Shown: piece by piece, positions 1 to 64,000 of the stretch
Layout: every line of letters begins with the position of its first letter
Numbering within the stretch: position 1 is the first letter of the stretch
NCBI RefSeq assembly: GCF_023806635.1
Contig: NZ_JAMTDQ010000029.1
Span: forward strand, 81,895 to 145,894
Reading direction: 5' to 3'
Source of the DNA: Accumulibacter sp.
GTDB lineage: Bacteria; Pseudomonadota; Gammaproteobacteria; Burkholderiales; Rhodocyclaceae
DNA: 64,000 nt
Program-made: the position numbers and the translations under genes
Notes under the pieces: generated by a model
What the model saw: the letters and a program-made list of their open reading frames with translations, nothing else
Databases searched by the model: none
What the model was told of the DNA's origin: nothing

Positions 1-679
1 TGCCCGGGATCAGCAGTTGCAGCGGCACGCGGATCGCCTGCGCATCGGCGACCACCCGGTCGGCGGCGTCGGCGAGTTCGAGCAGGACACGCGCCGAGAT
101 GTTGCGGGTGATCAGCGGATCCTCGTCGTAGGAAGCGATGCGCTGCGGATCATGGGTGAGGAAGCGCGCCTTGACGTAAGAGGTGATGAAGAAGTTGCCG
201 AACAACCGCCGCATCAAGGCCAGCCCCGGACGTGCCAGCGGCACGTAGAGGCGGACCTCGAAGGCCGGTGCCGTGAGTACCAGGCAGCGCAGGCGCGGCG
301 CGTAGTCGTGCACCCAGGTGGCGGCGATGACCGCGCCGACGCTCTGGCCGATCAGAGCGATGTCCTCGATGGCGATGCCGCAGACGTCGCTGACGTGCGT
401 GACGAAGGCGTCGAGATCGCGGACGAGGGCGGCAAAGCCCGGGCTGTCACCGCGCGTACCGGGCGATCGTCCGTGGCCGCGCGCATCCCAGGCGAACAGG
501 GCGAACTCGTCGAGGCCGAGTTCGTCGACGACATGCTGCAGGCGTCCCGAATGCTCGTGACCCCGATGCAGCAGGATCAGCGCGCGCGCCGTGCTGCCGG
601 CCTGCCTCGGTGGCCAGTGGCGATAGAAGAGGCGGCTGCCGTCGTGCGTCGTGAATTGTCCTTCCACTGCCTGGCGCAT
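1..679 (-). CDS. alpha/beta hydrolase (3' end outside window)
   Basis: The gene runs off the left edge, so only the N-terminal ~226 residues are visible. They read as a serine alpha/beta hydrolase of the lysophospholipase/monoglyceride lipase type: an N-terminal strand ending in LFYRHWPP, the ILLHRGHEHSGR turn (oxyanion region), DARGHGRS, and the nucleophile elbow GQSVGA with the presumed catalytic Ser. The acid and His residues lie beyond the window. The ATG at 679 opens a continuous frame. The gene follows the CDP-alcohol phosphatidyltransferase-like gene by 24 bp on the same strand, so the two probably form a lipid-metabolism operon. The substrate cannot be read from the sequence; some relatives are the N-terminal half of a fusion with a methyltransferase, which cannot be tested here. 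Confidence 0.8.
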   Translation of the reverse strand, partial: MRQAVEGQFTTHDGSRLFYRHWPPRQAGSTARALILLHRGHEHSGRLQHVVDELGLDEFALFAWDARGHGRSPGTRGDSPGFAALVRDLDAFVTHVSDVCGIAIEDIALIGQSVGAVIAATWVHDYAPRLRCLVLTAPAFEVRLYVPLARPGLALMRRLFGNFFITSYVKARFLTHDPQRIASYDEDPLITRNISARVLLELADAADRVVADAQAIRVPLQLLIPG

Positions 680-703
680 GTCACTCCCCTCCGCTGCCTG
701 TCG

Positions 704-1324
704 TCACTGCTGCGCGCTGCGCTGCCCGGCGGCGATGCCGTGCCGGACCCGGTTGCCGATGGTCAGCACGAGCAGGACGCTGACGATCGCCAGAACCCAG
801 GCGAGCCATGGACCCGGTGCGACGCCACCGCCGAGCAGCAGGCCGAGCGCACCGAAGGCCAGGGCGCGATCGCTCTTGCCCATCGGCCCGTCGTTGCGCC
901 GCCCGTCGTCGTCGGCGGCCAGTACGGCCGCCATTTCGGCAACGTTCGCCAGCACGACGACGAGCACCGCGACTGCGCCGGTGGCTGCCGGCAGGAGGGC
1001 GAATGGCAGGTACAGGGCGGCATCCGCCAGCAGGTCGGCGAGTTCGTTCAGGCAGGCGCCGAGCCTCGACGCCTGGCCGAACTCGCGCGCCAGCAGGCCG
1101 TCGACCGCGTTCAGCGCCATGCGCAGCAGCAGCCAGCCGGGCAACAGCAGGAACCAGCCCAGCGCGCCGCGCGCCGCGGCCAGCGCCAGCCCGCCGCCGA
1201 GCAGCAGCGACGCGGCAGCGGTGGCGACCGTCACCTGGTTGGCGGTGACGCCGCCGGCGTGCAGGTGGCGTACCGCCGGGCGCAACAGCGCCTGGAAGCG
1301 CGGCTTCAGCGAGTAGAGCGTCAT
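704..1324 (-). CDS. CDP-alcohol phosphatidyltransferase-like membrane protein
   Basis: A 206-aa polytopic membrane protein. It carries the CDP-alcohol phosphatidyltransferase signature after the first hydrophobic segments (NAVDGLLAREFG...GACLNELAD), with the DG-x2-AR-x8-G spacing intact. Family enzymes transfer a phospho-alcohol from CDP-lipid to an alcohol acceptor in the inner membrane. Two of the four family aspartates are asparagine here (first D of D-x2-DG, and third D after the G-x3 step). Activity is therefore uncertain and it may be a divergent subfamily. Remaining hydrophobic stretches (LGWFLLLPGWLLL, AVAVLVVVLANV, AWVLAIVSVLLVL) fit 5-6 TM helices. The ATG at 1324 is chosen because it precedes the first hydrophobic/amphipathic part; longer readings run into low-complexity antisense sequence. 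Confidence 0.75.
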   Translation of the reverse strand: MTLYSLKPRFQALLRPAVRHLHAGGVTANQVTVATAAASLLLGGGLALAAARGALGWFLLLPGWLLLRMALNAVDGLLAREFGQASRLGACLNELADLLADAALYLPFALLPAATGAVAVLVVVLANVAEMAAVLAADDDGRRNDGPMGKSDRALAFGALGLLLGGGVAPGPWLAWVLAIVSVLLVLTIGNRVRHGIAAGQRSAQQ

Positions 1325-1360
1325 CGGTGGCTGCGGGCAGGTCGCCGCCCAGCAAACAGC

Positions 1361-1380
1361 ATGCCGCCCGCAGGCGGCAT
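1361..1380 (-). terminator. hairpin downstream of the acyl-CoA synthetase gene
   Basis: Perfect palindrome with an 8-bp stem (ATGCCGCC / GGCGGCAT) and a CGCA loop, in the gap between the acyl-CoA synthetase and the phosphatidyltransferase-like gene. Read on the minus strand it is followed only by a short interrupted T tract, so it is a weak or Rho-assisted terminator candidate. Confidence 0.4.
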
Positions 1381-1424
1381 CGGCGGCTGCCGGAGCCCCG
1401 CTGCCGGGGCCCCGTCTGGCTGCG

Positions 1425-3101
1425 TCAGAACTCGAAGTCCTCCTCGTAGAACTCGAGCGGGCCACGCGCCGCGGCACCCCGGTCCTGTTCGCCCTTGCGC
1501 AGCTCGACGCGGCGAATCTTGCCCGAGATCGTCTTCGGCAGTTCGCCGAACTCGATCCGCCGCACGCGCTTGTACGGCGACAGCCGGCTGCGCAGGAAGA
1601 CGAAGATGTCGCGCGCCAGTTCGCGGCTCGGCTCATGGCCGGCGCGCAGCGTCAGGAAGGCTTTCGGCACCGCCAGCCGCAGCGGATCGGGGCTCGGAAC
1701 GACCGCCGCTTCGGCGACCGCGTCGTGCTCGATGAGGACGCTCTCGAGTTCGAACGGGCTGATGCGGTAGTCCGACGCCTTGAAGACGTCGTCGGCGCGG
1801 CCGACGTAGGTGATGTAGCCATCGGCGTCGACGGTTGCCGTGTCGCCGGTGTGATAGAAGCCGTCGCGCATCACCTCGGCGGTCTTTTCCGGGTCATCGT
1901 CGTAGGCGATCATCAGTCCGATCGGGCGCTGCGCGAGGTCGAGGCAGATCTCCCCCTCTTCGGCGACGTGCCCGTCGACATCGACCAGCCGCACCTGATA
2001 GCCGGGCATCGGGCGGCCCATCGAGCCGAGCTTGACGACCTGGCCGGGCGAATTGCCGACCTGCGCCGTCGTTTCGGTCTGGCCGAAACCGTCGCGCAGC
2101 GTGATGCCCCAGGCTTCCTTGACCTGATCGATGACTTCCGAGTTGAGCGGCTCACCGGCACCGATCAGTTCGCGCACCTTCACCGGATACTTCTTCAGGT
2201 CTTCCTGGATCAGCATTCGCCAGACGGTCGGCGGCGCGCAGAGCGTCGTCACCGAGCAGCGGACCAGCGTTTCGAGGATCGCCGCGGCGGCAAAGCGGGC
2301 ATAGTTGTAGATGAAGATCGTCGCGCCGGCGTTCCACGGTGCGAAGAAGCAGCTCCAGGCGTGCTTCGCCCAGCCCGCCGAGCTGATGTTCCAGTGCACG
2401 TCGCCCGGCTGCAGGCCGAGCCAGTACATCGTCGACAGGTGTCCGACGGGGTAGCTCTGCTGGCTGTGCAGGACGAGCTTCGGTTTCGACGTCGTGCCCG
2501 AGGTGAAGTAGAGCAGCTGCGGGTCGGTCGCTTTCGTCGGGCCGTCGGGCAGGAAGTCGGGCGACCCGCTGTAGGCCTGTTCGAGCTGCTGCCAGCCGGC
2601 GACGGCGCCGCCGACGGTGACCCGGGTGTAGGCGCCCGGCAGCCCGTCGAACTTGTCGGCGTGCGTGTGGCCGATGATCACGTGCCGGATCTGGCCGCGG
2701 TCGATGCGGTCGCGCAGATCATCCGGCGCGAGCAGGGTGGTGGCCGGCGACAGGACGGCGCCGAGCTTGATCGACGCCAGCATCGTGTCCCACAGCGGCA
2801 CCTCGTTGCCGAGCATCATCAGGATGCGGTCGCCGCGGCGGACGCCCTGGTCGCGCAGCCAGTTGGCGACCTGGTTCGAGCGCCGCGACATGTCGGCGAA
2901 CGACATCTTCTGCTCCGAACCATCCTCGTTCACCACCCACAGCGCCGGCCTGTCGTTGCCGGCAGCCATCACGTCGAAATAGTCGAGCGCCCAGTTGAAG
3001 TCGTTGAGGACCGGCCACTTGAAATCCCGAAACGCCGTCTCGTAATCGGTGCGGTGGGCCTGAAGGAAATCGCGGGCCTGCACGAAGGCCGAATAAGACA
3101 T
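1425..3101 (-). CDS. AMP-forming acyl-CoA synthetase (medium-chain/benzoate type)
   Basis: A 558-aa ANL-superfamily enzyme that activates a carboxylic acid with ATP and CoA through an acyl-adenylate. Visible motifs: the P-loop-like YFTSGTTSKPKLVLH (residues ~205-220), the adenine-binding GFGQTETT, the hinge/ATP motif YHTGDTATVDADGYITYVGRADD, and the C-terminal catalytic lysine in KTISGKIRR. The AGW/HW segments before the PWNAGA motif resemble ACSM-type medium-chain synthetases rather than acetyl-CoA synthetase. Start: ATG at 3101 preceded by AGGAG at good spacing; an upstream extension lacks homology-like sequence. Likely monocistronic. Exact acyl specificity is not readable. Confidence 0.9.
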   Translation of the reverse strand: MSYSAFVQARDFLQAHRTDYETAFRDFKWPVLNDFNWALDYFDVMAAGNDRPALWVVNEDGSEQKMSFADMSRRSNQVANWLRDQGVRRGDRILMMLGNEVPLWDTMLASIKLGAVLSPATTLLAPDDLRDRIDRGQIRHVIIGHTHADKFDGLPGAYTRVTVGGAVAGWQQLEQAYSGSPDFLPDGPTKATDPQLLYFTSGTTSKPKLVLHSQQSYPVGHLSTMYWLGLQPGDVHWNISSAGWAKHAWSCFFAPWNAGATIFIYNYARFAAAAILETLVRCSVTTLCAPPTVWRMLIQEDLKKYPVKVRELIGAGEPLNSEVIDQVKEAWGITLRDGFGQTETTAQVGNSPGQVVKLGSMGRPMPGYQVRLVDVDGHVAEEGEICLDLAQRPIGLMIAYDDDPEKTAEVMRDGFYHTGDTATVDADGYITYVGRADDVFKASDYRISPFELESVLIEHDAVAEAAVVPSPDPLRLAVPKAFLTLRAGHEPSRELARDIFVFLRSRLSPYKRVRRIEFGELPKTISGKIRRVELRKGEQDRGAAARGPLEFYEEDFEF

Positions 3102-3416
3102 CTCTGCTCCTTTCTTGTTGATCAAACCGCTTTCGTGCCGATCTCCGCCGGGACCCTTGCGGGCGTCCGCGCGTGCCGGCGTCTCTCCCCGGCGGCCTGG
3201 CTTCGGCAGCGCTTCCCGGTGGCGCACGATCCGCCGCCATCAGGCCGCTGTCGATTCCCTGCCGTGCCTTGCAGACCGGTATTGTAAGTGAGTTGCCACT
3301 CTCGCTGCCATCGTTGCGGGCGGCAGGCGCCAGGCACGGCGTTGCGCCGCGCGGGCGCCCGGCGGTGCGGCAGCAGCCGGGTCCTGTCTTGCTCGCCGGC
3401 GGCGTCGCGACGCGCG
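3102..3416. other. intergenic gap, no gene seen
   Basis: 315 bp between two minus-strand genes. The open frames here are antisense or frame shadows without motifs or ribosome sites. It should contain the promoter of the acyl-CoA synthetase gene, but I do not see a convincing -35/-10 pair. Confidence 0.5.
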
Positions 3417-4580
3417 CTAACGGAGGTCGAATGCTGGTGGAAAATGGCCTTCCTCGACCTTGCGGGCGACCGCCTGGCCGATCTCGACCAGTTGCCGCAT
3501 GTTCTTCGGCTGGTCCATCTCGCGCAGCGTCTGCGCGTCGGCATCGCTGTAATCCGGCCGCACGTTGGCACGCAGCCAGTCACCATCGAGATGGGCGTTG
3601 TAGCGCAGGTAGGTGAGCAATGGCAGTCCCCCGCCCGGATGGTCGGTGGCCAGGGTGCCGACCTCGCGATCGATCACCCGCGCCGTCGGGCTGACCGACA
3701 TCCACTGCAGCAACTGCTCGTTGAGCGCCAGTGCGTCGTCCATCAGCGACGCCAGTCCCATGATCGCGTCGGCTGCCGCCAGTGCCTTCCTGTCCGAGTC
3801 ATGGCTCGTCTCGTTGATGCCGGTGCCGCAGGAGACGAGCAGCAGCTTCTCTGCTCCGGCCGGCCACTGCAGCGCATAGCCGCGCAGCCAGGCGAGCATC
3901 AGCAACTGCAGCGACGGGTTGTTGTGCGGGCTGACGCCGCCGTCGACGAAGACGCCGGCCTGATCGTTGCCGGCAGCATCGCGGCCGACGACCAGCTTCT
4001 CGGGATCGAAGTAATGCGGAGCCGCGGTGCTCGCGCGAACGATCTGCCAGAGCAGGAACTCGCTGTTGGCGAGCGCTTTGCCACCCGGCCGCGGGCTGAA
4101 GTAGCGGCTGCGCGGGTTGTTGTGCACCACCCACGGGCTGCCGGTATCGAAGCGCTTGAGCATGATCGCCAGACCGGTACGGATGCGCGTCGGGTCGCCG
4201 AGCGTGATGTCACCGAACTGGCGCTTGAGCGCTTTTTCGAGCGGCGCTTTCGAGAACTTGGCGCGCAGCAGCCCCCAGCGCAGCACGTCGGGGTCGAAGA
4301 TGGCATCGCCCAGCTCCTGGTAGAGGCGCTCGAGTTCCGCCGCCGACATGCCGGTCGCCAGGCCGGCAGCAAGGATGGCGCCCGTCGACGTGCCGCCGAT
4401 GAGATCGAAGTAGTCGCAGAGGCGGAACGTCTCGTCACCGCCGGCACGCTCGCGCAGCAGGCTTTCGATCCGCTTCAGGATCTGGACGGTGAGGACGCCA
4501 CGGATGCCGCCGCCGTCGAGGGCCAGGATTCGCTTCGGTCCGGGGCTGAAGAGATGTTCGTCGCGATTGGGTCGGGTCAT
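3417..4580 (-). CDS. patatin-like phospholipase
   Basis: A 387-aa patatin-family acyl hydrolase. The fold's hallmarks are in order: oxyanion glycine loop DGGGIRG (residues ~21-27), nucleophile elbow GGTSTG with the catalytic Ser, and the catalytic Asp in VDGG. Long cytosolic-type patatins of this kind release fatty acids from membrane lipids; no signal peptide is visible. The ATG at 4580 is chosen because AGGA lies 8 nt upstream; two in-frame upstream ATGs would add a cysteine-containing tail with no ribosome site. It stands alone, with no cyclic-nucleotide synthase or other anti-phage partner beside it, so a housekeeping lipase role is more likely than a CapV-type effector. Confidence 0.88.
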   Translation of the reverse strand: MTRPNRDEHLFSPGPKRILALDGGGIRGVLTVQILKRIESLLRERAGGDETFRLCDYFDLIGGTSTGAILAAGLATGMSAAELERLYQELGDAIFDPDVLRWGLLRAKFSKAPLEKALKRQFGDITLGDPTRIRTGLAIMLKRFDTGSPWVVHNNPRSRYFSPRPGGKALANSEFLLWQIVRASTAAPHYFDPEKLVVGRDAAGNDQAGVFVDGGVSPHNNPSLQLLMLAWLRGYALQWPAGAEKLLLVSCGTGINETSHDSDRKALAAADAIMGLASLMDDALALNEQLLQWMSVSPTARVIDREVGTLATDHPGGGLPLLTYLRYNAHLDGDWLRANVRPDYSDADAQTLREMDQPKNMRQLVEIGQAVARKVEEGHFPPAFDLR

Positions 4581-4799
4581 GGTTGCGGTCCTCATGGCTG
4601 TGGCGCACTGGTTGCAGAAGGCTGCGGCGAAGGGGCCCGCAGATGGCCATTCTAAGCGCACTGCAGCGGTCCGCGTCGCCGTTTGCGGGGCAGCGCCGCA
4701 GCTTTCCCGCGCACCGGCCGCGGCGCCCCTCGAGTGGCGACGTCGGGCGACGCGGATCGGCGACGTGAATCGGCGGTCGGCAGCCGGGTCGGCGGCTGC

Positions 4800-4805
4800 T
4801 AGAAT
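4800..4805 (+). promoter_or_regulatory. -10-like TAGAAT just upstream of mtnA
   Basis: TAGAAT ends only 8 nt before the mtnA ATG and there is no Shine-Dalgarno sequence between them, as expected for a leaderless or near-leaderless transcript. The same motif at the same distance precedes the genes at 33365 and 49569. No clear -35 element is seen. Confidence 0.4.
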
Positions 4806-4813
4806 GCCGGCCC

Positions 4814-5885
<1,072 letters not shown>

Positions 5886-5893
<8 letters not shown>

Positions 5894-6530
5894 ACTGCGG
5901 CAGCAACTGATCGATTGCGCCCGGCAGATGGCCGCTCTCGGGCTCAACCGCGGCACCGCCGGGAACCTCAGCGTGCGTCTGCCGCCGGCGGGCGAAGCGG
6001 CCTTCCTGATCACGCCCAGCGGCATGGCCTACGACGCGCTGCAGCCCGAAGACGTCGTCCAGGTGCGTCTCGACGGTGCCACCAGCGGTCGTCGCCTGCC
6101 GTCGTCCGAATGGCGCTTCCACCGCGACCTCTACGCCCGGCGCGCCGACGCCGGCGCCATCCTGCACGCGCATTCGCCCTTCGCCACCAGTCTCGCCTGC
6201 CTGCGCCGCGACATCCCGGCCTTCCACTACATGATCGCGCGTTTCGGCGGCGACAGCGTGCGCTGCAGCGACTACGCCACCTTCGGCACGCAGGAGCTGT
6301 CGGCGGCGGTGCTGCGCGCGATCGACGGGCGCTGCGGCTGCCTGCTGGCGAATCACGGCATGCTCGTCGTCGGCCGCGACCTGCCGCAGGCACTGGCGCT
6401 CGGCGGCGAACTCGAGGCGCTCTGCGAGCAATACTGGCGAGCCTGCCAGATCGCGCCACCGGTGCTGCTCGACGCCGCCGAGATGGCGCGCGTGCTGGCG
6501 AAGTTCGCCAGCTACGGGCAGCAGTCCTGA
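5886..6530 (+). CDS. class II aldolase, FucA/Ald2-like
   Basis: A 214-aa zinc-dependent class II aldolase/adducin-family protein. It resembles fuculose-1-phosphate aldolase closely: the phosphate-binding GLNRGTAGNLSVR, LITPSGMAYDAL, the catalytic Glu75 in PSSEWRFH, and zinc ligands His94/His96 (HAH) and His157 (NHG). Family members cleave ketose-1-phosphates to DHAP plus an aldehyde. Next to mtnA, the likely substrate is 5-methylthioribulose-1-phosphate (or 5-deoxyribulose-1-phosphate), the Ald2 'DHAP shunt' reaction. A MtnB dehydratase role is the alternative, but the FucA-like PSSEWRFH and HYMIA/FGG segments favour aldolase. Start ATG at 5886 has GGAGG upstream inside the end of mtnA. Confidence 0.85.
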
Positions 6531-6570
6531 ACGGCAGCGGCCCGGCTCACCGCGACCATCACCGGCTCGC

Positions 6571-8187
6571 ATGTTGCGTCTGAGCGAAATCCGCCTGCCG
6601 ATCGACCATGATGCAGCCGCGCTGCCGGCGGCGGTCGCCGCCCGCCTCGGTGTCGAGGCGGCCGAAGTCCGCTCGCTGGGCATCTTCCGGCGCAGCCACG
6701 ACGCGCGTCGCAACGGCGCGCTCGCCTTCATCTACAGTGTCGATGTCGAGCTGGCTGACGAAGCGTCGGTGCTTGCCCGCCTCGCCGGCGATCTCCACCT
6801 GCAGCCGACGCCCGACATGCGCTATCGCTTCGTCGGCCATGCGCCGGCCGCAGCCGGCGAACGGCCGCTGGTCGTCGGCTTCGGCCCGGCCGGCATCTTC
6901 GCCGCGCTGATCCTGGCACAGGCGGGCTTCCGCCCGATCGTCCTCGAGCGCGGCAAGGCGGTGCGCGAGCGCACGCAGGACACCTGGGGGCTGTGGCGCC
7001 GCAAGCGGCTCGACCCCGAGTCGAACGTCCAGTTCGGCGAGGGCGGCGCCGGCACCTTCTCCGACGGCAAGCTCTACAGCCAGATCCGCGATCCCGGGCA
7101 TTACGGGCGCAAGGTGCTCGAGGAGTTCGTCAAGGCCGGCGCGCCGGCCGAGATCCTCTACGTCAGCAAGCCGCACATCGGCACCTTCCGCCTCGTCGGC
7201 ATGGTCGAGCGCATGCGGCACGAGATCGAGAGCCTCGGCGGCGAGGTGCGTTTCCAGCAGCGGGTCAGTGGTCTGCAGATCGACGACGGCCGCCTGCGCG
7301 GCGTGACGATCGCCGACGGCGGCGCAGTGCGCGCCCGGCACGTCATCCTGGCGCTCGGGCACAGTGCCCGCGATACCTTCGCCATGCTGCACGCGGCGGG
7401 CGTCGGCATGGAGGCGAAGCCGTTCTCGATCGGTTTTCGCGTCGAGCACCCGCAATCGCTGATCGACCGCGCGCGCCTTGGGCCAAACGCCGGCCACCCG
7501 CTGCTCGGCGCCGCCGACTACAAGCTCGTCCACCACTGCCGCAACGGCCGCTCGGTCTACAGTTTCTGCATGTGTCCCGGCGGCACCGTCGTCGCCGCGA
7601 CTTCCGAGGCCGGGCGGGTCGTCACCAACGGCATGAGCCAGTACTCGCGCAACGAGCGCAACGCCAACGCCGGCATCGTCGTCGGCATCACGCCGGCCGA
7701 TTACCCCGGCGGGCCGCTCGCCGGCATCGAGCTGCAGCGGCAGCTCGAAGCGCACGCCTTCGCACTCGGCGGCGGCAACTACGAGGCGCCGGCACAGCTC
7801 GTCGGCGATTTCCTCGCCGGCCGGCCATCGACCCGGCTCGGCGGGGTGATCCCCTCGTACCAGCCCGGCGTCCGCCTGACCGACCTCGGCAGCGCGCTGC
7901 CGGACTATGCGATCGCCGCGATCCGCGAGGCGCTGCCGGCATTCGATCGCCAGATCCGGGGGTTCGCGATGGCCGACGCGGTGCTCACCGGCGTCGAGAC
8001 TCGCACCTCGTCGCCGCTGCGCATCACCCGCGGCGACGACTGCCAGAGCATCAACCTCGCCGGCCTCTACCCGGCCGGCGAAGGCGCCGGCTACGCCGGC
8101 GGCATCCTCTCGGCGGCGGTCGACGGCATCCGCGTCGCCGAGGCGGTGACGCGCGCTCTGCTCGCGGCGGGGGAGGGGCGCGGCTGA
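6571..8187 (+). CDS. FAD-dependent oxidoreductase (COG2509 type)
   Basis: A 538-aa flavoprotein. A small N-terminal domain (1-~90) is followed by the dinucleotide-binding glycine motif VVGFGPAGIFAA at ~110-121 with ERG at the end of the second strand. Further motifs are FGEGGAGTFSDGKL, ILALGHSARDTF, CMCPGG, and the C-terminal FAD-binding GLYPAGEGAGYAGGI. This is a conserved family of uncharacterised NAD(P)/FAD-dependent dehydrogenases; some annotations transfer names from geranylgeranyl reductase-like or FixC-like enzymes. It lies 40 bp after the aldolase gene and may be co-transcribed. The specific substrate is unknown. Confidence 0.85.
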   Translation: MLRLSEIRLPIDHDAAALPAAVAARLGVEAAEVRSLGIFRRSHDARRNGALAFIYSVDVELADEASVLARLAGDLHLQPTPDMRYRFVGHAPAAAGERPLVVGFGPAGIFAALILAQAGFRPIVLERGKAVRERTQDTWGLWRRKRLDPESNVQFGEGGAGTFSDGKLYSQIRDPGHYGRKVLEEFVKAGAPAEILYVSKPHIGTFRLVGMVERMRHEIESLGGEVRFQQRVSGLQIDDGRLRGVTIADGGAVRARHVILALGHSARDTFAMLHAAGVGMEAKPFSIGFRVEHPQSLIDRARLGPNAGHPLLGAADYKLVHHCRNGRSVYSFCMCPGGTVVAATSEAGRVVTNGMSQYSRNERNANAGIVVGITPADYPGGPLAGIELQRQLEAHAFALGGGNYEAPAQLVGDFLAGRPSTRLGGVIPSYQPGVRLTDLGSALPDYAIAAIREALPAFDRQIRGFAMADAVLTGVETRTSSPLRITRGDDCQSINLAGLYPAGEGAGYAGGILSAAVDGIRVAEAVTRALLAAGEGRG

Positions 8188-8363
8188 GCATCGCGGGGCT
8201 GGCAACGGTCTTGGTCGCGTTGTACCGCCTGCGCGGCGAACGGCACGCGATCAGCACGGCCGAAGCGCTGCGCCACCCGGAACCGGCGATGCTCAGCGGC
8301 GGGCTGCAGGCCGGGAGCGAGGGAAGCGACCTGCGGCATGCGCATCTCCGGGTGTGCCGAGTG

Positions 8364-8549
8364 TTCATCCTAGATTCCTCTGTTAAGCCTTGACCGGATT
8401 TGATGAACGCCAGATTTGGCAAGGCTTTGCGGCCGATTTTGGCAACTGCGCCACAGTTCCTTTTGGGTGTCCCAGAGACATTCGAAAAATCCAATCTTCA
8501 TAGCAACTTAGCTGCCATTCCTGGCTTCAACTGAGGAATCTAGGTTCAT
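8364..8549. mobile_element. 176-bp MITE flanked by a TTCAT target-site duplication
   Basis: Positions 8369-8544 form a miniature inverted-repeat element with no coding capacity. The ends are the perfect 12-bp inverted repeat CCTAGATTCCTC (8369-8380) / GAGGAATCTAGG (8533-8544), extending imperfectly to ~21 bp (GTTaAGCC versus GTTGAAGCC). A 5-bp direct repeat TTCAT (8364-8368 and 8545-8549) abuts both ends exactly, which is the footprint of transposition. Internal sequence is AT-richer than the surroundings. It must have been mobilised in trans by a transposase recognising these ends; none is encoded here. The flanking parts of the 8188-8622 gap hold no recognisable gene. Confidence 0.8.
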
Positions 8550-8622
8550 GGACCACTGGTGGTGACAGCGACTCACCGGGGCCGCCGACGATCCACTGGC
8601 ACTGACGGCACGGTCGGGGAAT

Positions 8623-9051
8623 TCAGATCACGACGAGATGATGGCTTCTTGCCTCAGGTACCGCTTGCAGTGGGACCGCGCGATCCAGCGTCACCAGGCG
8701 GCCACCCTGCTGCACCGCCAGCGCCAGCAGATAAACGTCGCTCACCTGGCGGGAGCCGAGCACGGCAGTCCAGGCAATGCGTCCGCCATCGAGGATGCTC
8801 ACGGCGTCCGGCCAGAAAACGTGATGGCTGGTCGCGCTTGCTGTGGCGAGGCGTTCGGCTATGGCCCCGGCAGGAAGTGGGTTGGGGTAGCCGGGTTGCG
8901 ACATGATCCGGATACAACCGTTCTCGGTCAGCGGGCACGACGCCCAGCCCGGCTGAATGTTCTCCTGCAGCCACGCCATCGCTCGCGCGTGATGCAGGTG
9001 ATCGCTGTCCAGCAGGGCGATCAGCACATTCACATCGAGCAGGGCGCGCAT
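8623..9051 (-). CDS. PIN-domain toxin (VapC family)
   Basis: A 142-aa PIN-domain ribonuclease of a type II toxin-antitoxin pair. The acidic metal-binding residues are in place: Asp in ALLDVNVLIALLD, Glu in CPLTENGC, Asp in QVSDVYLLALA, and Asp in LVTLDRA. Toxins of this family cleave RNA (often tRNA or rRNA) when the antitoxin is lost. The ATG at 9051 overlaps the stop of the antitoxin gene (ATGA). A TTG one codon earlier is possible but less likely. Confidence 0.9.
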   Translation of the reverse strand: MRALLDVNVLIALLDSDHLHHARAMAWLQENIQPGWASCPLTENGCIRIMSQPGYPNPLPAGAIAERLATASATSHHVFWPDAVSILDGGRIAWTAVLGSRQVSDVYLLALAVQQGGRLVTLDRAVPLQAVPEARSHHLVVI

Positions 9052-9299
9052 CAAACACCTTCCTCGTCTCGCAGCCGGTCGACCTGCTCGTTGGTGACCA
9101 CTTTCCCCCGTGACGGGAAGGGGCGGAAACCATGGATGGCCGCCGGCTCGCTGGTGCTGCTGGTCGTCGAAGACGGCGATTGGGTCAGGGCCTGTCGCAA
9201 GAGCTGCGAAATCACCCTGCCGGCCGTCGTCCCACCGCGTCGGGCAAGCTCCTTGGCCGCCAGCAGAACATCATCTTCGATATCGACCGTGGTACGCAT
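9051..9299 (-). CDS. VapB-type antitoxin
   Basis: An 82-aa protein. Its N-terminus (MRTTVDIEDDVLLAAKELARRGG) is a ribbon-helix-helix DNA-binding segment typical of VapB antitoxins; the Ser/Thr-rich C-terminal half would bind the PIN toxin. It is placed first in the operon and overlaps the toxin by the ATGA arrangement. A strong GAGGAGG lies 6 nt before the chosen ATG at 9299; ATGs further upstream are too close to or upstream of that site. Autoregulation by the RHH domain is expected from the family. Confidence 0.85.
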   Translation of the reverse strand: MRTTVDIEDDVLLAAKELARRGGTTAGRVISQLLRQALTQSPSSTTSSTSEPAAIHGFRPFPSRGKVVTNEQVDRLRDEEGV

Positions 9300-9788
9300 C
9301 AGCATCCTCCTCACATCTGATGCGGCGATGCTAAAGTATCAGCGCGTCACACGCAAGGGACGATGCCAAACCCCATGGAACGAGGCATCACGGCCATGTC
9401 CTGACCATTCCAACCCCCGCGCCCGAGCGTTCACGCCGGGCGCACTTCCTCCTGGATGAAACGCCACAGCGCTCCTTGTCCGCGATGCCCATCCCACTGC
9501 ATCGCCCGGACAACACGAAGTCCGCTCCTTCGATGTCTTTCACCCCACCGCCACGGTATGATTGGACATGGTTGTCGCGACCGGATCCGCTGCCGGCCGA
9601 TCCGCGCAGCGAGCGCTTTCCGGCGTGGCGAAGCGGGTCGCTGGTCTGCTCGGACTCGCGTGTCGGGGGCGCGAGCGAGCGGCGGCATCGCCCCCGGATC
9701 GACGAGTCGTGGCCTCGCAGCAAACCAGCACGATCGTGCGCACCCCGGGGGTGGGTGCGCGGGACGCTTACAACCGGAGCAGCACGGC
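9300..9788. other. 489-bp gap upstream of the conflict/DGR locus, no gene identified
   Basis: All open frames on both strands lack motifs and ribosome sites. It must carry the divergent control regions of the toxin-antitoxin operon and of the DUF4062-MoxR-FGE operon, and marks the left border of the accessory island. No promoter could be assigned with confidence. Confidence 0.4.
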
Positions 9789-11636
9789 ATGCGACTCTAT
9801 CTGTCTTCGACGCTTTCCGACCTGGAGGAGGAGCGGCGGGCGGTCAAGGAGGTCCTCAGCGGTCAGTACACGGTCGTCGAGAGCTACGAGGCCGATCCGC
9901 GACCACTCTGGCAAAGCTGTGTCGCCGACGTCGCCACGTGCACGATCTACATTGGCATCGTCGGCCTGCGCTATGGATTCGTTCCGCCGGGGCAGGACAA
10001 GTCGATCACCGAACTCGAGTTCGACGCCGCGCTGGCGGCGGGTCTGCCTTGCTTCGTCTTCGTCCGGGAAGTCGATGCCATCCCAGCCTCCCGGACCGAT
10101 CTGTATACGAAGCAGAATGATCCGGCGCTGATCGAAGCGTTTCGCGCACGCCTGTCGTCCGGCGCGAGCGGCATCCCGCGGGCAGCGCTGTTCACCACCG
10201 CCGACGATCTGAAGGTGAAGGTTCTCAGGGCGCTGCAGCGGCAGCCTGCGCCGGCGCTCGATCGGCCCGTCGGCCTGCCATCGCCGCCGGCCGCAGCGAA
10301 GCCCGCCGCTCCTGAGACCGCTCCACCGCCGCCATCGCCATCGCCGCCCCTGACCGAACTCCAGAAGCTGCTCAAGAGCTACCTGCAGGACAACTGGGCA
10401 GCCTTGCACGGTCATCCGGCATTCCTGCGCGCCAACCTGTTCCCGGACCTCGATCAGGCGGTGCCGCTCAGCGCCGAGCGCGTCTTCGCCATGGCGTGCG
10501 ATGGTCCGCCGATCGAGCTTCTGCTCGGCGCCCGGGAATTTTTTCAAGCCAGGGCGGCGAGGGGTGTCTCGCCCGCATCGTCCGTCTCCGAAAGCGACGG
10601 CATCGTCTGCAGCGCCATCGTCCGTTGCGCGCTCGTCGCCGCCGAGCGTTACGTCAGGGGCAAGGTCGACGGCGGTGCGCATCGCGATCACGACCCCGTG
10701 TGGAGTTCCGATCATCTGGTGGCATGCATCGAAGCCGCGGTGCGGCTGGGCTTTGGGCTGTGTTTTTCGCCAGGGAGCCCGCAGCCCGAGAATGTCTTCC
10801 GCCTCGTCCATCCGGTTCCGGAACCCGGAGTGGCGGGGGAAGAAGGCGCCGCGCTCTCGGCGGCTGAACTCCTGGCAACGATCGAGCGGCGCGAGTTCCA
10901 GACCGGTCAGGACTATGACCCCGATTACCTGCGCGCCTTCATTCGACGTCGTGCCAGCGGACTTGGTACGGCGCTGGTGGTGAGCACGGATGCGGCAGGC
11001 CGTTTCGAGAGCGCGGAACGGCGAGCGGAACTTCTCAAGGATCTGCGCGAGCAGTTCGATCTGCGCACCTTCTTCCAGCGGCGAGGCGAAGACGCGATGC
11101 CGCCCTGGGCCAGACAGATGCAGGACAGCCTGCTGCATGCGCTTGGCCCGGTTCTTGACATCTCGCTGCACAAGGCGGCGATCACGGAGAAAGACATGGC
11201 CCAAAGAGAATCCGAACGTGCCGCTGCACCGGCGGTCACCAACCTCACGATGACTTTCAACGCCCCCGTCGGCACGCTCGCGCAGGCCAACGCCCCGGGG
11301 GCGCAAGCCGCCGCCCGCGACATCGTCAACGGTCTGCAGGGCGCCGAGTTGCTGCAGGTCCTGGCGGCGGTGCAACGGGCGATCGATGCCTGCGCCGCGC
11401 AGCCTGGCGACGCGGCGCAGCGGCGGCTGATGGAGCAGGAACTCGATGAGGTCCGCACGGTGTTGCAGGGAGAAGGGCGCTCGGCGTCCGATGCCAAACT
11501 CGTCAAGCGCTGTCTCGACGGTGTCGAGACGAGCGCCAGGGCATTGAGCAACGGCCGCGCGATCGTCGAAACACTCGCCCCCGTGTGGGCCGGCCTCAAG
11601 CAGTCCTGGCCCGCTTTTCTCGCGCTCTTCAACTGA
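9789..11636 (+). CDS. DUF4062 (TIR-like) putative effector protein
   Basis: A 615-aa multidomain protein. Residues 1-~100 (RLYLSSTLSDLEEERRAV... CTIYIGIVGLRYGFVPPGQ...SITELEFDAAL) are a DUF4062 domain, a TIR-like/nucleoside-deoxyribosyltransferase-like fold common in bacterial NLR-like and defence proteins. A Pro/Ala-rich linker follows at ~151-187, then a mostly helical middle region, a short beta/linker segment (NLTMTFNAPVG) near 480 and a helical C-terminal segment. No signal peptide or TM helix. It is separated from the MoxR ATPase gene by 15 bp, in the same operon as the DGR-diversified FGE protein. That context suggests an effector or signalling component whose activity is gated by the ATPase; this is inference. 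GGAG lies ~10 nt upstream of the ATG. Confidence 0.75.
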   Translation: MRLYLSSTLSDLEEERRAVKEVLSGQYTVVESYEADPRPLWQSCVADVATCTIYIGIVGLRYGFVPPGQDKSITELEFDAALAAGLPCFVFVREVDAIPASRTDLYTKQNDPALIEAFRARLSSGASGIPRAALFTTADDLKVKVLRALQRQPAPALDRPVGLPSPPAAAKPAAPETAPPPPSPSPPLTELQKLLKSYLQDNWAALHGHPAFLRANLFPDLDQAVPLSAERVFAMACDGPPIELLLGAREFFQARAARGVSPASSVSESDGIVCSAIVRCALVAAERYVRGKVDGGAHRDHDPVWSSDHLVACIEAAVRLGFGLCFSPGSPQPENVFRLVHPVPEPGVAGEEGAALSAAELLATIERREFQTGQDYDPDYLRAFIRRRASGLGTALVVSTDAAGRFESAERRAELLKDLREQFDLRTFFQRRGEDAMPPWARQMQDSLLHALGPVLDISLHKAAITEKDMAQRESERAAAPAVTNLTMTFNAPVGTLAQANAPGAQAAARDIVNGLQGAELLQVLAAVQRAIDACAAQPGDAAQRRLMEQELDEVRTVLQGEGRSASDAKLVKRCLDGVETSARALSNGRAIVETLAPVWAGLKQSWPAFLALFN

Positions 11637-11651
11637 CCGACAGGCAAACCG

Positions 11652-12704
11652 ATGACCGCAGCCGCCACCCCCAATTCTCCCTTCGCCGCCCTGCAGCCGG
11701 GCGCGGTCCAGGAACTCGGCGAATCCGCCGGCCAGGCGCGCGCCTGGCACCAGTGGTCGGCGGCCGAAATCGACGCGCTGACGCTGGCCTACGCGGCGCG
11801 CCGGCCGCTGCTCGTGCGCGGCGAGCCGGGCACCGGCAAGACGCAGCTCGCGCGTGCCGCGGCCGACGCGCTCGGCTGGCGCCTGCACGCCGAAACGATC
11901 CATCCGCGCTTCGAGCCGCCCGAGCTGCTGGCGCGTTTCGACGCCGTCCGCCGGCTCGCCGACGCGCAGGCCGGCGCAGGCGCCGAAGACAGGCTCACCG
12001 ACCTGAAGCGCTACTGGCGGCCCGGCGTGCTGTGGAAGGCCTACGGCTGGGAGTCGGCGCAGGACTTCCTGGCCGACGGCGAGCGCGGCATCGATCCGGC
12101 GGCGCCGGCCGGGCACGTCGTGCTGATCGACGAGATCGACAAGGCCGACAGCGACCTGCCGAACAGCCTGCTCGAAGTCCTCGCGCAGCGCAGCTTCCGC
12201 GTCGAGCCGCTGGCGCAGCCGATCGGTGGGCCGAATGCGCAGCCGCCGCTGATCGTCATCACCACCAACGAGGAACGCGAACTGCCGGCAGCCTTCCTGC
12301 GCCGCTGCATCGTCCTGACGCAGCAGCCGGACCCCGGAATGAGCTATCGCGACTGGCTCGTCAGACGCGGCGCGGCGCATTTCGCCGCATTGCCGACGGC
12401 CAGCCCGCCGCGCGCCGAGCTGATCGCGGCGCTGATCCTCGAGCAGGCCGCCGACCAACTGGTCAGCGACAGGCAGCAGGTGAGCAATCTCAACCTGCCG
12501 CCGCCCGGCCTCGCCGAATACCTCGACCTGCTCTACGCCTTGCACGAACTCTTTCCGGGCCAGACCGGCGTGCAGCGGCAGTGGCTCGGTCGCCTCTCGG
12601 CGTACGGCTATCTGAAGCAGGGCGTCGTTGCCGGCCAATCCGGCGTGTCGCAGACGCGGGCGCCGATCGACGGCCTTGCCGCGGCGCCGGCGGAGAATGG
12701 CTGA
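11652..12704 (+). CDS. MoxR-type AAA+ ATPase
   Basis: A 350-aa AAA+ ATPase. Walker A GEPGTGKT is at 57-64, Walker B with sensor context VVLIDEIDKAD near 155-165, and sensor 1 in IVITTNEERELPAAFLRRC, with the arginine-finger region following. MoxR ATPases act as ATP-driven remodelling partners of vWA-domain proteins. Here the stop codon touches the ATG of the 961-aa FGE protein, so the two are translationally coupled and probably form a complex. MoxR ATPases encoded next to a vWA-like/FGE protein and a TIR-like protein are known components of computationally described NTP-dependent conflict systems. No missing motif is seen, so the enzyme should be active. Confidence 0.88.
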   Translation: MTAAATPNSPFAALQPGAVQELGESAGQARAWHQWSAAEIDALTLAYAARRPLLVRGEPGTGKTQLARAAADALGWRLHAETIHPRFEPPELLARFDAVRRLADAQAGAGAEDRLTDLKRYWRPGVLWKAYGWESAQDFLADGERGIDPAAPAGHVVLIDEIDKADSDLPNSLLEVLAQRSFRVEPLAQPIGGPNAQPPLIVITTNEERELPAAFLRRCIVLTQQPDPGMSYRDWLVRRGAAHFAALPTASPPRAELIAALILEQAADQLVSDRQQVSNLNLPPPGLAEYLDLLYALHELFPGQTGVQRQWLGRLSAYGYLKQGVVAGQSGVSQTRAPIDGLAAAPAENG

Positions 12705-15590
12705 ATGAGCCCTCGCGGTCTCGCCGGCCGCTCCGACCTGCTGCGCGCCGCGGTCGCCGTCCACGGCGCGCAAGCCGTCGGCAGCGACGAGGCGATCGCC
12801 GCCGCCCTCGCGCCGCTCGCCCGCCTGCTCGCCCTGCATCCGCAGCCGCAGCGGGCGGAACGGAGCGATCTGCCGGTCGACGAGCGGCAGCAAGCCGCCG
12901 CCGCCAGCGGCCGCAGCGGATCCGGGGCGCCGGCCAGCGCCGCCAGCCGCCGGCTACCGCTGTCGGCGGCGCATTTCGCGCTCGTCGAGTACCGTGTCGA
13001 GGCCGCGGCGACGCCGCCGCACAGCCAGCCGTTGCCGCCGCTGACCCGCCTCGACTGCCAGCCGCGGCGATCCGGCAGCGCGCCGCACTCGCCGCTGGTT
13101 GGCCGCACGCGGCTGTGGCCGGCGTTGCAGCGCGCGCTGGCGTCGCCGCGACGCGGCCCCCTCGACGTGCCGGCGCTGGTCGGCGAACTGTCGCGCGCGC
13201 GTTCGCCGCAGCGCCTGCCGCGGCGGCTGCTGCGCCGCTGGGGCGGCGAGATGGACGTCGTCGTCGATGTCGCGCAGCGGCTCGTTCCCTACGACGCCGA
13301 CTACCGCGAGTTGCTCGGCGAAGTGCGCCGCCGGCACGGCGAGGGCGGTCTGCGGCTGTGGGTCGTCGATGACTCGCCGTTCACCGCGCGCGCGGTCGCT
13401 GCGCCGGGTTGCGCGTCGCCGCCCGCCGCAGCCGGGCCGATTCCCTTGCCGCCGCCGGCGACGCGCGTGCTGATCCTCGGCGACCTCGGGCTGCTCGCCG
13501 GCGATCCCGCGCGCGCCGCGGCGTGGCAGGAGTTCACGCGCCGCCTCGCCGCGCACGGCGCGCTGCCCGTCGCCTGGCTGCCGATGTCACCGGCGCTGGT
13601 GCCGGCGGAGGCGCTGCGTCACGCTGCGCTGCACTGCCTCGATGGCGCGCATGGCCTGCGCGCGTTGCGCGCGCGCAACGCCGGCACGGCGACGGCGCCT
13701 GTTTCGCCACCCGTCGCTCCGTCTGGCGACGCGCCGATCGGCGCGGCGGCGCGGCACCCGCTGCTGCCGGCGCTGCTGACGCGGCTGGCCTGCTGCGTCC
13801 GCGTCGAACCCGGATTGCTGCGCGCCTTGCGCCGTATCGACGCCGATACCGCCGCCGAACCCGGCCTCGAGGCGATCGCCTGGTCGTACGCGCCGGCGGT
13901 CGCCGCCGGCAGCCGCTTCTGTGAACTCAGCCCGGCCGGCGTCGCCGACTACCGCGATCGCTTCTCCGGACTCGCCGCCGCCGAGCAGCAGGAAATCCTG
14001 CGCCGGATCCTCGACGCGCACGCCTGGCGCGGTCGCGCGACCGAAAGCGCCGAACTGCTGATCTGGCAGGCGCATGCCAGGCCGGAAGCGGCCGGCGAAG
14101 AATTCGGCGGCCGGCTCGGCGAAGCGCGCGACTGGTTCGCGCGTTTCGGCGCCGCTGCCGCGGAGACGGTGGGCGACGCCGCCGGCTATGCCGGCGATCT
14201 GTTCGATCGCCATGGCGGCGACCGCGCGTGGATCGAGGCGAACTCGTCGCTGCTGGCGCCGATCTGGGCGCTGGCCGGCGTCGACGACATCCCCGACGGC
14301 CTGCGGCCGGCCGACGTCGCCGCCGCCCGGCGGCGTGCCGGCAGCGAGGCGGTGGCGAGCAGGTGGAGGCTGCGGCAGCAGGACGATCGCTTCGTCCTGC
14401 TGCCCGATCGCGGCGAAGAGCTTGCGGGTCGCTGGCCGGCGTTGACCCTCGAGGGTGGTGCCGTCTGCAGCCTGCGCGGCGATGCCGGCTCGCGGCAGCG
14501 ATGGATCGAAGCGCGCGCGGCGCCGTTGACGCTGCCGCTCGCAGACGCGGCGCAGCTTTCGGCGATCGCCCTCGACAGTGGCCGCCGCCATCATCGTCTG
14601 GCGCGCCTGCAGCGCCCGCCGTGGGCGAAGGAGCTGGGACGCGACAGCCACGGTCTGTATCTCGACGTCGAACTCAATGGCGTCGTCCAGCGTTTTCGCT
14701 GGATCGACCCGGGAGAGTTCCTGATGGGGTCGCCGGGCGATGAACCCGGGCGCGAGGAGAACGAGGGACCGCGCCACCGCGTGCGCCTGACCCAGGGCTT
14801 CTGGCTCGCCGACACCGCGTGCACGCAGGCGCTGTGGCGGGCGGTGATGGGCGGAAGCAATCCGAGCGCTTTTCAGGACGACGCGCGCAACCCGGTCGAG
14901 AACGTGTCGTGGGATGACACGAGTGCCTTCCTGCAACGGGTGTCTTCGCTGGTTCCCGGCGTCGTCGCCGAACTGCCGACCGAGGCCGAGTGGGAATACG
15001 CGTGCCGGGCGGGAAGCGAGACGCCGTTCAGTTTCGGTACGACGATCACTCCCGAGCAGGCGAACTACGATGGGAATTACCCCTATGCAGGCGGCGAGAA
15101 AGGCGTGGACCGGCAGAAGACGGTGCCGGTGAAGTCGTTCGCGCCGACCCGCTGGGGTCTGTACGAGATGCACGGCAACGTCTGGGAGTGGTGTGTCGAC
15201 GGGAAGCGCGCTTACGACGGCAGCGACGAGGAGAATCCGCGCGGCCCCGAGGACGTGGGCGAGTGGCGCGTCGTGCGCGGCGGCTCGTGGGACGACGGGG
15301 CCGTGGGGCTTCGCTCCGCCTGTCGCGACGAGTGGCACCGCGCCATCCGCCTCGGCCCCCTGGGGTTTCGCTTTGCCCTGAGGTCCATCGGCCAGGAGCA
15401 GGCTGCGGGCGCGGAGCGCCCGCAGCAGGACTTCAACCCGGCGGGGCCGGAGGCCCCGCCGGGTTTGGCTGCCTTCCCGGGACGGGAAGGCAGCGTGGCT
15501 GCTTCGGCGGATGCCGAAGCAGCCACGGGCGGGCGCGGCAAGCTGGCCAAGGCGACCCCGAAGCGATCACGCAAGCAGACAAAGAAGTGA
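12705..15590 (+). CDS. DGR target 1: large sensor protein with C-terminal FGE/C-type-lectin-like domain
   Basis: A 961-aa protein. The N-terminal ~300 residues are Ala/Arg-rich and include a segment (EMDVVVDVAQRLVPYD... LRLWVVDDSP... TRVLILGDLGLLAGD) that looks like a degenerate vWA-type Rossmann domain; this assignment is tentative. The middle region is helical. From ~655 the FGE-sulfatase (SUMF1/EgtB/PvdO) fold begins (RFRWIDPGEFLMGSPGDEP, ENVSWDD, LPTEAEWEYACRAG, GLYEMHGNVWEWCVDG, RVVRGGSW). Residues 855-893 are encoded by variable repeat VR1 and end in GFRFALRS. The FGE core lacks the paired cysteines of true formylglycine enzymes, so a ligand-binding role is likely. A 68-residue tail follows, ending in a basic KRSRKQTKK, with its DNA folded into four hairpins. 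The ATG abuts the MoxR stop. Confidence 0.85.
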   Translation: MSPRGLAGRSDLLRAAVAVHGAQAVGSDEAIAAALAPLARLLALHPQPQRAERSDLPVDERQQAAAASGRSGSGAPASAASRRLPLSAAHFALVEYRVEAAATPPHSQPLPPLTRLDCQPRRSGSAPHSPLVGRTRLWPALQRALASPRRGPLDVPALVGELSRARSPQRLPRRLLRRWGGEMDVVVDVAQRLVPYDADYRELLGEVRRRHGEGGLRLWVVDDSPFTARAVAAPGCASPPAAAGPIPLPPPATRVLILGDLGLLAGDPARAAAWQEFTRRLAAHGALPVAWLPMSPALVPAEALRHAALHCLDGAHGLRALRARNAGTATAPVSPPVAPSGDAPIGAAARHPLLPALLTRLACCVRVEPGLLRALRRIDADTAAEPGLEAIAWSYAPAVAAGSRFCELSPAGVADYRDRFSGLAAAEQQEILRRILDAHAWRGRATESAELLIWQAHARPEAAGEEFGGRLGEARDWFARFGAAAAETVGDAAGYAGDLFDRHGGDRAWIEANSSLLAPIWALAGVDDIPDGLRPADVAAARRRAGSEAVASRWRLRQQDDRFVLLPDRGEELAGRWPALTLEGGAVCSLRGDAGSRQRWIEARAAPLTLPLADAAQLSAIALDSGRRHHRLARLQRPPWAKELGRDSHGLYLDVELNGVVQRFRWIDPGEFLMGSPGDEPGREENEGPRHRVRLTQGFWLADTACTQALWRAVMGGSNPSAFQDDARNPVENVSWDDTSAFLQRVSSLVPGVVAELPTEAEWEYACRAGSETPFSFGTTITPEQANYDGNYPYAGGEKGVDRQKTVPVKSFAPTRWGLYEMHGNVWEWCVDGKRAYDGSDEENPRGPEDVGEWRVVRGGSWDDGAVGLRSACRDEWHRAIRLGPLGFRFALRSIGQEQAAGAERPQQDFNPAGPEAPPGLAAFPGREGSVAASADAEAATGGRGKLAKATPKRSRKQTKK
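15267..15382 (+). repeat. DGR variable repeat VR1
   Basis: Aligns without gaps to TR 17136-17251 (116 nt). The first 24 nt, which contain no adenine in TR, are identical. Of the 20 core TR adenines, 14 are substituted (to G, T or C); there is only one mismatch at a non-adenine (G to T). Encodes VVRGGSWDDGAVGLRSACRD...GFRFALRS in the reading frame of target 1. Adenine-specific divergence from TR is the signature of mutagenic retrohoming. Confidence 0.95.
15403..15526 (+). repeat. array of four GGA-loop hairpins downstream of VR1
   Basis: Four perfect stem-loops in tandem, inside the coding sequence for the C-terminal tail of target 1. (1) 15403-15425: 10-bp stem, GGA loop. (2) 15435-15465: 14-bp stem, GGA loop. 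(3) 15468-15494: 12-bp stem, GGA loop. (4) 15495-15526: 14-bp stem, GGAT loop. The stems differ in sequence but share the loop, and gaps are 9, 2 and 0 nt. The first begins 20 nt after the end of VR1, the same distance as after VR2. In the Bordetella phage DGR a hairpin/cruciform 3' of VR promotes target recognition; these are candidates for that role. There is no T run, so they are not intrinsic terminators. Confidence 0.9.
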
Positions 15591-15609
15591 AAGAGGAGAG
15601 CGATCAGCG

Positions 15610-16080
15610 ATGACCCTGCGTTTCTTCGCCATCCCGGCCTGCGACCCCGTGGCGGTCGAGGCCGAACTCAACCAGTTGCTCGCCGCAAGCCGGGTGCTGA
15701 CGATCGATCGGCATTTCGTCGCCTGCGGCGAGTCGTCGTTCTGGGCGGTCTGCGTGCGGATCGCCAGCGGCCCGGGTCCGCTGCCGCAAGCGCTGAAGGC
15801 CGATCAGGGCAGCGCCCGCCGCGTCGATTATCGTGAAGTGCTCAGCGAAGCCGATTTTGCCGTCTTCGCCAGGCTGCGCGAACTGCGCAAGAGCATCGCC
15901 GAGGCCGAAGGCGTTCCGTGATACGCGGTGTTCACCAACGAGCACCTGGCGAGCATGGTGCGTGGCAAGCTGAAGACGCTCGACGCGCTCGGCCGGATCG
16001 AGGGGGTGGGGCCGGGGCGAGTCGATCGCTATGGCGCGCGCTTTCTCGCGCTGCTCGAGCAGGCGCTGGCGCCGGCGTGA
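15610..16080 (+). pseudogene. DGR accessory HRDC-domain gene, interrupted by in-frame TGA
   Basis: The frame begins at ATG 15610 behind GAGGAG and would encode 156 codons, but codon 104 (15919-15921) is TGA. Before it: MTLRFFAIPACDP... FARLRELRKSIAEAEGVP; directly after it, in the same frame: YAVFTNEHLASMVRGK, then GRIEGVGPGRVDRYG. Together this is a continuous HRDC domain, and the stop falls in the middle of it. HRDC proteins replace Avd as the accessory factor in a class of DGRs and sit directly before the RT, as here (9 bp gap). One base change, an assembly error, or a true null mutation would explain it. As written, only a 103-aa protein with half the HRDC fold would be made. Confidence 0.85.
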
Positions 16081-16089
16081 GCAGCGCGC

Positions 16090-17097
16090 ATGCAGCGCCA
16101 GGCGATCACCCTCGCAGCACTTGCCGAGCGCAGGAATCTCGAACTCGCGACCTGGAAGGCGGCGCGCGGCAAGAGCAGCCGGCCGGCGGTGGCGCGTTTT
16201 CTCGATCGGCTCGACGAAAATCTCGACCGGCTTGCGGCCGACATCGTGAGCGAGCGGGCGCCGCAGGGGCGCGCGGTCCGGTTCACGATCCACGACCCCA
16301 AGCGGCGGACGATCCACGCGGCGTGTTTCGCCGACCGCGTGCTGCACCATGCGATTCTCAATCTGGCCGAGCCGCGCCTGGAGCGGATGCTGGTCGATGG
16401 CTGTCACGCCTGCCGGCGCGGCAAGGGCGTCCATTCGGCGGTGGCCGCGGTGCAGCAGAGCTTGCGGGCATACCCGTGGTTCGCGCAGGTCGACATCGAC
16501 GCCTATTTCGCGTCGATCCGTCACGACCTGCTGCTCGAACTGCTCGCCCGACGCTTCAAGGGCGAGCCCTTCCTGCGCCTGCTGGCGCGCATCCTGACCT
16601 GCGGGGCGACGGCTGGAGCAGGCGTCGGCCTGCCGATCGGCGCGCTGACCTCGCAGCACTTCGCCAACGCCTTCCTCGACAGCGCCGACCGCCTGCTGCT
16701 CAGGCAACCGGGTTGCGGCGGGCTGGTGCGTTACATGGACGACATCGTCTGGGGCTGCACCAGCCGGCAGGCGGCCGCGGAGAGCGTCGCGCTGCTTGCG
16801 GCGCACCTGGCGGACGAGCGCGCGCTGAGCCTGAAGCCGCGGCGGCGCATCGCCCGCTCGGCAGAGGGGACGCAGTTCTGCGGCTTTCGCATCCGGCAGG
16901 GCGTCATCCTCGCCAGCCGGCGCAAGCTGGCGCGCTTTCGCGCCGCGCTGCAGCGGATCGAGCGCGTCGCGGCGACCGGCACGGTGGCGGAAGCCGACCT
17001 GCAGCGCGCCAACGAACTCGCTCTGGCGACGCTCGACGGCTGCCAGAGCCTCGGTTTCCGGCAGCGGCTGTTGGCGGCGTACGAATTTCAGGTATAG
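16090..17097 (+). CDS. DGR reverse transcriptase
   Basis: A 335-aa reverse transcriptase. Motifs in order: KRRTIHAACFADRVLHHAI (RT1-2), the RGKG segment, QVDIDAYFASIRHDLL (RT3, metal-binding Asp), GLPIGALTSQ at 180-189 (RT4, the form with SQ that distinguishes DGR RTs), catalytic YMDD at 215-218 (RT5), and the RT6-7 region GTQFCGFRI. No maturase or endonuclease domain is present, so it is not a group II intron RT. It copies the TR RNA with adenine-directed errors for transfer into VR. It follows the HRDC accessory gene and is followed 32 bp later by the TR. All catalytic residues are present, so the enzyme itself looks functional. Confidence 0.95.
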   Translation: MQRQAITLAALAERRNLELATWKAARGKSSRPAVARFLDRLDENLDRLAADIVSERAPQGRAVRFTIHDPKRRTIHAACFADRVLHHAILNLAEPRLERMLVDGCHACRRGKGVHSAVAAVQQSLRAYPWFAQVDIDAYFASIRHDLLLELLARRFKGEPFLRLLARILTCGATAGAGVGLPIGALTSQHFANAFLDSADRLLLRQPGCGGLVRYMDDIVWGCTSRQAAAESVALLAAHLADERALSLKPRRRIARSAEGTQFCGFRIRQGVILASRRKLARFRAALQRIERVAATGTVAEADLQRANELALATLDGCQSLGFRQRLLAAYEFQV

Positions 17098-17129
17098 TGG
17101 GGCAGGGATGTCGGTCACTGCAAAGGAAA

Positions 17130-17251
17130 GCCACCCGCGTCGTGCGCGGCGGCTCGTGGAACAACGAGGCCAGGAGGCTTCGCTCCGCCTGTCGCAACGA
17201 GAGGCACCGCGCCAACCGCAACGACAACCAGGGGTTTCGCTTTGCCCTGAG
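17130..17251 (+). repeat. DGR template repeat TR
   Basis: A 122-nt non-coding template starting 32 bp after the RT stop. Read in the VR frame it would encode RVVRGGSWNNEARRL... with six AAC codons. Every adenine lies in a codon (AAC, AGG, GAG, CAC, GAC, CAG) in which substitution cannot create a stop, as expected of a selected template. VR1 and VR2 match it except mainly at adenines. Its 3' flank (CTGAGCTCGATGG) differs from the flank shared by both VRs (CTGAGGTCCA), fitting IMH* versus IMH. Confidence 0.95.
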
Positions 17252-17311
17252 CTCGATGGAGCCAACGGCATGGACTTGCCGAGAACCATGGACCAGACGC
17301 GACGTCCTGCC

Positions 17312-17329
17312 GGCACGGCTTGCCGTGCC
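17312..17329 (+). repeat. short hairpin downstream of TR
   Basis: GGCACGG-CTTG-CCGTGCC, a 7-bp stem (8 bp if the loop is TT) 60 nt after the TR. It lacks the GGA loop of the VR-linked hairpins and has no T run. It may be part of the structured TR transcript or a weak transcription end; its role is unknown. Confidence 0.4.
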
Positions 17330-17430
17330 CGCGAACCGCAAGGCGCCCGGGGCGCCGGTAGGCGAGAACGGTGGATGCCGGCGCCGACAGCCCCCCGGGT
17401 CGCCGCCTCCGCCTGCCACCGCCCCGCCCG

Positions 17431-18348
17431 ATGAAGCGCGCAGCGCTCGCGACCGGCGCGCACTTTCCGTCCGAAGACGCGCGGCGGCCGCCCGTACTGC
17501 CGCCTGCCTGCGCGAGCGCCTGGGGTGACGATGCCTACGGGCTGTGGATCGACGTCGACCTGGCTGGCGTCGTGCAGCGCTGCCGCTGGATCGAACCCGG
17601 CGAGTTCATGATGGGCTCGCCGGAAGACGAGCCGGAAAGAGTTGAAGACGAAGGGCCGCGCCATCGCGTGCGCCTGACCACCGGCTTCTGGCTCGCCGAC
17701 ACCGCCTGCACACAGGCGCTGTGGCTGGCGGTGATGGGCGGGGACAATCCGAGCGCTTTCCAGGAAGACGCGCGCAACCCGGTCGAGAACGTGTCGTGGG
17801 ATGAGGTCAGTGGGGCCGGTGGTTTCCTGCAGCGCGTGGCTGCGCTGGCGCCCGGCGTCGTCGCGGAACTGCCGACCGAGGCCGAGTGGGAGTACGCGTG
17901 CCGGGCGGGCAGCGAAACGCCGTTCCATTTCGGCGCGACGATCAGCCCGGAGCAGGCCAATTACGACGGCAACCATCCGTATGCGGGAGGCAGGAAAGGC
18001 GAGTTCCGGCAGAAGACGGTGCCGGTGAAGTCCTTTGCGCCCAATGGCTGGGGTCTCCACGAGATGCACGGCAACGTCTGGGAGTGGTGTGCCGACGGGC
18101 TCCGCGAGTACGCTGACGAGACGGTCGAGGATCCGCGTGGCCCGGAGGGCGACGCCACCCGCGTCGTGCGCGGCGGCTCTTGGTTCGTCGGGGCCTGGGG
18201 GCTTCGCTCCGCCTACCGCCTCGGGGGGCTCCGCGACTACCGCGACGACTTCCAGGGGTTTCGCTTTGCCCTGAGGTCCACCAGCCAAGAGCAGGAGGCA
18301 GGCGCGGAGCGCCTGCCTGCGGCAAGCGGGGTCACGCGGGACGCGTGA
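17431..18348 (+). CDS. DGR target 2: FGE-domain-only variable protein
   Basis: A 305-aa protein that is essentially a free-standing FGE/C-type-lectin-like domain. The shared part (LWIDVDLAGVVQRCRWIEPGEFMMGSPEDEP... HGNVWEWCADG... GFRFALRS) is closely similar to the C-terminal third of target 1, so one copy arose by duplication. It lacks the N-terminal vWA-like and helical regions. Residues 242-282 are encoded by VR2. ATG at 17431 is the first start that gives a plausible short N-terminal tail; no strong ribosome site is visible, and expression may depend on read-through from the RT/TR transcript. It could compete with or complement target 1 as a sensor, or be secreted by other means (no signal peptide seen). 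The stop codon lies inside the second GGA-loop hairpin. Confidence 0.85.
   Translation: MKRAALATGAHFPSEDARRPPVLPPACASAWGDDAYGLWIDVDLAGVVQRCRWIEPGEFMMGSPEDEPERVEDEGPRHRVRLTTGFWLADTACTQALWLAVMGGDNPSAFQEDARNPVENVSWDEVSGAGGFLQRVAALAPGVVAELPTEAEWEYACRAGSETPFHFGATISPEQANYDGNHPYAGGRKGEFRQKTVPVKSFAPNGWGLHEMHGNVWEWCADGLREYADETVEDPRGPEGDATRVVRGGSWFVGAWGLRSAYRLGGLRDYRDDFQGFRFALRSTSQEQEAGAERLPAASGVTRDA
18154..18275 (+). repeat. DGR variable repeat VR2
   Basis: Aligns without gaps to the whole TR (17130-17251, 122 nt). In the core, 16 of 20 TR adenines are replaced, and there are four non-adenine mismatches (G-T, G-A, T-C, C-A), probably older drift. It encodes VVRGGSWFVGAWGLRSAYRLGGL...GFRFALRS. Its substitution pattern is independent of VR1, so the two targets have been diversified separately. 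Confidence 0.95.
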
Positions 18349-18353
18349 CCCCG
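18296..18353 (+). repeat. two GGA-loop hairpins downstream of VR2
   Basis: Hairpin 1 at 18296-18318 (10-bp stem, GGA loop) starts 20 nt after VR2, exactly as after VR1. Three of its ten base pairs differ from the VR1 hairpin and each change is compensated on the other strand, so the structure rather than the sequence is conserved. Hairpin 2 at 18327-18353 has a 12-bp stem and a GGA loop, and contains the stop codon of target 2. The gap between hairpins is 8 nt (9 nt after VR1). Confidence 0.9.
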
Positions 18354-18567
18354 GCGGCGACCTGTCCCGGTTGGTTCCGGCACTGCTGAACCACGTACCA
18401 CCGTTGCATGATCGGCTGCGGTTGGCTCGTATCCCTTCGGCGCGCGGCATGATCCTGGCCGGCAAGACCACATCGTGCCGGAAGCGGCCGCTCGCATCCC
18501 CCCGTCGTCTGCAGCCGCGAGAACAATCAGTCCTGCAGGGTGCAGTCCGGCAGGAGGCTCCCCTGCA

Positions 18568-18792
18568 TCACGCTGCCAACAGATCGTGCAGCCGGGTGGC
18601 TGTCTGCTCCGGCACCTCCACGGCCTCGAAAAGAGAAGCCGGGTAGAGAAAGTCCTCGCCGGAGTCGTCGATGATCCGCAGCATGCTGTGGCTGTCCGCC
18701 GGGGCAAGCACTTCATAGAGCCGGCCGAGGGTCAGGTCATCCGTCGAGAACTCGCCAAATCCTTCGCGAGACAGGCAAACCACAAACCTCAT
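18568..18792 (-). CDS. small conserved-looking hypothetical protein
   Basis: A 74-aa protein (MRFVVCLSREGFGEFSTDD... IIDDSGEDFLYPASLFEAVEVP) that I do not recognise by function. The alternating beta pattern and the DDSGEDFLYPA segment look like a compact, soluble domain. The ATG at 18792 is preferred over 18798 because AAGGA lies 6 nt upstream of it. It overlaps the end of the next minus-strand gene, so the two form a bicistronic unit. No toxin or antitoxin motif is seen. It points toward the DGR locus and is separated from it by ~215 bp without a gene. Confidence 0.6.
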   Translation of the reverse strand: MRFVVCLSREGFGEFSTDDLTLGRLYEVLAPADSHSMLRIIDDSGEDFLYPASLFEAVEVPEQTATRLHDLLAA

Positions 18793-19019
18793 AGCCATTC
18801 CTTTATCTTGAGTTTCACCTTGCCGATGCCATGCGCCTCATACCAGTGCAGCTCGGCCCTGGCGGTCGTTCCATCAAGCAGACGCACCGTGGCGATCCCC
18901 TTCTTCTTCCGCCAACAGCCAACCCCGTATCGCTGCCGCAGCAGGGCAAGCTCCCGGATGCCACTGCCTTCGGCGATGGTCTGGACATCCACGATCCTGC
19001 CGACAATACAGAATTCCAT
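18789..19019 (-). CDS. small conserved-looking hypothetical protein
   Basis: A 76-aa protein (MEFCIVGRIVDVQTIAEGSGIRELALLRQRYG...WRKKKGIATVRLLDG... ELHWYEAHGIGKVKLKIKEWL). Similar short ORFs with the ELHWYEAHGIG ending are widespread hypothetical genes; no function is known to me. Its last codons overlap the start of the downstream 74-aa gene by 4 bp, so the pair is co-translated. Its base composition is lower in GC than the housekeeping genes, fitting an accessory region. Confidence 0.65.
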   Translation of the reverse strand: MEFCIVGRIVDVQTIAEGSGIRELALLRQRYGVGCWRKKKGIATVRLLDGTTARAELHWYEAHGIGKVKLKIKEWL

Positions 19020-19061
19020 CGCCCAATGCTACTCCGATTCCCGGACTTGCCAATGCCTTTA

Positions 19062-19082
19062 CGGGGACAGTATGTGAAATTC
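19062..19082 (+). repeat. GGGGACAGTAT dispersed motif
   Basis: CGGGGACAGTATGTGAAATTC in the gap between divergent small genes. The core GGkGACAGyrTA recurs at 37332, 39982-40016 (twice, minus strand) and 48418, always in non-coding DNA or at gene ends. It is likely a scar or terminus of a mobile element family such as REP/Y1-transposase-associated sequence; the family assignment is inference. Confidence 0.5.
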
Positions 19083-19216
19083 CCGCGGCTGCCTGCTGCC
19101 GCCTGTCAGCGTCACCACCCTGACGCGGTGAGCTGGCACGCCGACATGGGTGCAAACAGGCGAGTCTGGTATTCTGTCGCTCCGATCGTCTTTGATCGCT
19201 CCCCATCCGATTGCTG

Positions 19217-19567
19217 ATGCTCCACCTCATCCGACTGCCGAAGTTTCCTGTCGTGGTCGACCTGGGCGACAGATTGATGCACGCGAGAACGCGGGCGCAA
19301 CTCGAGGCCAGGTTGGTGCAGACGAAGCTTGTCGGCAACGAGCGCAGGCGCATCATCGATGCCGCAGCCGAAGGATTCCTCTTCGATCCGGAGCGCAAGC
19401 TGATCGTGCCGAGCGTCAGCATCAGGCGGTGGACGAAGCAGCAGATCATCGACCTCTACAACCAGAAGCGGCAGGCTGGCACGCCCGAGCTCGGCAATGC
19501 CTCCCTGGGCAACCGGAGCCTGCAGCGGATCGTCCTTGAAGTGGTCGAGTTGCTGGCCCGACGCTGA
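19217..19567 (+). CDS. hypothetical protein, 116 aa
   Basis: Encodes MLHLIRLPKFPVVVDLGDRLMHARTRAQLEARL... DPERKLIVPSVSIRRWTKQQIIDLYNQKRQAG... I do not recognise a family. It is soluble, highly charged and mainly helical after residue 20, without signal peptide. ATG 19217 is used; an in-frame TTG two codons upstream is an alternative. It is transcribed divergently from the two small minus-strand genes, with ~200 bp between them carrying the dispersed GGGGACAG motif. Function unknown. Confidence 0.5.
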   Translation: MLHLIRLPKFPVVVDLGDRLMHARTRAQLEARLVQTKLVGNERRRIIDAAAEGFLFDPERKLIVPSVSIRRWTKQQIIDLYNQKRQAGTPELGNASLGNRSLQRIVLEVVELLARR

Positions 19568-19789
19568 ATCCTGCATCGAGTGATGGGTGCAGCATGCTCG
19601 ATTCCCGGGAGCATGCCGTCGCTTCCCCGGATCCCTGGATCCTGTCCCATTGCTTTTCGACCCCTTGCGGAGGACTGTCGTTTGCAGTGATGATCCGGGT
19701 TTCGCTGCTGGTCAGCCCACTCACGTTCCTGGTCATCCCTTCCCGTTCGTGTTGATGCGACTCGTTCGGGAGCCGGCAACGCGCCCTTC

Positions 19790-21496
19790 ATGCGCCTCGT
19801 CCTTGTCCTCGCAGCTCTGCTGCCTTCCCTGCCCGTGCTGGCTGCGGTGCCCGTCCTGCGTGCGCCGGAGGAGGTGCGCGCCCTGCTCGCAGAACACCTC
19901 GAGATTGCTGACGTCGCCGATCAGCCGGCGGAAGTGGCGTTCGCGCGCCGGATGCAGCGCGAGGTCGAGAAGCTGCTGGCGACCGAAGGATATTTCTCGC
20001 CGCGTGTCAGCCTGCGTCGCGAGGGCGAGGAACTGCTCCTCGTCGTCGATCCCGGGGAGCGCTCGCTGATCGCCAGCGTGCGCATCGACATCAGCGGCGA
20101 GATCGATCCCGTGCGCCGGCAGGAGCTGGTCGATGGCTGGAAACTGAAGGTTGGCCAGCCGTTCCGCCAGGCCGACTGGGACGCTGCCAAGGAGTCGCTG
20201 CTGGCCGGCCTGCTGGCAGTCGACCACGCCGGTGCGCGCCTGCAGCAGAGCAGCGCCGAGGTCGATCCGGAGACGCTGCGCGTCGAGCTGGTCGTCGTTG
20301 CCGATGCCGGTCCGCGCTACCGCTTCGGCGAACTGCAGATCAGCGGTCTGCAGCGCTATCATCCCGCCCTGGTGGCGCGCTTCAACCGGACCGTCAAGGC
20401 CGGCGACGAGTACCGCGAGGATCGCCTGCTGGCACTGCAGGCCGCGCTGCAGAGCACGCCCTACTTCTCGTCGGTGAGCGTCGCCCTGCAGCGCAGCGAT
20501 GACGATGGCGAAGCAGCCGACGAAGCCGGCTGGGTGACGGCTCCCGTACTCGTGCAGTTGCGCGAGCGCGCACCGTACGAGATCACGCTCGGCGCCGGTT
20601 ACAGCACCAACACCGGCGCGCGTGTCGAGGCGGCCTACCGCAACAGTGACTTTCTCGGTCGCGCCTGGCTGCTGCAGACCGGCGCCCGCATCGAACAGCT
20701 GCGCCAGTCGGGCTTCATCGACGTCTTCCTGCCGCCCGACGAACAGCAGCGGCGTGATGGCGTCGGCACCGTCGTCGAGCATTCGGACATCGAGAACCTG
20801 GAACTCCATCGCTTCGCCATCGGCGCGATGCGGGTGCAGAAGCTGGGCAGTGTCGAGCAGCTGCTGAGCCTCAACTGGCAGAGCGAACGGCAGGCGCCGC
20901 AGGGCGCACCGGCGGTCACCAACCAGGCGCTGACGCTGCAGGGTGGGTGGACCTGGCGACATGCGGCGGATCCGCTCGATCCGGCCGAAGGGCTGTCGTT
21001 GCAGTTCCAGATCGGTGGTGGCAGCAAGCATCTGCTGTCCGACCAGAGCTTCGTTCGCACCTACCTGCGCTACAGTCAGGGGGTGCCGCTCGGTGCGCGT
21101 GACGCGCTGCTCTTTCGCGCCGAGCTGGGGGCGACCTTGGCCGAATCATCGAAGGGGATTCCGCAGGATTTCCTCTTCCGTACCGGCGGCAGCAATTCGG
21201 TGCGCGGTTACCCTTACCTCAGCCTCGGCGTGCCGGAAGGGTCGGCGATCGTCGGCGGCCGTTACCTGCTGGTGCTGAGTGGCGAGTACACGCACTGGCT
21301 GACGCCGACGTGGGGAGCCGCCGCCTTCATCGACGCCGGCAACGCGGTCGACGACCTGCAGGCGATGAGCCTGGCGGTGGGTTACGGCGTCGGCGCGCGC
21401 TGGCGCAGTCCGGCCGGGCCGCTCGGCATCGATCTCGCCTACGGCCATCGGGACAGCTCGCTGCGTCTCGGTTTCTCGCTGGCGATCCCCTTCTGA
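19790..21496 (+). CDS. tamA: autotransporter assembly outer-membrane factor TamA
   Basis: A 568-aa Omp85-family protein. A signal peptide (MRLVLVLAALLPSLPVLAA) is followed by POTRA domains (~40-270) and a C-terminal beta-barrel. The barrel shows the family motif VRGYPYLSLG and ends in a terminal Phe strand (LRLGFSLAIPF), the BAM recognition signal. TamA sits in the outer membrane and works with the inner-membrane-anchored TamB to insert certain outer-membrane proteins and to support lipid transport. tamB follows after 25 bp on the same strand, the usual operon. The length is normal. No clear ribosome site is seen before the ATG, but the signal peptide fixes the start. Confidence 0.93.
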   Translation: MRLVLVLAALLPSLPVLAAVPVLRAPEEVRALLAEHLEIADVADQPAEVAFARRMQREVEKLLATEGYFSPRVSLRREGEELLLVVDPGERSLIASVRIDISGEIDPVRRQELVDGWKLKVGQPFRQADWDAAKESLLAGLLAVDHAGARLQQSSAEVDPETLRVELVVVADAGPRYRFGELQISGLQRYHPALVARFNRTVKAGDEYREDRLLALQAALQSTPYFSSVSVALQRSDDDGEAADEAGWVTAPVLVQLRERAPYEITLGAGYSTNTGARVEAAYRNSDFLGRAWLLQTGARIEQLRQSGFIDVFLPPDEQQRRDGVGTVVEHSDIENLELHRFAIGAMRVQKLGSVEQLLSLNWQSERQAPQGAPAVTNQALTLQGGWTWRHAADPLDPAEGLSLQFQIGGGSKHLLSDQSFVRTYLRYSQGVPLGARDALLFRAELGATLAESSKGIPQDFLFRTGGSNSVRGYPYLSLGVPEGSAIVGGRYLLVLSGEYTHWLTPTWGAAAFIDAGNAVDDLQAMSLAVGYGVGARWRSPAGPLGIDLAYGHRDSSLRLGFSLAIPF

Positions 21497-21521
21497 CGAC
21501 CGGCGGCAGCGACAGGCGACG

Positions 21522-24500
21522 ATGACTCGGGAAAGCGACATCTCTCCATCCCCGGTACCGACACCGGCTGCGGGCGAGGCGCCGCCGGCCGGCACCGCGC
21601 CGCCGGCAGCGCGGCGTCGACGTCGCGGCTGGCTGCCGCTGTCGCTCCTGTTGGTGCTGTCGCTCGTGCTCGCCGGCTTCGTCGCGCTGCTCGGCAGCGA
21701 AGGCGGCCTGCGGCTGGGCTGCCGCTTGCTCGAAAGGCTTTCTGGCGGGCAGCTCGTCGTCACGGCGCCCGCCGGCACCCTCGCTTCATCGTTCACCCTG
21801 GCGTCGCTGCACTGGCGCAGCGAGACACTCGATGTCCAGGTGCAGGGACTGCAGCTCGACTGGCGGCCGGCCGAGCTGCTGCGTGCCCGCCTCGCCATCA
21901 GCCGGCTCGCCGCCGACAGCTTGCGGGTGTCGCAGGCGACGAGCAGCGATCCCGTCGTCGTCCCCGAAAGCCTCGAGCTGCCGCTGGCGTTTGCCATCGA
22001 GAAGCTCGAGATCGCCGTCATCGAGCTCGGCGACCACGCCCACCCCGATGGCCAGGCGGCGACGATCGCCGAGTCGTTGCGGGCCGGGCTGGCGAGCGAC
22101 GGCGGCGTGCACCGGCTGCTCGGCCTGCACGCCCGCGCCGGCGGCCTGGCGCTCGGCGGCAACGCCTCGCTGGCCGCGGTGCGACCCTTCGCGCTGCAGG
22201 CCACGGCCGGCATCGAGGGCGAGGCGGCGGGCCGCGCGCTGCGCTTCGAGCTGAGCGCCGAGGGAACGCTCGATGACTTCGTCGTGCGTGGTGCGGCGCG
22301 AGCGCTGGCCGCGGCGGCGGCCGACGACTTCGCCGGCGAGCTCAACGCGCGCATCACGCCCTTCGCGCCGCAGCCGGTCGGCGAGGCGGCGCTGCAGCTG
22401 TCGGGGGTCGACCCGGCGGCGTGGATCGCCGGTGCGCCGCACGCCGATTTCGGGCTGCAGATCGACCTGCTGCCCGTCGCGGACTCGTCGCCGGCCCTGC
22501 AGGGCAGGCTGCGTGCGGTGAACCGTCGCCCGGGGGCGATCGATCGCGATTCGTTGCCGATCGAGTCGCTCGCCGCCGACCTCACGCTGGCGGCGGACGG
22601 GCTGCGCCTGGGCGACATCGACCTGCGCCTGGCGGGCGGCGGGCGGTTGCGCGGCAGCGGCGCGCTGCACGACTCCGAGCTGTCGCTGACGCTCGCCGCG
22701 AGCGCGGTCGACGCAGGCGCACTGCATGGCGGCCTGCAGCACACCCGCCTGGCCGGCCCGCTGCGCGCCACGCTCGGGCTGCACCGGCAACTCGTCGAGG
22801 CCGACCTGCGCGACCCGCGCTTCGCCCTCGACACCAGGCTGGCGATCGACCCGGAGCAGGTCGCCGTCGAGCGGCTGCGCCTCGCTGCCGGCGACGCGCG
22901 GCTCAGCGCCAGCGGCACGCTGGCGCTGGCGGGCAGCGGCAGCTTCGCGGTGCAGGGGCAACTGCGGGAATTCGACCCGCGCCGCTTTCTCGCCAGGCTG
23001 CCGACCGCGCGCATCAACGCCGAGTTCTCCGCGCGCGGCAGCAGCAGGCCACAAGTTGCCTTGCGCCTCGGCTTCCAGTTGCGCGACAGCCGCTTCGCCG
23101 GCGAGGTGCTTGCCGGCGGCGGCGAGATCGATCTGGCGGCGGACCACCTGCGCCAAGCCGATGTCGAGTTGCGTGCCGGCGCCAACCGCCTGCTGGCGAA
23201 GGGGGCCTTCGGTGCACCGGGTGAGCGCCTGCGGTTGAGCATCGCGGCGCCACGCCTCGATCCATTCGGCCCGAGCGGCGACCTCGCCGGCGAAGTCGTC
23301 ATCGGCGGCAGCATGCGGGCGCCGGAGGTGTCCGCCAGTCTGCAGTCGCAGCGACTGGCCTGGCCTGGCCTGGGTCAGCTGCGCGGACTCGAGGTCGACG
23401 CGCGGCTCGCCGCAGGTGAGCACGGCGCGCTCGGCGGCAGGCTGCGGCTGGCCGGCTTCGATCTGGCCAGCGGCGAGGCGGCGGTCACCGCGCTGCAGAT
23501 CGAGGCCGACGGGCTGCGCAGCCGGCATCGCCTGCGCGGGCGCTGCGAGGTGGCTGGCCGGCGCGCCGTCGAACTGGCGCTCGAAGGGGGTTTGAAGCCG
23601 GGCAGCTCGGTGCCGGTCTGGACTGGCGCGCTGCAGGAGTTCAGCCTGTCCGCTGCCGGAGGACGGGCGCCGCCCTTGCTTCGTCTGACAGCGGCGATGC
23701 CGCTGCAGATCAGCGCGGACAGCTTCAGCGCCGGTCCCGGCGATTTCGCCGGCGTCGACTGGTCGGCGCGCCTGCAGCGGGCGCGTTACGACGGCGGCGT
23801 CTGGCAGACCGCCGGCAGCCTGCGCGCGTTGCCGGTGGCGGCGATGCTCGCCGAGTTCCCGGAAGTCTTCGCCGCTGCCGCCGCAGCGGCGGTGCAGGTC
23901 GATGGCGAAGCGTTGCGCATCGATGGCGAGTGGGATCTCGGCAACGGTGGCCGGGCGGCCGGCGTGGCGGCGCGGCGGTTGCCGGGCGGCAGCCTGCGGC
24001 TGTGGCGTGCGCGCGGCGATCTCGCGGTCGGCGCGCTGCCGCTCGGCCTGGAGGAGGGCGTCCTGAGCCTGCAGGCGGGCGACGGCAAGATCGACCTGCG
24101 GCTGCAAGTGCGTGGCAAGCGACTCGGCGAGGTGAACGGCGAGCTCAGCGCGACGAGTTCCGCCGCCAGCCTGATCAACCGTGCGGCGCCGTGGCGCGGC
24201 CGGCTGCGGCTGAACATGCCGGACCTGGCGTGGGTCGGGCCGCTGCTCGGTGCCGGCTGGCAGCTCGGCGGCCAGCTCGCTGGCGAGGCGCGGCTCGACG
24301 GCAGTCCGGCGCAGCCGCGCGTCAGTGGCGAGTGGCGCGGCGACCGGCTGGCGGTCCGGGCGCTCGATCAGGGGATGCGTCTGGAACGAGGCAAGCTGCT
24401 GCTCGAACTGGCGGTCGGGGCAGACGGCGAGCAGCGCCTGAAAGTCCGGGAACTGAGCTTTGACAGCGAACAGCAACCGATGCCGCGCGCCCTCGCAGTC

Positions 24501-25595
24501 GCTCCGGGAACCGATGTCGCCGAGCTTGGAGGCCGGCCGGGTCGGCTCGAGGCGAGCGGCGAACTGCGCCTGGGCAGCAACGACGGCGTCCTCAACGTTC
24601 GTGCCGAGCGCCTCGGCGTGACGCAGCGTGCCGACCAGTGGACGCTGCTTTCCGGCACCGCCGAGCTGAAACTCGCGGCCGGCATGCTCGACGTCGCCGG
24701 CAAGCTGCGCTTCGACGCCGGCTTCTGGCAACTGGCGAAGGCGGGCGCGCCGCAGCTGTCGGACGACGTCGTCGTCCGGCGCCCCGGCGGCTCGGCGAAG
24801 AAGGACGCGGCGCCGGTCCGGTTGCTGGCCGTCGACCTCGAGGTGGACCTCGGGCGGAACTTCCATTTTCGTGGCGCCGGAGTCGAGAGCAGGCTCGTCG
24901 GCACGGTGCGCCTCCAGTCCGACGGCAGCGGCATACCGCGGGCGACCGGGACGATCCGCACCCGCGGCGGGGTCTTCGACGCGTACGGGCAGAAGCTCGA
25001 TATCGAGCGCGGCATTCTCAATTTCCACGGCCTGATCGACAACCCCGGACTCAACATCCGCGCCGTGCGGGCCAACCTGCCGGTCGAGGCCGGCGTCGAG
25101 GTGACCGGCACCGCCAAGCGGCCGATCGTGCGCCTGGTTTCCGACCCCGAGGTTCCGGATGCCGAGAAGCTGTCCTGGCTGGTGCTCGGACAGGGCCTGG
25201 ACCAGCAGGGCGGCAAGGATTCGTCGGTGCTCCTGGCGGCGGCGCAGACGATCCTCGGCGGCCAGGACGGTGGACCGCTGAAGGCGGTGCAGCAGCAATT
25301 GGGGATCGATCAGTTCGGCATCAGTTCGGGGACGCTGAGCGGTTCCGGACGACCGTTGAGCAGCCGGATTGCCAGCAGCAGCGGCTTCGGCAGCAGCGAC
25401 ACGACCACCGACCAGATCGTCAGCATCGGCAAGCGCCTGTCGTCGACGATGCTGATCAGTTACGACCAGTCGCTGAGCAACGCCGGCAGCGTCGTCAAGC
25501 TGACCGTCAGCCTGGGCCGGAACCTGTCTCTGGTCGGTCGCGCCGGCACCGACACCGGCTTCGACGTGCTGTGGAACCATCGCTTCGGGCGTTAG
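21522..25595 (+). CDS. tamB: translocation and assembly module protein TamB
   Basis: A 1357-aa AsmA-like protein. A Pro/Ala-rich cytoplasmic start is followed by one TM anchor (LPLSLLLVLSLVLAGFVALL, ~40-60), then more than 1200 residues of beta-rich repeats. The family's conserved C-terminal TamB domain (formerly DUF490) follows, with YGQKLDIERGILNFHG, NPGLNIRAVR, LVLGQGLDQ and the closing barrel-like strands ending in VLWNHRFGR. It bridges the periplasm as a hydrophobic groove and pairs with TamA. The length is typical of the family (1250-1400). Confidence 0.93.
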   Translation: MTRESDISPSPVPTPAAGEAPPAGTAPPAARRRRRGWLPLSLLLVLSLVLAGFVALLGSEGGLRLGCRLLERLSGGQLVVTAPAGTLASSFTLASLHWRSETLDVQVQGLQLDWRPAELLRARLAISRLAADSLRVSQATSSDPVVVPESLELPLAFAIEKLEIAVIELGDHAHPDGQAATIAESLRAGLASDGGVHRLLGLHARAGGLALGGNASLAAVRPFALQATAGIEGEAAGRALRFELSAEGTLDDFVVRGAARALAAAAADDFAGELNARITPFAPQPVGEAALQLSGVDPAAWIAGAPHADFGLQIDLLPVADSSPALQGRLRAVNRRPGAIDRDSLPIESLAADLTLAADGLRLGDIDLRLAGGGRLRGSGALHDSELSLTLAASAVDAGALHGGLQHTRLAGPLRATLGLHRQLVEADLRDPRFALDTRLAIDPEQVAVERLRLAAGDARLSASGTLALAGSGSFAVQGQLREFDPRRFLARLPTARINAEFSARGSSRPQVALRLGFQLRDSRFAGEVLAGGGEIDLAADHLRQADVELRAGANRLLAKGAFGAPGERLRLSIAAPRLDPFGPSGDLAGEVVIGGSMRAPEVSASLQSQRLAWPGLGQLRGLEVDARLAAGEHGALGGRLRLAGFDLASGEAAVTALQIEADGLRSRHRLRGRCEVAGRRAVELALEGGLKPGSSVPVWTGALQEFSLSAAGGRAPPLLRLTAAMPLQISADSFSAGPGDFAGVDWSARLQRARYDGGVWQTAGSLRALPVAAMLAEFPEVFAAAAAAAVQVDGEALRIDGEWDLGNGGRAAGVAARRLPGGSLRLWRARGDLAVGALPLGLEEGVLSLQAGDGKIDLRLQVRGKRLGEVNGELSATSSAASLINRAAPWRGRLRLNMPDLAWVGPLLGAGWQLGGQLAGEARLDGSPAQPRVSGEWRGDRLAVRALDQGMRLERGKLLLELAVGADGEQRLKVRELSFDSEQQPMPRALAVAPGTDVAELGGRPGRLEASGELRLGSNDGVLNVRAERLGVTQRADQWTLLSGTAELKLAAGMLDVAGKLRFDAGFWQLAKAGAPQLSDDVVVRRPGGSAKKDAAPVRLLAVDLEVDLGRNFHFRGAGVESRLVGTVRLQSDGSGIPRATGTIRTRGGVFDAYGQKLDIERGILNFHGLIDNPGLNIRAVRANLPVEAGVEVTGTAKRPIVRLVSDPEVPDAEKLSWLVLGQGLDQQGGKDSSVLLAAAQTILGGQDGGPLKAVQQQLGIDQFGISSGTLSGSGRPLSSRIASSSGFGSSDTTTDQIVSIGKRLSSTMLISYDQSLSNAGSVVKLTVSLGRNLSLVGRAGTDTGFDVLWNHRFGR

Positions 25596-25651
25596 CCGGT
25601 GGCGTTCCCGCCGCTGCGCGCCGGCGGCAACCGCGAAATTTCCAGGGGTCT

Positions 25652-26188
25652 TCAGAAACTGGAACCCGGTTGCTTCAGGAACTCCACTTCTGCTGCGGAG
25701 GATACGCGACCGAGAATCTGATTGCGGTGCGGATAGCGACCGAATCGATCGATGATCGCCTTGTGGCGCAATTCAAACCGGTGGTTTTCGGGCCGGGCGA
25801 AGCGCTTGAACAAGGCCTCTGCCTGAACATGGATCAGAGCAGACTCGCTGTGCATGTAGGGCATCAGCAGGAAGGAGCACTCCACCTCATCCAGAGCCTG
25901 CAAGGATCCGGCCGAAACCGCTTCCTGTGACAGGACCAGTGCCTGCGGATCCTGGGCAAACGCCTGTGCCGTACCGCGGTGCATGTTGCGGGAAAACTGG
26001 TCGAGGACGATGACTTCGGCCAGACGGCCTCGCGCGCTGCTCCGCCACGCAAACAACTCCCCTGCTGCCGCCTGCTGCAACAGCGTGAGAAACCGGGCCC
26101 GGAGACGATCATCAAAGTCAGGATCGACGACCCACCATTGCCGGGGTTCGATTTCCCTGAACCAGAATGTCAGAACTTCATCGTACAT
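25652..26188 (-). CDS. DUF924 family protein
   Basis: A 178-aa all-helical protein of the DUF924 family. It shows the N-terminal VLTFWF motif, RWWV-type sequence (RQWWVVDPDFDDRLRARF), VIVLDQFSRNMHRG, ECSFLLMPYMHSES, and RHKAIIDRFGRYPHRN, all in the conserved order. The biochemical role is not established; the fold is TPR-like. It is convergent with tamB (56 bp apart). Length is normal. Confidence 0.9.
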   Translation of the reverse strand: MYDEVLTFWFREIEPRQWWVVDPDFDDRLRARFLTLLQQAAAGELFAWRSSARGRLAEVIVLDQFSRNMHRGTAQAFAQDPQALVLSQEAVSAGSLQALDEVECSFLLMPYMHSESALIHVQAEALFKRFARPENHRFELRHKAIIDRFGRYPHRNQILGRVSSAAEVEFLKQPGSSF

Positions 26189-26344
26189 TTCCGCTCACGA
26201 CGCTTTCTCGAACAGACTGCAACACCGCGCATGCGCATTCGCCACCGCGTTTGCGGCAGGGACGTGGGGTAATCGACGCGGACACCCGGCCAGGCAGCGC
26301 TCGCGGGACACCCGCAGACGTGGCCGGCAAATCCGCGAGCCATT

Positions 26345-26605
26345 CTACCCGTAGTCGATGCAGGCGCGGATCCTGGGCAGTCGATTTCGCTCCTGCAACA
26401 TCAGCGCATGGATCGGGACGCGCTGGCCGTCGATCTCATCCTGGAGCAGCGCCACCACCTCGCCGCGGCGAATCAGTGGCGCGGCCAGCAGGTCCATGAG
26501 TCGGGGGAAGCGTCGGTACAGGCCGTCGAGGCTGGGTGCGATGACGGTATCCGCGATGACCAAGCTCATGCTCACGCGCACCCAGCCGCTCGGCCCGCTG
26601 ACTCT
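26345..26605 (-). pseudogene. remnant of a LysR-type regulator
   Basis: The minus-strand frame carries two pieces of a LysR effector-binding domain. The first is PSGWVRVSMSLVIADTVIAPSLDGLYRRFPRL, which matches the start of the domain. The second is LLAAPLIRRGEVVALLQDEI...LMLQERNRLPRIRACIDY, which matches its last strand and helix. Roughly 100 residues between them and the whole N-terminal HTH are missing. It ends in a stop at 26345. This is a decayed, internally deleted copy; no regulated neighbour can be named. Confidence 0.55.
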
Positions 26606-26882
26606 GCGGCCGGGGTTTTCGTCCTCCAGAGCGCGTCGGCTCGTCAGCGCCACCGGGACAACGACCGACGGGGTGTCGAAATTTTTTACACAAGACGCCG
26701 ACCTGGCCGGCGGCGTGGCAAGGATTTCTCTCGAAAACAATGGCTTGCCGTTTTATGTATTCTCCTGGAATGGTTTTTGCTTCCACTTCATTGGTGTGGG
26801 AAATGGGGCGGAGGAGAACCGGTAGTTGCATCCGATCTCCGGCCGCGTGTTGAGTGGTTGGGAGGAAGCCAAGGAGAGGTGG

Positions 26883-27029
26883 ATGGAACGTAGATCGAGT
26901 CCGCGATCGTTGAAGGCTCTGGCGATCGCAACTGCAGTGGCAGCAACTCTGGTTTCACCGGTGGCGGATGGGGCAGGGACCGCTCTGGCGCCTGATTCGA
27001 GTTCAGCAACCATGATGTGGGTCGTTTGA
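26883..27029 (+). CDS. small secreted-looking peptide upstream of the PEP-CTERM gene
   Basis: A 48-aa ORF with a very strong ribosome site (GGAGAGGTGG directly before ATG). Its N-terminus resembles a Sec signal peptide: basic MERRSSPRSLK, hydrophobic ALAIATAVAATLVSP, then a cleavable ADGAG. It ends MMWVV 26 bp before the start of the PEP-CTERM gene and is in the same direction. It could be a leader for that gene, a tiny exported protein, or the start of a gene truncated by deletion. Nothing else is recognisable. Confidence 0.4.
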   Translation: MERRSSPRSLKALAIATAVAATLVSPVADGAGTALAPDSSSATMMWVV

Positions 27030-27055
27030 TGGCCATGAGCGAGATGGAGAAATCC

Positions 27056-27694
27056 ATGAAAACACCCTTTGCACCTCTAGTAGCCGCGTTCGCAGTGGCT
27101 GGCACCGCATTTTTCCTGGCTGAGCCAGCCGTGGCGGAGATCGTCAGACACAATTTCACGGGAACCGTAACGTATGTATCTGGGGCGCCATTCGGACTGC
27201 CTCCAAACCCTGGTGACCCGGTGACAGGAAGCATCACTTACGATACGAGCCTACCACCTGCGTGGAGTGGCGCCGAAGCCGCTGGCTACATCCAGCAGCC
27301 CCCCAGTGGAATGTCAGTGGTCATTTCAGGCGTTACCATACAAAGTCAAGACTATGCTTCCTTCCAGGTCATAAACGGGTCTGGCTTCTACAATTTGAAT
27401 GGGTTTTTTACACCAATTTCGGTGGGCGGGGTGTTACAGGAAAATTGGAGTTCTATTCTTTTTAGTTTGAGCGAAGTCAATCAATCAGCGTTCGTTGGCA
27501 CCGCGTTGCCACCATCGCTCAATGGCGCAAGCTTCAGTCAGCGACATGGGAGTGTTCTTGACGCAGAGAGCTTTGGGTCATTGGACTTCTCCATTGACGC
27601 TATCGAGACCCCGCCCAGTTCGATTCCAGAACCTGCCACGATCGCCCTTCTCGGCCTCGGCGGTCTGGCCGCTGCACGCAGGCGAAAGCAGTAG
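27056..27694 (+). CDS. PEP-CTERM sorting domain protein
   Basis: A 212-aa exported protein. An N-terminal signal peptide (MKTPFAPLVAAFAVAGTAFFLAEPAVA) precedes a Gly/Ser/Thr/Asn-rich, beta-type body (TGTVTYVSGAPFG... GSITYDTS). The C-terminus is the classical PEP-CTERM signal: IPEPATIALLGLGGLAAARRRKQ, i.e. PEP, a TM helix, then an Arg cluster. Such proteins are processed by exosortase (EpsH) and usually accompany exopolysaccharide production in biofilm or floc formers. Start ATG 27056 has GGAG at good spacing and gives the signal peptide; earlier ATGs add an acidic extension. The GC content is clearly lower than that of the flanks, suggesting a mobile or fast-evolving gene. Confidence 0.9.
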   Translation: MKTPFAPLVAAFAVAGTAFFLAEPAVAEIVRHNFTGTVTYVSGAPFGLPPNPGDPVTGSITYDTSLPPAWSGAEAAGYIQQPPSGMSVVISGVTIQSQDYASFQVINGSGFYNLNGFFTPISVGGVLQENWSSILFSLSEVNQSAFVGTALPPSLNGASFSQRHGSVLDAESFGSLDFSIDAIETPPSSIPEPATIALLGLGGLAAARRRKQ

Positions 27695-27936
27695 TCGGCA
27701 ACGCCTGAGCCCAAGCTCTCGTCGGCGGCCTGTCCCCGCGACCCGCTGGAAAGACTGTGGACAAGCGTTGTACAGGCGGTGGAGAAACGCCGCCGAGCGG
27801 CTTCCGGCAAGGAACGTGCTACAGTGCCGAACATTTGGGCGGCAGGGTCTGTTGCCGGCGGCGATGCGGCGCGCGGCGACGACTTCGCAGCACGACCGGC
27901 ACCCGCCGCTGCCGCGATTGCCGTGGGGACTGCCTG

Positions 27937-28650
27937 ATGGCTACCGAACTGCTCTTTCGCGACGACGCCTACCTGCAAACGGCCAGCGCGCGCGTCACGG
28001 CGCTGCACCCGCAGGGGATCGAACTCGAGCGGACGATCTTCTACCCGCTCGGTGGCGGGCAGGTGGGGGACACCGGTTTCCTGGTGCGCGGCAGTGGCGA
28101 GCGCATCGCCATCGTCGATACCCGCCGCGATGCCGCGCTCGATGCCGTCCTTCACCTGACGGCCGCCGGGGCGCAGCCGCCGGAAGTGGGAGAACTGCTG
28201 ACGCTGGCCATCGACTGGCCGCGCCGGCATCGGCTGATGCGCCTGCACACGGCGCTGCACCTGATGTCCTGCGTCGTCGTCGCGCCGGTCACCGGCGGCA
28301 ACATCGCCCCCGATCGCGCCCGCCTCGACTTCGACATCGACATGAGCCTGCTCGACGCGCAGCGCATCGAGCGCGAGATGAACGCGTTGATCGGCCGCGG
28401 AATCGAGACCGAGACCGTCTGGATCAGCGACGACGAACTCGCTGCGCGACCCGATCTCGTCAAGACGATGAGCGTGCAGCCGCCACACGGCAGCGGACGT
28501 GTCCGTTTGCTGCGCATTCCGGGAATCGACCTGCAGCCCTGCGGTGGCACGCACGTCAGGAACATCGCCGAGATCGGCGGCATCCGCGTGCTCAGAATCC
28601 GCAACGAAGGCCGGCGCAACAGGCGCGTCGAGATCGCACTCGTCGACTGA
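27937..28650 (+). CDS. alanyl-tRNA editing protein (AlaX-like)
   Basis: A 237-aa trans-editing factor homologous to the editing domain of alanyl-tRNA synthetase; it hydrolyses mischarged Ser- or Gly-tRNA(Ala). Motifs: FYPLGGGQVGDTG, the zinc-binding HTALHLM (HxxxH), and the second zinc motif CGGTHVRN. The catalytic domain ends ALVD. ATG 27937 fits the family N-terminus (ELLFRDDAYL). Type AlaX-M by length. Confidence 0.9.
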   Translation: MATELLFRDDAYLQTASARVTALHPQGIELERTIFYPLGGGQVGDTGFLVRGSGERIAIVDTRRDAALDAVLHLTAAGAQPPEVGELLTLAIDWPRRHRLMRLHTALHLMSCVVVAPVTGGNIAPDRARLDFDIDMSLLDAQRIEREMNALIGRGIETETVWISDDELAARPDLVKTMSVQPPHGSGRVRLLRIPGIDLQPCGGTHVRNIAEIGGIRVLRIRNEGRRNRRVEIALVD

Positions 28651-28879
28651 CCGCCTGCGCGCCGGCCTCGTGATTGGCGAGGCCGTAGCCCCCGGGGATC
28701 GGAATGGTCGCCGATTGGTCGTCGCGTCGGATGATTCATTACGGCTGCCGCCGCCGTGCGGCGGCAGGCCGCGAGCTTGCGCAAGGGAGTAGAATCCGCT
28801 GCTGGCTGCCCCTTTTCGCTGCGCGCGAAGTGCGGGCGGCAGCCCGTTCCATACCCCGGCTGCAAGAGGAGGAGCCTGC

Positions 28880-28933
28880 GTGTCAAACGCCACCCAGCTG
28901 ACGATCGCACCGGCACCGGTGCGGCCCGCGTGA
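28880..28933 (+). CDS. putative 17-aa leader ORF coupled to the DUF4239 gene
   Basis: GTG-initiated ORF encoding 17 residues. A perfect AGGAGGAG lies 5 nt upstream and the TGA stop overlaps the GTG of the next gene (GTGA). The downstream gene has no ribosome site of its own, so translation of the leader would deliver ribosomes to it. It could instead be an annotation artefact if the membrane protein starts elsewhere. Confidence 0.35.
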   Translation: MSNATQLTIAPAPVRPA

Positions 28934-29676
28934 CGAGCGCTTTCGTCGTCGCGCCACTGGTCGCCCTGGCGGTGCTCGCGGGCGGGCTCGCCGGCACCTT
29001 CCTGCGCGACCGGCTGCCGGGCCGCCATCTCGACGAGGACACGAAGTGGATGGTGCGGATCGGCATCGGCTTCCTGTCGACGCTGGCGGCGCTGCTGATG
29101 AGCCTGATCATCTCGGCCAAGATGCAGTCCTTCGATGCCGTTTCGCGCTCGGTGGCGACGGCCGCGGCGCAGATCGTCGGCATCGACGCCAGCCTGCGCG
29201 AGCTCGGTGCGGCGGGCGATGCGGCGCGCGCCCAGTTGCGCGCGCTGGTCTCGGCCGAGGTCGACCGCCTGTGGCAGCATGCTCCGTCGCCGGCGAGCGA
29301 TGCGCGCGGCTATCACCCGCTCGAGCGCACGCTGCGGGCGCTTTCGCCGGCGGGCGCGGCCGAGCAGGCGGCGCGAGCCAGGGCGCTGCAGCTGACCAGC
29401 GAGCTGGCGCATGCCGGCGGCCTGGCGAGCAGCGAGAGTGGCAGCACGACGACCGTTCCGTTGCTCATCGTGCTGCTCCTCTGGCTGGTGATCATCAGCT
29501 TCGGCATCAACCTCTTCGCGCCGGCGAGTGTGCCGATCGTCGTCGTCAATCTGCTGGTGGCGCTGTCGATCGCCGCGGCCATCTTCCTCATCCTCGAGCT
29601 GGACCAGCCCTACCACGGCCTGATCGGTGTTTCCGACGCGCCGCTGCGCGCTGCCCTGCAGCAGCTGGCTTCATGA
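28930..29676 (+). CDS. DUF4239 (bestrophin-like) membrane protein
   Basis: A 248-aa inner-membrane protein. The TM pattern is an N-terminal helix (FVVAPLVALAVLAGGLAGTF), a second around residues 40-60 (VRIGIGFLSTLAALLMSLIISA), a ~115-residue soluble helical region, then two helices near the C-terminus (PLLIVLLLWLVIISFGINLF, VNLLVALSIAAAIFLILEL). The ELDQPYHGLIGVSDAPLR ending is typical of the DUF4239 family; function not established. Its stop overlaps the ATG of pqiA, so it is co-translated with the pqi operon. Confidence 0.75.
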   Translation: MTSAFVVAPLVALAVLAGGLAGTFLRDRLPGRHLDEDTKWMVRIGIGFLSTLAALLMSLIISAKMQSFDAVSRSVATAAAQIVGIDASLRELGAAGDAARAQLRALVSAEVDRLWQHAPSPASDARGYHPLERTLRALSPAGAAEQAARARALQLTSELAHAGGLASSESGSTTTVPLLIVLLLWLVIISFGINLFAPASVPIVVVNLLVALSIAAAIFLILELDQPYHGLIGVSDAPLRAALQQLAS

Positions 29677-30368
29677 TGGCCAGCGACAGCCTGCCGGTGG
29701 CGGCGCAGGTTCCGGCCGCCAGCGCCGCCGAGGAGACGTTGCTCGCCTGCCCCGATTGCGACCTGCTGCAACGGCTGCCGCCCCTGCCGCCCCACCATGC
29801 CGCGTCCTGTGCGCGCTGCCAGGCGCCGCTGTGTCGGCACAAGCCGGACTCGCTCGAACGGACGCTGGCGCTGGCGCTGGCTGCCGCGATCCTGCTGCTG
29901 ATCGCCAACGTCGTGCCGATGCTCGGTCTCTCGGTCGCCGGCCGCGAGGCGTTCACCACCGTGCTGGGCGGCGTCGTCGAGATGTGGCGCGAAGGTAGCC
30001 AGGTGGTGGCGATGCTCGTCCTCTTCGCCGCCGTCATCGCCCCGGCTCTGGAGATCGTCTGCCTGTTGCTGGTGGTTCTCGCCGTGCGCCATCCACCGGC
30101 GCCGCACTGGGTGGCGACGCTGCTGCACGGCTACGAGTTCGTCCGTGAGTGGAGCATGATCGAGATCATGCTCCTCGGCGTCCTCGTGGCGCTGATCAAG
30201 ATCGCCGAGCTGGCCACGGTGATTCCCGGGCTGGCCCTGTTCGTCCTCGGCTCGCTGGTCTTTCTGCTGGCGGCGATGGCAGCGGCCTTCGACCCGCGCG
30301 TCGCCTGGCAGCGGATCGAGTGGGCTGCCGGCCGCGGCCCGGATGGCATCGCCGGGGGGCGGGGATGA
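29673..30368 (+). CDS. pqiA: paraquat-inducible protein A, first half-protein
   Basis: A 231-aa inner-membrane protein. It has an N-terminal zinc-ribbon-like region (CPDCDLLQRLPPLPPHHAASCARCQAPLC) followed by four TM helices with the PqiA signature (SLERTLALALAAAILLLIANVVPML). In E. coli PqiA is one protein with two such modules; here the modules are separate genes overlapping by ATGA. PqiA proteins form the inner-membrane part of an MCE lipid-transport system with PqiB and PqiC. Confidence 0.88.
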   Translation: MMASDSLPVAAQVPAASAAEETLLACPDCDLLQRLPPLPPHHAASCARCQAPLCRHKPDSLERTLALALAAAILLLIANVVPMLGLSVAGREAFTTVLGGVVEMWREGSQVVAMLVLFAAVIAPALEIVCLLLVVLAVRHPPAPHWVATLLHGYEFVREWSMIEIMLLGVLVALIKIAELATVIPGLALFVLGSLVFLLAAMAAAFDPRVAWQRIEWAAGRGPDGIAGGRG

Positions 30369-31006
30369 GCACCACCGCGGCGAGTGCACGCTCACTCGGC
30401 TGTGCCGGCTGCGAAGTCTGCGGCCTCGTCGTTCGCTTGCCGGTGCCTGCCGGCGCGGCGTTCTGCCCGCGTTGCGGCGAGCGGCTGCACAGCCGCCTGC
30501 CGGCGAGCCTGGAGCGGACGTGGGCGTTGACCATCGCCGCGCTGCTGCTTTACATTCCGGCCAACCTGCTGCCGGTGATGACGACCAACACGCCGCTCGG
30601 CGCCGTCAGCGACACGATCATGCAGGGCGTCGTCGAACTGTGGTCGCCGACGTCGTGGCCGCTGGCGGTCGTCGTCTTCGTCGCCAGCGTCACCATCCCG
30701 CTCGGCAAGCTGATCGCCCTGGCCTACCTGCTGCTGACCGTGCAGCGTGGATCGGTGCGCTCGAACGGGCAGCGGGTGCGCCTCTATCGTCTGCTGAAGT
30801 TCATCGGTCGCTGGTCGATGCTCGACGTGTTCGTCGACACCTTCGTCGTCGCGCTGATCCAGTTGCAGCCGCTGATGTGGGTCGAGCCGGGCGCCGGGGT
30901 GCTCTATTTCGCCGCTGTCGTGGTGGTGACGATGGTGGCGGTGAACAGTTTCGACCCGCGGCTGATCTGGGATCTGCCGCAACAGGAGAAGCACGCGCAT
31001 GGCTGA
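30365..31006 (+). CDS. pqiA: paraquat-inducible protein A, second half-protein
   Basis: A 213-aa protein with the same layout: CxxC pairs at the N-terminus (CEVCGLVVRLP... CPRCGERLH), then SLERTWALTIAALLLYIPANLLPVM and three more TM helices, and a DPRLIWD end. It corresponds to the second module of the fused E. coli PqiA. It overlaps the preceding gene by 4 bp and pqiB by 8 bp, so the stoichiometry of all parts is set by coupling. Confidence 0.88.
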   Translation: MSTTAASARSLGCAGCEVCGLVVRLPVPAGAAFCPRCGERLHSRLPASLERTWALTIAALLLYIPANLLPVMTTNTPLGAVSDTIMQGVVELWSPTSWPLAVVVFVASVTIPLGKLIALAYLLLTVQRGSVRSNGQRVRLYRLLKFIGRWSMLDVFVDTFVVALIQLQPLMWVEPGAGVLYFAAVVVVTMVAVNSFDPRLIWDLPQQEKHAHG

Positions 31007-32684
31007 GCAGCACGACGCGCCGCAACATCCGGAACTGCCGCTGGCGCAGGTGACGGCCAGGAAACGCGGCCGCCTGTCGGCGGTCTGGATCATTCCGATC
31101 ATCGCGGCGCTGCTCGGCGGCTGGATCGCCGTGCAGAAGCTGCTCGCCGAGGGGCCGACGGTCGAGATCGGCTTCAGCTCGGCGGAAGGGCTCGAGGCCG
31201 GCAAGACGACGGTGAAGTACAACGGTGTCGACGTCGGCCGCATCGAATCACTCAAGGTGTCGCCCGACCGGCAGCGCATCCTCGCCAGTGTGCAGATGGC
31301 GCCCGAGGCGCGCGACTGGCTGGTCGATGGCACCGCCTTCTGGGTCGTCCGCGCACGCATCGCCGGTGGCAGCGTCAGCGGTCTTGGAACGCTGCTGTCC
31401 GGTTCGTACATCGGCATGCAGATCGGTACCGGCAGCGAGCGGCAGCGCTCGTTCACCGCGCTGGAAGTGCCGCCGGTCGTCGCCAGCAACGCGCAGGGAC
31501 GCTATTTCAAGCTGCAGGCGAGCAGCCTGGGGTCGCTCGACTTCGGCACGCCGATCTACTTCCGGCGGCTGCAGGTCGGTCAGGTGGCATCGTACGCGCT
31601 CGACGAAGACGGCCGCGGGCTGACGATCCGGGTTTTCGTCAACGCACCCTACGACCGTTATGTCAAGGCCGAGACACGCTTCTGGCAGGCGAGCGGACTC
31701 GACTTCTCGCTCAATGCCGACGGTCTCGACGTGCGCACGCAGTCACTCACATCGATCCTCGTTGGCGGCCTCGCGTTCGATACGCCGGCAGAGAACGCCG
31801 ACAACGATCCTGCGCCGGCGGACACGGCCTTCGAGCTCTTCGACGACCAGGAGACGGCGATGAAGGCGCCCGAGCGGGGTTCGCTGCGTTACGTCCTCTA
31901 TTTCGACGAGTCGGTGCGCGGGCTGGCGGCGGGCGCGCCGATGACCTTCCTCGGCATGCCGATCGGCGAGGTCGTTTCGGTGCGGCTGGAGGTGGACCGG
32001 CAGAAGAAGGACGTCGCCGTGCGCGCGCGCGTACTGGTCGCGGCGTATCCGCAGCGCTTCCTCGACATCCTGGCGGATCCGCAGGTCGTCACCGGCGGCA
32101 GGACGGCGATCACGCAGCAGATGCGCCAGCAATTGATGGACGGGCTGGTGGCGCGCGGGCTGCGCGCCCAGTTGCAGCCGGGAAGCCTGCTCACCGGCCA
32201 GTTGTACGTCGCGCTGAGCTACGTGCCACAGGCGACGAAGGCGAAGATCGACTGGCGCAGCGATCCACCGGTGTTTCCGTCGGTCAAGGGCAGTTTCACC
32301 GACATCGAGACCCGCGTGACGAGCATCCTGGCGAAGATCGAAGGCCTGCCCTTCGAGGCGATCGGCAAGGATCTGCAACAGTCTCTGGCGACGCTGGCGA
32401 AGACCCTGCAGGATTTCGATGCGCTCGTCAGGCGCTGGGACGGCGAGCTCAGCCCCGAGCTGGCGAAGACCCTGGCCGAGGCGCGGCGCACGCTGGCGGC
32501 GGCCGAGCGGAGCTTCGACGGCGCCGGCAAGCTGCTCGCGCCCGACTCGCAGACGATGACCGAGTTGCAGGCGACCGTCGTCGAACTCCGGCGCGCGGCG
32601 CAGTCGATCCGGGTGCTGGCGGATTATCTCGAGCGCCATCCGGAGGCGCTGGTGCGGGGCAAGAGCGAGGAGACGCAGGAATGA
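30999..32684 (+). CDS. pqiB: MCE-domain protein PqiB
   Basis: A 561-aa periplasmic protein with an N-terminal TM anchor (LSAVWIIPIIAALLGGWIAVQKLL). It carries three consecutive MlaD/MCE domains (starting at TVEIGFSSAEGLEAGKTTVKYNGV, ~160, and RYVLYFDESVRGLAAGAPMTF), then a helical C-terminal region (~430-550) with heptad character. In E. coli PqiB stacks MCE rings topped by a long coiled-coil needle that reaches the outer membrane. Length and layout match. Confidence 0.9.
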   Translation: MAEQHDAPQHPELPLAQVTARKRGRLSAVWIIPIIAALLGGWIAVQKLLAEGPTVEIGFSSAEGLEAGKTTVKYNGVDVGRIESLKVSPDRQRILASVQMAPEARDWLVDGTAFWVVRARIAGGSVSGLGTLLSGSYIGMQIGTGSERQRSFTALEVPPVVASNAQGRYFKLQASSLGSLDFGTPIYFRRLQVGQVASYALDEDGRGLTIRVFVNAPYDRYVKAETRFWQASGLDFSLNADGLDVRTQSLTSILVGGLAFDTPAENADNDPAPADTAFELFDDQETAMKAPERGSLRYVLYFDESVRGLAAGAPMTFLGMPIGEVVSVRLEVDRQKKDVAVRARVLVAAYPQRFLDILADPQVVTGGRTAITQQMRQQLMDGLVARGLRAQLQPGSLLTGQLYVALSYVPQATKAKIDWRSDPPVFPSVKGSFTDIETRVTSILAKIEGLPFEAIGKDLQQSLATLAKTLQDFDALVRRWDGELSPELAKTLAEARRTLAAAERSFDGAGKLLAPDSQTMTELQATVVELRRAAQSIRVLADYLERHPEALVRGKSEETQE

Positions 32685-33280
32685 TCAAGGCGCAAGCAGC
32701 AGCCATTGTCGCACTCGCCCTGGCCCTGCTGGCGGGCGGTTGCGCGTCGCCACCGTCACGCTTCCATGTGCTGGCGGCGACGGCAGTCCCCGATGCGGGC
32801 AGCACGGTGACGAGCGACGCGGTGATGGTAGACCGCGTCGCCATTCCGGCGGCAGTCGACCGGCCGCAGTTCGTCGTCCACCGGGGGAGCAACCGGGTGC
32901 TCATCGACGAGTTCAACCGCTGGGCGGAGCCGCTGCCAGAGGGCATCACGCGCACGCTGGCGGAGAATCTCGCCGTACTGCTCGGCACGCCACGGGTCGT
33001 CAGCGGGCCGCTTGCGGCGAGCTTCGACCCGGCGTACCGGGTGAGCGTCGACATCCAGCGCTTCGAGTCGATCCGCGGACAGGAGGTCTTTCTCGACGCC
33101 GTCTGGGTCGTGCGTGGGTCGTCTGCCGGCGCTGCCGCGACGAGTGGTCGCAGTGCCGTGCGTGAAGCGGTGGCGGGCGAGGGCGCCGATTACGAGGCGC
33201 TGGCGGCGGCGCACAGTCGGGCGCTGGCCGGACTGAGTCGCGACATCGCGGCGGCGATTCGCGCCGCGGGTGGCCGCTGA
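32681..33280 (+). CDS. pqiC: outer-membrane lipoprotein PqiC
   Basis: A 199-aa lipoprotein with lipobox LAGGC at the end of the signal peptide (IVALALALLAGGC). The body is an ABC-type transport auxiliary lipoprotein domain (DUF330-like: RFHVLAATAVPD... RVAIPAAVDRPQFVVHRGSNRVLIDEFNRWAEPL... YRVSVDIQRFE). It docks the PqiB needle at the outer membrane. ATGA overlap with pqiB completes the operon. Confidence 0.88.
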   Translation: MIKAQAAAIVALALALLAGGCASPPSRFHVLAATAVPDAGSTVTSDAVMVDRVAIPAAVDRPQFVVHRGSNRVLIDEFNRWAEPLPEGITRTLAENLAVLLGTPRVVSGPLAASFDPAYRVSVDIQRFESIRGQEVFLDAVWVVRGSSAGAAATSGRSAVREAVAGEGADYEALAAAHSRALAGLSRDIAAAIRAAGGR

Positions 33281-33349
33281 CGCACAGGGAGCCGCGGCGA
33301 CGCGGCGTCCGGCGGCGCGGCGCCCGGCGGCGCGCGGTGGCGCTTGATG

Positions 33350-33355
33350 TAGAAT
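33350..33355 (+). promoter_or_regulatory. -10-like TAGAAT just upstream of the YgiQ gene
   Basis: TAGAAT 9 nt before the ATG with no ribosome site between, the same arrangement as before mtnA and the DUF433 gene. Suggests a leaderless or nearly leaderless mRNA. Confidence 0.4.
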
Positions 33356-33364
33356 CGGCGCCCC

Positions 33365-35539
33365 ATGAACGCCCCGCACGCAGCAGACCCCGCGGCCGCA
33401 CCGCGCGGCCTCTTCACCTGGCGCAAGCACTGGGCCAGCCGTTTCGGAATTGCGCCCTTCCTGCCGATGTCGCGCAGCGAGATCGACGCGCTCGGCTGGG
33501 ACTCGTGCGACATCATCCTGGTCACCGGCGATGCCTACGTCGATCACCCGAGCTTCGGCATGGCGCTGATCGGCCGCCTGCTCGAGGCGCAGGGTTTTCG
33601 TGTCGGCATCATCAGCCAGCCGGACTGGCGGTCGGTGCATGCCTTCCGCACCCTCGGCCGACCGAACCTGTTCTTCGGCGTCACCGCCGGCAACATGGAT
33701 TCGATGGTCAATCGCTATACCGCCGATCGCAAACCGCGCTCCGACGATGCCTACACGCCGAATGGCGAAGCGGACCGACGGCCGGACCGGGCAGTGGTCG
33801 TCTATGCACAGCGCTGTCGCGAAGCCTTTCCCGGCAGCAACGTGGTGATCGGCTCGATCGAGGCCAGCCTGCGGCGCATCGCCCATTACGACTACTGGTC
33901 GGACAAGGTCCGGCGCTCGGTGCTGCCGGACGCGAAGGCCGACCTGCTGCTCTACGGCAACGCCGAGCGGGCGGTGGTCGAACTCGCGCACCGCCTGGCA
34001 GCCGGCGAGAAGATCGGTGACATCCGCGATCTGCGCGGCAGCGCCTTCATGGTGCCGCGCGGCTGGCTGCCCGGCAGCGGCTGGAACGAGATCGACTCGA
34101 CGAAGGTCGATGCGCCCGGGGTGCTGATCCGCCACGCCGATCCCTATGCCGTGACCGTCGCCGGTGCCGGTGGCGTGGCCTGCAGCGGGAGTGGTGGCGA
34201 GGCGGGCGGCGAGGCGGCGGCCGGCGGTGTCCGTGTCGTCCAGTGGCACCGGCAGTCGCATGCGCGGATGCCGAAGCTCGACCGCGCCCGGACGGCGATC
34301 CGCCTGCCGTCGTACGAGCAGGTGGCGGCGGATCCGGTTCTATATGCACATGCCTCGCGCGTCCTGCACCTCGAATCGAACCCGGGCAACGCGCGCGCAC
34401 TGGTGCAGGCGCATGGCGAGCGTGACGTCTGGCTCAACCCGCCACCGATTCCGCTGACCACTGCCGAGATCGACGGCGTCTTCGCCGCACCGTTCCAGCG
34501 GCGGCCGCATCCGGCCTACGGCGAGGCGAAGATTCCAGCCTTTGAGATGATCCGCTTCTCGGTCAACATCATGCGCGGCTGCTTCGGTGGCTGCACCTTC
34601 TGTTCGATCACCGAGCACGAGGGGCGGATCATCCAGAGTCGTTCCGAGCAGTCGATCCTGCACGAGATCGAGGAGATCCGCGAGCGTACGCCCGGCTTCA
34701 CCGGCATCATCTCCGATCTCGGCGGACCGACGGCCAACATGTACCGCCTGGCGTGCAAGGACCGGCGGATCGAGTCGGCCTGCCGCCGGCTCTCATGCGT
34801 CTTTCCGGGAATCTGCGAAAACCTGGATACCGACCACACGCCCTTGCTGCAGCTCTACCGCAAGGCGCGCGCGCTGCCCGGCGTGAAGAAGGTCCTGATC
34901 AGCTCCGGCCTGCGCTACGACCTCGCCGTGCGCGATCCGGCGTACGTCCGCGAACTCGTCCGACACCATGTCGGCGGCTACCTGAAGATCGCCCCGGAAC
35001 ACACCGAGGAGGGACCGCTGGCGCACATGATGAAACCCGGAATCAGCTCCTACGAGCAGTTCCGGCTGATGTTCGAGAGGTTCTCGAAGGAAGCCGGCAA
35101 GGAGCAGTACCTGATTCCCTACTTCATCGCCGCGCACCCGGGAACCACGGACGGGGACATGCTCAATCTCGCCCTCTGGCTGAAACGCAACAACTTCCGT
35201 CTCGACCAGGTGCAGACCTTCCTGCCGACGCCGATGGCGCTCGCCACTGCCATGTATCACAGCCGCCGCAACCCGTTGCACCGGGTCGGGCAGGGCTCCG
35301 GCAGCGTCGAGACCGCTCGCGGTGCCCGCCAGCGTCGCCTGCACAAGGCCTTCCTGCGTTACCACGATCCCGGCAACTGGCCGCTGCTGCGCGAGGCCCT
35401 GCGGCGGATGGGGCGTGCCGACCTGATCGGCAACGGTCGCCAGCACCTGGTGCCATTCACGCAGCCGCACGGCAGCGGGTCGCAACGCATTGGGCCGCTG
35501 CAGTCGCGGCCGGTCAGGCAGAGGTCGGCCGGCACGTAG
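33365..35539 (+). CDS. YgiQ family radical SAM protein
   Basis: A 724-aa UPF0313/YgiQ protein. The N-terminal B12-binding-like domain starts with [26 protein letters not shown] and continues through [17 protein letters not shown] and [17 protein letters not shown]. The radical SAM cluster motif is [10 protein letters not shown] (CxxxCxxC) near 405, followed by [29 protein letters not shown] and the family-specific YFIAAHPGT and QVQTFLPTP. The [4Fe-4S] cluster would cleave SAM; the physiological substrate is unknown. Length is typical (700-750). Confidence 0.92.
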
Positions 35540-35577
35540 CCGGTGCGGTGGGGTCTCCTGTCACTGAAAGGTCCACC

Positions 35578-36357
35578 ATGTCGATACAGGTTTTTCTCGG
35601 CGGCGCTTGCGGAACGACCACCTGGCGGGCGGATGTCGCCATCCCGCTGTTGCGTGCGGCCGGTGTCAGCTTCCACGACCCGCAACTGGCCGACGGCGAG
35701 TGGACCCCGGCCCATCAGTACGCCGAAATGGAAGCCCGCTCCGCCGCCGATGTCTGGTTGTTCGTCGTCAACGAATCCACCTGTGGCGTCGCCAGCGTGG
35801 CGGAGTGCGCCTACCGCATCGGCCAGCGCGGCAGACTGGCTCTCGCCCTGACCGATCTCCCCGCTGACGCGGTACTGCATGGCAGGAGGCTGGCGCGCCG
35901 GGAGATCGACGACATCAACCGTGGCCGTGTCTTTCTCCGCGCCATGGCCGAGAAGCACGGCGTCGCGGTGTTTGCCAGCGTCGCCGATGCGACGGCACAC
36001 GCCATCGAGCTGGCGCGGCAGGCGGCAAGGGAACTCAACCTCGACAGGCTGACGACCGTGTTGCGGCGGGTCTCGGTGCCGGGCTATTCGTTCATCCCGG
36101 AAGCCATTGCCGGGCATCTCAGCGTGCGCATCAGCAAGGCGGAATGCGACTCCCGCACCGGCGCCAGCGAGACCATGCTCGGGCGCCGCTGGCTGATCGA
36201 GCGCGAAGCGACGCCGGACGAAGTGGTGCGGACGCTCCTCAAGGCGGCGCTCACCTGGGAGGAACACGAGTTGCGCGAGCGTTTCCGAGTCGACGACAGG
36301 TTGGTTTTCGACCCGCATTTCCAGCTTCCGGTCGATGCCGCATCCGGTCACCCTTGA
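35578..36357 (+). CDS. nucleoside 2-deoxyribosyltransferase-like protein with C-terminal extension
   Basis: A 259-aa protein. Residues 1-~145 ([22 protein letters not shown]... [40 protein letters not shown]) match the nucleoside 2-deoxyribosyltransferase-like family; the DVWLFVV...ECAYRI segment holds the presumed catalytic Glu. Residues ~160-259 form a second, mainly helical domain I do not recognise. It overlaps the following dioxygenase gene by 23 bp, so they act together. Nucleotide or modified-sugar metabolism is plausible; related folds are used in NAD-cleaving defence enzymes, but nothing else here supports that. Confidence 0.7.
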
Positions 36358-37336
36358 CGCGGCGGCGATGGCCGCGGGCGCGACTGCTCGCGCGGCCTTC
36401 GTGCGCGGGCTCGGCGCGGCGTGCCGCGACGAGGGCTTCCTGCTGCTGCAGAACCATGCCATCCCGGCTGATCTGTGCACCGCGGTTCTCGCCGATGCGG
36501 CCGCTTTCTTCGCTCGTCCGGCGGCGGACAAGGAACGCCTGCACATCAGTCATTCGACGAATCATCGCGGCTTTTCGCGGATGCGGAACAGCCGCGACTG
36601 GCGCGAGCAGCTTCATTTCGCGTGCGAGTGGCCCGAGGGCGCGTGGTCGCCGGGCAAACCGGACCACTACCGCCTTGCCGGCGGCAATCCCTGGCCCGAT
36701 GACGTGTTTGCGGACACGCTGTTGCGCTACATGGCAGCGGTCCAGGCGCTCGGTTTCCACTTGCTGGACGCCCTGGGCGAATGGCTGGGCCTGCCACGCG
36801 GGCACTTCGAAAGGCTCTCCGACGAGCCGCCGTATCTGCTGCTGAAGCTGATTTCCTATCATGTCGAGCCCGGAGGAAGCCGGCGCAACGGCGTCGCCGC
36901 GCATTGCGACTGGAGCTGGATCACCATCCTCCTGCAGGATTCGACCGGTGGACTCGAAGTGCAGGATCGCAACGGCGACTGGTGGCCGGTTCCTGCGCAG
37001 CCGGAGATGCTCGCGGTCAACGTCGGGGAATTGCTCGAAATCCAGAGCCGCGGTCATTTCCGGGCGGCGCCGCACCGCGTCATCAGCCCGTTGACCCGCC
37101 ACCGCGTTTCCGTCCCGGCCTTCATCAATCCGCCGCTGGACGCCCGCATCGAGCCGCTGCCCATCCCGCCCGGGCCGCTTGCGCCGCAAGCCCCGGAAAA
37201 GGAACACATCCACCGGGTAGTGCCGCTGGGGGCAGCCTGCGAAGCCTTCGTCTTCGGCGACAGCGAGTGGCGGCGGAAGGGACTGGGCGGCTGGTGCCAC
37301 GACCCCCGATGCCTATTGCGATGCCTATTGCGGTGA
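36335..37336 (+). CDS. isopenicillin N synthase-like 2-oxoglutarate/Fe(II) dioxygenase
   Basis: A 333-aa non-haem iron dioxygenase of the DIOX_N/2OG-FeII_Oxy family: [11 protein letters not shown] near the N-terminus, the iron ligands His190 and Asp192 (AAHCDWSW) and His247 (PHRVI), and the 2OG-binding Arg in [12 protein letters not shown]. It oxidises small molecules in the cytosol. The last nine residues (RCLLRCLLR) are encoded by a 12-bp tandem duplication adjoining a dispersed mobile motif, so the natural C-terminus has been replaced. Coupled to the deoxyribosyltransferase-like gene by overlap; the substrate is unknown. Confidence 0.85.
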
Positions 37337-37356
37337 CAGTATACATAACTGTCGGA
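37308..37356 (+). repeat. 12-bp tandem duplication plus GGTGACAGTATAC inverted repeat
   Basis: GATGCCTATTGC is repeated twice head to tail (37308-37331). It is followed directly by GGTGACAGTATACATA and ACTGTC; GACAGT/ACTGTC form a 6-bp inverted repeat across 7 nt. The second part is a member of the dispersed GGkGACAG family. It lies across the stop codon of the dioxygenase gene. Confidence 0.55.
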
Positions 37357-37503
37357 TTTTCCAGCGGTCGCTAACCGTCGCCCGAGAAGTGTGATCCTCG
37401 CCCGCGCACCCGCGTCCACCGGCAGCCGCAGTCGTCGGCGATCGGATGCGCGTCGGCCAAAGGCACCGCCGCGCGCGGGTCTGACTGCGGTGCGGCAGCG
37501 GCA

Positions 37504-38214
37504 TCAGCCGGCGGCCCGGATTCCCGGGACCTCGACGACTGCCAGCGCTGACGCCGGCGGCTCTTCGATTGCCCGGACGAGTGCCCGGGTCATCTGCTCC
37601 AGACTGACCAGGCCGAGGCGCTCGGCAGCCTCGCGCCAGTGCGGAACAGACGCCGCCAAGGCGTAGAGCGGCGTCAGGATGAGCGGCCAGCGATGCCCCG
37701 GGCCAACGACGTACCACGGACGCAGGATCGTCGCGCGCACGCCGCTGCCGGCGATCGCCACCTCAGCGGCGGCGCGGGCGGCGACGTAGGCGCGCATCAC
37801 CGGTGCCGGCTGCGCTACGCTGACGTAGACGAGGTGGGAGATCGCGGCCCGCGCGGCCGCGTCGACCGCCGCGCGGACCGACGCGAGGTCGACCGCTTCG
37901 AATTCCGCCGCCTTGGCCGGGTTGGGATGCGCCGTACCGACCAGATGAACCAACGTGTCGCCCGCGTGCAGGGCGCTGGCGATCGAGTCGCTGTCGAGCG
38001 CGTTGCCGACGATGAGCTCTGCACCGGGCGCGGCGCGCCCCGCTGTGGCGGCACGCACCACGAGCCGGACGTGGTGCCCGCGCGTGAGCAGTCGCTTCGC
38101 CAGGGATGTGCCGAGATAACCGGTGCCGCCGGTCAGTACCACGGCGGCGGACGTCGCTGCCATCGGAGTGGCGACTGTCGATGCAGGTCGAGTCAGCGTC
38201 ATCAGCCAATCCAT
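37504..38214 (-). CDS. NAD(P)H-binding protein, complex I NDUFA9-like / atypical SDR
   Basis: A 236-aa atypical short-chain dehydrogenase/reductase. The Rossmann motif is VVLTGGTGYLGTSLAKRLL, followed by LVVRAATAG, NALDSDSIASAL, DTLVHLVGTAHPNP, HLVYVSVAQP and RATILRPWYVVGPGH. The usual Tyr-x3-Lys is not obvious (YVAARAAAE has Tyr but Ala for Lys), so it may bind a nucleotide without classical catalysis. Start: ATG 38214 or 38202, both without a strong ribosome site. A stand-alone gene. Confidence 0.8.
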   Translation of the reverse strand: MDWLMTLTRPASTVATPMAATSAAVVLTGGTGYLGTSLAKRLLTRGHHVRLVVRAATAGRAAPGAELIVGNALDSDSIASALHAGDTLVHLVGTAHPNPAKAAEFEAVDLASVRAAVDAAARAAISHLVYVSVAQPAPVMRAYVAARAAAEVAIAGSGVRATILRPWYVVGPGHRWPLILTPLYALAASVPHWREAAERLGLVSLEQMTRALVRAIEEPPASALAVVEVPGIRAAG

Positions 38215-38390
38215 CGTGGGCGAGAGGGGCCGGGGGCCAGGGTCGCCGGATGCGAATCCTTCCCTGCCATCCATACGCAGCAGGGGTGCGTCCGGATGCA
38301 GGCACCGGCGTCGTCGCTGCTGCCGCATCGCGACGGCTGCCGGCAATCGGCGACTGTTGGCTCGCGGCGGACCATCGCGCGGCCGGGTCC

Positions 38391-39629
38391 TCAACTCCCC
38401 ATGTCGCGGAACGGCCCGGAGTCCTTCCTGCGCAGGGCGTGGACCCGGGCCAGGCCTCCGCGCGCGGTCTCCCGGTAACTCGCCTTTAGGTCGCGGCCGG
38501 TTTCCCACATCGTCCGGACCACCTCGTCGAAGGAGACGAGGTGGTGACCATCGGAGAGCAGGGCGTAGGCCGCGCAGTCGACCGCGCGGACGGCGGCGAT
38601 GGCGTTGCGTTCGATGCAGGGGATCTGAACGTAACCGCCGATCGGGTCGCAGGTCAGGCCCAGATGATGTTCCAGCCCCATCTCGGCCGCATACTCGATC
38701 TGCCGCACCGAAGCGCCCAGGAGTTGCGCGGCGGCGCCGGCCGCCATCGCGCAGGCGGTGCCAACCTCGCCCTGGCAGCCGACTTCGGCTCCCGAGATCG
38801 ACGCGTTGCGCTTGACGATGTTGCCGATCATGCCCGCTGTCGCCAGCGCGCGATGTATCTTCCCGTCTGGCAAGCGCGCGTTCCGCTGCAGGAAGAAGAG
38901 GACCGCGGGCAGCACCCCGCAGGCACCGCAGGTGGGCGCCGTCACCACCTCGCCGCCGGCGGCATTTTCTTCCGATACGGCCAGCGCATAGGCAAACTGC
39001 AGGGCTGTCTGGCCGAAGTAGCCGGAGAGGCTCTGCGCGCGGGCGTGATAGGCGGAAGCCTTGCGCGGCACCTTGAGTTCTCCGGGCAGACGCCCTTCGG
39101 CGTTCAGCCCGGTTGCAATCGTCCGCTGCATGCTCTTCCAGACGCTGGCGAGGTAGGGCCAGATCGCCGGCCCTTCGTGGCGGTCGACGATCTCCCAGAT
39201 GCGCAGCCCTTCACGCTCGGTCTCTTCGAGTATCGCGTCCATGCCGGCATGGGGGTAGATCTCGCAGCCGCCGTCGCTCTGCCCGTCCTCGTCGAGCAGC
39301 GCGCCGCCGCCCACGGAGTAGGTGACGCGCGTCGCCAGGATCCAGCCGCTGCCATCGAGCGCCTCGAACCGCATCCCGTTCGGGTGACGCGGCAACGACT
39401 GTTCAGGTAGCCAGACGATATCGACCGGTGTCGGCGAGAACGGCGCGCTGACGGCCACGTCGGTCAGGTGGCCCCGACCGGTGGCCGCCAGCGCGCCGTA
39501 AAGCGTGACGCGCACGCGTGCAGCCGTCGGGTTGGCGGCGCTGAACGCCGTCGCGGCGAAACGCGGCCCCATGGTGTGGCTGCTCGAGGGGCCGAGGCCG
39601 ATGCGAAAGAGTTCCTGCAGGGATTTCAT
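38391..39629 (-). CDS. sdaA: L-serine ammonia-lyase (iron-sulfur, single chain)
   Basis: A 412-aa one-chain L-serine dehydratase that converts serine to pyruvate and ammonia with a [4Fe-4S] cluster. N-terminal beta domain: [20 protein letters not shown]. The C-terminal alpha domain has the cluster cysteines in [12 protein letters not shown], a cysteine in [20 protein letters not shown], and [20 protein letters not shown]. Length is somewhat short of E. coli SdaA (454) but no motif is missing. ATG at 39629 opens at the conserved SLQELFRIG. No serine transporter is adjacent. Confidence 0.9.
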
Positions 39630-40018
39630 CGGTCTGTGGTGCCTCCCGCTCGTTGCACGAAATCGTCCACCAGCCCACTCCCGGAGAGTGGTGCCGACGT
39701 GTGGTCGTACCTCCACCGCGGTCCGTGCCGCCGACGCGAAAACGACCTCCGCGACCAGCGGCCGCCTTCGTTGGCGGCTGCCGCATGCATCGTGGTCTCC
39801 GTGGCGGCTGTCGCAGCGCCGCTCAGCGATGCCTGCACGGACCACGAGCCGTCTCCGCCGAGGCCGTGCGCGGCACTGTCGGTTCGCGCTCGCCGGCAAG
39901 ACCGGCGCACGCCGGGCGCGGTGGCGCAGCGGGTCGCCGACGGCAACGGCGCACGTTCATGGTCAGCGCGAAGCCCTATTCAATATACTGTCACCGGAAT
40001 CCAGTATGCTGTCCCCGT
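39630..40018. other. 389-bp gap with two copies of the GGkGACAG motif
   Basis: No gene found. On the minus strand the right end (39982-40016) reads GGGGACAGCATACTGG then CCGGTGACAGTATATTG: two copies of the dispersed motif in direct orientation ~10 bp apart, immediately after the stop of the CaCA antiporter. The remainder holds only shadow frames and probably the sdaA promoter region. Confidence 0.5.
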
Positions 40019-41077
40019 TCAGCCGGAGACCAGGACGAAGCCCCAGGTGCCGAGGACGTAGATCAGCAGGGCGGCCCACGAATCGGCACCGAGTCCCCAG
40101 TAGCGCCGCGGGTGGCGCAGCAGGATGCCGGCCACATACACTGTCGTCATCACCAGCCCGATCATGCCGATCCACGCGTTCGCGCGTCCTTCGTGCGTCA
40201 GCACGGGTTGCCCGGCGAGGAGGTCGGCGAGGACGAAGAGAATGAGCTGGAAGGCGTTGCCGCCAAAGATGTCGCCGAAGACGAGCGTGTAGCTCTTCAT
40301 CTGCACGCCGGTGACGGCGGTGCTGATCTCCGGCAGGGCCGAGGCGAATGCCAGGACGGTCGCGCCGAAGAGTACGCCGTTGATGCCCATCAGATCGGCC
40401 AGGCGGTCGCCGCTCTGCTCGAGAACGACGCCGGCGATCAGCGTCACCACCGAAGCGGCGACGAAGATCACCACGTTCCGGGCCGTGCTGGCATTCTCGA
40501 GGGCATTGCCCTTGCCCGCTCGATCGATTGCCGCTTCCGTCGTTGTCGTGGCCGGTTCGGCAGGGATCACGAGATCCATGTCCTTCCGGTCACGACAGCG
40601 GGCAAGAGCCAGCATGCCGACCAGCCAGACGACGAAGATTGCGATGCTCCCGACGCCGATTGGCCCGACTGCGGCGGAGGCGGGAAGCAGTCCGCTCATC
40701 ACGGTGATGCCGACGACGGCGATGACGAGAACGCCCTCGAGTGCCGGGAGCAGCGATGCCGAGACGGTGGACAGCGGGCGCGAGCCGGTGACGAAGCGGT
40801 CGGCAATGACCAGTACCAGGGTCTGCATGGCGACGCCGCCGATCAGGTTCCCGGCGGCGATGTCCAGATGGCCACTGGTGACCGCGCTGATCGTGATTGC
40901 CAGTTCGGGCAGAGCGCCGGTGATCGACAGCAGGACCATGCCGCCGATCGTCTCGCCGAGACCGAAGCGGTCGTCCAGCACGTCGGTCGCCCTCGCCAGC
41001 CAGACGCCGGCGATCCAGGTCGCGACGGCGGCGGCAGCGAAGACGAGCAGAAGGGCGGGAATTCCGAGCTGGTTCAT
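40019..41077 (-). CDS. Ca2+/cation antiporter (CaCA family)
   Basis: A 352-aa inner-membrane antiporter with ~10-11 TM helices and the two alpha-repeats of the Na+/Ca2+ exchanger superfamily. The first contains ITGALPELAITISAV and the second FASALPEISTAVTGV, each carrying the acidic Glu of the G/S-x-x-PE motif. A short acidic cytoplasmic loop (~175-215) separates the halves. The stop codon is immediately followed by dispersed mobile-type repeats. Which cation is moved cannot be told. ATG 41077 precedes the first TM helix. Confidence 0.87.
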   Translation of the reverse strand: MNQLGIPALLLVFAAAAVATWIAGVWLARATDVLDDRFGLGETIGGMVLLSITGALPELAITISAVTSGHLDIAAGNLIGGVAMQTLVLVIADRFVTGSRPLSTVSASLLPALEGVLVIAVVGITVMSGLLPASAAVGPIGVGSIAIFVVWLVGMLALARCRDRKDMDLVIPAEPATTTTEAAIDRAGKGNALENASTARNVVIFVAASVVTLIAGVVLEQSGDRLADLMGINGVLFGATVLAFASALPEISTAVTGVQMKSYTLVFGDIFGGNAFQLILFVLADLLAGQPVLTHEGRANAWIGMIGLVMTTVYVAGILLRHPRRYWGLGADSWAALLIYVLGTWGFVLVSG

Positions 41078-41307
41078 TGGCAGTTTCCTCACGGTTTGGT
41101 TGTTGTTGGTGGTGGAGGGTGACGGGTGGCGCTGTCGCGCCGCCCCAGGCGTTCGGTTCGCCAGGCCGATGCTGTCAAAGTCGCGTGGTCTCGCGGCATG
41201 TGGCGTCGCCAATCGTCGCCATGGAGCCGGCCATGGCTACGGCTGGCGCCTGGTCGGAGACGCGAATGCATCGGCTTCACCGCTCATCCGGTTGGCGGAA
41301 CGAAAGA

Positions 41308-42975
41308 CTAGCGCGTGATCGGCCGGTAGCGGATGCGCTTCGGGCGGGCGGCTTCATCGCCGAGGCGGCGTCGCTTGTCTTCCTCGTACTCGTGGTAGTT
41401 GCCGCTGAAGAAGCTCCATTGCGAATCGCCCTCGCAGGCGAGGATGTGCGAGCAGATGCGATCGAGGAACCAGCGGTCGTGCGAGATCACCAGCACGCAG
41501 CCGGCGAACTCGAGCAGCGCGTCCTCGAGCGCACGCAGCGTTTCGACGTCGAGGTCGTTCGACGGCTCGTCGAGCAGGAGGACGTTGCCGCCGGCGATCA
41601 ACGTCTTCGCCATGTGCAGCCGTCCGCGCTCGCCACCCGAGAGCTGGCCGACCCGCTTCTGCTGGTCGGCGCCCTTGAAGTTGAAGCGGCCGATGTAGGC
41701 GCGCGCCGGTGTTTCGTACTTGCCGACCGTGAGGATGTCGGCGCCACCCGAAATCTCCTCGAATACCGTCTTGTCGCCGTCGAGGCAGTCGCGACTCTGG
41801 TCGACGTAGGCGAGGCGGACGGTCTCGCCGATGTCGATCTCGCCCGAGTCGGGCTGCTCGCGGCCGGTGAGCATGCGGAACAGTGTCGACTTGCCGGCGC
41901 CGTTCGGGCCGATGATGCCGACGATCGCGCCCGGCGGCACGCTGAAACTCAGCCGGTCGATCAGCAGGCGGTCGCCGAAGGACTTGCTGACGTTGGAAAA
42001 CTCGATCACCTTGCTGCCAAGGCGCTCGCCGACCGGGATGAAAATCTCCTGCGTCTCGTTGCGCTTCTGGTACTCGACGTTCGACAGCTCCTCGAAACGC
42101 GCCAGCCGGGCCTTGCTCTTCGCCTGCCGCGCCTTCGGGTTCTGCCGCACCCACTCGAGTTCCTGCTTCATCGCCTTGATGCGCCCGGCTTCCTGGCGCG
42201 CTTCGCTTTCCAGTCGCGCCTCCTTCTGTTCGAGCCAGCTCGAGTAGTTGCCCTTCCACGGGATGCCGTGGCCGCGGTCGAGTTCGAGGATCCATTCGGC
42301 CGCGTTGTCGAGGAAGTAGCGATCGTGCGTCACGGCGACGACGGTACCGGGGAAGCGGACGAGGAACTGCTCGAGCCAGTCGACCGACTCGGCGTCGAGG
42401 TGGTTCGTCGGCTCGTCGAGCAGGAGCATGTCGGGCTTCGAGAGCAGCAGCCTGCACAACGCGACACGCCGCTTCTCGCCGCCGGAGAGATTGCCGATCA
42501 GCGCCTCCCAGGGCGGCAGCCGCAGCGCGTCGGCAGCGAGCTCGAGCTGGTTCTCGAGGTCGGCGCCGCCGCTGCTGGCGATGATCGCCTCGAGCCGCGC
42601 CTGCTCCTCGGCGAGCTTGTCGAAGTCGGCGTCGGGCTCGGCGTAGGCGGCGTAGACGGCGTCGAGCATCGCCTGCGCGGCGAAGGCGTCGCCAAGTCCC
42701 GACTCGACTTCCTGGCGAACGGTCCTGCCCGGGTCGAGCTGCGGCTCCTGCGGCAGATAGCCGATGTTCAGCCCGGGCATCGGCGTTGCTTCGCCGATGA
42801 TGTCGCGGTCGACGCCGGCCATGATGCGCAGCACCGTCGACTTGCCGGATCCGTTGAGGCCGAGCAGGCCGATCTTGGCACCGGGGAAGAAGGAGAGCGA
42901 GATGTCCTTGATGATCTGGCGCTTGGGCGGGACGATCTTGCCCACGCGGTTCATCGTGAATACATATTGAGCCAT
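41308..42975 (-). CDS. ettA: energy-dependent translational throttle protein EttA
   Basis: A 555-aa ABC-F protein, soluble, with two nucleotide-binding domains. Walker A GLNGSGKST and GPNGAGKST, signature motifs LSGGEKRR and LSGGERGR, Walker B LLLDEPTNHLD and LLLDEPSNDLD. The EttA-type arm lies in the first domain and the charged linker (EQKEARLESEARQEAGRIKAMKQELEWVRQN) joins them. It binds the ribosomal E site and gates translation by ATP level. Length and start (MAQYVFTMNRVGKIVPPKR) match EttA exactly. Confidence 0.95.
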   Translation of the reverse strand: MAQYVFTMNRVGKIVPPKRQIIKDISLSFFPGAKIGLLGLNGSGKSTVLRIMAGVDRDIIGEATPMPGLNIGYLPQEPQLDPGRTVRQEVESGLGDAFAAQAMLDAVYAAYAEPDADFDKLAEEQARLEAIIASSGGADLENQLELAADALRLPPWEALIGNLSGGEKRRVALCRLLLSKPDMLLLDEPTNHLDAESVDWLEQFLVRFPGTVVAVTHDRYFLDNAAEWILELDRGHGIPWKGNYSSWLEQKEARLESEARQEAGRIKAMKQELEWVRQNPKARQAKSKARLARFEELSNVEYQKRNETQEIFIPVGERLGSKVIEFSNVSKSFGDRLLIDRLSFSVPPGAIVGIIGPNGAGKSTLFRMLTGREQPDSGEIDIGETVRLAYVDQSRDCLDGDKTVFEEISGGADILTVGKYETPARAYIGRFNFKGADQQKRVGQLSGGERGRLHMAKTLIAGGNVLLLDEPSNDLDVETLRALEDALLEFAGCVLVISHDRWFLDRICSHILACEGDSQWSFFSGNYHEYEEDKRRRLGDEAARPKRIRYRPITR

Positions 42976-43249
42976 GGCTGTCGATCGGAGGTCGGGAACG
43001 GGTTGCGGGAAACCGGCGGCAGTTCCGGCGGCGAAGGCGCGAGTTTACCCGAGTCTGCCGCTGCGCGTTGCAGGTGGTGAACCGACCCGCCACGCTGACG
43101 CGCGGCAGGGCGATTGACAGCGCTCGCAGCCGCCGGGCATACTCGGCCCGTTACGCCGATGCGGGCCTCGACGGCCGTCGGTCCTGCCCGCATGCCTGCC
43201 GCGGCGTCCTGCCAGCCGGTCCGGCGGCGGCGCTGAAGACGAATCCCGC

Positions 43250-44095
43250 ATGACATCGAGCATCCATCCGCCACCATTCGCAATCGCTCGCGAGGTCCGC
43301 GCCGCCGGTCGCCGGTGCCAGCGCTGGCGGGCCGTGCTCGGCAGCCTGTTGCTGTTGCTGCATGCATTGTTGCCGGCCGGCGCAGTCGCCAGCATCTGGG
43401 GCTATGTCGATGAGCAGGGGATAGCGCACTTCGCGACCGAGCAGCTCGATTCGCGCTACAGGCTTTTCCTGCAGGGCGACGCCGCGCGCACGTCGCTGTC
43501 GGCACCGAGCGGGCCAGGCAAGCCGGAACTGCTGCGCTACCTGTCGCAGCATCCCAACCTGAAGAAGTTCGAGCCGCTGATCAAGCGCGCGAGCGACGAG
43601 TTCGCCGTCGATGCCGCGCTGCTGAAGGCGGTGATGGCTGCCGAATCCGCCTTCAACCCGGATGCCGTATCACCCAAGGGCGCCATCGGACTGATGCAGG
43701 TGATGCCGGCGACCGCCGGGCAGTACGGTCTGCAGGCGGATCGGCAGCAGAGCCTGGAGGAAAAGCTGGCCGATCCGAAGACCAACATCCGCATCGGCGC
43801 GCGTTACCTGCGCGACCTCGGCAAGCTGTTCCCGAACGATCCGCAGCTGGTTCTGGCCGCCTACAACGCGGGCCAGGGAGCCGTGCAGCAGCACCGCAAC
43901 CAAGTGCCGCCATACCCGGAAACGATGAGCTACGTCCAGCTCGTGACGCAGTTCCATCAGCTCTACCAGGGCAACACGCTGACTCGGAAGGCGGCACCGC
44001 CGTCGATCTTCACCCGTTCGGCTGCCGGCGGTCAGCGCATCTACATGAAGCTGCCCGGGCGGCGCGATGTGCCGGAATCAGCTCCTGCGCGCTGA
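43250..44095 (+). CDS. soluble lytic transglycosylase with DUF4124 region
   Basis: A 281-aa exported murein hydrolase. A long n-region signal peptide (hydrophobic LGSLLLLLHALLPAGAVA) precedes a DUF4124-like segment (SIWGYVDEQGIAHFATEQLDSRY). The SLT (goose-lysozyme-like) domain follows, with catalytic Glu in AVMAAESAFNPDAVSPKGAIGLMQVMPAT, then NIRIGARYLRDL and AAYNAGQGAV. It cleaves peptidoglycan glycan strands in the periplasm to 1,6-anhydro products. Stands alone. Confidence 0.9.
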   Translation: MTSSIHPPPFAIAREVRAAGRRCQRWRAVLGSLLLLLHALLPAGAVASIWGYVDEQGIAHFATEQLDSRYRLFLQGDAARTSLSAPSGPGKPELLRYLSQHPNLKKFEPLIKRASDEFAVDAALLKAVMAAESAFNPDAVSPKGAIGLMQVMPATAGQYGLQADRQQSLEEKLADPKTNIRIGARYLRDLGKLFPNDPQLVLAAYNAGQGAVQQHRNQVPPYPETMSYVQLVTQFHQLYQGNTLTRKAAPPSIFTRSAAGGQRIYMKLPGRRDVPESAPAR

Positions 44096-44316
44096 TGCCG
44101 GCCTGTCGTTACAGCGCCGGTGACGCCTTGTTTTTTCAACATGGCGACGGGCATGCACCGTCAAACCGTCGCCGGCATCTGCCGGCGCCTCAAGCAGTGC
44201 CATTGCCAGCGAACGAACGCCGGCCGACGCCGCGCGTTGCGGGCGTCGAGCCGCCGTCCGTCGGAAGGGCGTGCTGCGGCGGTACAATATCCATCCCCCC
44301 TACCAGAGAAACGATC

Positions 44317-45147
44317 ATGGCAGCCGCGCATCGAGTTCATCCCCCCGCCACCCCGAGCAGTTCTTCGTGCCGGCGGGCGGACCGCCGCGTGCGCGGCACC
44401 GTTCGCAGCCTGGCGGCGACGCTGCTGCTCGCCGGCTGCGCCGGCCCGGCGACCAACGTCACCGTCAGTGACCCGGCGCGCATCACGCGCAGCGGCTTCC
44501 TCACCGACTACAGGGCGCTGGCGCCTTCGCCGGGGGCCGAGGGCACTCTTTGCTGGCGGCAGCCCGGGCTCGACCTCAAGGCCTACGACAAGGTGCTGAT
44601 CAACCGGATCGTCGTCACCCTCAAGGCCGACCAGCAACAGGGGATCGATCCGACCGAGCTGAAGGCGCTCGTCGATTACTTCCACGCCGCGCTGGTGAAA
44701 GCGCTGCAGCCGCAGATGCAGATCGCCGAGCAGCCGGGTCCGGGGGTCATCGTGCTGCGCATCGCAGTCACCAACCTGGTACCGACGCAGGTCAGCCGCA
44801 GCCTGCTGGGAACGGCGATCCCCTACGCATTCACTGCCGAACTGGCCTCCGGTCCGGCCAGCGGCAGGCCGGCCGGATCGACGCCGTACCTCGGCGAGAC
44901 CGGGATCGAGATCCAGTTCACCGATGGCGCGACCAACCGCATCCTCGCCGAATGCGCCGACGCGCAGATCGGCCGCAAGTACGCGGCGGCGGTCGAGGAG
45001 GGCGCCGAGGGTGCGACCGACACCTGGGTCAAGGGTTACATGAACTCGTTCCAGGCCTGGGCCTACGCGCAGAACGCGTTCGACAAGTGGGCGAAGCTGA
45101 TCGCCGATCGCTTCGCCGTGCTGCGTGGTGTCAATCCGGCGCAATAG
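44317..45147 (+). CDS. DUF3313-like lipoprotein
   Basis: A 276-aa exported lipoprotein. Long basic n-region, then SLAATLLLAGC with the lipobox Cys near residue 41. The body (ARITRSGFLTDYRALAPSPG... YDKVLINRIVVTL... YFHAALVKALQPQMQIAEQPGPGVIVLRIAVTNL) matches the DUF3313 family. Function unknown; such proteins sit at the inner face of the outer membrane. TACAAT 30 nt upstream may be the -10. The start at 44317 is chosen because a longer reading has no ribosome site. Confidence 0.82.
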   Translation: MAAAHRVHPPATPSSSSCRRADRRVRGTVRSLAATLLLAGCAGPATNVTVSDPARITRSGFLTDYRALAPSPGAEGTLCWRQPGLDLKAYDKVLINRIVVTLKADQQQGIDPTELKALVDYFHAALVKALQPQMQIAEQPGPGVIVLRIAVTNLVPTQVSRSLLGTAIPYAFTAELASGPASGRPAGSTPYLGETGIEIQFTDGATNRILAECADAQIGRKYAAAVEEGAEGATDTWVKGYMNSFQAWAYAQNAFDKWAKLIADRFAVLRGVNPAQ

Positions 45148-45178
45148 CCGCGCCGCAGGAATCGGGAAGGAGCAGGCG

Positions 45179-46366
45179 ATGCAGGGAAAAGCGGTGGTGG
45201 CGGGTGTCGGCACGATCCCCTTCGGCAAGCCGGGGGCGACCGAGAGCTATGATCGGATGGCCGCGGCGGCGACACGGCGGGCGCTCGCCGATGCCGGCCT
45301 GGGTTACGAAGACGTGCAGCAGGCGATCGTCGGCTACGTCTATGGCGATTCGACCTCCGGCCAGCGCGCGCTCTACGGTGTCGGCATGAGCGGCATCCCG
45401 ATCGTCAACGTCAACAACAACTGCTCGACCGGATCGACCGCGCTCTTCCTGGCGCGGCAACTGGTCGAGGCGGGCGCGGTGGACTGCGTGCTGGCGCTCG
45501 GCTTCGAGCAGATGCGTCCCGGGGCGATCGCCGAGCACTGGGGTGACCGGCCGTCGCCCTTCGCGCGTTTCGACGAGCTCTGCGCCGAGATCGCTCCCTA
45601 CCCGGTGCCGCTGGCGCTGCGCTACTTCGGTGGCGCCGGCGTCGAGTACATGCAGCGCCACGGCGTGACGGCCAGGCTGTTCGCCAGCGTGCGCGCCAAG
45701 GCCAGCCGGCACGCCGCGCACAACCCCGGCGCGCTGCTGCGCAAGGTGGTGACCGAGGAAGAGGTGCTGGCGGCGCCGCTGATCTGTGCCGAGGCCGGCA
45801 TGACGCGGCTGATGGCCTGCCCGCCGACCTGCGGTGCGGCGGCGGCGATCATCGTCTCGCCCGCCTTTGCCGCCCGTCGCAATCTCGACCGGCGCGTGGT
45901 GATCGCCGCGCAGGCGATGACTACCGACCGGCCGGGAACCTTCGACAAGCGCAGCATGCTGGCGCTGGTCGGCGCCGACATGAGCCGCGAGGCCGCCGAC
46001 CTCGTCTACGAGCAGGCGGGAATCGGTCCCGGCGACGTCGACGTCGTCGAACTGCACGACTGCTTCGCCCAGAACGAGGTCCTCAGCTACGAGGCGCTGC
46101 GGCTGTGCCCGGACGGCGGCGCCGAGCAGTTCGTCGCCGACGGCGACAACAGCTACGGCGGCCGGGTGGTGACCAACCCGTCGGGTGGTCTGCTGTGCAA
46201 GGGGCACCCGCTCGGCGCCACCGGGCTCGCACAATGCGCCGAACTGGTCGAGCAGTTGCGCGGCGAAGCCGGCGAACGGCAGGTGGCGGGCGCGCGCATC
46301 GCGCTGCAGCACAACCTCTGGCTTGGTGGCGCCTGCGTCGTGACGCTTTACCAGCGGGCAGCCTGA
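45179..46366 (+). CDS. SCP-x/lipid-transfer type thiolase
   Basis: A 395-aa thiolase-superfamily enzyme. The nucleophile Cys is in NNNCSTGSTALFLARQLVEAG; other landmarks are VELHDCFAQNEVLSYEALRL, the NPSGGLLCKGHPLGATGLAQ motif with His, and a GGACVVTLY end. Sterol-carrier-type thiolases cleave or act on 3-oxoacyl-CoAs of branched or steroid-like chains, or serve as non-classical thiolases. First gene of a three-gene set with an SDR and an acyl-CoA dehydrogenase, indicating acyl-CoA beta-oxidation of an unknown substrate. GGAAGGAG precedes the ATG. Confidence 0.88.
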   Translation: MQGKAVVAGVGTIPFGKPGATESYDRMAAAATRRALADAGLGYEDVQQAIVGYVYGDSTSGQRALYGVGMSGIPIVNVNNNCSTGSTALFLARQLVEAGAVDCVLALGFEQMRPGAIAEHWGDRPSPFARFDELCAEIAPYPVPLALRYFGGAGVEYMQRHGVTARLFASVRAKASRHAAHNPGALLRKVVTEEEVLAAPLICAEAGMTRLMACPPTCGAAAAIIVSPAFAARRNLDRRVVIAAQAMTTDRPGTFDKRSMLALVGADMSREAADLVYEQAGIGPGDVDVVELHDCFAQNEVLSYEALRLCPDGGAEQFVADGDNSYGGRVVTNPSGGLLCKGHPLGATGLAQCAELVEQLRGEAGERQVAGARIALQHNLWLGGACVVTLYQRAA

Positions 46367-46406
46367 GCCGCCGCCGGAGGCGGTTTCAATCGACAGGGAG
46401 CAATTG

Positions 46407-47231
46407 ATGGCAAAACTCGCAGGCAAGGTGGCGATCGTCAGCGGTTCCGGCCGCGGCATCGGTCGCGCGGTGGCGCTCAAGCTGGCGGAGGAGGGCGCGC
46501 ATGTGGTGGTCAATGATGTCGACAGCACACCGGCGGCCGAGACGGTCAACGACATCGTCGCTGCCGGCGGCCAGGCGGTCGCCTGCGTCGGCAGCGTCAC
46601 CACCGCCGACTTCGCCGAGCGCTTCGTGCACACGGCGCTCAGCCAGTTCGGTGGCCTCGACATCATCATCAACAACGCCGGCTACACCTGGGACAACGTC
46701 GTCCAGAAGATGAGCGACGAGCAATGGCAGGCGATGCTCGACGTCCATCTGACGGCGCCGTTCCGCATCCTGCGCGCGGCGGCCGACTTCTTCCGCGCCG
46801 CAGCGAAGAGCGAGAGCGAGAGCGGCCAGGAGACCTTCCGCAAGGTGGTCAACGTGTCGTCGATCGCCGGTGTCGGCGGCAACGCCGGGCAGGCCAACTA
46901 CGCCGCCGCCAAGGCCGGCATCGTCGGCCTGACGCGCACGCTGGCGAAGGAATGGGGACGCTACCGCGTGAACGTGAACTGCGTCGCCTTCGGCCTGATC
47001 AACACGCGGCTGACGAGTGCCGCCGCCGGCGACGCGGTGCTCGACATCGAGGGGCGGCAGATCAAGGCCGGCGTCAACCCCGACCTGTTGCGGCAGATGG
47101 CGGCGATGATCCCGCTCGGCCGCGGCGGCACGCCGGAAGAGGCGGCGGGCGCCATCGTCATGCTCTGCTACCCGGAAGCCAACTACGTCTCCGGCGAACT
47201 GCTCGTCTGCGGCGGCGGTTTCCGCATCTAG
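46407..47231 (+). CDS. SDR oxidoreductase (3-oxoacyl/3-hydroxyacyl-CoA type)
   Basis: A 274-aa classical SDR. NAD(P) motif GSGRGIGRAVALKLAEEG (residues ~13-30), NNAG, catalytic Ser in NVSSIAG and YAAAK (Tyr-x3-Lys). It probably oxidises a 3-hydroxyacyl-CoA in the pathway encoded by its neighbours. ATG 46407 has GGGAG upstream; a TTG one codon earlier is in frame. The acyl-CoA dehydrogenase gene follows after 16 bp. Confidence 0.9.
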   Translation: MAKLAGKVAIVSGSGRGIGRAVALKLAEEGAHVVVNDVDSTPAAETVNDIVAAGGQAVACVGSVTTADFAERFVHTALSQFGGLDIIINNAGYTWDNVVQKMSDEQWQAMLDVHLTAPFRILRAAADFFRAAAKSESESGQETFRKVVNVSSIAGVGGNAGQANYAAAKAGIVGLTRTLAKEWGRYRVNVNCVAFGLINTRLTSAAAGDAVLDIEGRQIKAGVNPDLLRQMAAMIPLGRGGTPEEAAGAIVMLCYPEANYVSGELLVCGGGFRI

Positions 47232-47247
47232 GCGCGAGCGACGTCCG

Positions 47248-48393
47248 ATGGCGATCGCCCGCACGCTCTTCGACGACGATCACCGGCAGTACGCAGCGGC
47301 GCTCGACCGCTTCATCGCGCTCGAAGTGGCGCCGCATTACGAGCGCTACGAGGAACAGGGCTACGTCGACCGCGAACTCTGGCGGCGCGCCGGCAGCGCC
47401 GGCTTCCTCTGCTCGTCGCTGCCCGAGGAGTACGGCGGCGCCGGCGCCGACAAGCTGTACAGCGTCGTCCTCTTCGAACAGCTGGCGCGCAACGCGGTGC
47501 AGAACCTGCTCGGCTGGTCGCTGCATTCCGAGATCGTCGCGCCCTATCTGCTGCATTACGGCAGCGAGGCGATCCGCCGGCTGTGGCTGCCGCGGATGGC
47601 GGGCGGCGAGCTGATCGGCGCCATCGCCATGACCGAGCCCGGCGCCGGCTCCGACCTGCAGGGAATCCGCACGACGGCGCTGCGCGACGGCGAGCACTAC
47701 GTCCTCAACGGTGCCAAGACCTTCATCACCAACGGCTCGCTCTGCGACCTCGTCGTCGTCGTCGCCAAGACCGATCCGGCCGCCGCCGGCAAGGGGATCA
47801 GCCTGCTGTTGGTCGACATGCGCTGGCCCGGCTGCAGTCGCGGGCGGCGGCTGAAGAAGATCGGCATGCGCGCGCAGGACACCGGCGAGCTCTTCTTCGA
47901 CGACGTGCGCGTGCCGCTCGACCACCTGCTCGGCGACGAGAACCGCGGCTTCGTCTACCTGATGAACGAACTGCCGTGGGAGCGGCTGCAGATCGCCATC
48001 ACCGCCGTCGCGCAGGCGGCAGCGGCGATCGAATGGACCAGCCGGTACTGCCGCGAACGCCAGGCCTTCGGGCAGCCGATCATGCAGTTCCAGAACACGC
48101 GCTTGACCCTCGCCGAGGCGCTGACCGAGGTGCAGGTGGCGCGCGTCTTCGTCGACCGCTGCATCGAACTCTTTCTCCGCGGCGAACTCGACGCGACGGC
48201 GGCGTCGATGGCCAAGTACTGGTGCACCGACCTGCAGTGCAAGGTGCTCGACGCCTGCCTGCAACTGCACGGCGGCAACGGCTGCATGCTCGACTACCCG
48301 ATCGCCCGCGCCTGGACCGACGCCCGCGCCGCGCGCATCTACGGCGGCAGCAACGAGATCATGAAGGAGCTGATCGCCCGGCAGTTGCCATGA
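47248..48393 (+). CDS. acyl-CoA dehydrogenase
   Basis: A 381-aa FAD-dependent acyl-CoA dehydrogenase. Signature motifs: GAIAMTEPGAGSDLQGI, YVLNGAKTFITNG, RERQAFGQPIMQFQNTR, QLHGGNGCMLDYPIAR and the C-terminal YGGSNEIMKELI. In many family members the base Glu lies before the YGG segment; here the segment DARAARIYGGSNEI fits the usual layout. Third gene of the thiolase-SDR-ACAD operon; donates electrons to ETF. A dispersed GGTGACAG motif begins 25 bp after the stop. Confidence 0.92.
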   Translation: MAIARTLFDDDHRQYAAALDRFIALEVAPHYERYEEQGYVDRELWRRAGSAGFLCSSLPEEYGGAGADKLYSVVLFEQLARNAVQNLLGWSLHSEIVAPYLLHYGSEAIRRLWLPRMAGGELIGAIAMTEPGAGSDLQGIRTTALRDGEHYVLNGAKTFITNGSLCDLVVVVAKTDPAAAGKGISLLLVDMRWPGCSRGRRLKKIGMRAQDTGELFFDDVRVPLDHLLGDENRGFVYLMNELPWERLQIAITAVAQAAAAIEWTSRYCRERQAFGQPIMQFQNTRLTLAEALTEVQVARVFVDRCIELFLRGELDATAASMAKYWCTDLQCKVLDACLQLHGGNGCMLDYPIARAWTDARAARIYGGSNEIMKELIARQLP

Positions 48394-48417
48394 ACCCAGC
48401 GGACAGCATGGAATTCA

Positions 48418-48432
48418 GGTGACAGTGTAAAT
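48418..48432 (+). repeat. GGTGACAGTGTAAAT dispersed motif
   Basis: Fourth locus of the GGkGACAGyrTA family in this window. It sits exactly where the acyl-CoA dehydrogenase operon ends and the broken conflict gene fragment begins, so it may mark an insertion or deletion endpoint. Confidence 0.45.
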
Positions 48433-48655
48433 GACCCGCTGCGAGGGCTGCGGCAGGCGCTGGCCGCCGGGTTCATCGACGCGGCAACCTTCGACGCCGC
48501 CGTCGCGGCGACCGCCGCCCGCGCGGCAGGCCCAAGTCCGCGGTGGCGGCGCCGTCGCGCAGGGCGCGGGCGACGCGCTCGGCGCCGCGGCGGTCAAGAT
48601 CGCCGGCGACCACAGCGGCGCGATCATCCGGACGCAGATCGTCAACACTGCCATG
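48430..48655 (+). pseudogene. frameshifted fragment of a conflict-system sensor/effector protein
   Basis: The first frame reads NDPLRGLRQALAAGFIDAATFDAAVAA, the 'short helical stalk' seen in many bacterial effector and FGE proteins. After a frameshift near 48530 another frame continues RGGGAVAQGAGDALGAAAVKIAGDHSGAIIRTQIVN, a Gly/Ala/Val repeat linker typical of the same proteins. Both pieces are only fragments and no start or downstream domain remains. Probably a relic of a system like the one at 9.8-18.4 kb. Confidence 0.55.
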
Positions 48656-48673
48656 GCTGGTGACTCGCCAGCT

Positions 48674-49216
48674 TCAGCCGTGCGCTTGCCATGGCTGCCA
48701 TCCGTTCTGCACCGCGATGCCCAGCCAGTCGCTGATGATGTCGGCGATCTCTTCGCCCTCCGCTTCGGAATGCGCGAACAGGAGGTCCATGGAGGCACCG
48801 CCCTCATCGAGCCGCACGCAGTACAGATGGCTACTGTTCCCGTCGCCGGAGATCTCGCGCACGCGCAGGCTCAGTTGGCCCTGGCTGGAAAAGCGGTGGC
48901 TGCGGCCGCCCAGTCGCCAGACGCGGCCGACGGCGCGGTAGGCAAAGACGATACGGCGTGTGGTGCGGTCGATCTCCAGCACCTGTTCACCGCTCTGCAG
49001 AAAAGAACCCATGACGAAGACAGCAGCGAAGGCCGCCAGCAGCACCGGAACCATCACATCGCCAGGACCGCTGAGCATCACCACGCCGCCGAACACGACG
49101 CCGGCCAGCAGGAAGACCGTGCCCGCCCAGCGCGCGACGGGCTGAAAGGGCTTGCGGATGCGCAGGCGGTCCGGGCTGGGATAGTCAAGTTCAAGGATGG
49201 GAGATGCAACCGCCAT
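48674..49216 (-). CDS. membrane protein with two TM helices, function unknown
   Basis: A 180-aa protein. After a short cytoplasmic start (MAVASPILELDYPSPDRLRIRKPF) come two closely spaced TM helices (ARWAGTVFLLAGVVFGGVVML, VMVPVLLAAFAAVFVMGSFL), then a ~110-residue beta-rich soluble domain (EQVLEIDRTTRRIVFAYRAVGRVWRLGG). The layout resembles photosystem-assembly/PH-like membrane proteins, but I do not assign a family. ATG 49216 is used because the longer reading has no homology-like content. Confidence 0.7.
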   Translation of the reverse strand: MAVASPILELDYPSPDRLRIRKPFQPVARWAGTVFLLAGVVFGGVVMLSGPGDVMVPVLLAAFAAVFVMGSFLQSGEQVLEIDRTTRRIVFAYRAVGRVWRLGGRSHRFSSQGQLSLRVREISGDGNSSHLYCVRLDEGGASMDLLFAHSEAEGEEIADIISDWLGIAVQNGWQPWQAHG

Positions 49217-49568
49217 TGCGCGAGTATCCTTGCTCCACCTGCCGCTCGTCAATCCTGGATTTCGGCTGTTTTCCCTCGGCGCCCGACAAATCTCGCCATG
49301 CCGCTTGGTCCGCTGCCCGGCGACCCCGGTCGCCGGCATCCGCGTGATGATCCAGGGTGGCGGCTGCTCCGCCTTCCAGCGTAGGAGAGAAGGGCTCAGG
49401 CTGGCGATCCCATTCGGCACTGCGGCGTCAGATTGAACTGAGCCTGGCGCCATTTTTACACTTTCCTTTGCCAGTTTCCTGAGCTCTGCGCATCACGCCG
49501 CACGCGATCGTTCGTACGGCGCCTGAATCCGGGCCGATGCAGCCCGGAGAGAGTGCTAGAATCAACCG
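49217..49568. other. 352-bp gap, no gene
   Basis: No coding frame on either strand is convincing. The right end carries TAGAAT at 49557-49562, 6 nt before the DUF433 ATG. Confidence 0.45.
49557..49562 (+). promoter_or_regulatory. -10-like TAGAAT upstream of the DUF433 antitoxin gene
   Basis: TAGAAT ending 6 nt before ATG 49569, no ribosome site; third example of the close -10/ATG arrangement in the window. Confidence 0.4.
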
Positions 49569-49790
49569 ATGATCGATTGGTCCACCTGTCCGGCCGTAGA
49601 GTGCCATCCTGACGTGGTGAGCGGGGCCTGGGTCTTTCGGAGCACCCGGGTGCCCGTCGCGGCCCTCTTCGAGAACCTCGAGGCGGGCGCCACGGTGGCC
49701 GAATTCGTCCAGTGGTTTCCGGGCGTCGGCCTTGAGCAGGCGAAGAGCGTTCTCGAGCACGCCGCCCGGAGTTCGCTTGCGGCAGCGTAG
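49569..49790 (+). CDS. DUF433 antitoxin
   Basis: A 73-aa protein of the DUF433 (VapB-like, winged-HTH) family: VECHPDVVSGAWVFRSTRVPVAALFENLEAGATVAEFVQWFPGV, with the typical GxPxxxGTRVPV-like turn. It is normally followed by a DUF5615 PIN-like RNase toxin; here the toxin gene starts in the next codon but is broken after ~17 residues, leaving an orphan antitoxin. Confidence 0.85.
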   Translation: MIDWSTCPAVECHPDVVSGAWVFRSTRVPVAALFENLEAGATVAEFVQWFPGVGLEQAKSVLEHAARSSLAAA

Positions 49791-49842
49791 ATGCGCATCG
49801 TGTTCGATCAGGGTACGCCAGTGCCGCTGCGCCATTGCCTTC
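49791..49842 (+). pseudogene. truncated DUF5615 (PIN-like/Mut7-C) toxin
   Basis: The ATG directly after the antitoxin stop opens MRIVFDQGTPVPLRHCLP, the unmistakable N-terminus of a DUF5615 toxin with its first catalytic Asp. After that the frame becomes unrelated and stops within ~20 codons. The rest (about 95 residues) has been lost at a junction with the inverted fragment described next. Confidence 0.7.
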
Positions 49843-49989
49843 CCAGACGGTCAGGCGGAGGTAGGCTCCCTTTTCGATCCAGATGTCGTTTCTGCGCCTG
49901 ATGGCGTTCTCGAACTCGCGCCGATGGTCGGCGAGTTCGGCCGACGAGGCGAGGAAGATGTTCCGGATGGTGATCCCGGTGGTCGGCAT
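49840..49989 (-). pseudogene. N-terminal fragment of a TIR-like (SAELxxxRxxFE) effector
   Basis: Starting at ATG 49989 (minus) the frame reads MPTTGITIRNIFLASSAELADHRREFENAIRRRNDIWIEKGAYLRLTVWE. This is the start of a widespread TIR-like domain (FIASSAELKxxRExFE...W-E) of bacterial NLR-type proteins. Homology ends at 49840, where the sequence runs into the truncated toxin gene. Two truncated genes thus meet head to head at about 49838-49844. Confidence 0.65.
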
Positions 49990-50100
49990 GCGGCAGGCTC
50001 CGGCGAGTTGGCGTCGGCGAGACCCTACGCTGCAGGAGGGCGAAAGGCAAGCGGTCGCGCGCGGCGACGCCGCTCGCCGCGCGCGCCGGCGAGCGAGCGG

Positions 50101-51072
50101 TCAGTGCAGCCCGAACCAGGCTTCGGCGTTGCGGTGCGCCACCTGCTCGGCCGTCGTTGGCGTCAGGTTGGCGAGCAGCCCGTTGCGGATCGCCTGCACG
50201 CTGGTCTCGTAGTCCTGCGGGTTCCCTGCCAGGTCGACACCGACGACGAAGCGGTCGGGGTGGTCCTCGATCAGTTGCTGCCAGTCACGCTCCAGCGTGC
50301 GCTCGTCGTAGACGGCGTAGCGGTTCTTCTGCAGCGGCCAGCCGCGGGCCGAGAGGTCGCAGGCGGTGTTCGGGTACTGCTCGAGGAAGCGGCGCATGTC
50401 GGCGGCCGACGAGACGCTGCCGCAGTGCGAGACGATGAGCCGCGCCTGCGGGCTGGACGCGGCGAGCGCGCCCACCTGCCGGACGGTGTCCGGGTGGTTC
50501 CATTGGGCATGGATGTTGAGTGGCCGGCCGTAGCGGGCGGCGAGGGCGAAAAGCGCCTGCAGCGTGCCGCTGTCTGCCGCCACCTTGAAGCGGCTGCTCG
50601 GGTCGGCGGCAGTGGTCAGCGCATTGACGTGGATCTCGCCGATGACGCGCGCGCCGCGGTCACGCAATTCTCCCTCGATGGTGGCCAGCATCTGCTGCAC
50701 GGCGGGGCTCTCGGGGTTGGCGAAGTCCGTCGCGTCGAGGCTGCGGTGCGTGCTCTTCCACGCGTGCTGGCCGGCGGGTCTGATGAAGCGTCGGCCGAGC
50801 GCCATCATCGCCGCCATGTTGTTGCCGCCGGCGCCGCCGGCCAGGCGCACGCCGTTGCGGTCCATCACCGCCAGCAGCTCGGCGCCATCGAAACCCTGGA
50901 CGATGTGGTAGTGGCTGTCGATGATCGGCAGCCTGCCGGCACCGTCGACGCCGAGGACAGCCTCGGCGGCGGCGGGAGTTGCTGCCAGCGGCGCCGCGAG
51001 AGCGGCAAGAAGCCAGAGGGAGGTGGTGCAGCGGCGGAAACGCCGGAGGGGAAGGAATGGGGCGGATTCCAT
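50101..51072 (-). CDS. exported amidohydrolase
   Basis: A 323-aa metal-dependent hydrolase (amidohydrolase-2, TIM barrel) with a signal peptide (RRCTTSLWLLAALAAPLAATPAAA). The metal-binding DSHYHI follows strand 1. Later ligands are candidates in GEIHVNAL, NIHAQWNHPD, IVSHCGS and VGVDLAGNP. It would act in the periplasm on an unknown cyclic amide or decarboxylation substrate. ATG 51072 has GAGGAG 6 nt upstream. Confidence 0.82.
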   Translation of the reverse strand: MESAPFLPLRRFRRCTTSLWLLAALAAPLAATPAAAEAVLGVDGAGRLPIIDSHYHIVQGFDGAELLAVMDRNGVRLAGGAGGNNMAAMMALGRRFIRPAGQHAWKSTHRSLDATDFANPESPAVQQMLATIEGELRDRGARVIGEIHVNALTTAADPSSRFKVAADSGTLQALFALAARYGRPLNIHAQWNHPDTVRQVGALAASSPQARLIVSHCGSVSSAADMRRFLEQYPNTACDLSARGWPLQKNRYAVYDERTLERDWQQLIEDHPDRFVVGVDLAGNPQDYETSVQAIRNGLLANLTPTTAEQVAHRNAEAWFGLH

Positions 51073-51333
51073 TGTTGCTCCTCGGACATTGCCAGGAGGG
51101 CGGTCTCGCCACGTCGAGTCTTGCGACGACGGCGCCGCCCTGCACATCGGGGATGTCACAACAAGGATAGGAAACGCCGTCGCGGTATGCAAATCCCGTG
51201 CGGCGGCCTGCAGGCTGCAGCCGGGCCGCAGCCCGTGCATTCCCGACCGCGCCGGAGAAGCGACGACGGCGGCGTCCCGCGTCCGCCGCCGCGAGCGTCG
51301 CAACGGCCATCGCCGGTGGGGCCGGCAGACGAC

Positions 51334-51484
51334 CTCAGAGGTTGTGAATAAATCTACTGCGCGACCGATCTGCGGCGTTGCTCACTCGCTCACTCCTCGC
51401 CTATCCATCTGATATGTCTCGTCGTTCGCTCGCTCGCGCCTTGCATCTCGGCCTGCTCGCGACGATTTCTTTACAACCTCTCAG
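51334..51484. repeat. 151-bp element with 12-bp terminal inverted repeats
   Basis: Ends CTCAGAGGTTGT (51334-51345) and ACAACCTCTCAG (51473-51484) are inverted repeats with one mismatch; similarity continues inward (GAATAAATC / GATTTCTTT). The inside is a pseudo-palindromic, pyrimidine-biased sequence without coding capacity and with composition unlike the neighbours. The right end supplies the stop codon of the Sel1 gene. It looks like a non-autonomous MITE. No target duplication is obvious. Confidence 0.65.
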
Positions 51485-52062
51485 CGGCCGGTGTTGCCGG
51501 CAGCGAGCAATTCGCTTCCTGACGATGTCGGTACTTGCGCACGCTGTCTCAGTTCGGCGATGACTTGCTGACTGTTCTGCCGCGACGCGGCTGCCTGCTC
51601 GCGACGATCCCGATCCGCGATCAGCGCCAGGGCCTGTCGGCGCCAGGCCACCATCTGTGGATCGTGTTCGTGGTGGAGGTGGTGGCGCCGGTGCATCGTG
51701 AACCAGCGATGGGCTTCCTCGGCGTCGGCGGCAACGCCCTGGCCTGTCTGGTACATGAGGCCGATCTGGAACTGCGAGACCTTGTCGCCCTGGGCGGCGG
51801 CGATTCGGTACCATTGCATCGCCGTGCCGTAATCGAGCGCCACGTCATCGCCGTAGTGGTGGATGACGGCCAGATTGTAGGCCGCATCGGCGTTCCCCCT
51901 GTCGGCCCACGCTTGCCACAGCCTGATGGCCTGCGTCGTCTCGCCGCCCTTGTGCAGCCGGGCAGCCAGGCGCAGGTCGTCGTCGACGCTCCCTGCATGG
52001 GCCGCGAGGCAGCAAGCGGCAAGGGTGAAAGAAAGGCAGAGGCGAGAAAGCGGCAGGCTCAT
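51481..52062 (-). CDS. Sel1-repeat exported protein
   Basis: A 193-aa protein with signal peptide (SRLCLSFTLAACCLAAHAG) and two to three Sel1/TPR-like repeats (ADAAYNLAVIHHYGDDVALDYGTAMQWYRIAAAQGD; SQFQIGLMYQTGQGVAADAEEAHRWF). A His-rich patch (HRRHHLHHEHD) and a helical tail follow. Sel1 repeats are protein-interaction scaffolds. The last codons and the stop overlap the 151-bp inverted-repeat element, so the C-terminus may have been changed by its insertion. GGAG precedes the ATG at 52062. Confidence 0.82.
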   Translation of the reverse strand: MSLPLSRLCLSFTLAACCLAAHAGSVDDDLRLAARLHKGGETTQAIRLWQAWADRGNADAAYNLAVIHHYGDDVALDYGTAMQWYRIAAAQGDKVSQFQIGLMYQTGQGVAADAEEAHRWFTMHRRHHLHHEHDPQMVAWRRQALALIADRDRREQAAASRQNSQQVIAELRQRAQVPTSSGSELLAAGNTGR

Positions 52063-52372
52063 GGTCGATCTCCGGAAGAGACCCCGACGCGTGATTGCGC
52101 CCGGGGCGGTGGTTGGCGGTCGGGTTGACGGGCGCACTAAGAGCGGCAGCCTAAGCCCAAACCGCCTTGTCCGTAATCAGGCAAATTGTCGCGCGACGGT
52201 TTGTCGCATGCCGTCGGAACGTCGGCCAGGCGTGCCTGCCGGCGCGACGTCCCGCAACCAGGCGCGGCCCTTGCCGAGCGCGTGCGCCGCGGGGATCGGT
52301 GCGATAATCGGCGGCCTCCGGCTGCGGCCGCCACGCTCGCGTTGCGCGGGCACCCGATCGAATGCGTCATCG
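52063..52372. other. 310-bp divergent intergenic region
   Basis: Lies between the Sel1 gene (minus) and the methyltransferase gene (plus). No coding frame is convincing; it should hold both promoters but none can be fixed. Confidence 0.4.
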
Positions 52373-53206
52373 ATGAAGAACGAAGAATCGTCACGGCAGC
52401 GGCTGCTCGAGATCAATCGCCAGCAGGCCGAGTTCTACGAGCACGATCTGTACGTGCAGCGCGACCGGCAGGGTCTGCCGGTGCGCATCTGGGGCGCGGT
52501 GCGCGACAGCCTGCACCGCTTCCGCGAGGAAACCGGAATCGGCAGTGCGGCGGACGATCTGCATCAGGTGTGGCTCGGCGACCTGGCGGGCAGCAAGGTC
52601 CTTGACCTCGGCGTCGGTTGCGGCAACGCGCTGTCGATCGATATCGCCCGGCGCTGTCGCGAGTACCACGCGATCGACCTCAGCGAGCGGCTGGCGGCGA
52701 GCTTCCAGCAGGCGCTGCTGGCGGAGGGTCTGCAGCATGCGCGTTCGTATCGCGCCGATTTCCTCGCCGACGACTTCACCGAGCGGGACTTCGACATCAT
52801 CTACGCGTTGGGCGTCGCACATCATTTCGAGGACTTCGACCTGTTCCTGGCGACCGCGCAGCAGCGGCTGAAGCCTGGCGGCAGGATGATCACCTACGAT
52901 CCGCTGAACACCTTCTGGGCGTCACGGCTGCTGCGGGCGATGTTCCGGCCGTTCCAGAACGACGCCGCCTGGGAGTGGCCGTTCGCGCGCAGGAACTTCG
53001 AGCTGATCGGCCGGCGATTTGGCATCGCGGCGGTACAGGGGACGCTCGGCCGCTCGAAGTGGGCCTTTCCGCTCGTCGTGCTCAACCCGCGGTGGGCGAT
53101 TCGCCGCGGCCGCGAGGCGCATCTGCGTGACCTAGCGGAGTGCAACCGTGTCGCGTCACCGTTGTTCCGCTGCCTGCACGTGACGATGTGCCTCGTCCGG
53201 AAATGA
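52373..53206 (+). CDS. SAM-dependent methyltransferase
   Basis: A 277-aa class I methyltransferase. Motif I VLDLGVGCGNALSIDIARR, acidic motif at the end of strand 2 (YHAIDLSE), RADFLADDF, and motif IV-like FDIIYALGVAHHFEDFDLFL, then LKPGGRMITYDPL. No signal peptide. The substrate cannot be read; the C-terminal half with several Trp/Phe and basic residues (RSKWAFPLVVLNPRW) suggests a lipid or quinone-like acceptor. Ends 40 bp before the convergent PyrR-like gene. Confidence 0.85.
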   Translation: MKNEESSRQRLLEINRQQAEFYEHDLYVQRDRQGLPVRIWGAVRDSLHRFREETGIGSAADDLHQVWLGDLAGSKVLDLGVGCGNALSIDIARRCREYHAIDLSERLAASFQQALLAEGLQHARSYRADFLADDFTERDFDIIYALGVAHHFEDFDLFLATAQQRLKPGGRMITYDPLNTFWASRLLRAMFRPFQNDAAWEWPFARRNFELIGRRFGIAAVQGTLGRSKWAFPLVVLNPRWAIRRGREAHLRDLAECNRVASPLFRCLHVTMCLVRK

Positions 53207-53246
53207 CGAGGGTGGCGACGGCCGGGCAGCCAGCGGGACACGGGCA

Positions 53247-53801
53247 CTAGTCGCCGGGGCGCACCAGTTCGATCGAGAAGTCGGCTTCGTAGGGAGGTAC
53301 GTGAACCTCGACGATCGAGCCCGTGGGCACGTCGAGTCGCAGGCCGGCGACGTCGGCGTGGATCGGCAGGACGCTGACACCGCGATCGACGAGGACCGTG
53401 CTGATGACCCGTGCGGCGCCGCATCCGACCAGATGCTGGACGACGCGCAGCAGCGAATGTCCGCGATAGAGCACGTCGTCGACCACGATCGCGCATCGCC
53501 CGGCGAGGTCGGCGACGGTGGGTGCCGTGTCTTCGCTGAGCCGGGTCTGCGGATGGAGCAGGCTGAGATCGTCAGCGTAGCGTTTGACGACCAGCTCGAG
53601 CCGTAGCGCCGGTCGCAGCAGTCCGCGCCTTGCCAGGTGCTCGGCGAGCATCGCGGCCAGTGGCACGCCACGGCGCCGGATGCCGACGAGGACAAGGTCT
53701 TCGTCGCTGGCCAACAAGCCGGTGAGGCGGGCGGCCATGCTGTCGAGTACCGGCTCGAGCTGCCGTTCGTCGTAGAGGCAGGAGCGGGTAGGGGCGTTCA
53801 T
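53247..53801 (-). CDS. pyrR: PyrR-like phosphoribosyltransferase
   Basis: A 184-aa type I phosphoribosyltransferase. The PRPP-binding loop is CAIVVDDVLYRGHSLL; LVLVGIRRRGVPLAAMLAEHL and the C-terminal segment follow the PyrR/uracil PRTase layout. PyrR either makes UMP or regulates pyrimidine genes by RNA binding; in proteobacteria it is usually found near pyrBC, which are not here. It follows fabI on the same strand after a 25-bp gap. Confidence 0.85.
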   Translation of the reverse strand: MNAPTRSCLYDERQLEPVLDSMAARLTGLLASDEDLVLVGIRRRGVPLAAMLAEHLARRGLLRPALRLELVVKRYADDLSLLHPQTRLSEDTAPTVADLAGRCAIVVDDVLYRGHSLLRVVQHLVGCGAARVISTVLVDRGVSVLPIHADVAGLRLDVPTGSIVEVHVPPYEADFSIELVRPGD

Positions 53802-53826
53802 CGGCGGGAGTCGTGCCGAGCGTGCT

Positions 53827-54627
53827 TCAGGCCGGCAGCGGCTCCGGGTTGCCGAGGGCGGTGGTGTTGAGACCACCGTCCACGTACATGATCTCGCCGG
53901 TGATGCCGCTGGCGAGGTCGGAGAGCATGAAGGCGGCTGCGTTGCCGACTTCGTCGATGGTGATGTTGCGGCGCAGCGGGGCATTGTGCGCGTTGTAGGC
54001 GAGCAGGCGGGAGAAGTTGCCGATGCCGGATGCGGCGAGCGTCTTGATCGGTCCGGCCGAGATGGCGTTGGCGCGGATTCCCTGTGGGCCGAGGCAGAAG
54101 GCGAGGTAGCGGGTGGCGGCTTCGAGGCTCGCCTTGGCGAGGCCCATGGTGTTGTAGTTGGGCAGGGTGCGCTCGGCGCCGAGGTAGGAGAGCGCGAGCA
54201 GTGCCGGGTTGTGGCCGCGCAGCAGCAGTGGCCGTGCAGCCTTGGCGAGTGCAGGGTAGCTGAAGGAGGAAACGTCGTGGGCGATGCGGAACGCGTCGCG
54301 CGTGATGCCGTCGAGGAAGTCGCCTTCGATCGCTTCGCCTGGGGCGTAGGCGATCGAATGCACCAAGCCGTCGAGGCCGTCCCACTGTCGACCGAGGTCG
54401 GCGAAGAGCTGGTCGATCGCGGCGTCCTCGCTGACGTCGCAGGGGTAGATCAGGGTGCTGCCGAATTCCGCCGCGAACTTGGCTAGACGATCCTTGAAGC
54501 GTTCGTTCTGATAGGTGAAAGCGAGCTGTGCGCCTTCCCGTTTGCAGGCCTTGGCGATGCCATAGGCGATCGAGTGCTTCGATAGCACGCCGGTGATCAG
54601 GATGCGCTTGTCTGCGAGGAATCCCAT
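53827..54627 (-). CDS. fabI: enoyl-[acyl-carrier-protein] reductase (NADH)
   Basis: A 266-aa SDR-type enoyl-ACP reductase, last step of fatty-acid elongation. Seen: [26 protein letters not shown] (NADH-binding, FabI-type GVxSxxSIAYGIA), [19 protein letters not shown], catalytic Tyr-x6-Tyr-x6-Lys arrangement in [23 protein letters not shown], and [16 protein letters not shown]. Standard length. A perfect TATAAT lies 65 nt upstream of the ATG. Confidence 0.94.
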
Positions 54628-54691
54628 GTGTTCTCCGTAACGAAAGTTGGCTGCTCGTGCAGCTCGTTGTTCGAATCTTCCTGACCGCGTG

Positions 54692-54697
54692 ATTATA
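54692..54697 (-). promoter_or_regulatory. probable fabI promoter (-10 TATAAT)
   Basis: Consensus TATAAT on the minus strand, 65 nt upstream of the fabI ATG. The -35 region at 17-nt spacing is poor (TCCGGG), so either an extended context or an activator is needed. Confidence 0.5.
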
Positions 54698-54866
54698 AAG
54701 GATTTCGGGCGACGCCCGGAGCCCGTCGCTGGCGCTGCAGCGACGGGACGCAGGCGCTTGACCCGGGTGCGGCAGGCTGCTGTTGGCCCGCTGCAGGCGC
54801 CGCGCGGCGTTGCCACGGTGGGCCGCGGCGACCCATGCGCAGCCGGTTCGCGATAAACTGCCGCCC

Positions 54867-57032
54867 ATGCCCCGTTTTCGTCGTGCCCTGCCGTTGATCG
54901 GCGCGCTGCTGCTGTGTGCCTGCGGCAGCGAGCAGAACGATCCGTACCCGCGTGCCGAGCGCGGCCGGAACATCCTCTACGCCGCGTTCACCGAACGCCC
55001 GAAACACCTCGATCCGGTGCAGTCCTACAGCGAGGACGAGATCACGTTCACGGCACAGATCTACGAACCGCCGTTGCAGTACCACTACCTGAAACGGCCT
55101 TATACGTTGATTCCGCTGACCAGCGAGGCGGTGCCGGTGCCGCGCTACTTCGACGCCGCCGGCAACGAGCTGCCTGCCGACGCGCCGGCGGCGGCGATCG
55201 CCACCAGCGTTTACGAGATCCGGCTCCGGCCGGGCATCCGCTATCAGCCGCATCCGGCCTTTGCCCTGGATGCCGCCGGCCAGCCGCTCTACCGCGCCGG
55301 CGATCGCGAGCAACTGCGCGGCATCGAGAAGCTGGGTGACTTCGCGCAGACGGGCAGCCGTGAGCTGGTCGCCGACGACTACATTTATCAGATCAAGCGC
55401 CTGGCGCACCCACGGCTGCATTCGCCGATCTTCAGCATGATGGCCGAGCGCATCGTCGGCCTGCGCGAGTTGGGGGAGGCATTGCAGGAGGAGGCAAGGA
55501 AGCTGCCGGCCGGCGCCTGGATCGACCTCGACGGCTTTCCGCTCGCCGGCGTCAGCCGCGTCGATCGCCATACCTACCGCATCAGCCTGCACGGCAAGTA
55601 TCCGCAGTTCGCGTACTGGCTGGCGATGCCGTTCTTCGCGCCGGTGCCGCGCGAGGTCGACCGTTTCTACCACCAGCCGGGAATGGCGGAGAAGAACCTG
55701 ACGCTCGACTGGTATCCGGTAGGTACCGGCCCGTTCATGCTGACGGAGAACAATCCGAACAGCCGCATGGTGCTCACCCGCAATCCGAACTTCCACGGCG
55801 AGACCTATCCCTGCGACGGCGAGCCGGGTGACGAGGCGGCGGGCTTGCTCGCCGATTGCGGCAAGCCACTGCCGTTCATCGAGCAGGCGGTGTATTCGCG
55901 CGAGAAGGAGAGCATTCCCTACTGGAACAAGTTCCTGCAGGGCTATTACGATGCCTCCGGGATTTCCTCCGACAGCTTCGACCAGGCGGTACGGCTGGCA
56001 GTCGGCGGTGACGTGCAGCTGACCGACGAGATGCGCGACAAGGGGATCAGCCTGCTGACGAGTGTGCGGGCGTCGATCTTCTACATGGGGTTCAACATGC
56101 TCGATCCGGTCGTCGGCGGGCTCGGCGAGCAGGCGACGAAGCTGCGCCAGGCGCTGTCGATTGCCATCGACCAGGAAGAGTTCATCTCGATCTTCATGAA
56201 CGGTCGCGGCATCCCGGCGACGAGCCCGCTGCCGCCGGGCATCTTCGGTTACCTCGATGGCCGCGAGGGGATCAATCCGGTCGTCTACGACTGGGTCGAT
56301 GGCCGCGCGCAGCGCAAGCCGCTGGCCGAAGCCAGGCGGCTGCTGGCCGAAGCCGGCTGGCCGAACGGTCGCAACGCCGTCACCGGCGAACCGCTGGTAC
56401 TGAACCTCGACACGACGACCGGCGGCATGGGCGAGAAGTCGCGCCTCGACTGGCTGACGCGACAGTTCGCCCGGCTCGACATCCAGCTCGTCGTTCGTTC
56501 AACCGACTTCAACCGCTTCCAGGAGAAGATCCGCAAGGGCGCGGTGCAGCTCTACTATCTCGGCTGGAACGCCGACTACCCGGATCCGGAGAACTTCCTC
56601 TTCCTGCTCGCGGGTAGCGAGGGCAAGGTGGCGAAGGCCGGCGAGAACGCGTCGAACTACGCCAATCCGGAGTTCGACCGACTGTTCGAACAGATGAAGG
56701 ATCTCGAGAGCGACGGACCGCGCGGCGCCGAGCGGCTGCCCATCATCCGCCAGGCGATCGCACTGCTGCAGCATGACGCGCCGTGGATCTACGGCTTCCA
56801 TCCGAAGAGCTACACGCTGGGTCAGGTCTGGCTGCACAACCGCAAACCGACCGATGTCGGCAACAACATCCTCAAGTACCAGCGGATCGATGCCGCCGCA
56901 AGGGAGCGCCTGCGGCAGGAGTGGAACCGGCCGGTACTCTGGCCGCTGGCGCTGCTCGCCGCGCTCCTGCTGGCAGTGTTGCTGCCGGCGGCGATCGCCC
57001 ATCGTCGGCGCGAACGCGGAACCGCCCGCTGA
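54867..57032 (+). CDS. peptide ABC transporter substrate-binding lipoprotein
   Basis: A 721-aa SBP family 5 protein (DppA/OppA/YejA type). Lipobox LLLCAC puts a lipid-modified Cys near residue 18. The body holds typical motifs ([70 protein letters not shown]). Unusually, it also ends with a hydrophobic helix ([19 protein letters not shown]) and a basic tail, so it may be anchored at both ends. First gene of the transporter operon. Size is larger than usual (~550-600). Confidence 0.88.
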
Positions 57033-57106
57033 TGCGCCCGACGCCGCCACCCTGCAAGCGCATCGCAGCTGGCCACCGGCGGCGGCCGGCGCCCTAGTCC
57101 CCGGAC

Positions 57107-58084
57107 ATGCTCGCCTACGTCGTCCGCCGCCTGCTCTATGCGCTGCCGATCCTGATCGGGGTGAACCTGATCACCTTCGCCCTGTTCTTCGTCGTCAACA
57201 CGCCCGACGACATGGCACGCATGCAACTCGGCGTCAAGCGCGTGACCCCCGAGGCGATCACCCGCTGGAAGGCGGAGCGCGGATACGACAGACCGTTGTT
57301 CGTCAACGACGAGGCGAGCGGCGTTGCGGTGTTCTCCGAGACGATCTTCTTCAGCAAGTCGATACGCATGTTCGTCGGCGATTTCGGGCGCGCCGAGGAC
57401 GGGCGCGACATTGCACGCGAGATCGTCGCGCGCATGGGGCCGTCGCTCGCCATCGCCCTGCCGACCTTCGTCCTCGGACTGCTGGTGAGCGTCACGTTTG
57501 CCCTGCTGCTGACCTTCTTCCGCGCCACCTACCTCGACTTCTGGGGTGTCGTCCTGTGCGTCGCGATGATGTCGATCTCGGGGCTTTTCTACATCATCGG
57601 CGGCCAGTACCTGATCAGCAAGCTGTGGAAGCTGGTGCCGATCTCCGGGTACGGCGGCGGTCTCGACGCCTGGAAGTTCGTCATCCTGCCCGTCGTCATC
57701 GGCGTCGTCTCGGGAATCGGTTCGTCGACGCGCTGGTACCGGACGATCTTCATCGAGGAGATCGCACGCGACTATGTGCGCACGGCGCGCGCCAAAGGCC
57801 TCAGCGAGGCTGCCGTGCTGTTCCGGCACGTGCTGCGCAACGCGCTGATCCCGATCCTCACCGGCGTCGTCGTCGTCATTCCGCTGCTTTTCATGGGCTC
57901 GCTGCTGACCGAGTCGTTCTTCGGCATTCCAGGTCTCGGCAGCTACACGATCGACGCGATCAACGCGCAGGACTTCGCTGTCGTGCGGGCGATGGTGTTC
58001 ATCGGTTCGTTGCTCTACATCGTCGGGCTGATTCTCACCGACCTCTCCTACACCCTGGTCGATCCGCGCATACGCTTCGATTGA
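57107..58084 (+). CDS. ABC transporter permease (YejB/OppB type)
   Basis: A 325-aa inner-membrane permease with six TM helices, the BPD_transp_1 domain and the EAA-like loop IEEIARDYVRTARAKGLSEAAVLFRHVLRNALIPIL. The first ~110 residues contain the YejB-like MLAYVVRRLLYALPILIGVNLITFALFFVVN. It pairs with the following permease to form the pore. Confidence 0.92.
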   Translation: MLAYVVRRLLYALPILIGVNLITFALFFVVNTPDDMARMQLGVKRVTPEAITRWKAERGYDRPLFVNDEASGVAVFSETIFFSKSIRMFVGDFGRAEDGRDIAREIVARMGPSLAIALPTFVLGLLVSVTFALLLTFFRATYLDFWGVVLCVAMMSISGLFYIIGGQYLISKLWKLVPISGYGGGLDAWKFVILPVVIGVVSGIGSSTRWYRTIFIEEIARDYVRTARAKGLSEAAVLFRHVLRNALIPILTGVVVVIPLLFMGSLLTESFFGIPGLGSYTIDAINAQDFAVVRAMVFIGSLLYIVGLILTDLSYTLVDPRIRFD

Positions 58085-59523
58085 TGCCCTTCCTGCCCGT
58101 CATCCTCTGGTCCGATGTGCTGATCTGGCTGCTGCTGCTGGCGGCGCTCGCGTCCGGCTGGCTGTCGGCAGGCAATCCACTGTGGCGCAGCGCCTGGCAG
58201 CGCGTCGGCCGCAGCCGGGCTGGAATGGCGTCGGCGACGTTGCTGCTTGCCTTCGCCATCGTCGGCCTGCTCGACTCGCTGCATTATCGACCGCGCCTCG
58301 CGGCGGACGGTGGGCAGCGGACGGCCGGTCAGCCGGCGGTCTACGCCGTCGAGGTGCTGTCGCTGCTCGACGCGCTGCTGACGCCGCTGCGCACGCGCAA
58401 CGAGAAGACCTACTCGGAACCACTGGCAACGCGTGCCCACGCCAAGGAGACGATCGAGGTACGTGGCAGCGACGGTCGCCTGCAGCAGGTGCGCGACCAC
58501 CCGCGTCTGCGCCACGGCGGTGCCCATCTCGGCGCCGATGAGGGGCGGCGTGACGCCGATGTCGCTGGCCGTGTGCTGCAGGCGCTTGGCCTGGCGCTGC
58601 TCGCCTGGGCGGCGGTCGTTCTCGCCGTCTGCGGCGGCGTCGTGCGCGCGCGGGGCTGCGGTTGGCGACTGGCCTGGCGGCGAGTCTGGCGAAGCGAAGG
58701 CGAATTTGCCTGGAACGCGATCCTCGCGACGCTCGCCGCATTGTCGTTGCTGGCCATGCCGGTGGCGCTGCTGGCGGGCGACTACCACGTCTTCGGCACC
58801 GACAAGGTCGGACAGGACGTGCTCTATCAGGTGCTGAAGAGCGTTCGCACGGCGCTCGTCATCGGCCTCGTGACGACGCTCGTGATGCTGCCGCTGTCGG
58901 TGCTGCTCGGTGTCCTGGCTGGCTACTTCCGAGGCTGGGTCGATGACCTCATCCAGTATCTGTATACGACGCTGAGCTCGATTCCCGGCGTCCTGCTGAT
59001 CGCTGCCGCGGTGTTGATGATGCAGGTGTTGATCGACACCCACCCGCAGTGGTTCGCGACGGCCGCCGAACGCGCCGACCTGCGCCTGCTGGCCCTTTGC
59101 TTCATTCTCGGCGTGACCAGCTGGACCGGGCTTTGCCGTCTGTTGCGCGGCGAGACGCTGAAACTGCGCGAGCTGGAGTACATCCAGGCGGCGCAAGCGT
59201 TTGGCGTCTCCAGCCTGCGCATCATCGGCCGCCACATCCTGCCGAACCTGATGCACATCGTCATCATCGCGCTGGTGATGGATTTCTCCAGCCTCGTGCT
59301 GGCCGAGGCGGTGCTCTCCTATGTCGGCATCGGCGTCGACCCGACGATGATCAGCTTTGGCACGATGATCAACAACGCCCGCCTCGAGCTGGCGCGCGAG
59401 CCGCTGGTCTGGTGGTCGCTGGCGGCTGCTTTCCTGTTCATGTTCTCGCTCGTGCTGGCGGCGAACCTGTTTGCCGATGCCGTGCGCGACGCCTTCGACC
59501 CGCGTCTGGCGGGCTCGCCATGA
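58084..59523 (+). CDS. ABC transporter permease (YejE/OppC type) with long N-terminal region
   Basis: A 479-aa permease. The C-terminal ~280 residues are a normal permease domain with loop RLLRGETLKLRELEYIQAAQAFGVSSLRIIGRHILPNLMHI and GIGVDPTMISFGTMI. The N-terminal ~200 residues are an extra domain with two TM pairs and a ~110-residue periplasmic loop, longer than in typical OppC (~300 aa). Stop/start overlap with the preceding gene; ATGA overlap with the ATPase gene. Confidence 0.9.
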   Translation: MPFLPVILWSDVLIWLLLLAALASGWLSAGNPLWRSAWQRVGRSRAGMASATLLLAFAIVGLLDSLHYRPRLAADGGQRTAGQPAVYAVEVLSLLDALLTPLRTRNEKTYSEPLATRAHAKETIEVRGSDGRLQQVRDHPRLRHGGAHLGADEGRRDADVAGRVLQALGLALLAWAAVVLAVCGGVVRARGCGWRLAWRRVWRSEGEFAWNAILATLAALSLLAMPVALLAGDYHVFGTDKVGQDVLYQVLKSVRTALVIGLVTTLVMLPLSVLLGVLAGYFRGWVDDLIQYLYTTLSSIPGVLLIAAAVLMMQVLIDTHPQWFATAAERADLRLLALCFILGVTSWTGLCRLLRGETLKLRELEYIQAAQAFGVSSLRIIGRHILPNLMHIVIIALVMDFSSLVLAEAVLSYVGIGVDPTMISFGTMINNARLELAREPLVWWSLAAAFLFMFSLVLAANLFADAVRDAFDPRLAGSP

Positions 59524-61592
59524 ACGCACCAGCGAAGTCTTGCGGTGACGAGCTGCTGACGGTCAGGCAGCTGCGGGTGGCTTTCGCGCAGGGTCGCGCG
59601 CTGTTGCCGGCGGTCGATGGCATCGACCTGCGGCTGGCTGCCGGAGAGACGCTGGCGCTGCTCGGCGAGTCCGGCTGCGGCAAGTCGGCGACGGCTCTGG
59701 CGTTGCTGCGCCTGTTGCCGGCGGCGGGCAGGATCGTCGCCGGCGAGGTGCGGTTCGGCGGGCGCGACTTGCTGCGTCTGCCGGAGTCCGAGATGCGCGC
59801 GGTGCGTGGTGGCGGCATGGCGATGATTTTCCAGGAGCCGGCGACGAGCCTCAACCCGGTGCTCACCGTCGGCCGGCAGATGGCCGAGGTGCTCGCCCGG
59901 CATCGGTCGCTGGGTGGCACGGCGGCGCAGGCGACGGCGCTCGATCTGTTGAGCGCGGTCGGCATCGCCGATGCACGGCGGCGGCTTGGCGAGTATCCGT
60001 TCCAGCTCTCTGGCGGCATGAAGCAGCGGGTGATGATCGCCATGGCGCTGGCTGGCGATCCACGCCTGCTGGTCGCCGACGAGCCGACGACGGCACTCGA
60101 CGTGACCATCCAGGCGCAGATTCTGGATCTGCTGCGCCGCTTGCAGGTCGAACGGGCGATGGGCATGCTGCTGATCACCCACGACCTCGGCGTCGTCGCC
60201 CAGATGGCAACGCGCATCGGCGTCATGTATGCCGGCGAGATCGTCGAGGAGGCGCCGCGCGCCAGCTTCTTCGCGACCCCGCGACACCCCTATACGCAGA
60301 AGCTGTTCGCCGCGCTGCCCGGCCTGGCGCGGCGCGGCGGCCAGCTGCAGACGATTCCCGGACAGGTGCCGTCGCTGTCGGCGATGCCGGCTGGCTGCCG
60401 TTTTGCCGCCCGCTGCGAGCATGCCTGGGATCGCTGCCGGCAGCAGTCGCCGCAGTGGCGGCAGGTGGCGCTCGATCATCGGGTACGCTGCCACCTCGAG
60501 GACGGCCGGTTGGTGGCCGGAGGCAACGCTGGCGGGCCCGCTGCCGATGGCGTGCCGGTCGCCGCTGCCGCGGCAGCACCGACGCTGCTGGCGGTGGATG
60601 ATCTGCGGGTGCATTTTGCGATCCGACGCGGTGTCCTGCAGCGAACCGTCGGCCACGTGCGGGCGGTCGACGGCGTCTCGCTGGCGTTGGCGCGTGGCCG
60701 CACGCTGGCGTTGGTCGGCGAGTCGGGCTGTGGCAAGACGACGGTCGGCAAGGCGATCCTGCAGTTGCTGCCGGCCAGTGGCGGCAGCGTGTGCCTGCTC
60801 GGGGAGCAACTCGGCGGCGGTCGGCAGCGCGCGCAGCGAGCGCTGCGGCGCCACATGCAGATGATCTTCCAGGATCCCTTTGCCTCGCTCAACCCGCGCC
60901 TGTCGGTTGGCGAGATCATCGCCGAGGGAATTCGCGCGCAGGGGGGTGGCGGGCGGGCGACGAACGAAGCGGCGATCGCCGCCGTGTTGCAGCAGGTCGG
61001 CCTGCCGGCGGAGGCCGCCATCCGCTACCCGCACGAGTTCTCCGGCGGGCAGCGGCAGCGCATCGCCATTGCCCGGGCGTTGGCCGTACAGCCGGAGCTG
61101 GTGATCTGCGACGAGCCGACGTCGGCACTGGACGTTTCGGTGCAGGCGCAGATCCTCAATCTGCTGGCCACGTTGCAGCGCGAGCTCGGTCTGGCCTATC
61201 TCTTCATCACGCACAACTTCGCCGTCGTCGATCATCTGGCGCATGAAGTGGCGGTGATGTACCTCGGTCGCATCGTCGAGCACGGCGGCGTCGACGAGGT
61301 CCTGCGCTCGCCGCAGCATCCTTACACGCGCGCCCTGCTGTCGGCGGTGCCCAGCCCACGTCTGGCTGCGGCGAGCGAGCCAATCCGCCTGCCAGGCGAG
61401 ATTCCGTCTCCGGCGGCACCGCCGACTGGCTGCCATTTTCATCCGCGTTGCCGGCAGGCGGGCGAGTCTTGCCGGCAGGCGTATCCGCCGCCGAGCCAGC
61501 TGTCGGCGACGCATGTTGTGCGTTGCCATCTCTATCCGTCGACCGTTGACGCCGACCGAGGTGGCGTCGCCTGCGACAGGGCGGAGACGTGA
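59520..61592 (+). CDS. fused double-ATPase subunit of the peptide ABC transporter (YejF/OppDF)
   Basis: A 690-aa protein with two complete ABC ATPase domains. Domain 1 has Walker A GESGCGKSA, signature LSGGMKQRV and Walker B LLVADEPTTALD. Domain 2 has Walker A GESGCGKTT, signature FSGGQRQRI and Walker B LVICDEPTSALD. Each ends in an Oligo_HPY cysteine-rich C-terminal region (PAGCRFAARCEHAWDRC; PTGCHFHPRCRQAGESC). In E. coli YejF is fused likewise. It powers uptake of peptides or peptide antibiotics such as microcin C. Confidence 0.93.
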   Translation: MNAPAKSCGDELLTVRQLRVAFAQGRALLPAVDGIDLRLAAGETLALLGESGCGKSATALALLRLLPAAGRIVAGEVRFGGRDLLRLPESEMRAVRGGGMAMIFQEPATSLNPVLTVGRQMAEVLARHRSLGGTAAQATALDLLSAVGIADARRRLGEYPFQLSGGMKQRVMIAMALAGDPRLLVADEPTTALDVTIQAQILDLLRRLQVERAMGMLLITHDLGVVAQMATRIGVMYAGEIVEEAPRASFFATPRHPYTQKLFAALPGLARRGGQLQTIPGQVPSLSAMPAGCRFAARCEHAWDRCRQQSPQWRQVALDHRVRCHLEDGRLVAGGNAGGPAADGVPVAAAAAAPTLLAVDDLRVHFAIRRGVLQRTVGHVRAVDGVSLALARGRTLALVGESGCGKTTVGKAILQLLPASGGSVCLLGEQLGGGRQRAQRALRRHMQMIFQDPFASLNPRLSVGEIIAEGIRAQGGGGRATNEAAIAAVLQQVGLPAEAAIRYPHEFSGGQRQRIAIARALAVQPELVICDEPTSALDVSVQAQILNLLATLQRELGLAYLFITHNFAVVDHLAHEVAVMYLGRIVEHGGVDEVLRSPQHPYTRALLSAVPSPRLAAASEPIRLPGEIPSPAAPPTGCHFHPRCRQAGESCRQAYPPPSQLSATHVVRCHLYPSTVDADRGGVACDRAET

Positions 61593-61640
61593 CAACGCCG
61601 CCTGGCGGCGGCGCTGCGGAGGGCGGTGCGTGGATTGCGC

Positions 61641-63665
61641 TCAGTAGGTGTTCTGGACGAGCTGGATCGTCAGCCGCTGTCCCGGCTTGATGTCGTTGTT
61701 CTGGATGCGGTTCCAGCGCAGGAGGTCATCCTTCTCGACACGGAACTGCCTGGCGATCGAGCCCAGCGTGTCGCCGCGGCGGATCGTGTACTGCGCGAGC
61801 TTGAGCGGCTTGCGGCTCGAGTCTCCGGCCTTCTCGGCCTGCCGGTTGCCGTTCCTGTCTTCCTTCGCCGCGCGCTCCGACCCTTTCGTGACCGCCGCGC
61901 TGGCGGCCCTGTTGCCGTTCGCTTCCCGGCGGCTCTCGTCCTGCTCGTTGCGCGCCTTGCCGGCTGACGGCCGGCTTGCCGGTTCAGCCGCAGCGACCAG
62001 CAGGCGGGTACCGGCATTGACCTGGTCGGCGCGCAGCTTGTTGATCTGCTTGAGTTCGGCGACCGACATGTCGTAGCGACTGGCTACCTCGCTCAACGTC
62101 TCACCCTTGCGGACGAGATGGCTGCCGCTGGCAGTGCGGGCCATGCCGGCGGCAGCTGCCGTCGGTCGGGAGTCCGCCTCGCTCGCCGCGTTGCGCTGCG
62201 CCGCCGGCTTGGCTGTCGGCTCGGCCGCGGCGACCAGCAGCTTGCTGCCGATATTGACCTGGTCGGCACGCAGCTTGTTGATCTGCTTCAGTTCGGCCAT
62301 CGTCATGCCATAGCGCTGCGCCAGTGCGTGCAGTGTCTCACCCTTGCGCACCATGTGCGTCCGGCTGATCGCGGCCGCTGGCGCGGGTTCCGGCTGTGCC
62401 GGGCGAGGTGCCTGCGCGACGACGGCGGCAGCCGGCACCCGTGGCTGCTCGCTCGCCACCGGCGGCGCCGCGTCGGTCGCCAGGCTCGCGAGTTGCTCGC
62501 CCGGGCTGACGCCTTCCGGCAGCGGAACGAGCAGCGTCTGTCCGGCGGTTACCCTGATGCTGCCGCTGATGCCGTTCACCGCCTTCAGGTTGGCGACCGT
62601 GAGACCAAAGCGGGGGGCGACCTGTTCGAGCTTCTCGCCGGCGCGCAGGGTATAGGCCTGCCATGACGACAACGGCTTCTCGCTCTCTTCGTGCGCCTCG
62701 AGGTTGCTGACGAAGGTGTCGAGCTTGTGCGCGGGGATGACCAGCGGCTTGTCGGACTTGATCACCGGACGGTTGTGCGCCGGGTTGAGGGCGACGAACT
62801 CGCGCACCGGCATCTCGGCCAGGCGCGCCGCCAACTCGACGTCGATGTCCGCCGACTTGGTGACGGTGGCGAAGTAGGGGCGGTTGGGAACACCGCGGAT
62901 ATTGAGGCTGGCCAGCACGTTCGGGTTGCTGAAGATGTTCTTCAGCGCCTGTAGCTTGGGGACGTAGTGACGGGTTTCCTCGGGCATCGTCAGGCTGAGG
63001 TAATCGGTCGGCAGACCGTTGGCGCGGTTCCTGTTGATCGCCTTGCCAACGGCACCTTCGCCCCAGTTGTACGAGGCGAGCGCCAGATGCCAGTCGCCGT
63101 GGAGATCATAGATGTACTGCAGGTACTCGAGTGCGGCGGCCGTCGAGGCGACGATGTCACGGCGCTCGTCAAGCCACCAGCTCTGCTCCAGCTTGTACTG
63201 CCTGCCGGTCGCTGGGACGAACTGCCAGAGGCCGGAGGCATGACTGCGCGAATAGGCGGTCGGGTTGTAGGCGCTCTCGACCATCGGCAGCAGGGCGAGC
63301 TCCATCGGCATGCCGCGCTTCTCGATCTCTTCGACGATGTGATGCAGGTAGCGGCTGCTGCGCTCGACCATGCGCCGCAGCGACTCGGGGCGGTTGCTGA
63401 ACCACTGCTGGTGGTGCAGGACCAGCGAGTTGTTGATGTTCGGCATCGCAAAGCCGCGCCGGATGCGCTGGAAGAGCTCGTCCGGTTCGGCGGTCAGATC
63501 GATGGTCTCGGGTGGCTGGCCCGGCGCGACGAGCTCGACGACCGGCAAGGCATCGGCTTCTGTCGTCTGGCCACCAGTTGCCAGACCCGGGTTGGTTGAA
63601 TCTCCGGCCGCAGCGGTGCCGGAGCAGATGGCAAAAGCAAGAGCAAATGCGATTCGTGGCGTCAT
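61641..63665 (-). CDS. mltD: membrane-bound lytic murein transglycosylase D
   Basis: A 674-aa exported protein: signal peptide (MTPRIAFALAFAICSGTAAA), SLT domain with catalytic Glu130 (ALLPMVESAYNPTAYSRSHASGLWQFVPATG), ASYNWGEGAV, then four LysM peptidoglycan-binding repeats separated by Ala/Pro/Arg linkers. LysM units 2 and 3 are near-duplicates (both AELKQINKLRADQVN), visible also as a DNA direct repeat (about 62265-62345 and 62031-62110). No lipobox is visible. E. coli MltD (452 aa) has two LysM; this is longer. Confidence 0.92.
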   Translation of the reverse strand: MTPRIAFALAFAICSGTAAAGDSTNPGLATGGQTTEADALPVVELVAPGQPPETIDLTAEPDELFQRIRRGFAMPNINNSLVLHHQQWFSNRPESLRRMVERSSRYLHHIVEEIEKRGMPMELALLPMVESAYNPTAYSRSHASGLWQFVPATGRQYKLEQSWWLDERRDIVASTAAALEYLQYIYDLHGDWHLALASYNWGEGAVGKAINRNRANGLPTDYLSLTMPEETRHYVPKLQALKNIFSNPNVLASLNIRGVPNRPYFATVTKSADIDVELAARLAEMPVREFVALNPAHNRPVIKSDKPLVIPAHKLDTFVSNLEAHEESEKPLSSWQAYTLRAGEKLEQVAPRFGLTVANLKAVNGISGSIRVTAGQTLLVPLPEGVSPGEQLASLATDAAPPVASEQPRVPAAAVVAQAPRPAQPEPAPAAAISRTHMVRKGETLHALAQRYGMTMAELKQINKLRADQVNIGSKLLVAAAEPTAKPAAQRNAASEADSRPTAAAAGMARTASGSHLVRKGETLSEVASRYDMSVAELKQINKLRADQVNAGTRLLVAAAEPASRPSAGKARNEQDESRREANGNRAASAAVTKGSERAAKEDRNGNRQAEKAGDSSRKPLKLAQYTIRRGDTLGSIARQFRVEKDDLLRWNRIQNNDIKPGQRLTIQLVQNTY

Positions 63666-63754
63666 CCGTACTTCCTGTTCTCTTTTCGGGTGGGCGCCAG
63701 TTCATCCCCGCTCAGTGGGATCACCTGGTCGAATGGTGAGACTGCAAGCGCATG

Positions 63755-63760
63755 ATTATA
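63755..63760 (-). promoter_or_regulatory. probable mltD promoter (-10 TATAAT)
   Basis: Consensus TATAAT on the minus strand about 90 nt upstream of the mltD ATG; no matching -35 hexamer at 17 nt. Confidence 0.45.
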
Positions 63761-63891
63761 GACCAAAGCGCGAACGCGAGTGGACAAGCGTCGACGTGGA
63801 AAGTTCGCTTTCGGGCATGCTCCGACCGGCCGCAAGGCGAGGCGGTCGCCGCCCGCGCAGCGGCCTTCGCAAGGCCGCCAGCGCGCAATTG

Positions 63892-63916
63892 AAAAAGCCC
63901 AGGCTGGCTGGGCTTT
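63892..63916 (-). terminator. intrinsic terminator of the tRNA-Asp transcript
   Basis: 9-bp stem AAAGCCCAG / CTGGGCTTT with a 5-nt loop, followed on the minus strand by TTTTT (AAAAA at 63892-63896 on plus). It sits 30 nt after the tRNA 3' end, in the right orientation. A second hairpin (63861-63877) lies further downstream. Confidence 0.85.
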
Positions 63917-63945
63917 CGGGTGCTTGGCTTGCGAGTACTGGATCG

Positions 63946-64000
63946 TGGCGGAGTGGACGGGGCTCGAACCCGCGACCCCCGGCGTGACAGGCCGGTATTC
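63946..64000 (-). tRNA. tRNA-Asp (GTC), 5' part outside window
   Basis: On the minus strand the sequence shows the anticodon stem and loop with GTC (CCTGTCACGCC), the variable region, T arm GGGTTCGAGCCCC, the acceptor 3' strand GTCCACTCC and an encoded CCA ending at 63946. The D arm and 5' acceptor strand lie beyond the window. The sequence matches the usual bacterial tRNA-Asp closely. Confidence 0.92.

Follow-up and report, generated by a model that had tools for sequence, protein, structure and literature searches.

Tandem GGA-loop hairpins downstream of the variable repeats of an Accumulibacter DGR as a probable multiplied target-site element

In BPP-1 and other phage DGRs, a hairpin with a stem of 7–10 bp and a 4-nt GRNA loop is found 4–34 bp 3' of the variable repeat (VR); according to excerpts of the report, its stem works as a structure and its loop by sequence, and the formation of DNA hairpins or cruciforms was demonstrated (Guo 2011, PMC3240598). 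In E. coli, deletion of the stem-loop was described as impairing repair severely, but not fully (excerpts of PMC12875486). A GRA trinucleotide loop and a hairpin located within the target gene have already been described in extracts on nanoarchaeal DGRs (Paul 2015, PMC4372165; PMC5006420). In HRDC-type DGRs such as that of Treponema denticola, the HRDC gene adjoins the reverse transcriptase (RT) gene, as in the locus studied here, and no hairpin, inverted repeat, or stem-loop is mentioned in the main text of that report (PMC4891356). Group IIC introns offer another likeness, a DNA stem structure being read by a related retroelement, but excerpts of PMC3240598 indicate that, unlike here, the loop sequence is of minor importance, the stem-loops correspond to terminators, and no VR is involved. 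The 3' hairpin is a main handle on the unsolved entry of DGR cDNA into its target; in the literature found, experimental work on it concerned the BPP-1 element only, and our search returned no experiment on an HRDC-type DGR.

The window, i.e., the whole 64-kb stretch of DNA that was analysed, contains the DGR parts listed in Table 1. The RT is group-II-intron-like and carries an SQ motif, GLPIGALTSQ, which we take to be the DGR-type one. Each VR pairs with the template repeat (TR) and differs from it mostly at TR adenines, as in a DGR. The two pieces of the interrupted HRDC frame behaved differently in the Pfam search, the piece at 15922–16077 giving an HRDC match (E 4.6e-10) and the end of the piece at 15610–15918 corresponding to the first part of the domain with an E value of 0.011, below the curated cut-off. 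Because of this stop, the DGR element in the window may be impaired. Rfam families were rejected as an identity of the hairpins, the sole match in the window being a tRNA at its edge.

Table 1. Features of the DGR locus, with positions in the 64-kb window.
Feature	Position	Strand	Description
First target gene	12705..15590	+	C-terminal FGE-sulfatase domain; coding tail holds the VR1 hairpin array
VR1	15267..15382	+	Within the 3' portion of the first target gene; differences from TR: 14/15 at TR adenines, 1 other
Hairpin 1 after VR1	15402..15426	+	11 bp perfect stem, loop GGA
Hairpin 2 after VR1	15435..15465	+	14 bp perfect stem, loop GGA
Hairpin 3 after VR1	15468..15494	+	12 bp perfect stem, G-C closes loop GGA; identical in L036 and L049
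Hairpin 4 after VR1	15494..15527	+	15 bp perfect stem, loop GGAT
HRDC accessory gene	15610..16080	+	In-frame TGA at 15919-15921
DGR reverse transcriptase	16090..17097	+	Pfam RVT_1, E 4.5e-12; GLPIGALTSQ conserved in the alignment consensus
TR	17128..17251	+	Template repeat
Second target gene	17371..18348	+	FGE-sulfatase domain; start codon uncertain
VR2	18152..18275	+	In the second target gene; differences from TR: 17/21 at TR adenines, 4 other
Hairpin 1 after VR2	18296..18318	+	10 bp perfect stem, loop GGA
Hairpin 2 after VR2	18327..18353	+	12 bp, G-C closes loop GGA; overlaps the stop codon of the 17371-18348 frame

The six hairpins reported by the first-pass annotation, four after VR1 and two after VR2, were all recovered among the 40 perfect hairpins of the window (stem ≥8 bp, loop 3–8 nt), and the five GGA loops and one GGAT loop in that set were exactly those that follow the VRs. 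Four of the stem lengths it gave (10, 14, 12, and 14 bp; 10 and 12 bp) were exact, and two stems proved one pair longer (11 and 15 bp). The gap of 20 nt between the VR and the shared 10-bp stem is the same at both sites, since VR1 ends at 15382 and VR2 at 18275. As had also been noted, the two 10-bp stems differ at three pairs, the 6th, 9th, and 10th from the loop, all compensated, and an 11th pair is present only after VR1. The VR1 array is indeed hidden in coding DNA. Folding with DNA parameters against dinucleotide shuffles gave z = −9.8 for the VR1 tail and z = −4.6 for the VR2 tail, and no GGA hairpin was found in the 300 nt 3' of the TR.

As in phage DGRs (excerpts of PMC3240598), a GC-rich stem of free sequence lies just 3' of the VR and bears a loop whose sense-strand sequence is conserved. 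Unlike the single phage stem of 7–10 bp with its GRNA loop, there are two to five tandem GGA-triloop stems per VR (in the window four and two, with stems of 10–15 bp), and no GRNA tetraloop is among the six (GGA five times, GGAT once). Five of the six loops being GGA, and the VR1 array lying inside the target frame, the hairpins resemble those of the nanoarchaeal DUSEL4 DGR, which has a GRA trinucleotide loop inside a target protein gene; that DGR is archaeal, and the available extracts of PMC4372165 describe a single hairpin per DGR and mention no array. The proposal that a tandem array with a GGA triloop is undescribed therefore stands for the array, whereas the GRA triloop was already known from the extracts of PMC4372165 and PMC5006420. 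Within the reach of our literature search, two points are new: tandem arrays characterise a single clade, and the loop type divides by lineage.

Strict hairpins (loop GNA, GGAT, or GGCT; six or more uninterrupted pairs; no farther than 180 nt from where the VR ends) were present in the Accumulibacter clade after 23 of 26 VRs, and at least two, with a maximum of five, after 20 of 26, a tally that leaves out L044, whose contig belongs to a Zoogloea MAG (20/28 with its two VRs). They were found in none of 28 upstream controls and after one of 15 TRs, and GGA accounted for 52 of their 59 loops. Outside the clade, two or more followed only 2 of 174 VRs (1/73 HRDC-type, 1/94 Avd-type, and 0/7 mixed). 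The sister loci L044 and L070 (Zoogloea MAG) were without perfect hairpins. Fewer than two strict hairpins follow six of the 26 VRs of the clade, so an array is not essential; three of the six (both VRs of L038, and VR2 of L037) have none, but show one each once a mismatch is permitted. No TR/VR pair was found by the script in L039, L040, L047, L054, L277, L280, L284, L286, and L296; among the four clade loci without a VR, perfect GGA hairpins of at least 8 bp numbered two in L277, one each in L039 and L040, and none in L047. In the suggested comparison of hairpin number with target activity, VRs in which more of the adenines had been replaced were not followed by more hairpins (rho −0.28, p 0.17; 26 rows, two VRs counted twice); the counts used were loose and took in chance cases (poly-G at L045 VR2 and a far GGAT at L036 VR2).

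The pairing of bases outward from the loop was also analysed at words that were not picked by fold. Within 180 nt after clade VRs, CGGAG (59 distinct occurrences) was flanked by a mean of 6.4 paired bases, and 66% had at least five, versus a mean of 1.4 and 0.9% at 216 occurrences far from VRs in the same loci. For GGGAC, the means were 9.2 after VRs (n = 19) and 1.3 elsewhere (n = 112), and the antisense word CTCCG occurred three times after clade VRs with a mean of 1.7 and none with five or more. Outside the clade, pairing at GGGAC after VRs was not above that elsewhere (n = 29, p 0.96), and that at CTCCG was slightly higher (n = 14, p 0.009). In two sets of stems picked by 5-mer, the covariation score was 0.542 versus 0.193 for shuffled and at most 0.126 for slid alignments (20 rows), and 0.844 versus 0.185 and 0.159 (16 distinct rows); the count of double-changed pairs was not above shuffles, being reached by 104/500 and 73/500, respectively. 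The core GGC(G/A)C-GGA-GCGCC of hairpin 1 is common to all 12 VRs of the seven window-like loci, a set picked by that core, and the outer pairs of the stem include compensated, G.T, and broken ones; less close loci have different cores. In the homologous targets, hairpins are thus mostly present, with covarying stems and a conserved loop. The suggestion that the fold and the loop, and not the sequence, are under selection is borne out by these two features, but not by the shared core or by the G.T and broken outer pairs.

Loop type was then compared with the accessory gene in 203 VRs, after dropping those with less than 100 nt downstream or with the first 50 nt the same as in another VR. Within 160 nt after the VR, GRNA tetraloop hairpins followed 0/101 HRDC-type versus 27/94 Avd-type VRs, and GGA triloops followed 43 of 101 versus 5 of 94; an HRDC-type exception, L147, has a GAGA loop at +172, beyond that limit. 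In the word-based comparison, L088, L089, L091, and L093 (Accumulibacter-clade or sister) were left out of the cellular set. On an RT tree from which 30 of 160 loci were left out (RT match too short or missing), the divide in loop type coincides with that in accessory gene only once, on one deep branch; the association, strong as it is by count, is therefore neither taken as independent evidence nor proof that HRDC reads the loop. As the HRDC frame in the window is moreover interrupted by TGA, the RT/HRDC complex as reader of the hairpins is only a guess. The preference for GGA among the stable GNA loops leads us to think that some DGR protein reads the loop. We give rather less than even credence to a lineage-specific code in which HRDC machines read GGA triloops (GC-GGA-GC or GA-G-GGA-C-GA apices) and Avd machines GRNA, the clade array then being a multivalent landing site and a replication road-block that holds the target single-stranded. 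The lineage split predicts a match between loop and machinery, and may aid the recognition of HRDC-type DGR targets. The idea that each HRDC-type DGR carries a long hairpin did not hold, as among seven that were folded z was below −4 in L111, L102, and L167, and −0.7 to −1.5 in the other four.

The most likely reading is that this DGR has multiplied its 3' target-site element, giving arrays of hairpins that would work as outlined below. Their origin by mutational self-correction, in which template switching copies one arm of an inverted repeat onto the other, so that stems become perfect and changes paired although the fold is not selected for, appears unlikely. It would account for stems of 14–15 perfect bp, longer than the 7–10 bp of phage DGRs (excerpts of PMC3240598), and for half-degraded palindromes beside perfect ones in some homologues (fourth hairpin, L071 VR2 versus VR1), but leaves unexplained the loop (GGA in 52/59), the sense-strand bias, the position after VRs, and the lack of long-stemmed GGA hairpins elsewhere. 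A background of 250,931 nt from other parts of the genome (~6% of it) held no GGA hairpin with a stem of at least 9 bp on either strand, and one with an 8-bp stem; over this background, the widespread GGA hairpins that would have contradicted the first-pass interpretation were not encountered.

This last result also bears on a dispersed family (REP/REPIN or MITE-like) lying beside the targets by chance, for which many copies would be expected. MITE-like inverted repeats are present in Thiohalocapsa DGR loci (extracts of PMC10907252), but units within one array share little sequence besides the loop and closing pairs, a tandem repeat was sought and not detected, and the position is linked to VRs in multiple species, which makes this reading very improbable. 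Nor do we expect, although the chance is somewhat higher, that the hairpins act in RNA, as 3'-terminal clusters in the target mRNA that serve termination, mRNA stability, or translation. The gene-end position, the strong folding, and the proposal of hairpin clusters as terminators (excerpts of PMC8355165) would fit such a role. However, a T tract is absent after all six stems, which argues against intrinsic terminators; none of four terminator-like matches in 12700–18800 coincides with a hairpin; and the VR1 array is inside a coding frame, with HRDC and RT directly following. In addition, no GNA-loop hairpin of at least 8 bp lies near any of the other three FGE genes in this genome (C93, C83, and C23, all within the background sequence), and the BPP-1 element forms DNA hairpins or cruciforms (excerpts of PMC3240598).

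The role as a DGR target site agrees with the BPP-1 hairpin in the excerpts of Guo 2011 (PMC3240598), and is supported by the position directly 3' of both VRs but not of the TR, the conserved loop on the sense strand, and the conserved structure of covarying stems. The nick site that the first-pass annotation offered as an alternative finds no support in these results. The array could work as follows. When the VR region becomes single-stranded (as lagging-strand template, or by supercoiling or transcription), the sense strand would fold into GGA hairpins. These would stop the VR from closing and serve the RT complex as a mark, allowing the mutagenised antisense cDNA to pair with the VR and be incorporated. 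On the lagging-strand template, the incoming Okazaki fragment would reach the array before the VR, and for this reason several strong hairpins in series may prolong the time for which the VR stays open. With two to five hairpins each, covarying stems, and a fixed loop, the arrays found in nature offer a ready set of variants in number, stem, loop, and spacing for distinguishing a binding site from a device that keeps DNA open. BPP-1 homing is orientation-independent according to excerpts of PMC3240598, which counts against this model; in its favour, editing in E. coli was promoted by co-directional replication (excerpts of PMC12875486). If the origin is at dnaA and the terminus opposite, the array-bearing DGRs of genomes G018 and G158 are co-directional with replication, which also fits the model. 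G018 has another DGR as well (3830384, minus strand), which is head-on to replication and speaks against it.

Tandem arrays of GGA-loop hairpins lying 3' of the variable repeats (VRs) are real and strongly conserved in the Accumulibacter clade of diversity-generating retroelements (DGRs), which comprises 14 loci, 13 of which belong to the genus and one, L041, to a neighbouring genus in the same family. In the window, six perfect inverted repeats follow VR1 and VR2, with stems of 11, 14, 12, 15, 10 and 12 bp and loops of GGA (five) or GGAT (one), and they are the only ones with such loops among the 40 perfect hairpins of the window with a stem of at least 8 bp. In 250,931 nt elsewhere in the genome, just one of 24 triloop hairpins with stems of at least 8 bp had a GGA loop, and no GGA hairpin with a stem of at least 9 bp was found. 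DNA folding of the regions downstream of VR1 and VR2 gave z values of −9.8 and −4.6, respectively, and the three compensated stem pairs reported in the first-pass annotation were confirmed.

Features of the window DGR and the largest hairpin array of the clade
Feature	Position	Remarks
Reverse transcriptase (RT)	16090-17097	DGR reverse transcriptase in the window
Template repeat (TR)	17128-17251	template repeat of the window DGR
VR1	15267-15382	in one of two FGE-domain genes
VR2	18152-18275	in the other FGE-domain gene
HRDC gene	15610-16080	accessory gene of the window DGR
L071 array	past 5376	minus strand, reverse-complement coordinates

The VRs of the window differ from the TR mainly at adenines (14 of 15 differences for VR1, 17 of 21 for VR2), and the nearest named RT relative among the matches listed in a profile scan was Candidatus Accumulibacter contiguus (91% identity). 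An RT match was found at E ≤ 1e-30 in 22 of 395 genomes of the family and, in a genus profile search, at E 1e-40 in 16 of 28 genomes; loci were extracted and TR/VR pairs were then located by script. When a strict hairpin was defined as having six or more perfect pairs, a GNA, GGAT or GGCT loop and a position at most 180 nt from the VR end, most homologous targets proved to carry such hairpins as well: 23 of the 26 clade VRs had at least one and 20 had at least two, with a maximum of five. These VRs are not independent, since L036, L049 and L278 are closely related to the window. The 59 loops were GGA (52), GAA (3), GGAT (2), GTA (1) and GGCT (1). Such hairpins were found in none of 28 upstream controls and 3' of one of 15 TRs. 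The script located no VR in four clade loci, where GGA hairpins of at least 8 bp numbered two (L277), one (L039, L040) or none (L047). Outside the clade, among the matches listed, only 2 of 174 VRs were followed by at least two strict hairpins: L115, a Kiritimatiellae MAG with an HRDC-type DGR (DGRs being typed by the accessory gene beside the RT) and two GGA hairpins, and L246, a viral contig with an Avd-type DGR and GCA and GAA hairpins. The L071 array consists of five GGA hairpins, all perfect, whose loops are spaced at 30-36 nt; L046, L048 and the window likewise show a spacing of about 30 nt. In L045, a long G run and then a C run, likely an assembly artefact, lie downstream of VR2.

The first-pass annotation had proposed that fold and loop, not sequence, are under selection. 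When every distinct CGGAG or GGGAC 3' of a VR was taken whatever its pairing, the mean stem after clade VRs was 6.4 pairs at CGGAG and 9.2 at GGGAC, versus 1.4 and 1.3 for these words at other places in those loci. The covariation score of these word-picked sets was 0.542 for 20 rows (shuffled 0.193, slid at most 0.126) and 0.844 for the 16 distinct rows (shuffled 0.185, slid at most 0.159). The count of doubly changed pairs was no higher than in shuffles, being reached by 104 and 73 of 500, respectively, counts that are not probabilities because the rows are related. Copying from arm to arm could produce paired changes without selection, but it fails to account for the fixed loop, strand and place; the inverse-strand word CTCCG was scarce 3' of clade VRs (three occurrences, none with a 5-bp stem). 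Selection on fold and loop is upheld by covarying stems and a conserved loop, whereas its exclusion of sequence is weakened by a hairpin-1 core, GGC(G/A)C-GGA-GCGCC, common to all 12 VRs of seven window-like loci (selected by that core), and by G.T and broken pairs in the outer stem of hairpin 1 in these loci.

Profile scans gave at least 80 cellular and at least 80 viral loci, treated as samples, and 203 distinct VRs among the matches listed were classed by hairpins within 160 nt. Among these listed matches, the 101 HRDC-type VRs had a GGA triloop in 43 cases, any GNA in 48 and a GRNA tetraloop in none (upstream controls, n = 97: 5, 8 and 0), although a GAGA hairpin appeared at one of them (L147) when the span was widened to 200 nt. 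The 94 listed Avd-type VRs had GRNA in 27 cases and a GNA triloop in 22 (GCA 11, GAA 7, GGA 5, GTA 3), versus 0 and 4 in 88 upstream controls. Seven listed VRs with both accessory matches showed no GRNA and one GAA, and one had no accessory match. Among the matches listed, GCGGAGC or GAGGGACGA lay at most 180 nt after 51 of 73 HRDC-type VRs outside the clade; in the cellular sample (L088, L089, L091 and L093 omitted), GCGGAGC was found in 34 of 81 downstream versus 1 of 76 upstream stretches, and GAGGGACGA in 17 versus 0. The latter may form a GGA triloop closed by a G-C pair with two G.A pairs beneath. Outside the clade, GGGAC among the listed matches paired no more after VRs than elsewhere, counting plain Watson-Crick pairs. 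Avd-bearing DGRs of the same genus (L279, L281-L283, L285, L287-L295) had 0-3 hairpins after the VR, most of which have a GCA or GACT loop (L281 has one GGA hairpin, L279 no hairpin), so the GGA array tracks DGR lineage, not host. In the RT tree, a single deep split separates the HRDC type from the Avd type, with a few mixed loci, and loop type and accessory gene are thus confounded.

Efficient homing was shown to need a hairpin 3' of the VR, whose loop is GRNA and whose stem is free to vary in sequence, and unpublished hairpin predictions are cited for the majority of chromosomal DGRs (Guo 2011, PMC3240598); GRA trinucleotide loops, a pattern shared by five of the six window loops, occur within the target gene in nanoarchaea (Paul 2015, PMC4372165); the IMH is flanked by one or more stem-loops (2022 review, PMC8867640); and in E. 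coli the stem-loop is important but not essential, a lagging-strand model being favoured (2026, PMC12875486). The arrays of the window differ from the hairpin of Guo 2011 in being tandem and in their GGA triloop. No mention of tandem arrays was found in the literature searched, most of it at listing level; as far as these searches reach, the tandem, GGA-triloop form is new, the DGR 3' hairpin element itself being already known.

Judging from sequence comparison, the arrays likely function in homing. The antisense cDNA would have to pair with the sense strand, on which the GGA loops sit, and on a lagging-strand template hairpins 3' of the VR would meet the incoming Okazaki fragment before the VR does. 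Assuming an origin at dnaA and a terminus opposite, the array-bearing DGRs of two genomes (G018, G158) are co-directional with replication, as are Avd-type DGRs of two others (G048, G015); a second DGR of G018 is head-on, so that orientation favours such a model weakly. In DNA, GNA loops are reported to be stable, the degree of stability varying with N (PMC6479982). That GGA is preferred to GAA, GCA and GTA points to a putative loop-reading protein and not to stability alone. HRDC is a candidate reader only by association, and its frame is interrupted in the window by a TGA at 15919-15921, within the HRDC domain, where the relatives L088 and L049 are open; a pseudogene, a strain variant or a sequence error are the alternatives. 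In L049 of genome G158, the RT matches only over residues 217-335 and may be broken, though arrays and HRDC are kept.

A CTTG-loop hairpin, which may be part of the TR RNA, lies at 17309-17332, 58 nt past the TR, and also 3' of the TRs in L036 and L049. Genes 5' of the first target (9456-12704) encode a DUF4062 protein and a MoxR-like AAA ATPase, a context that recalls conflict systems described for DGR targets.
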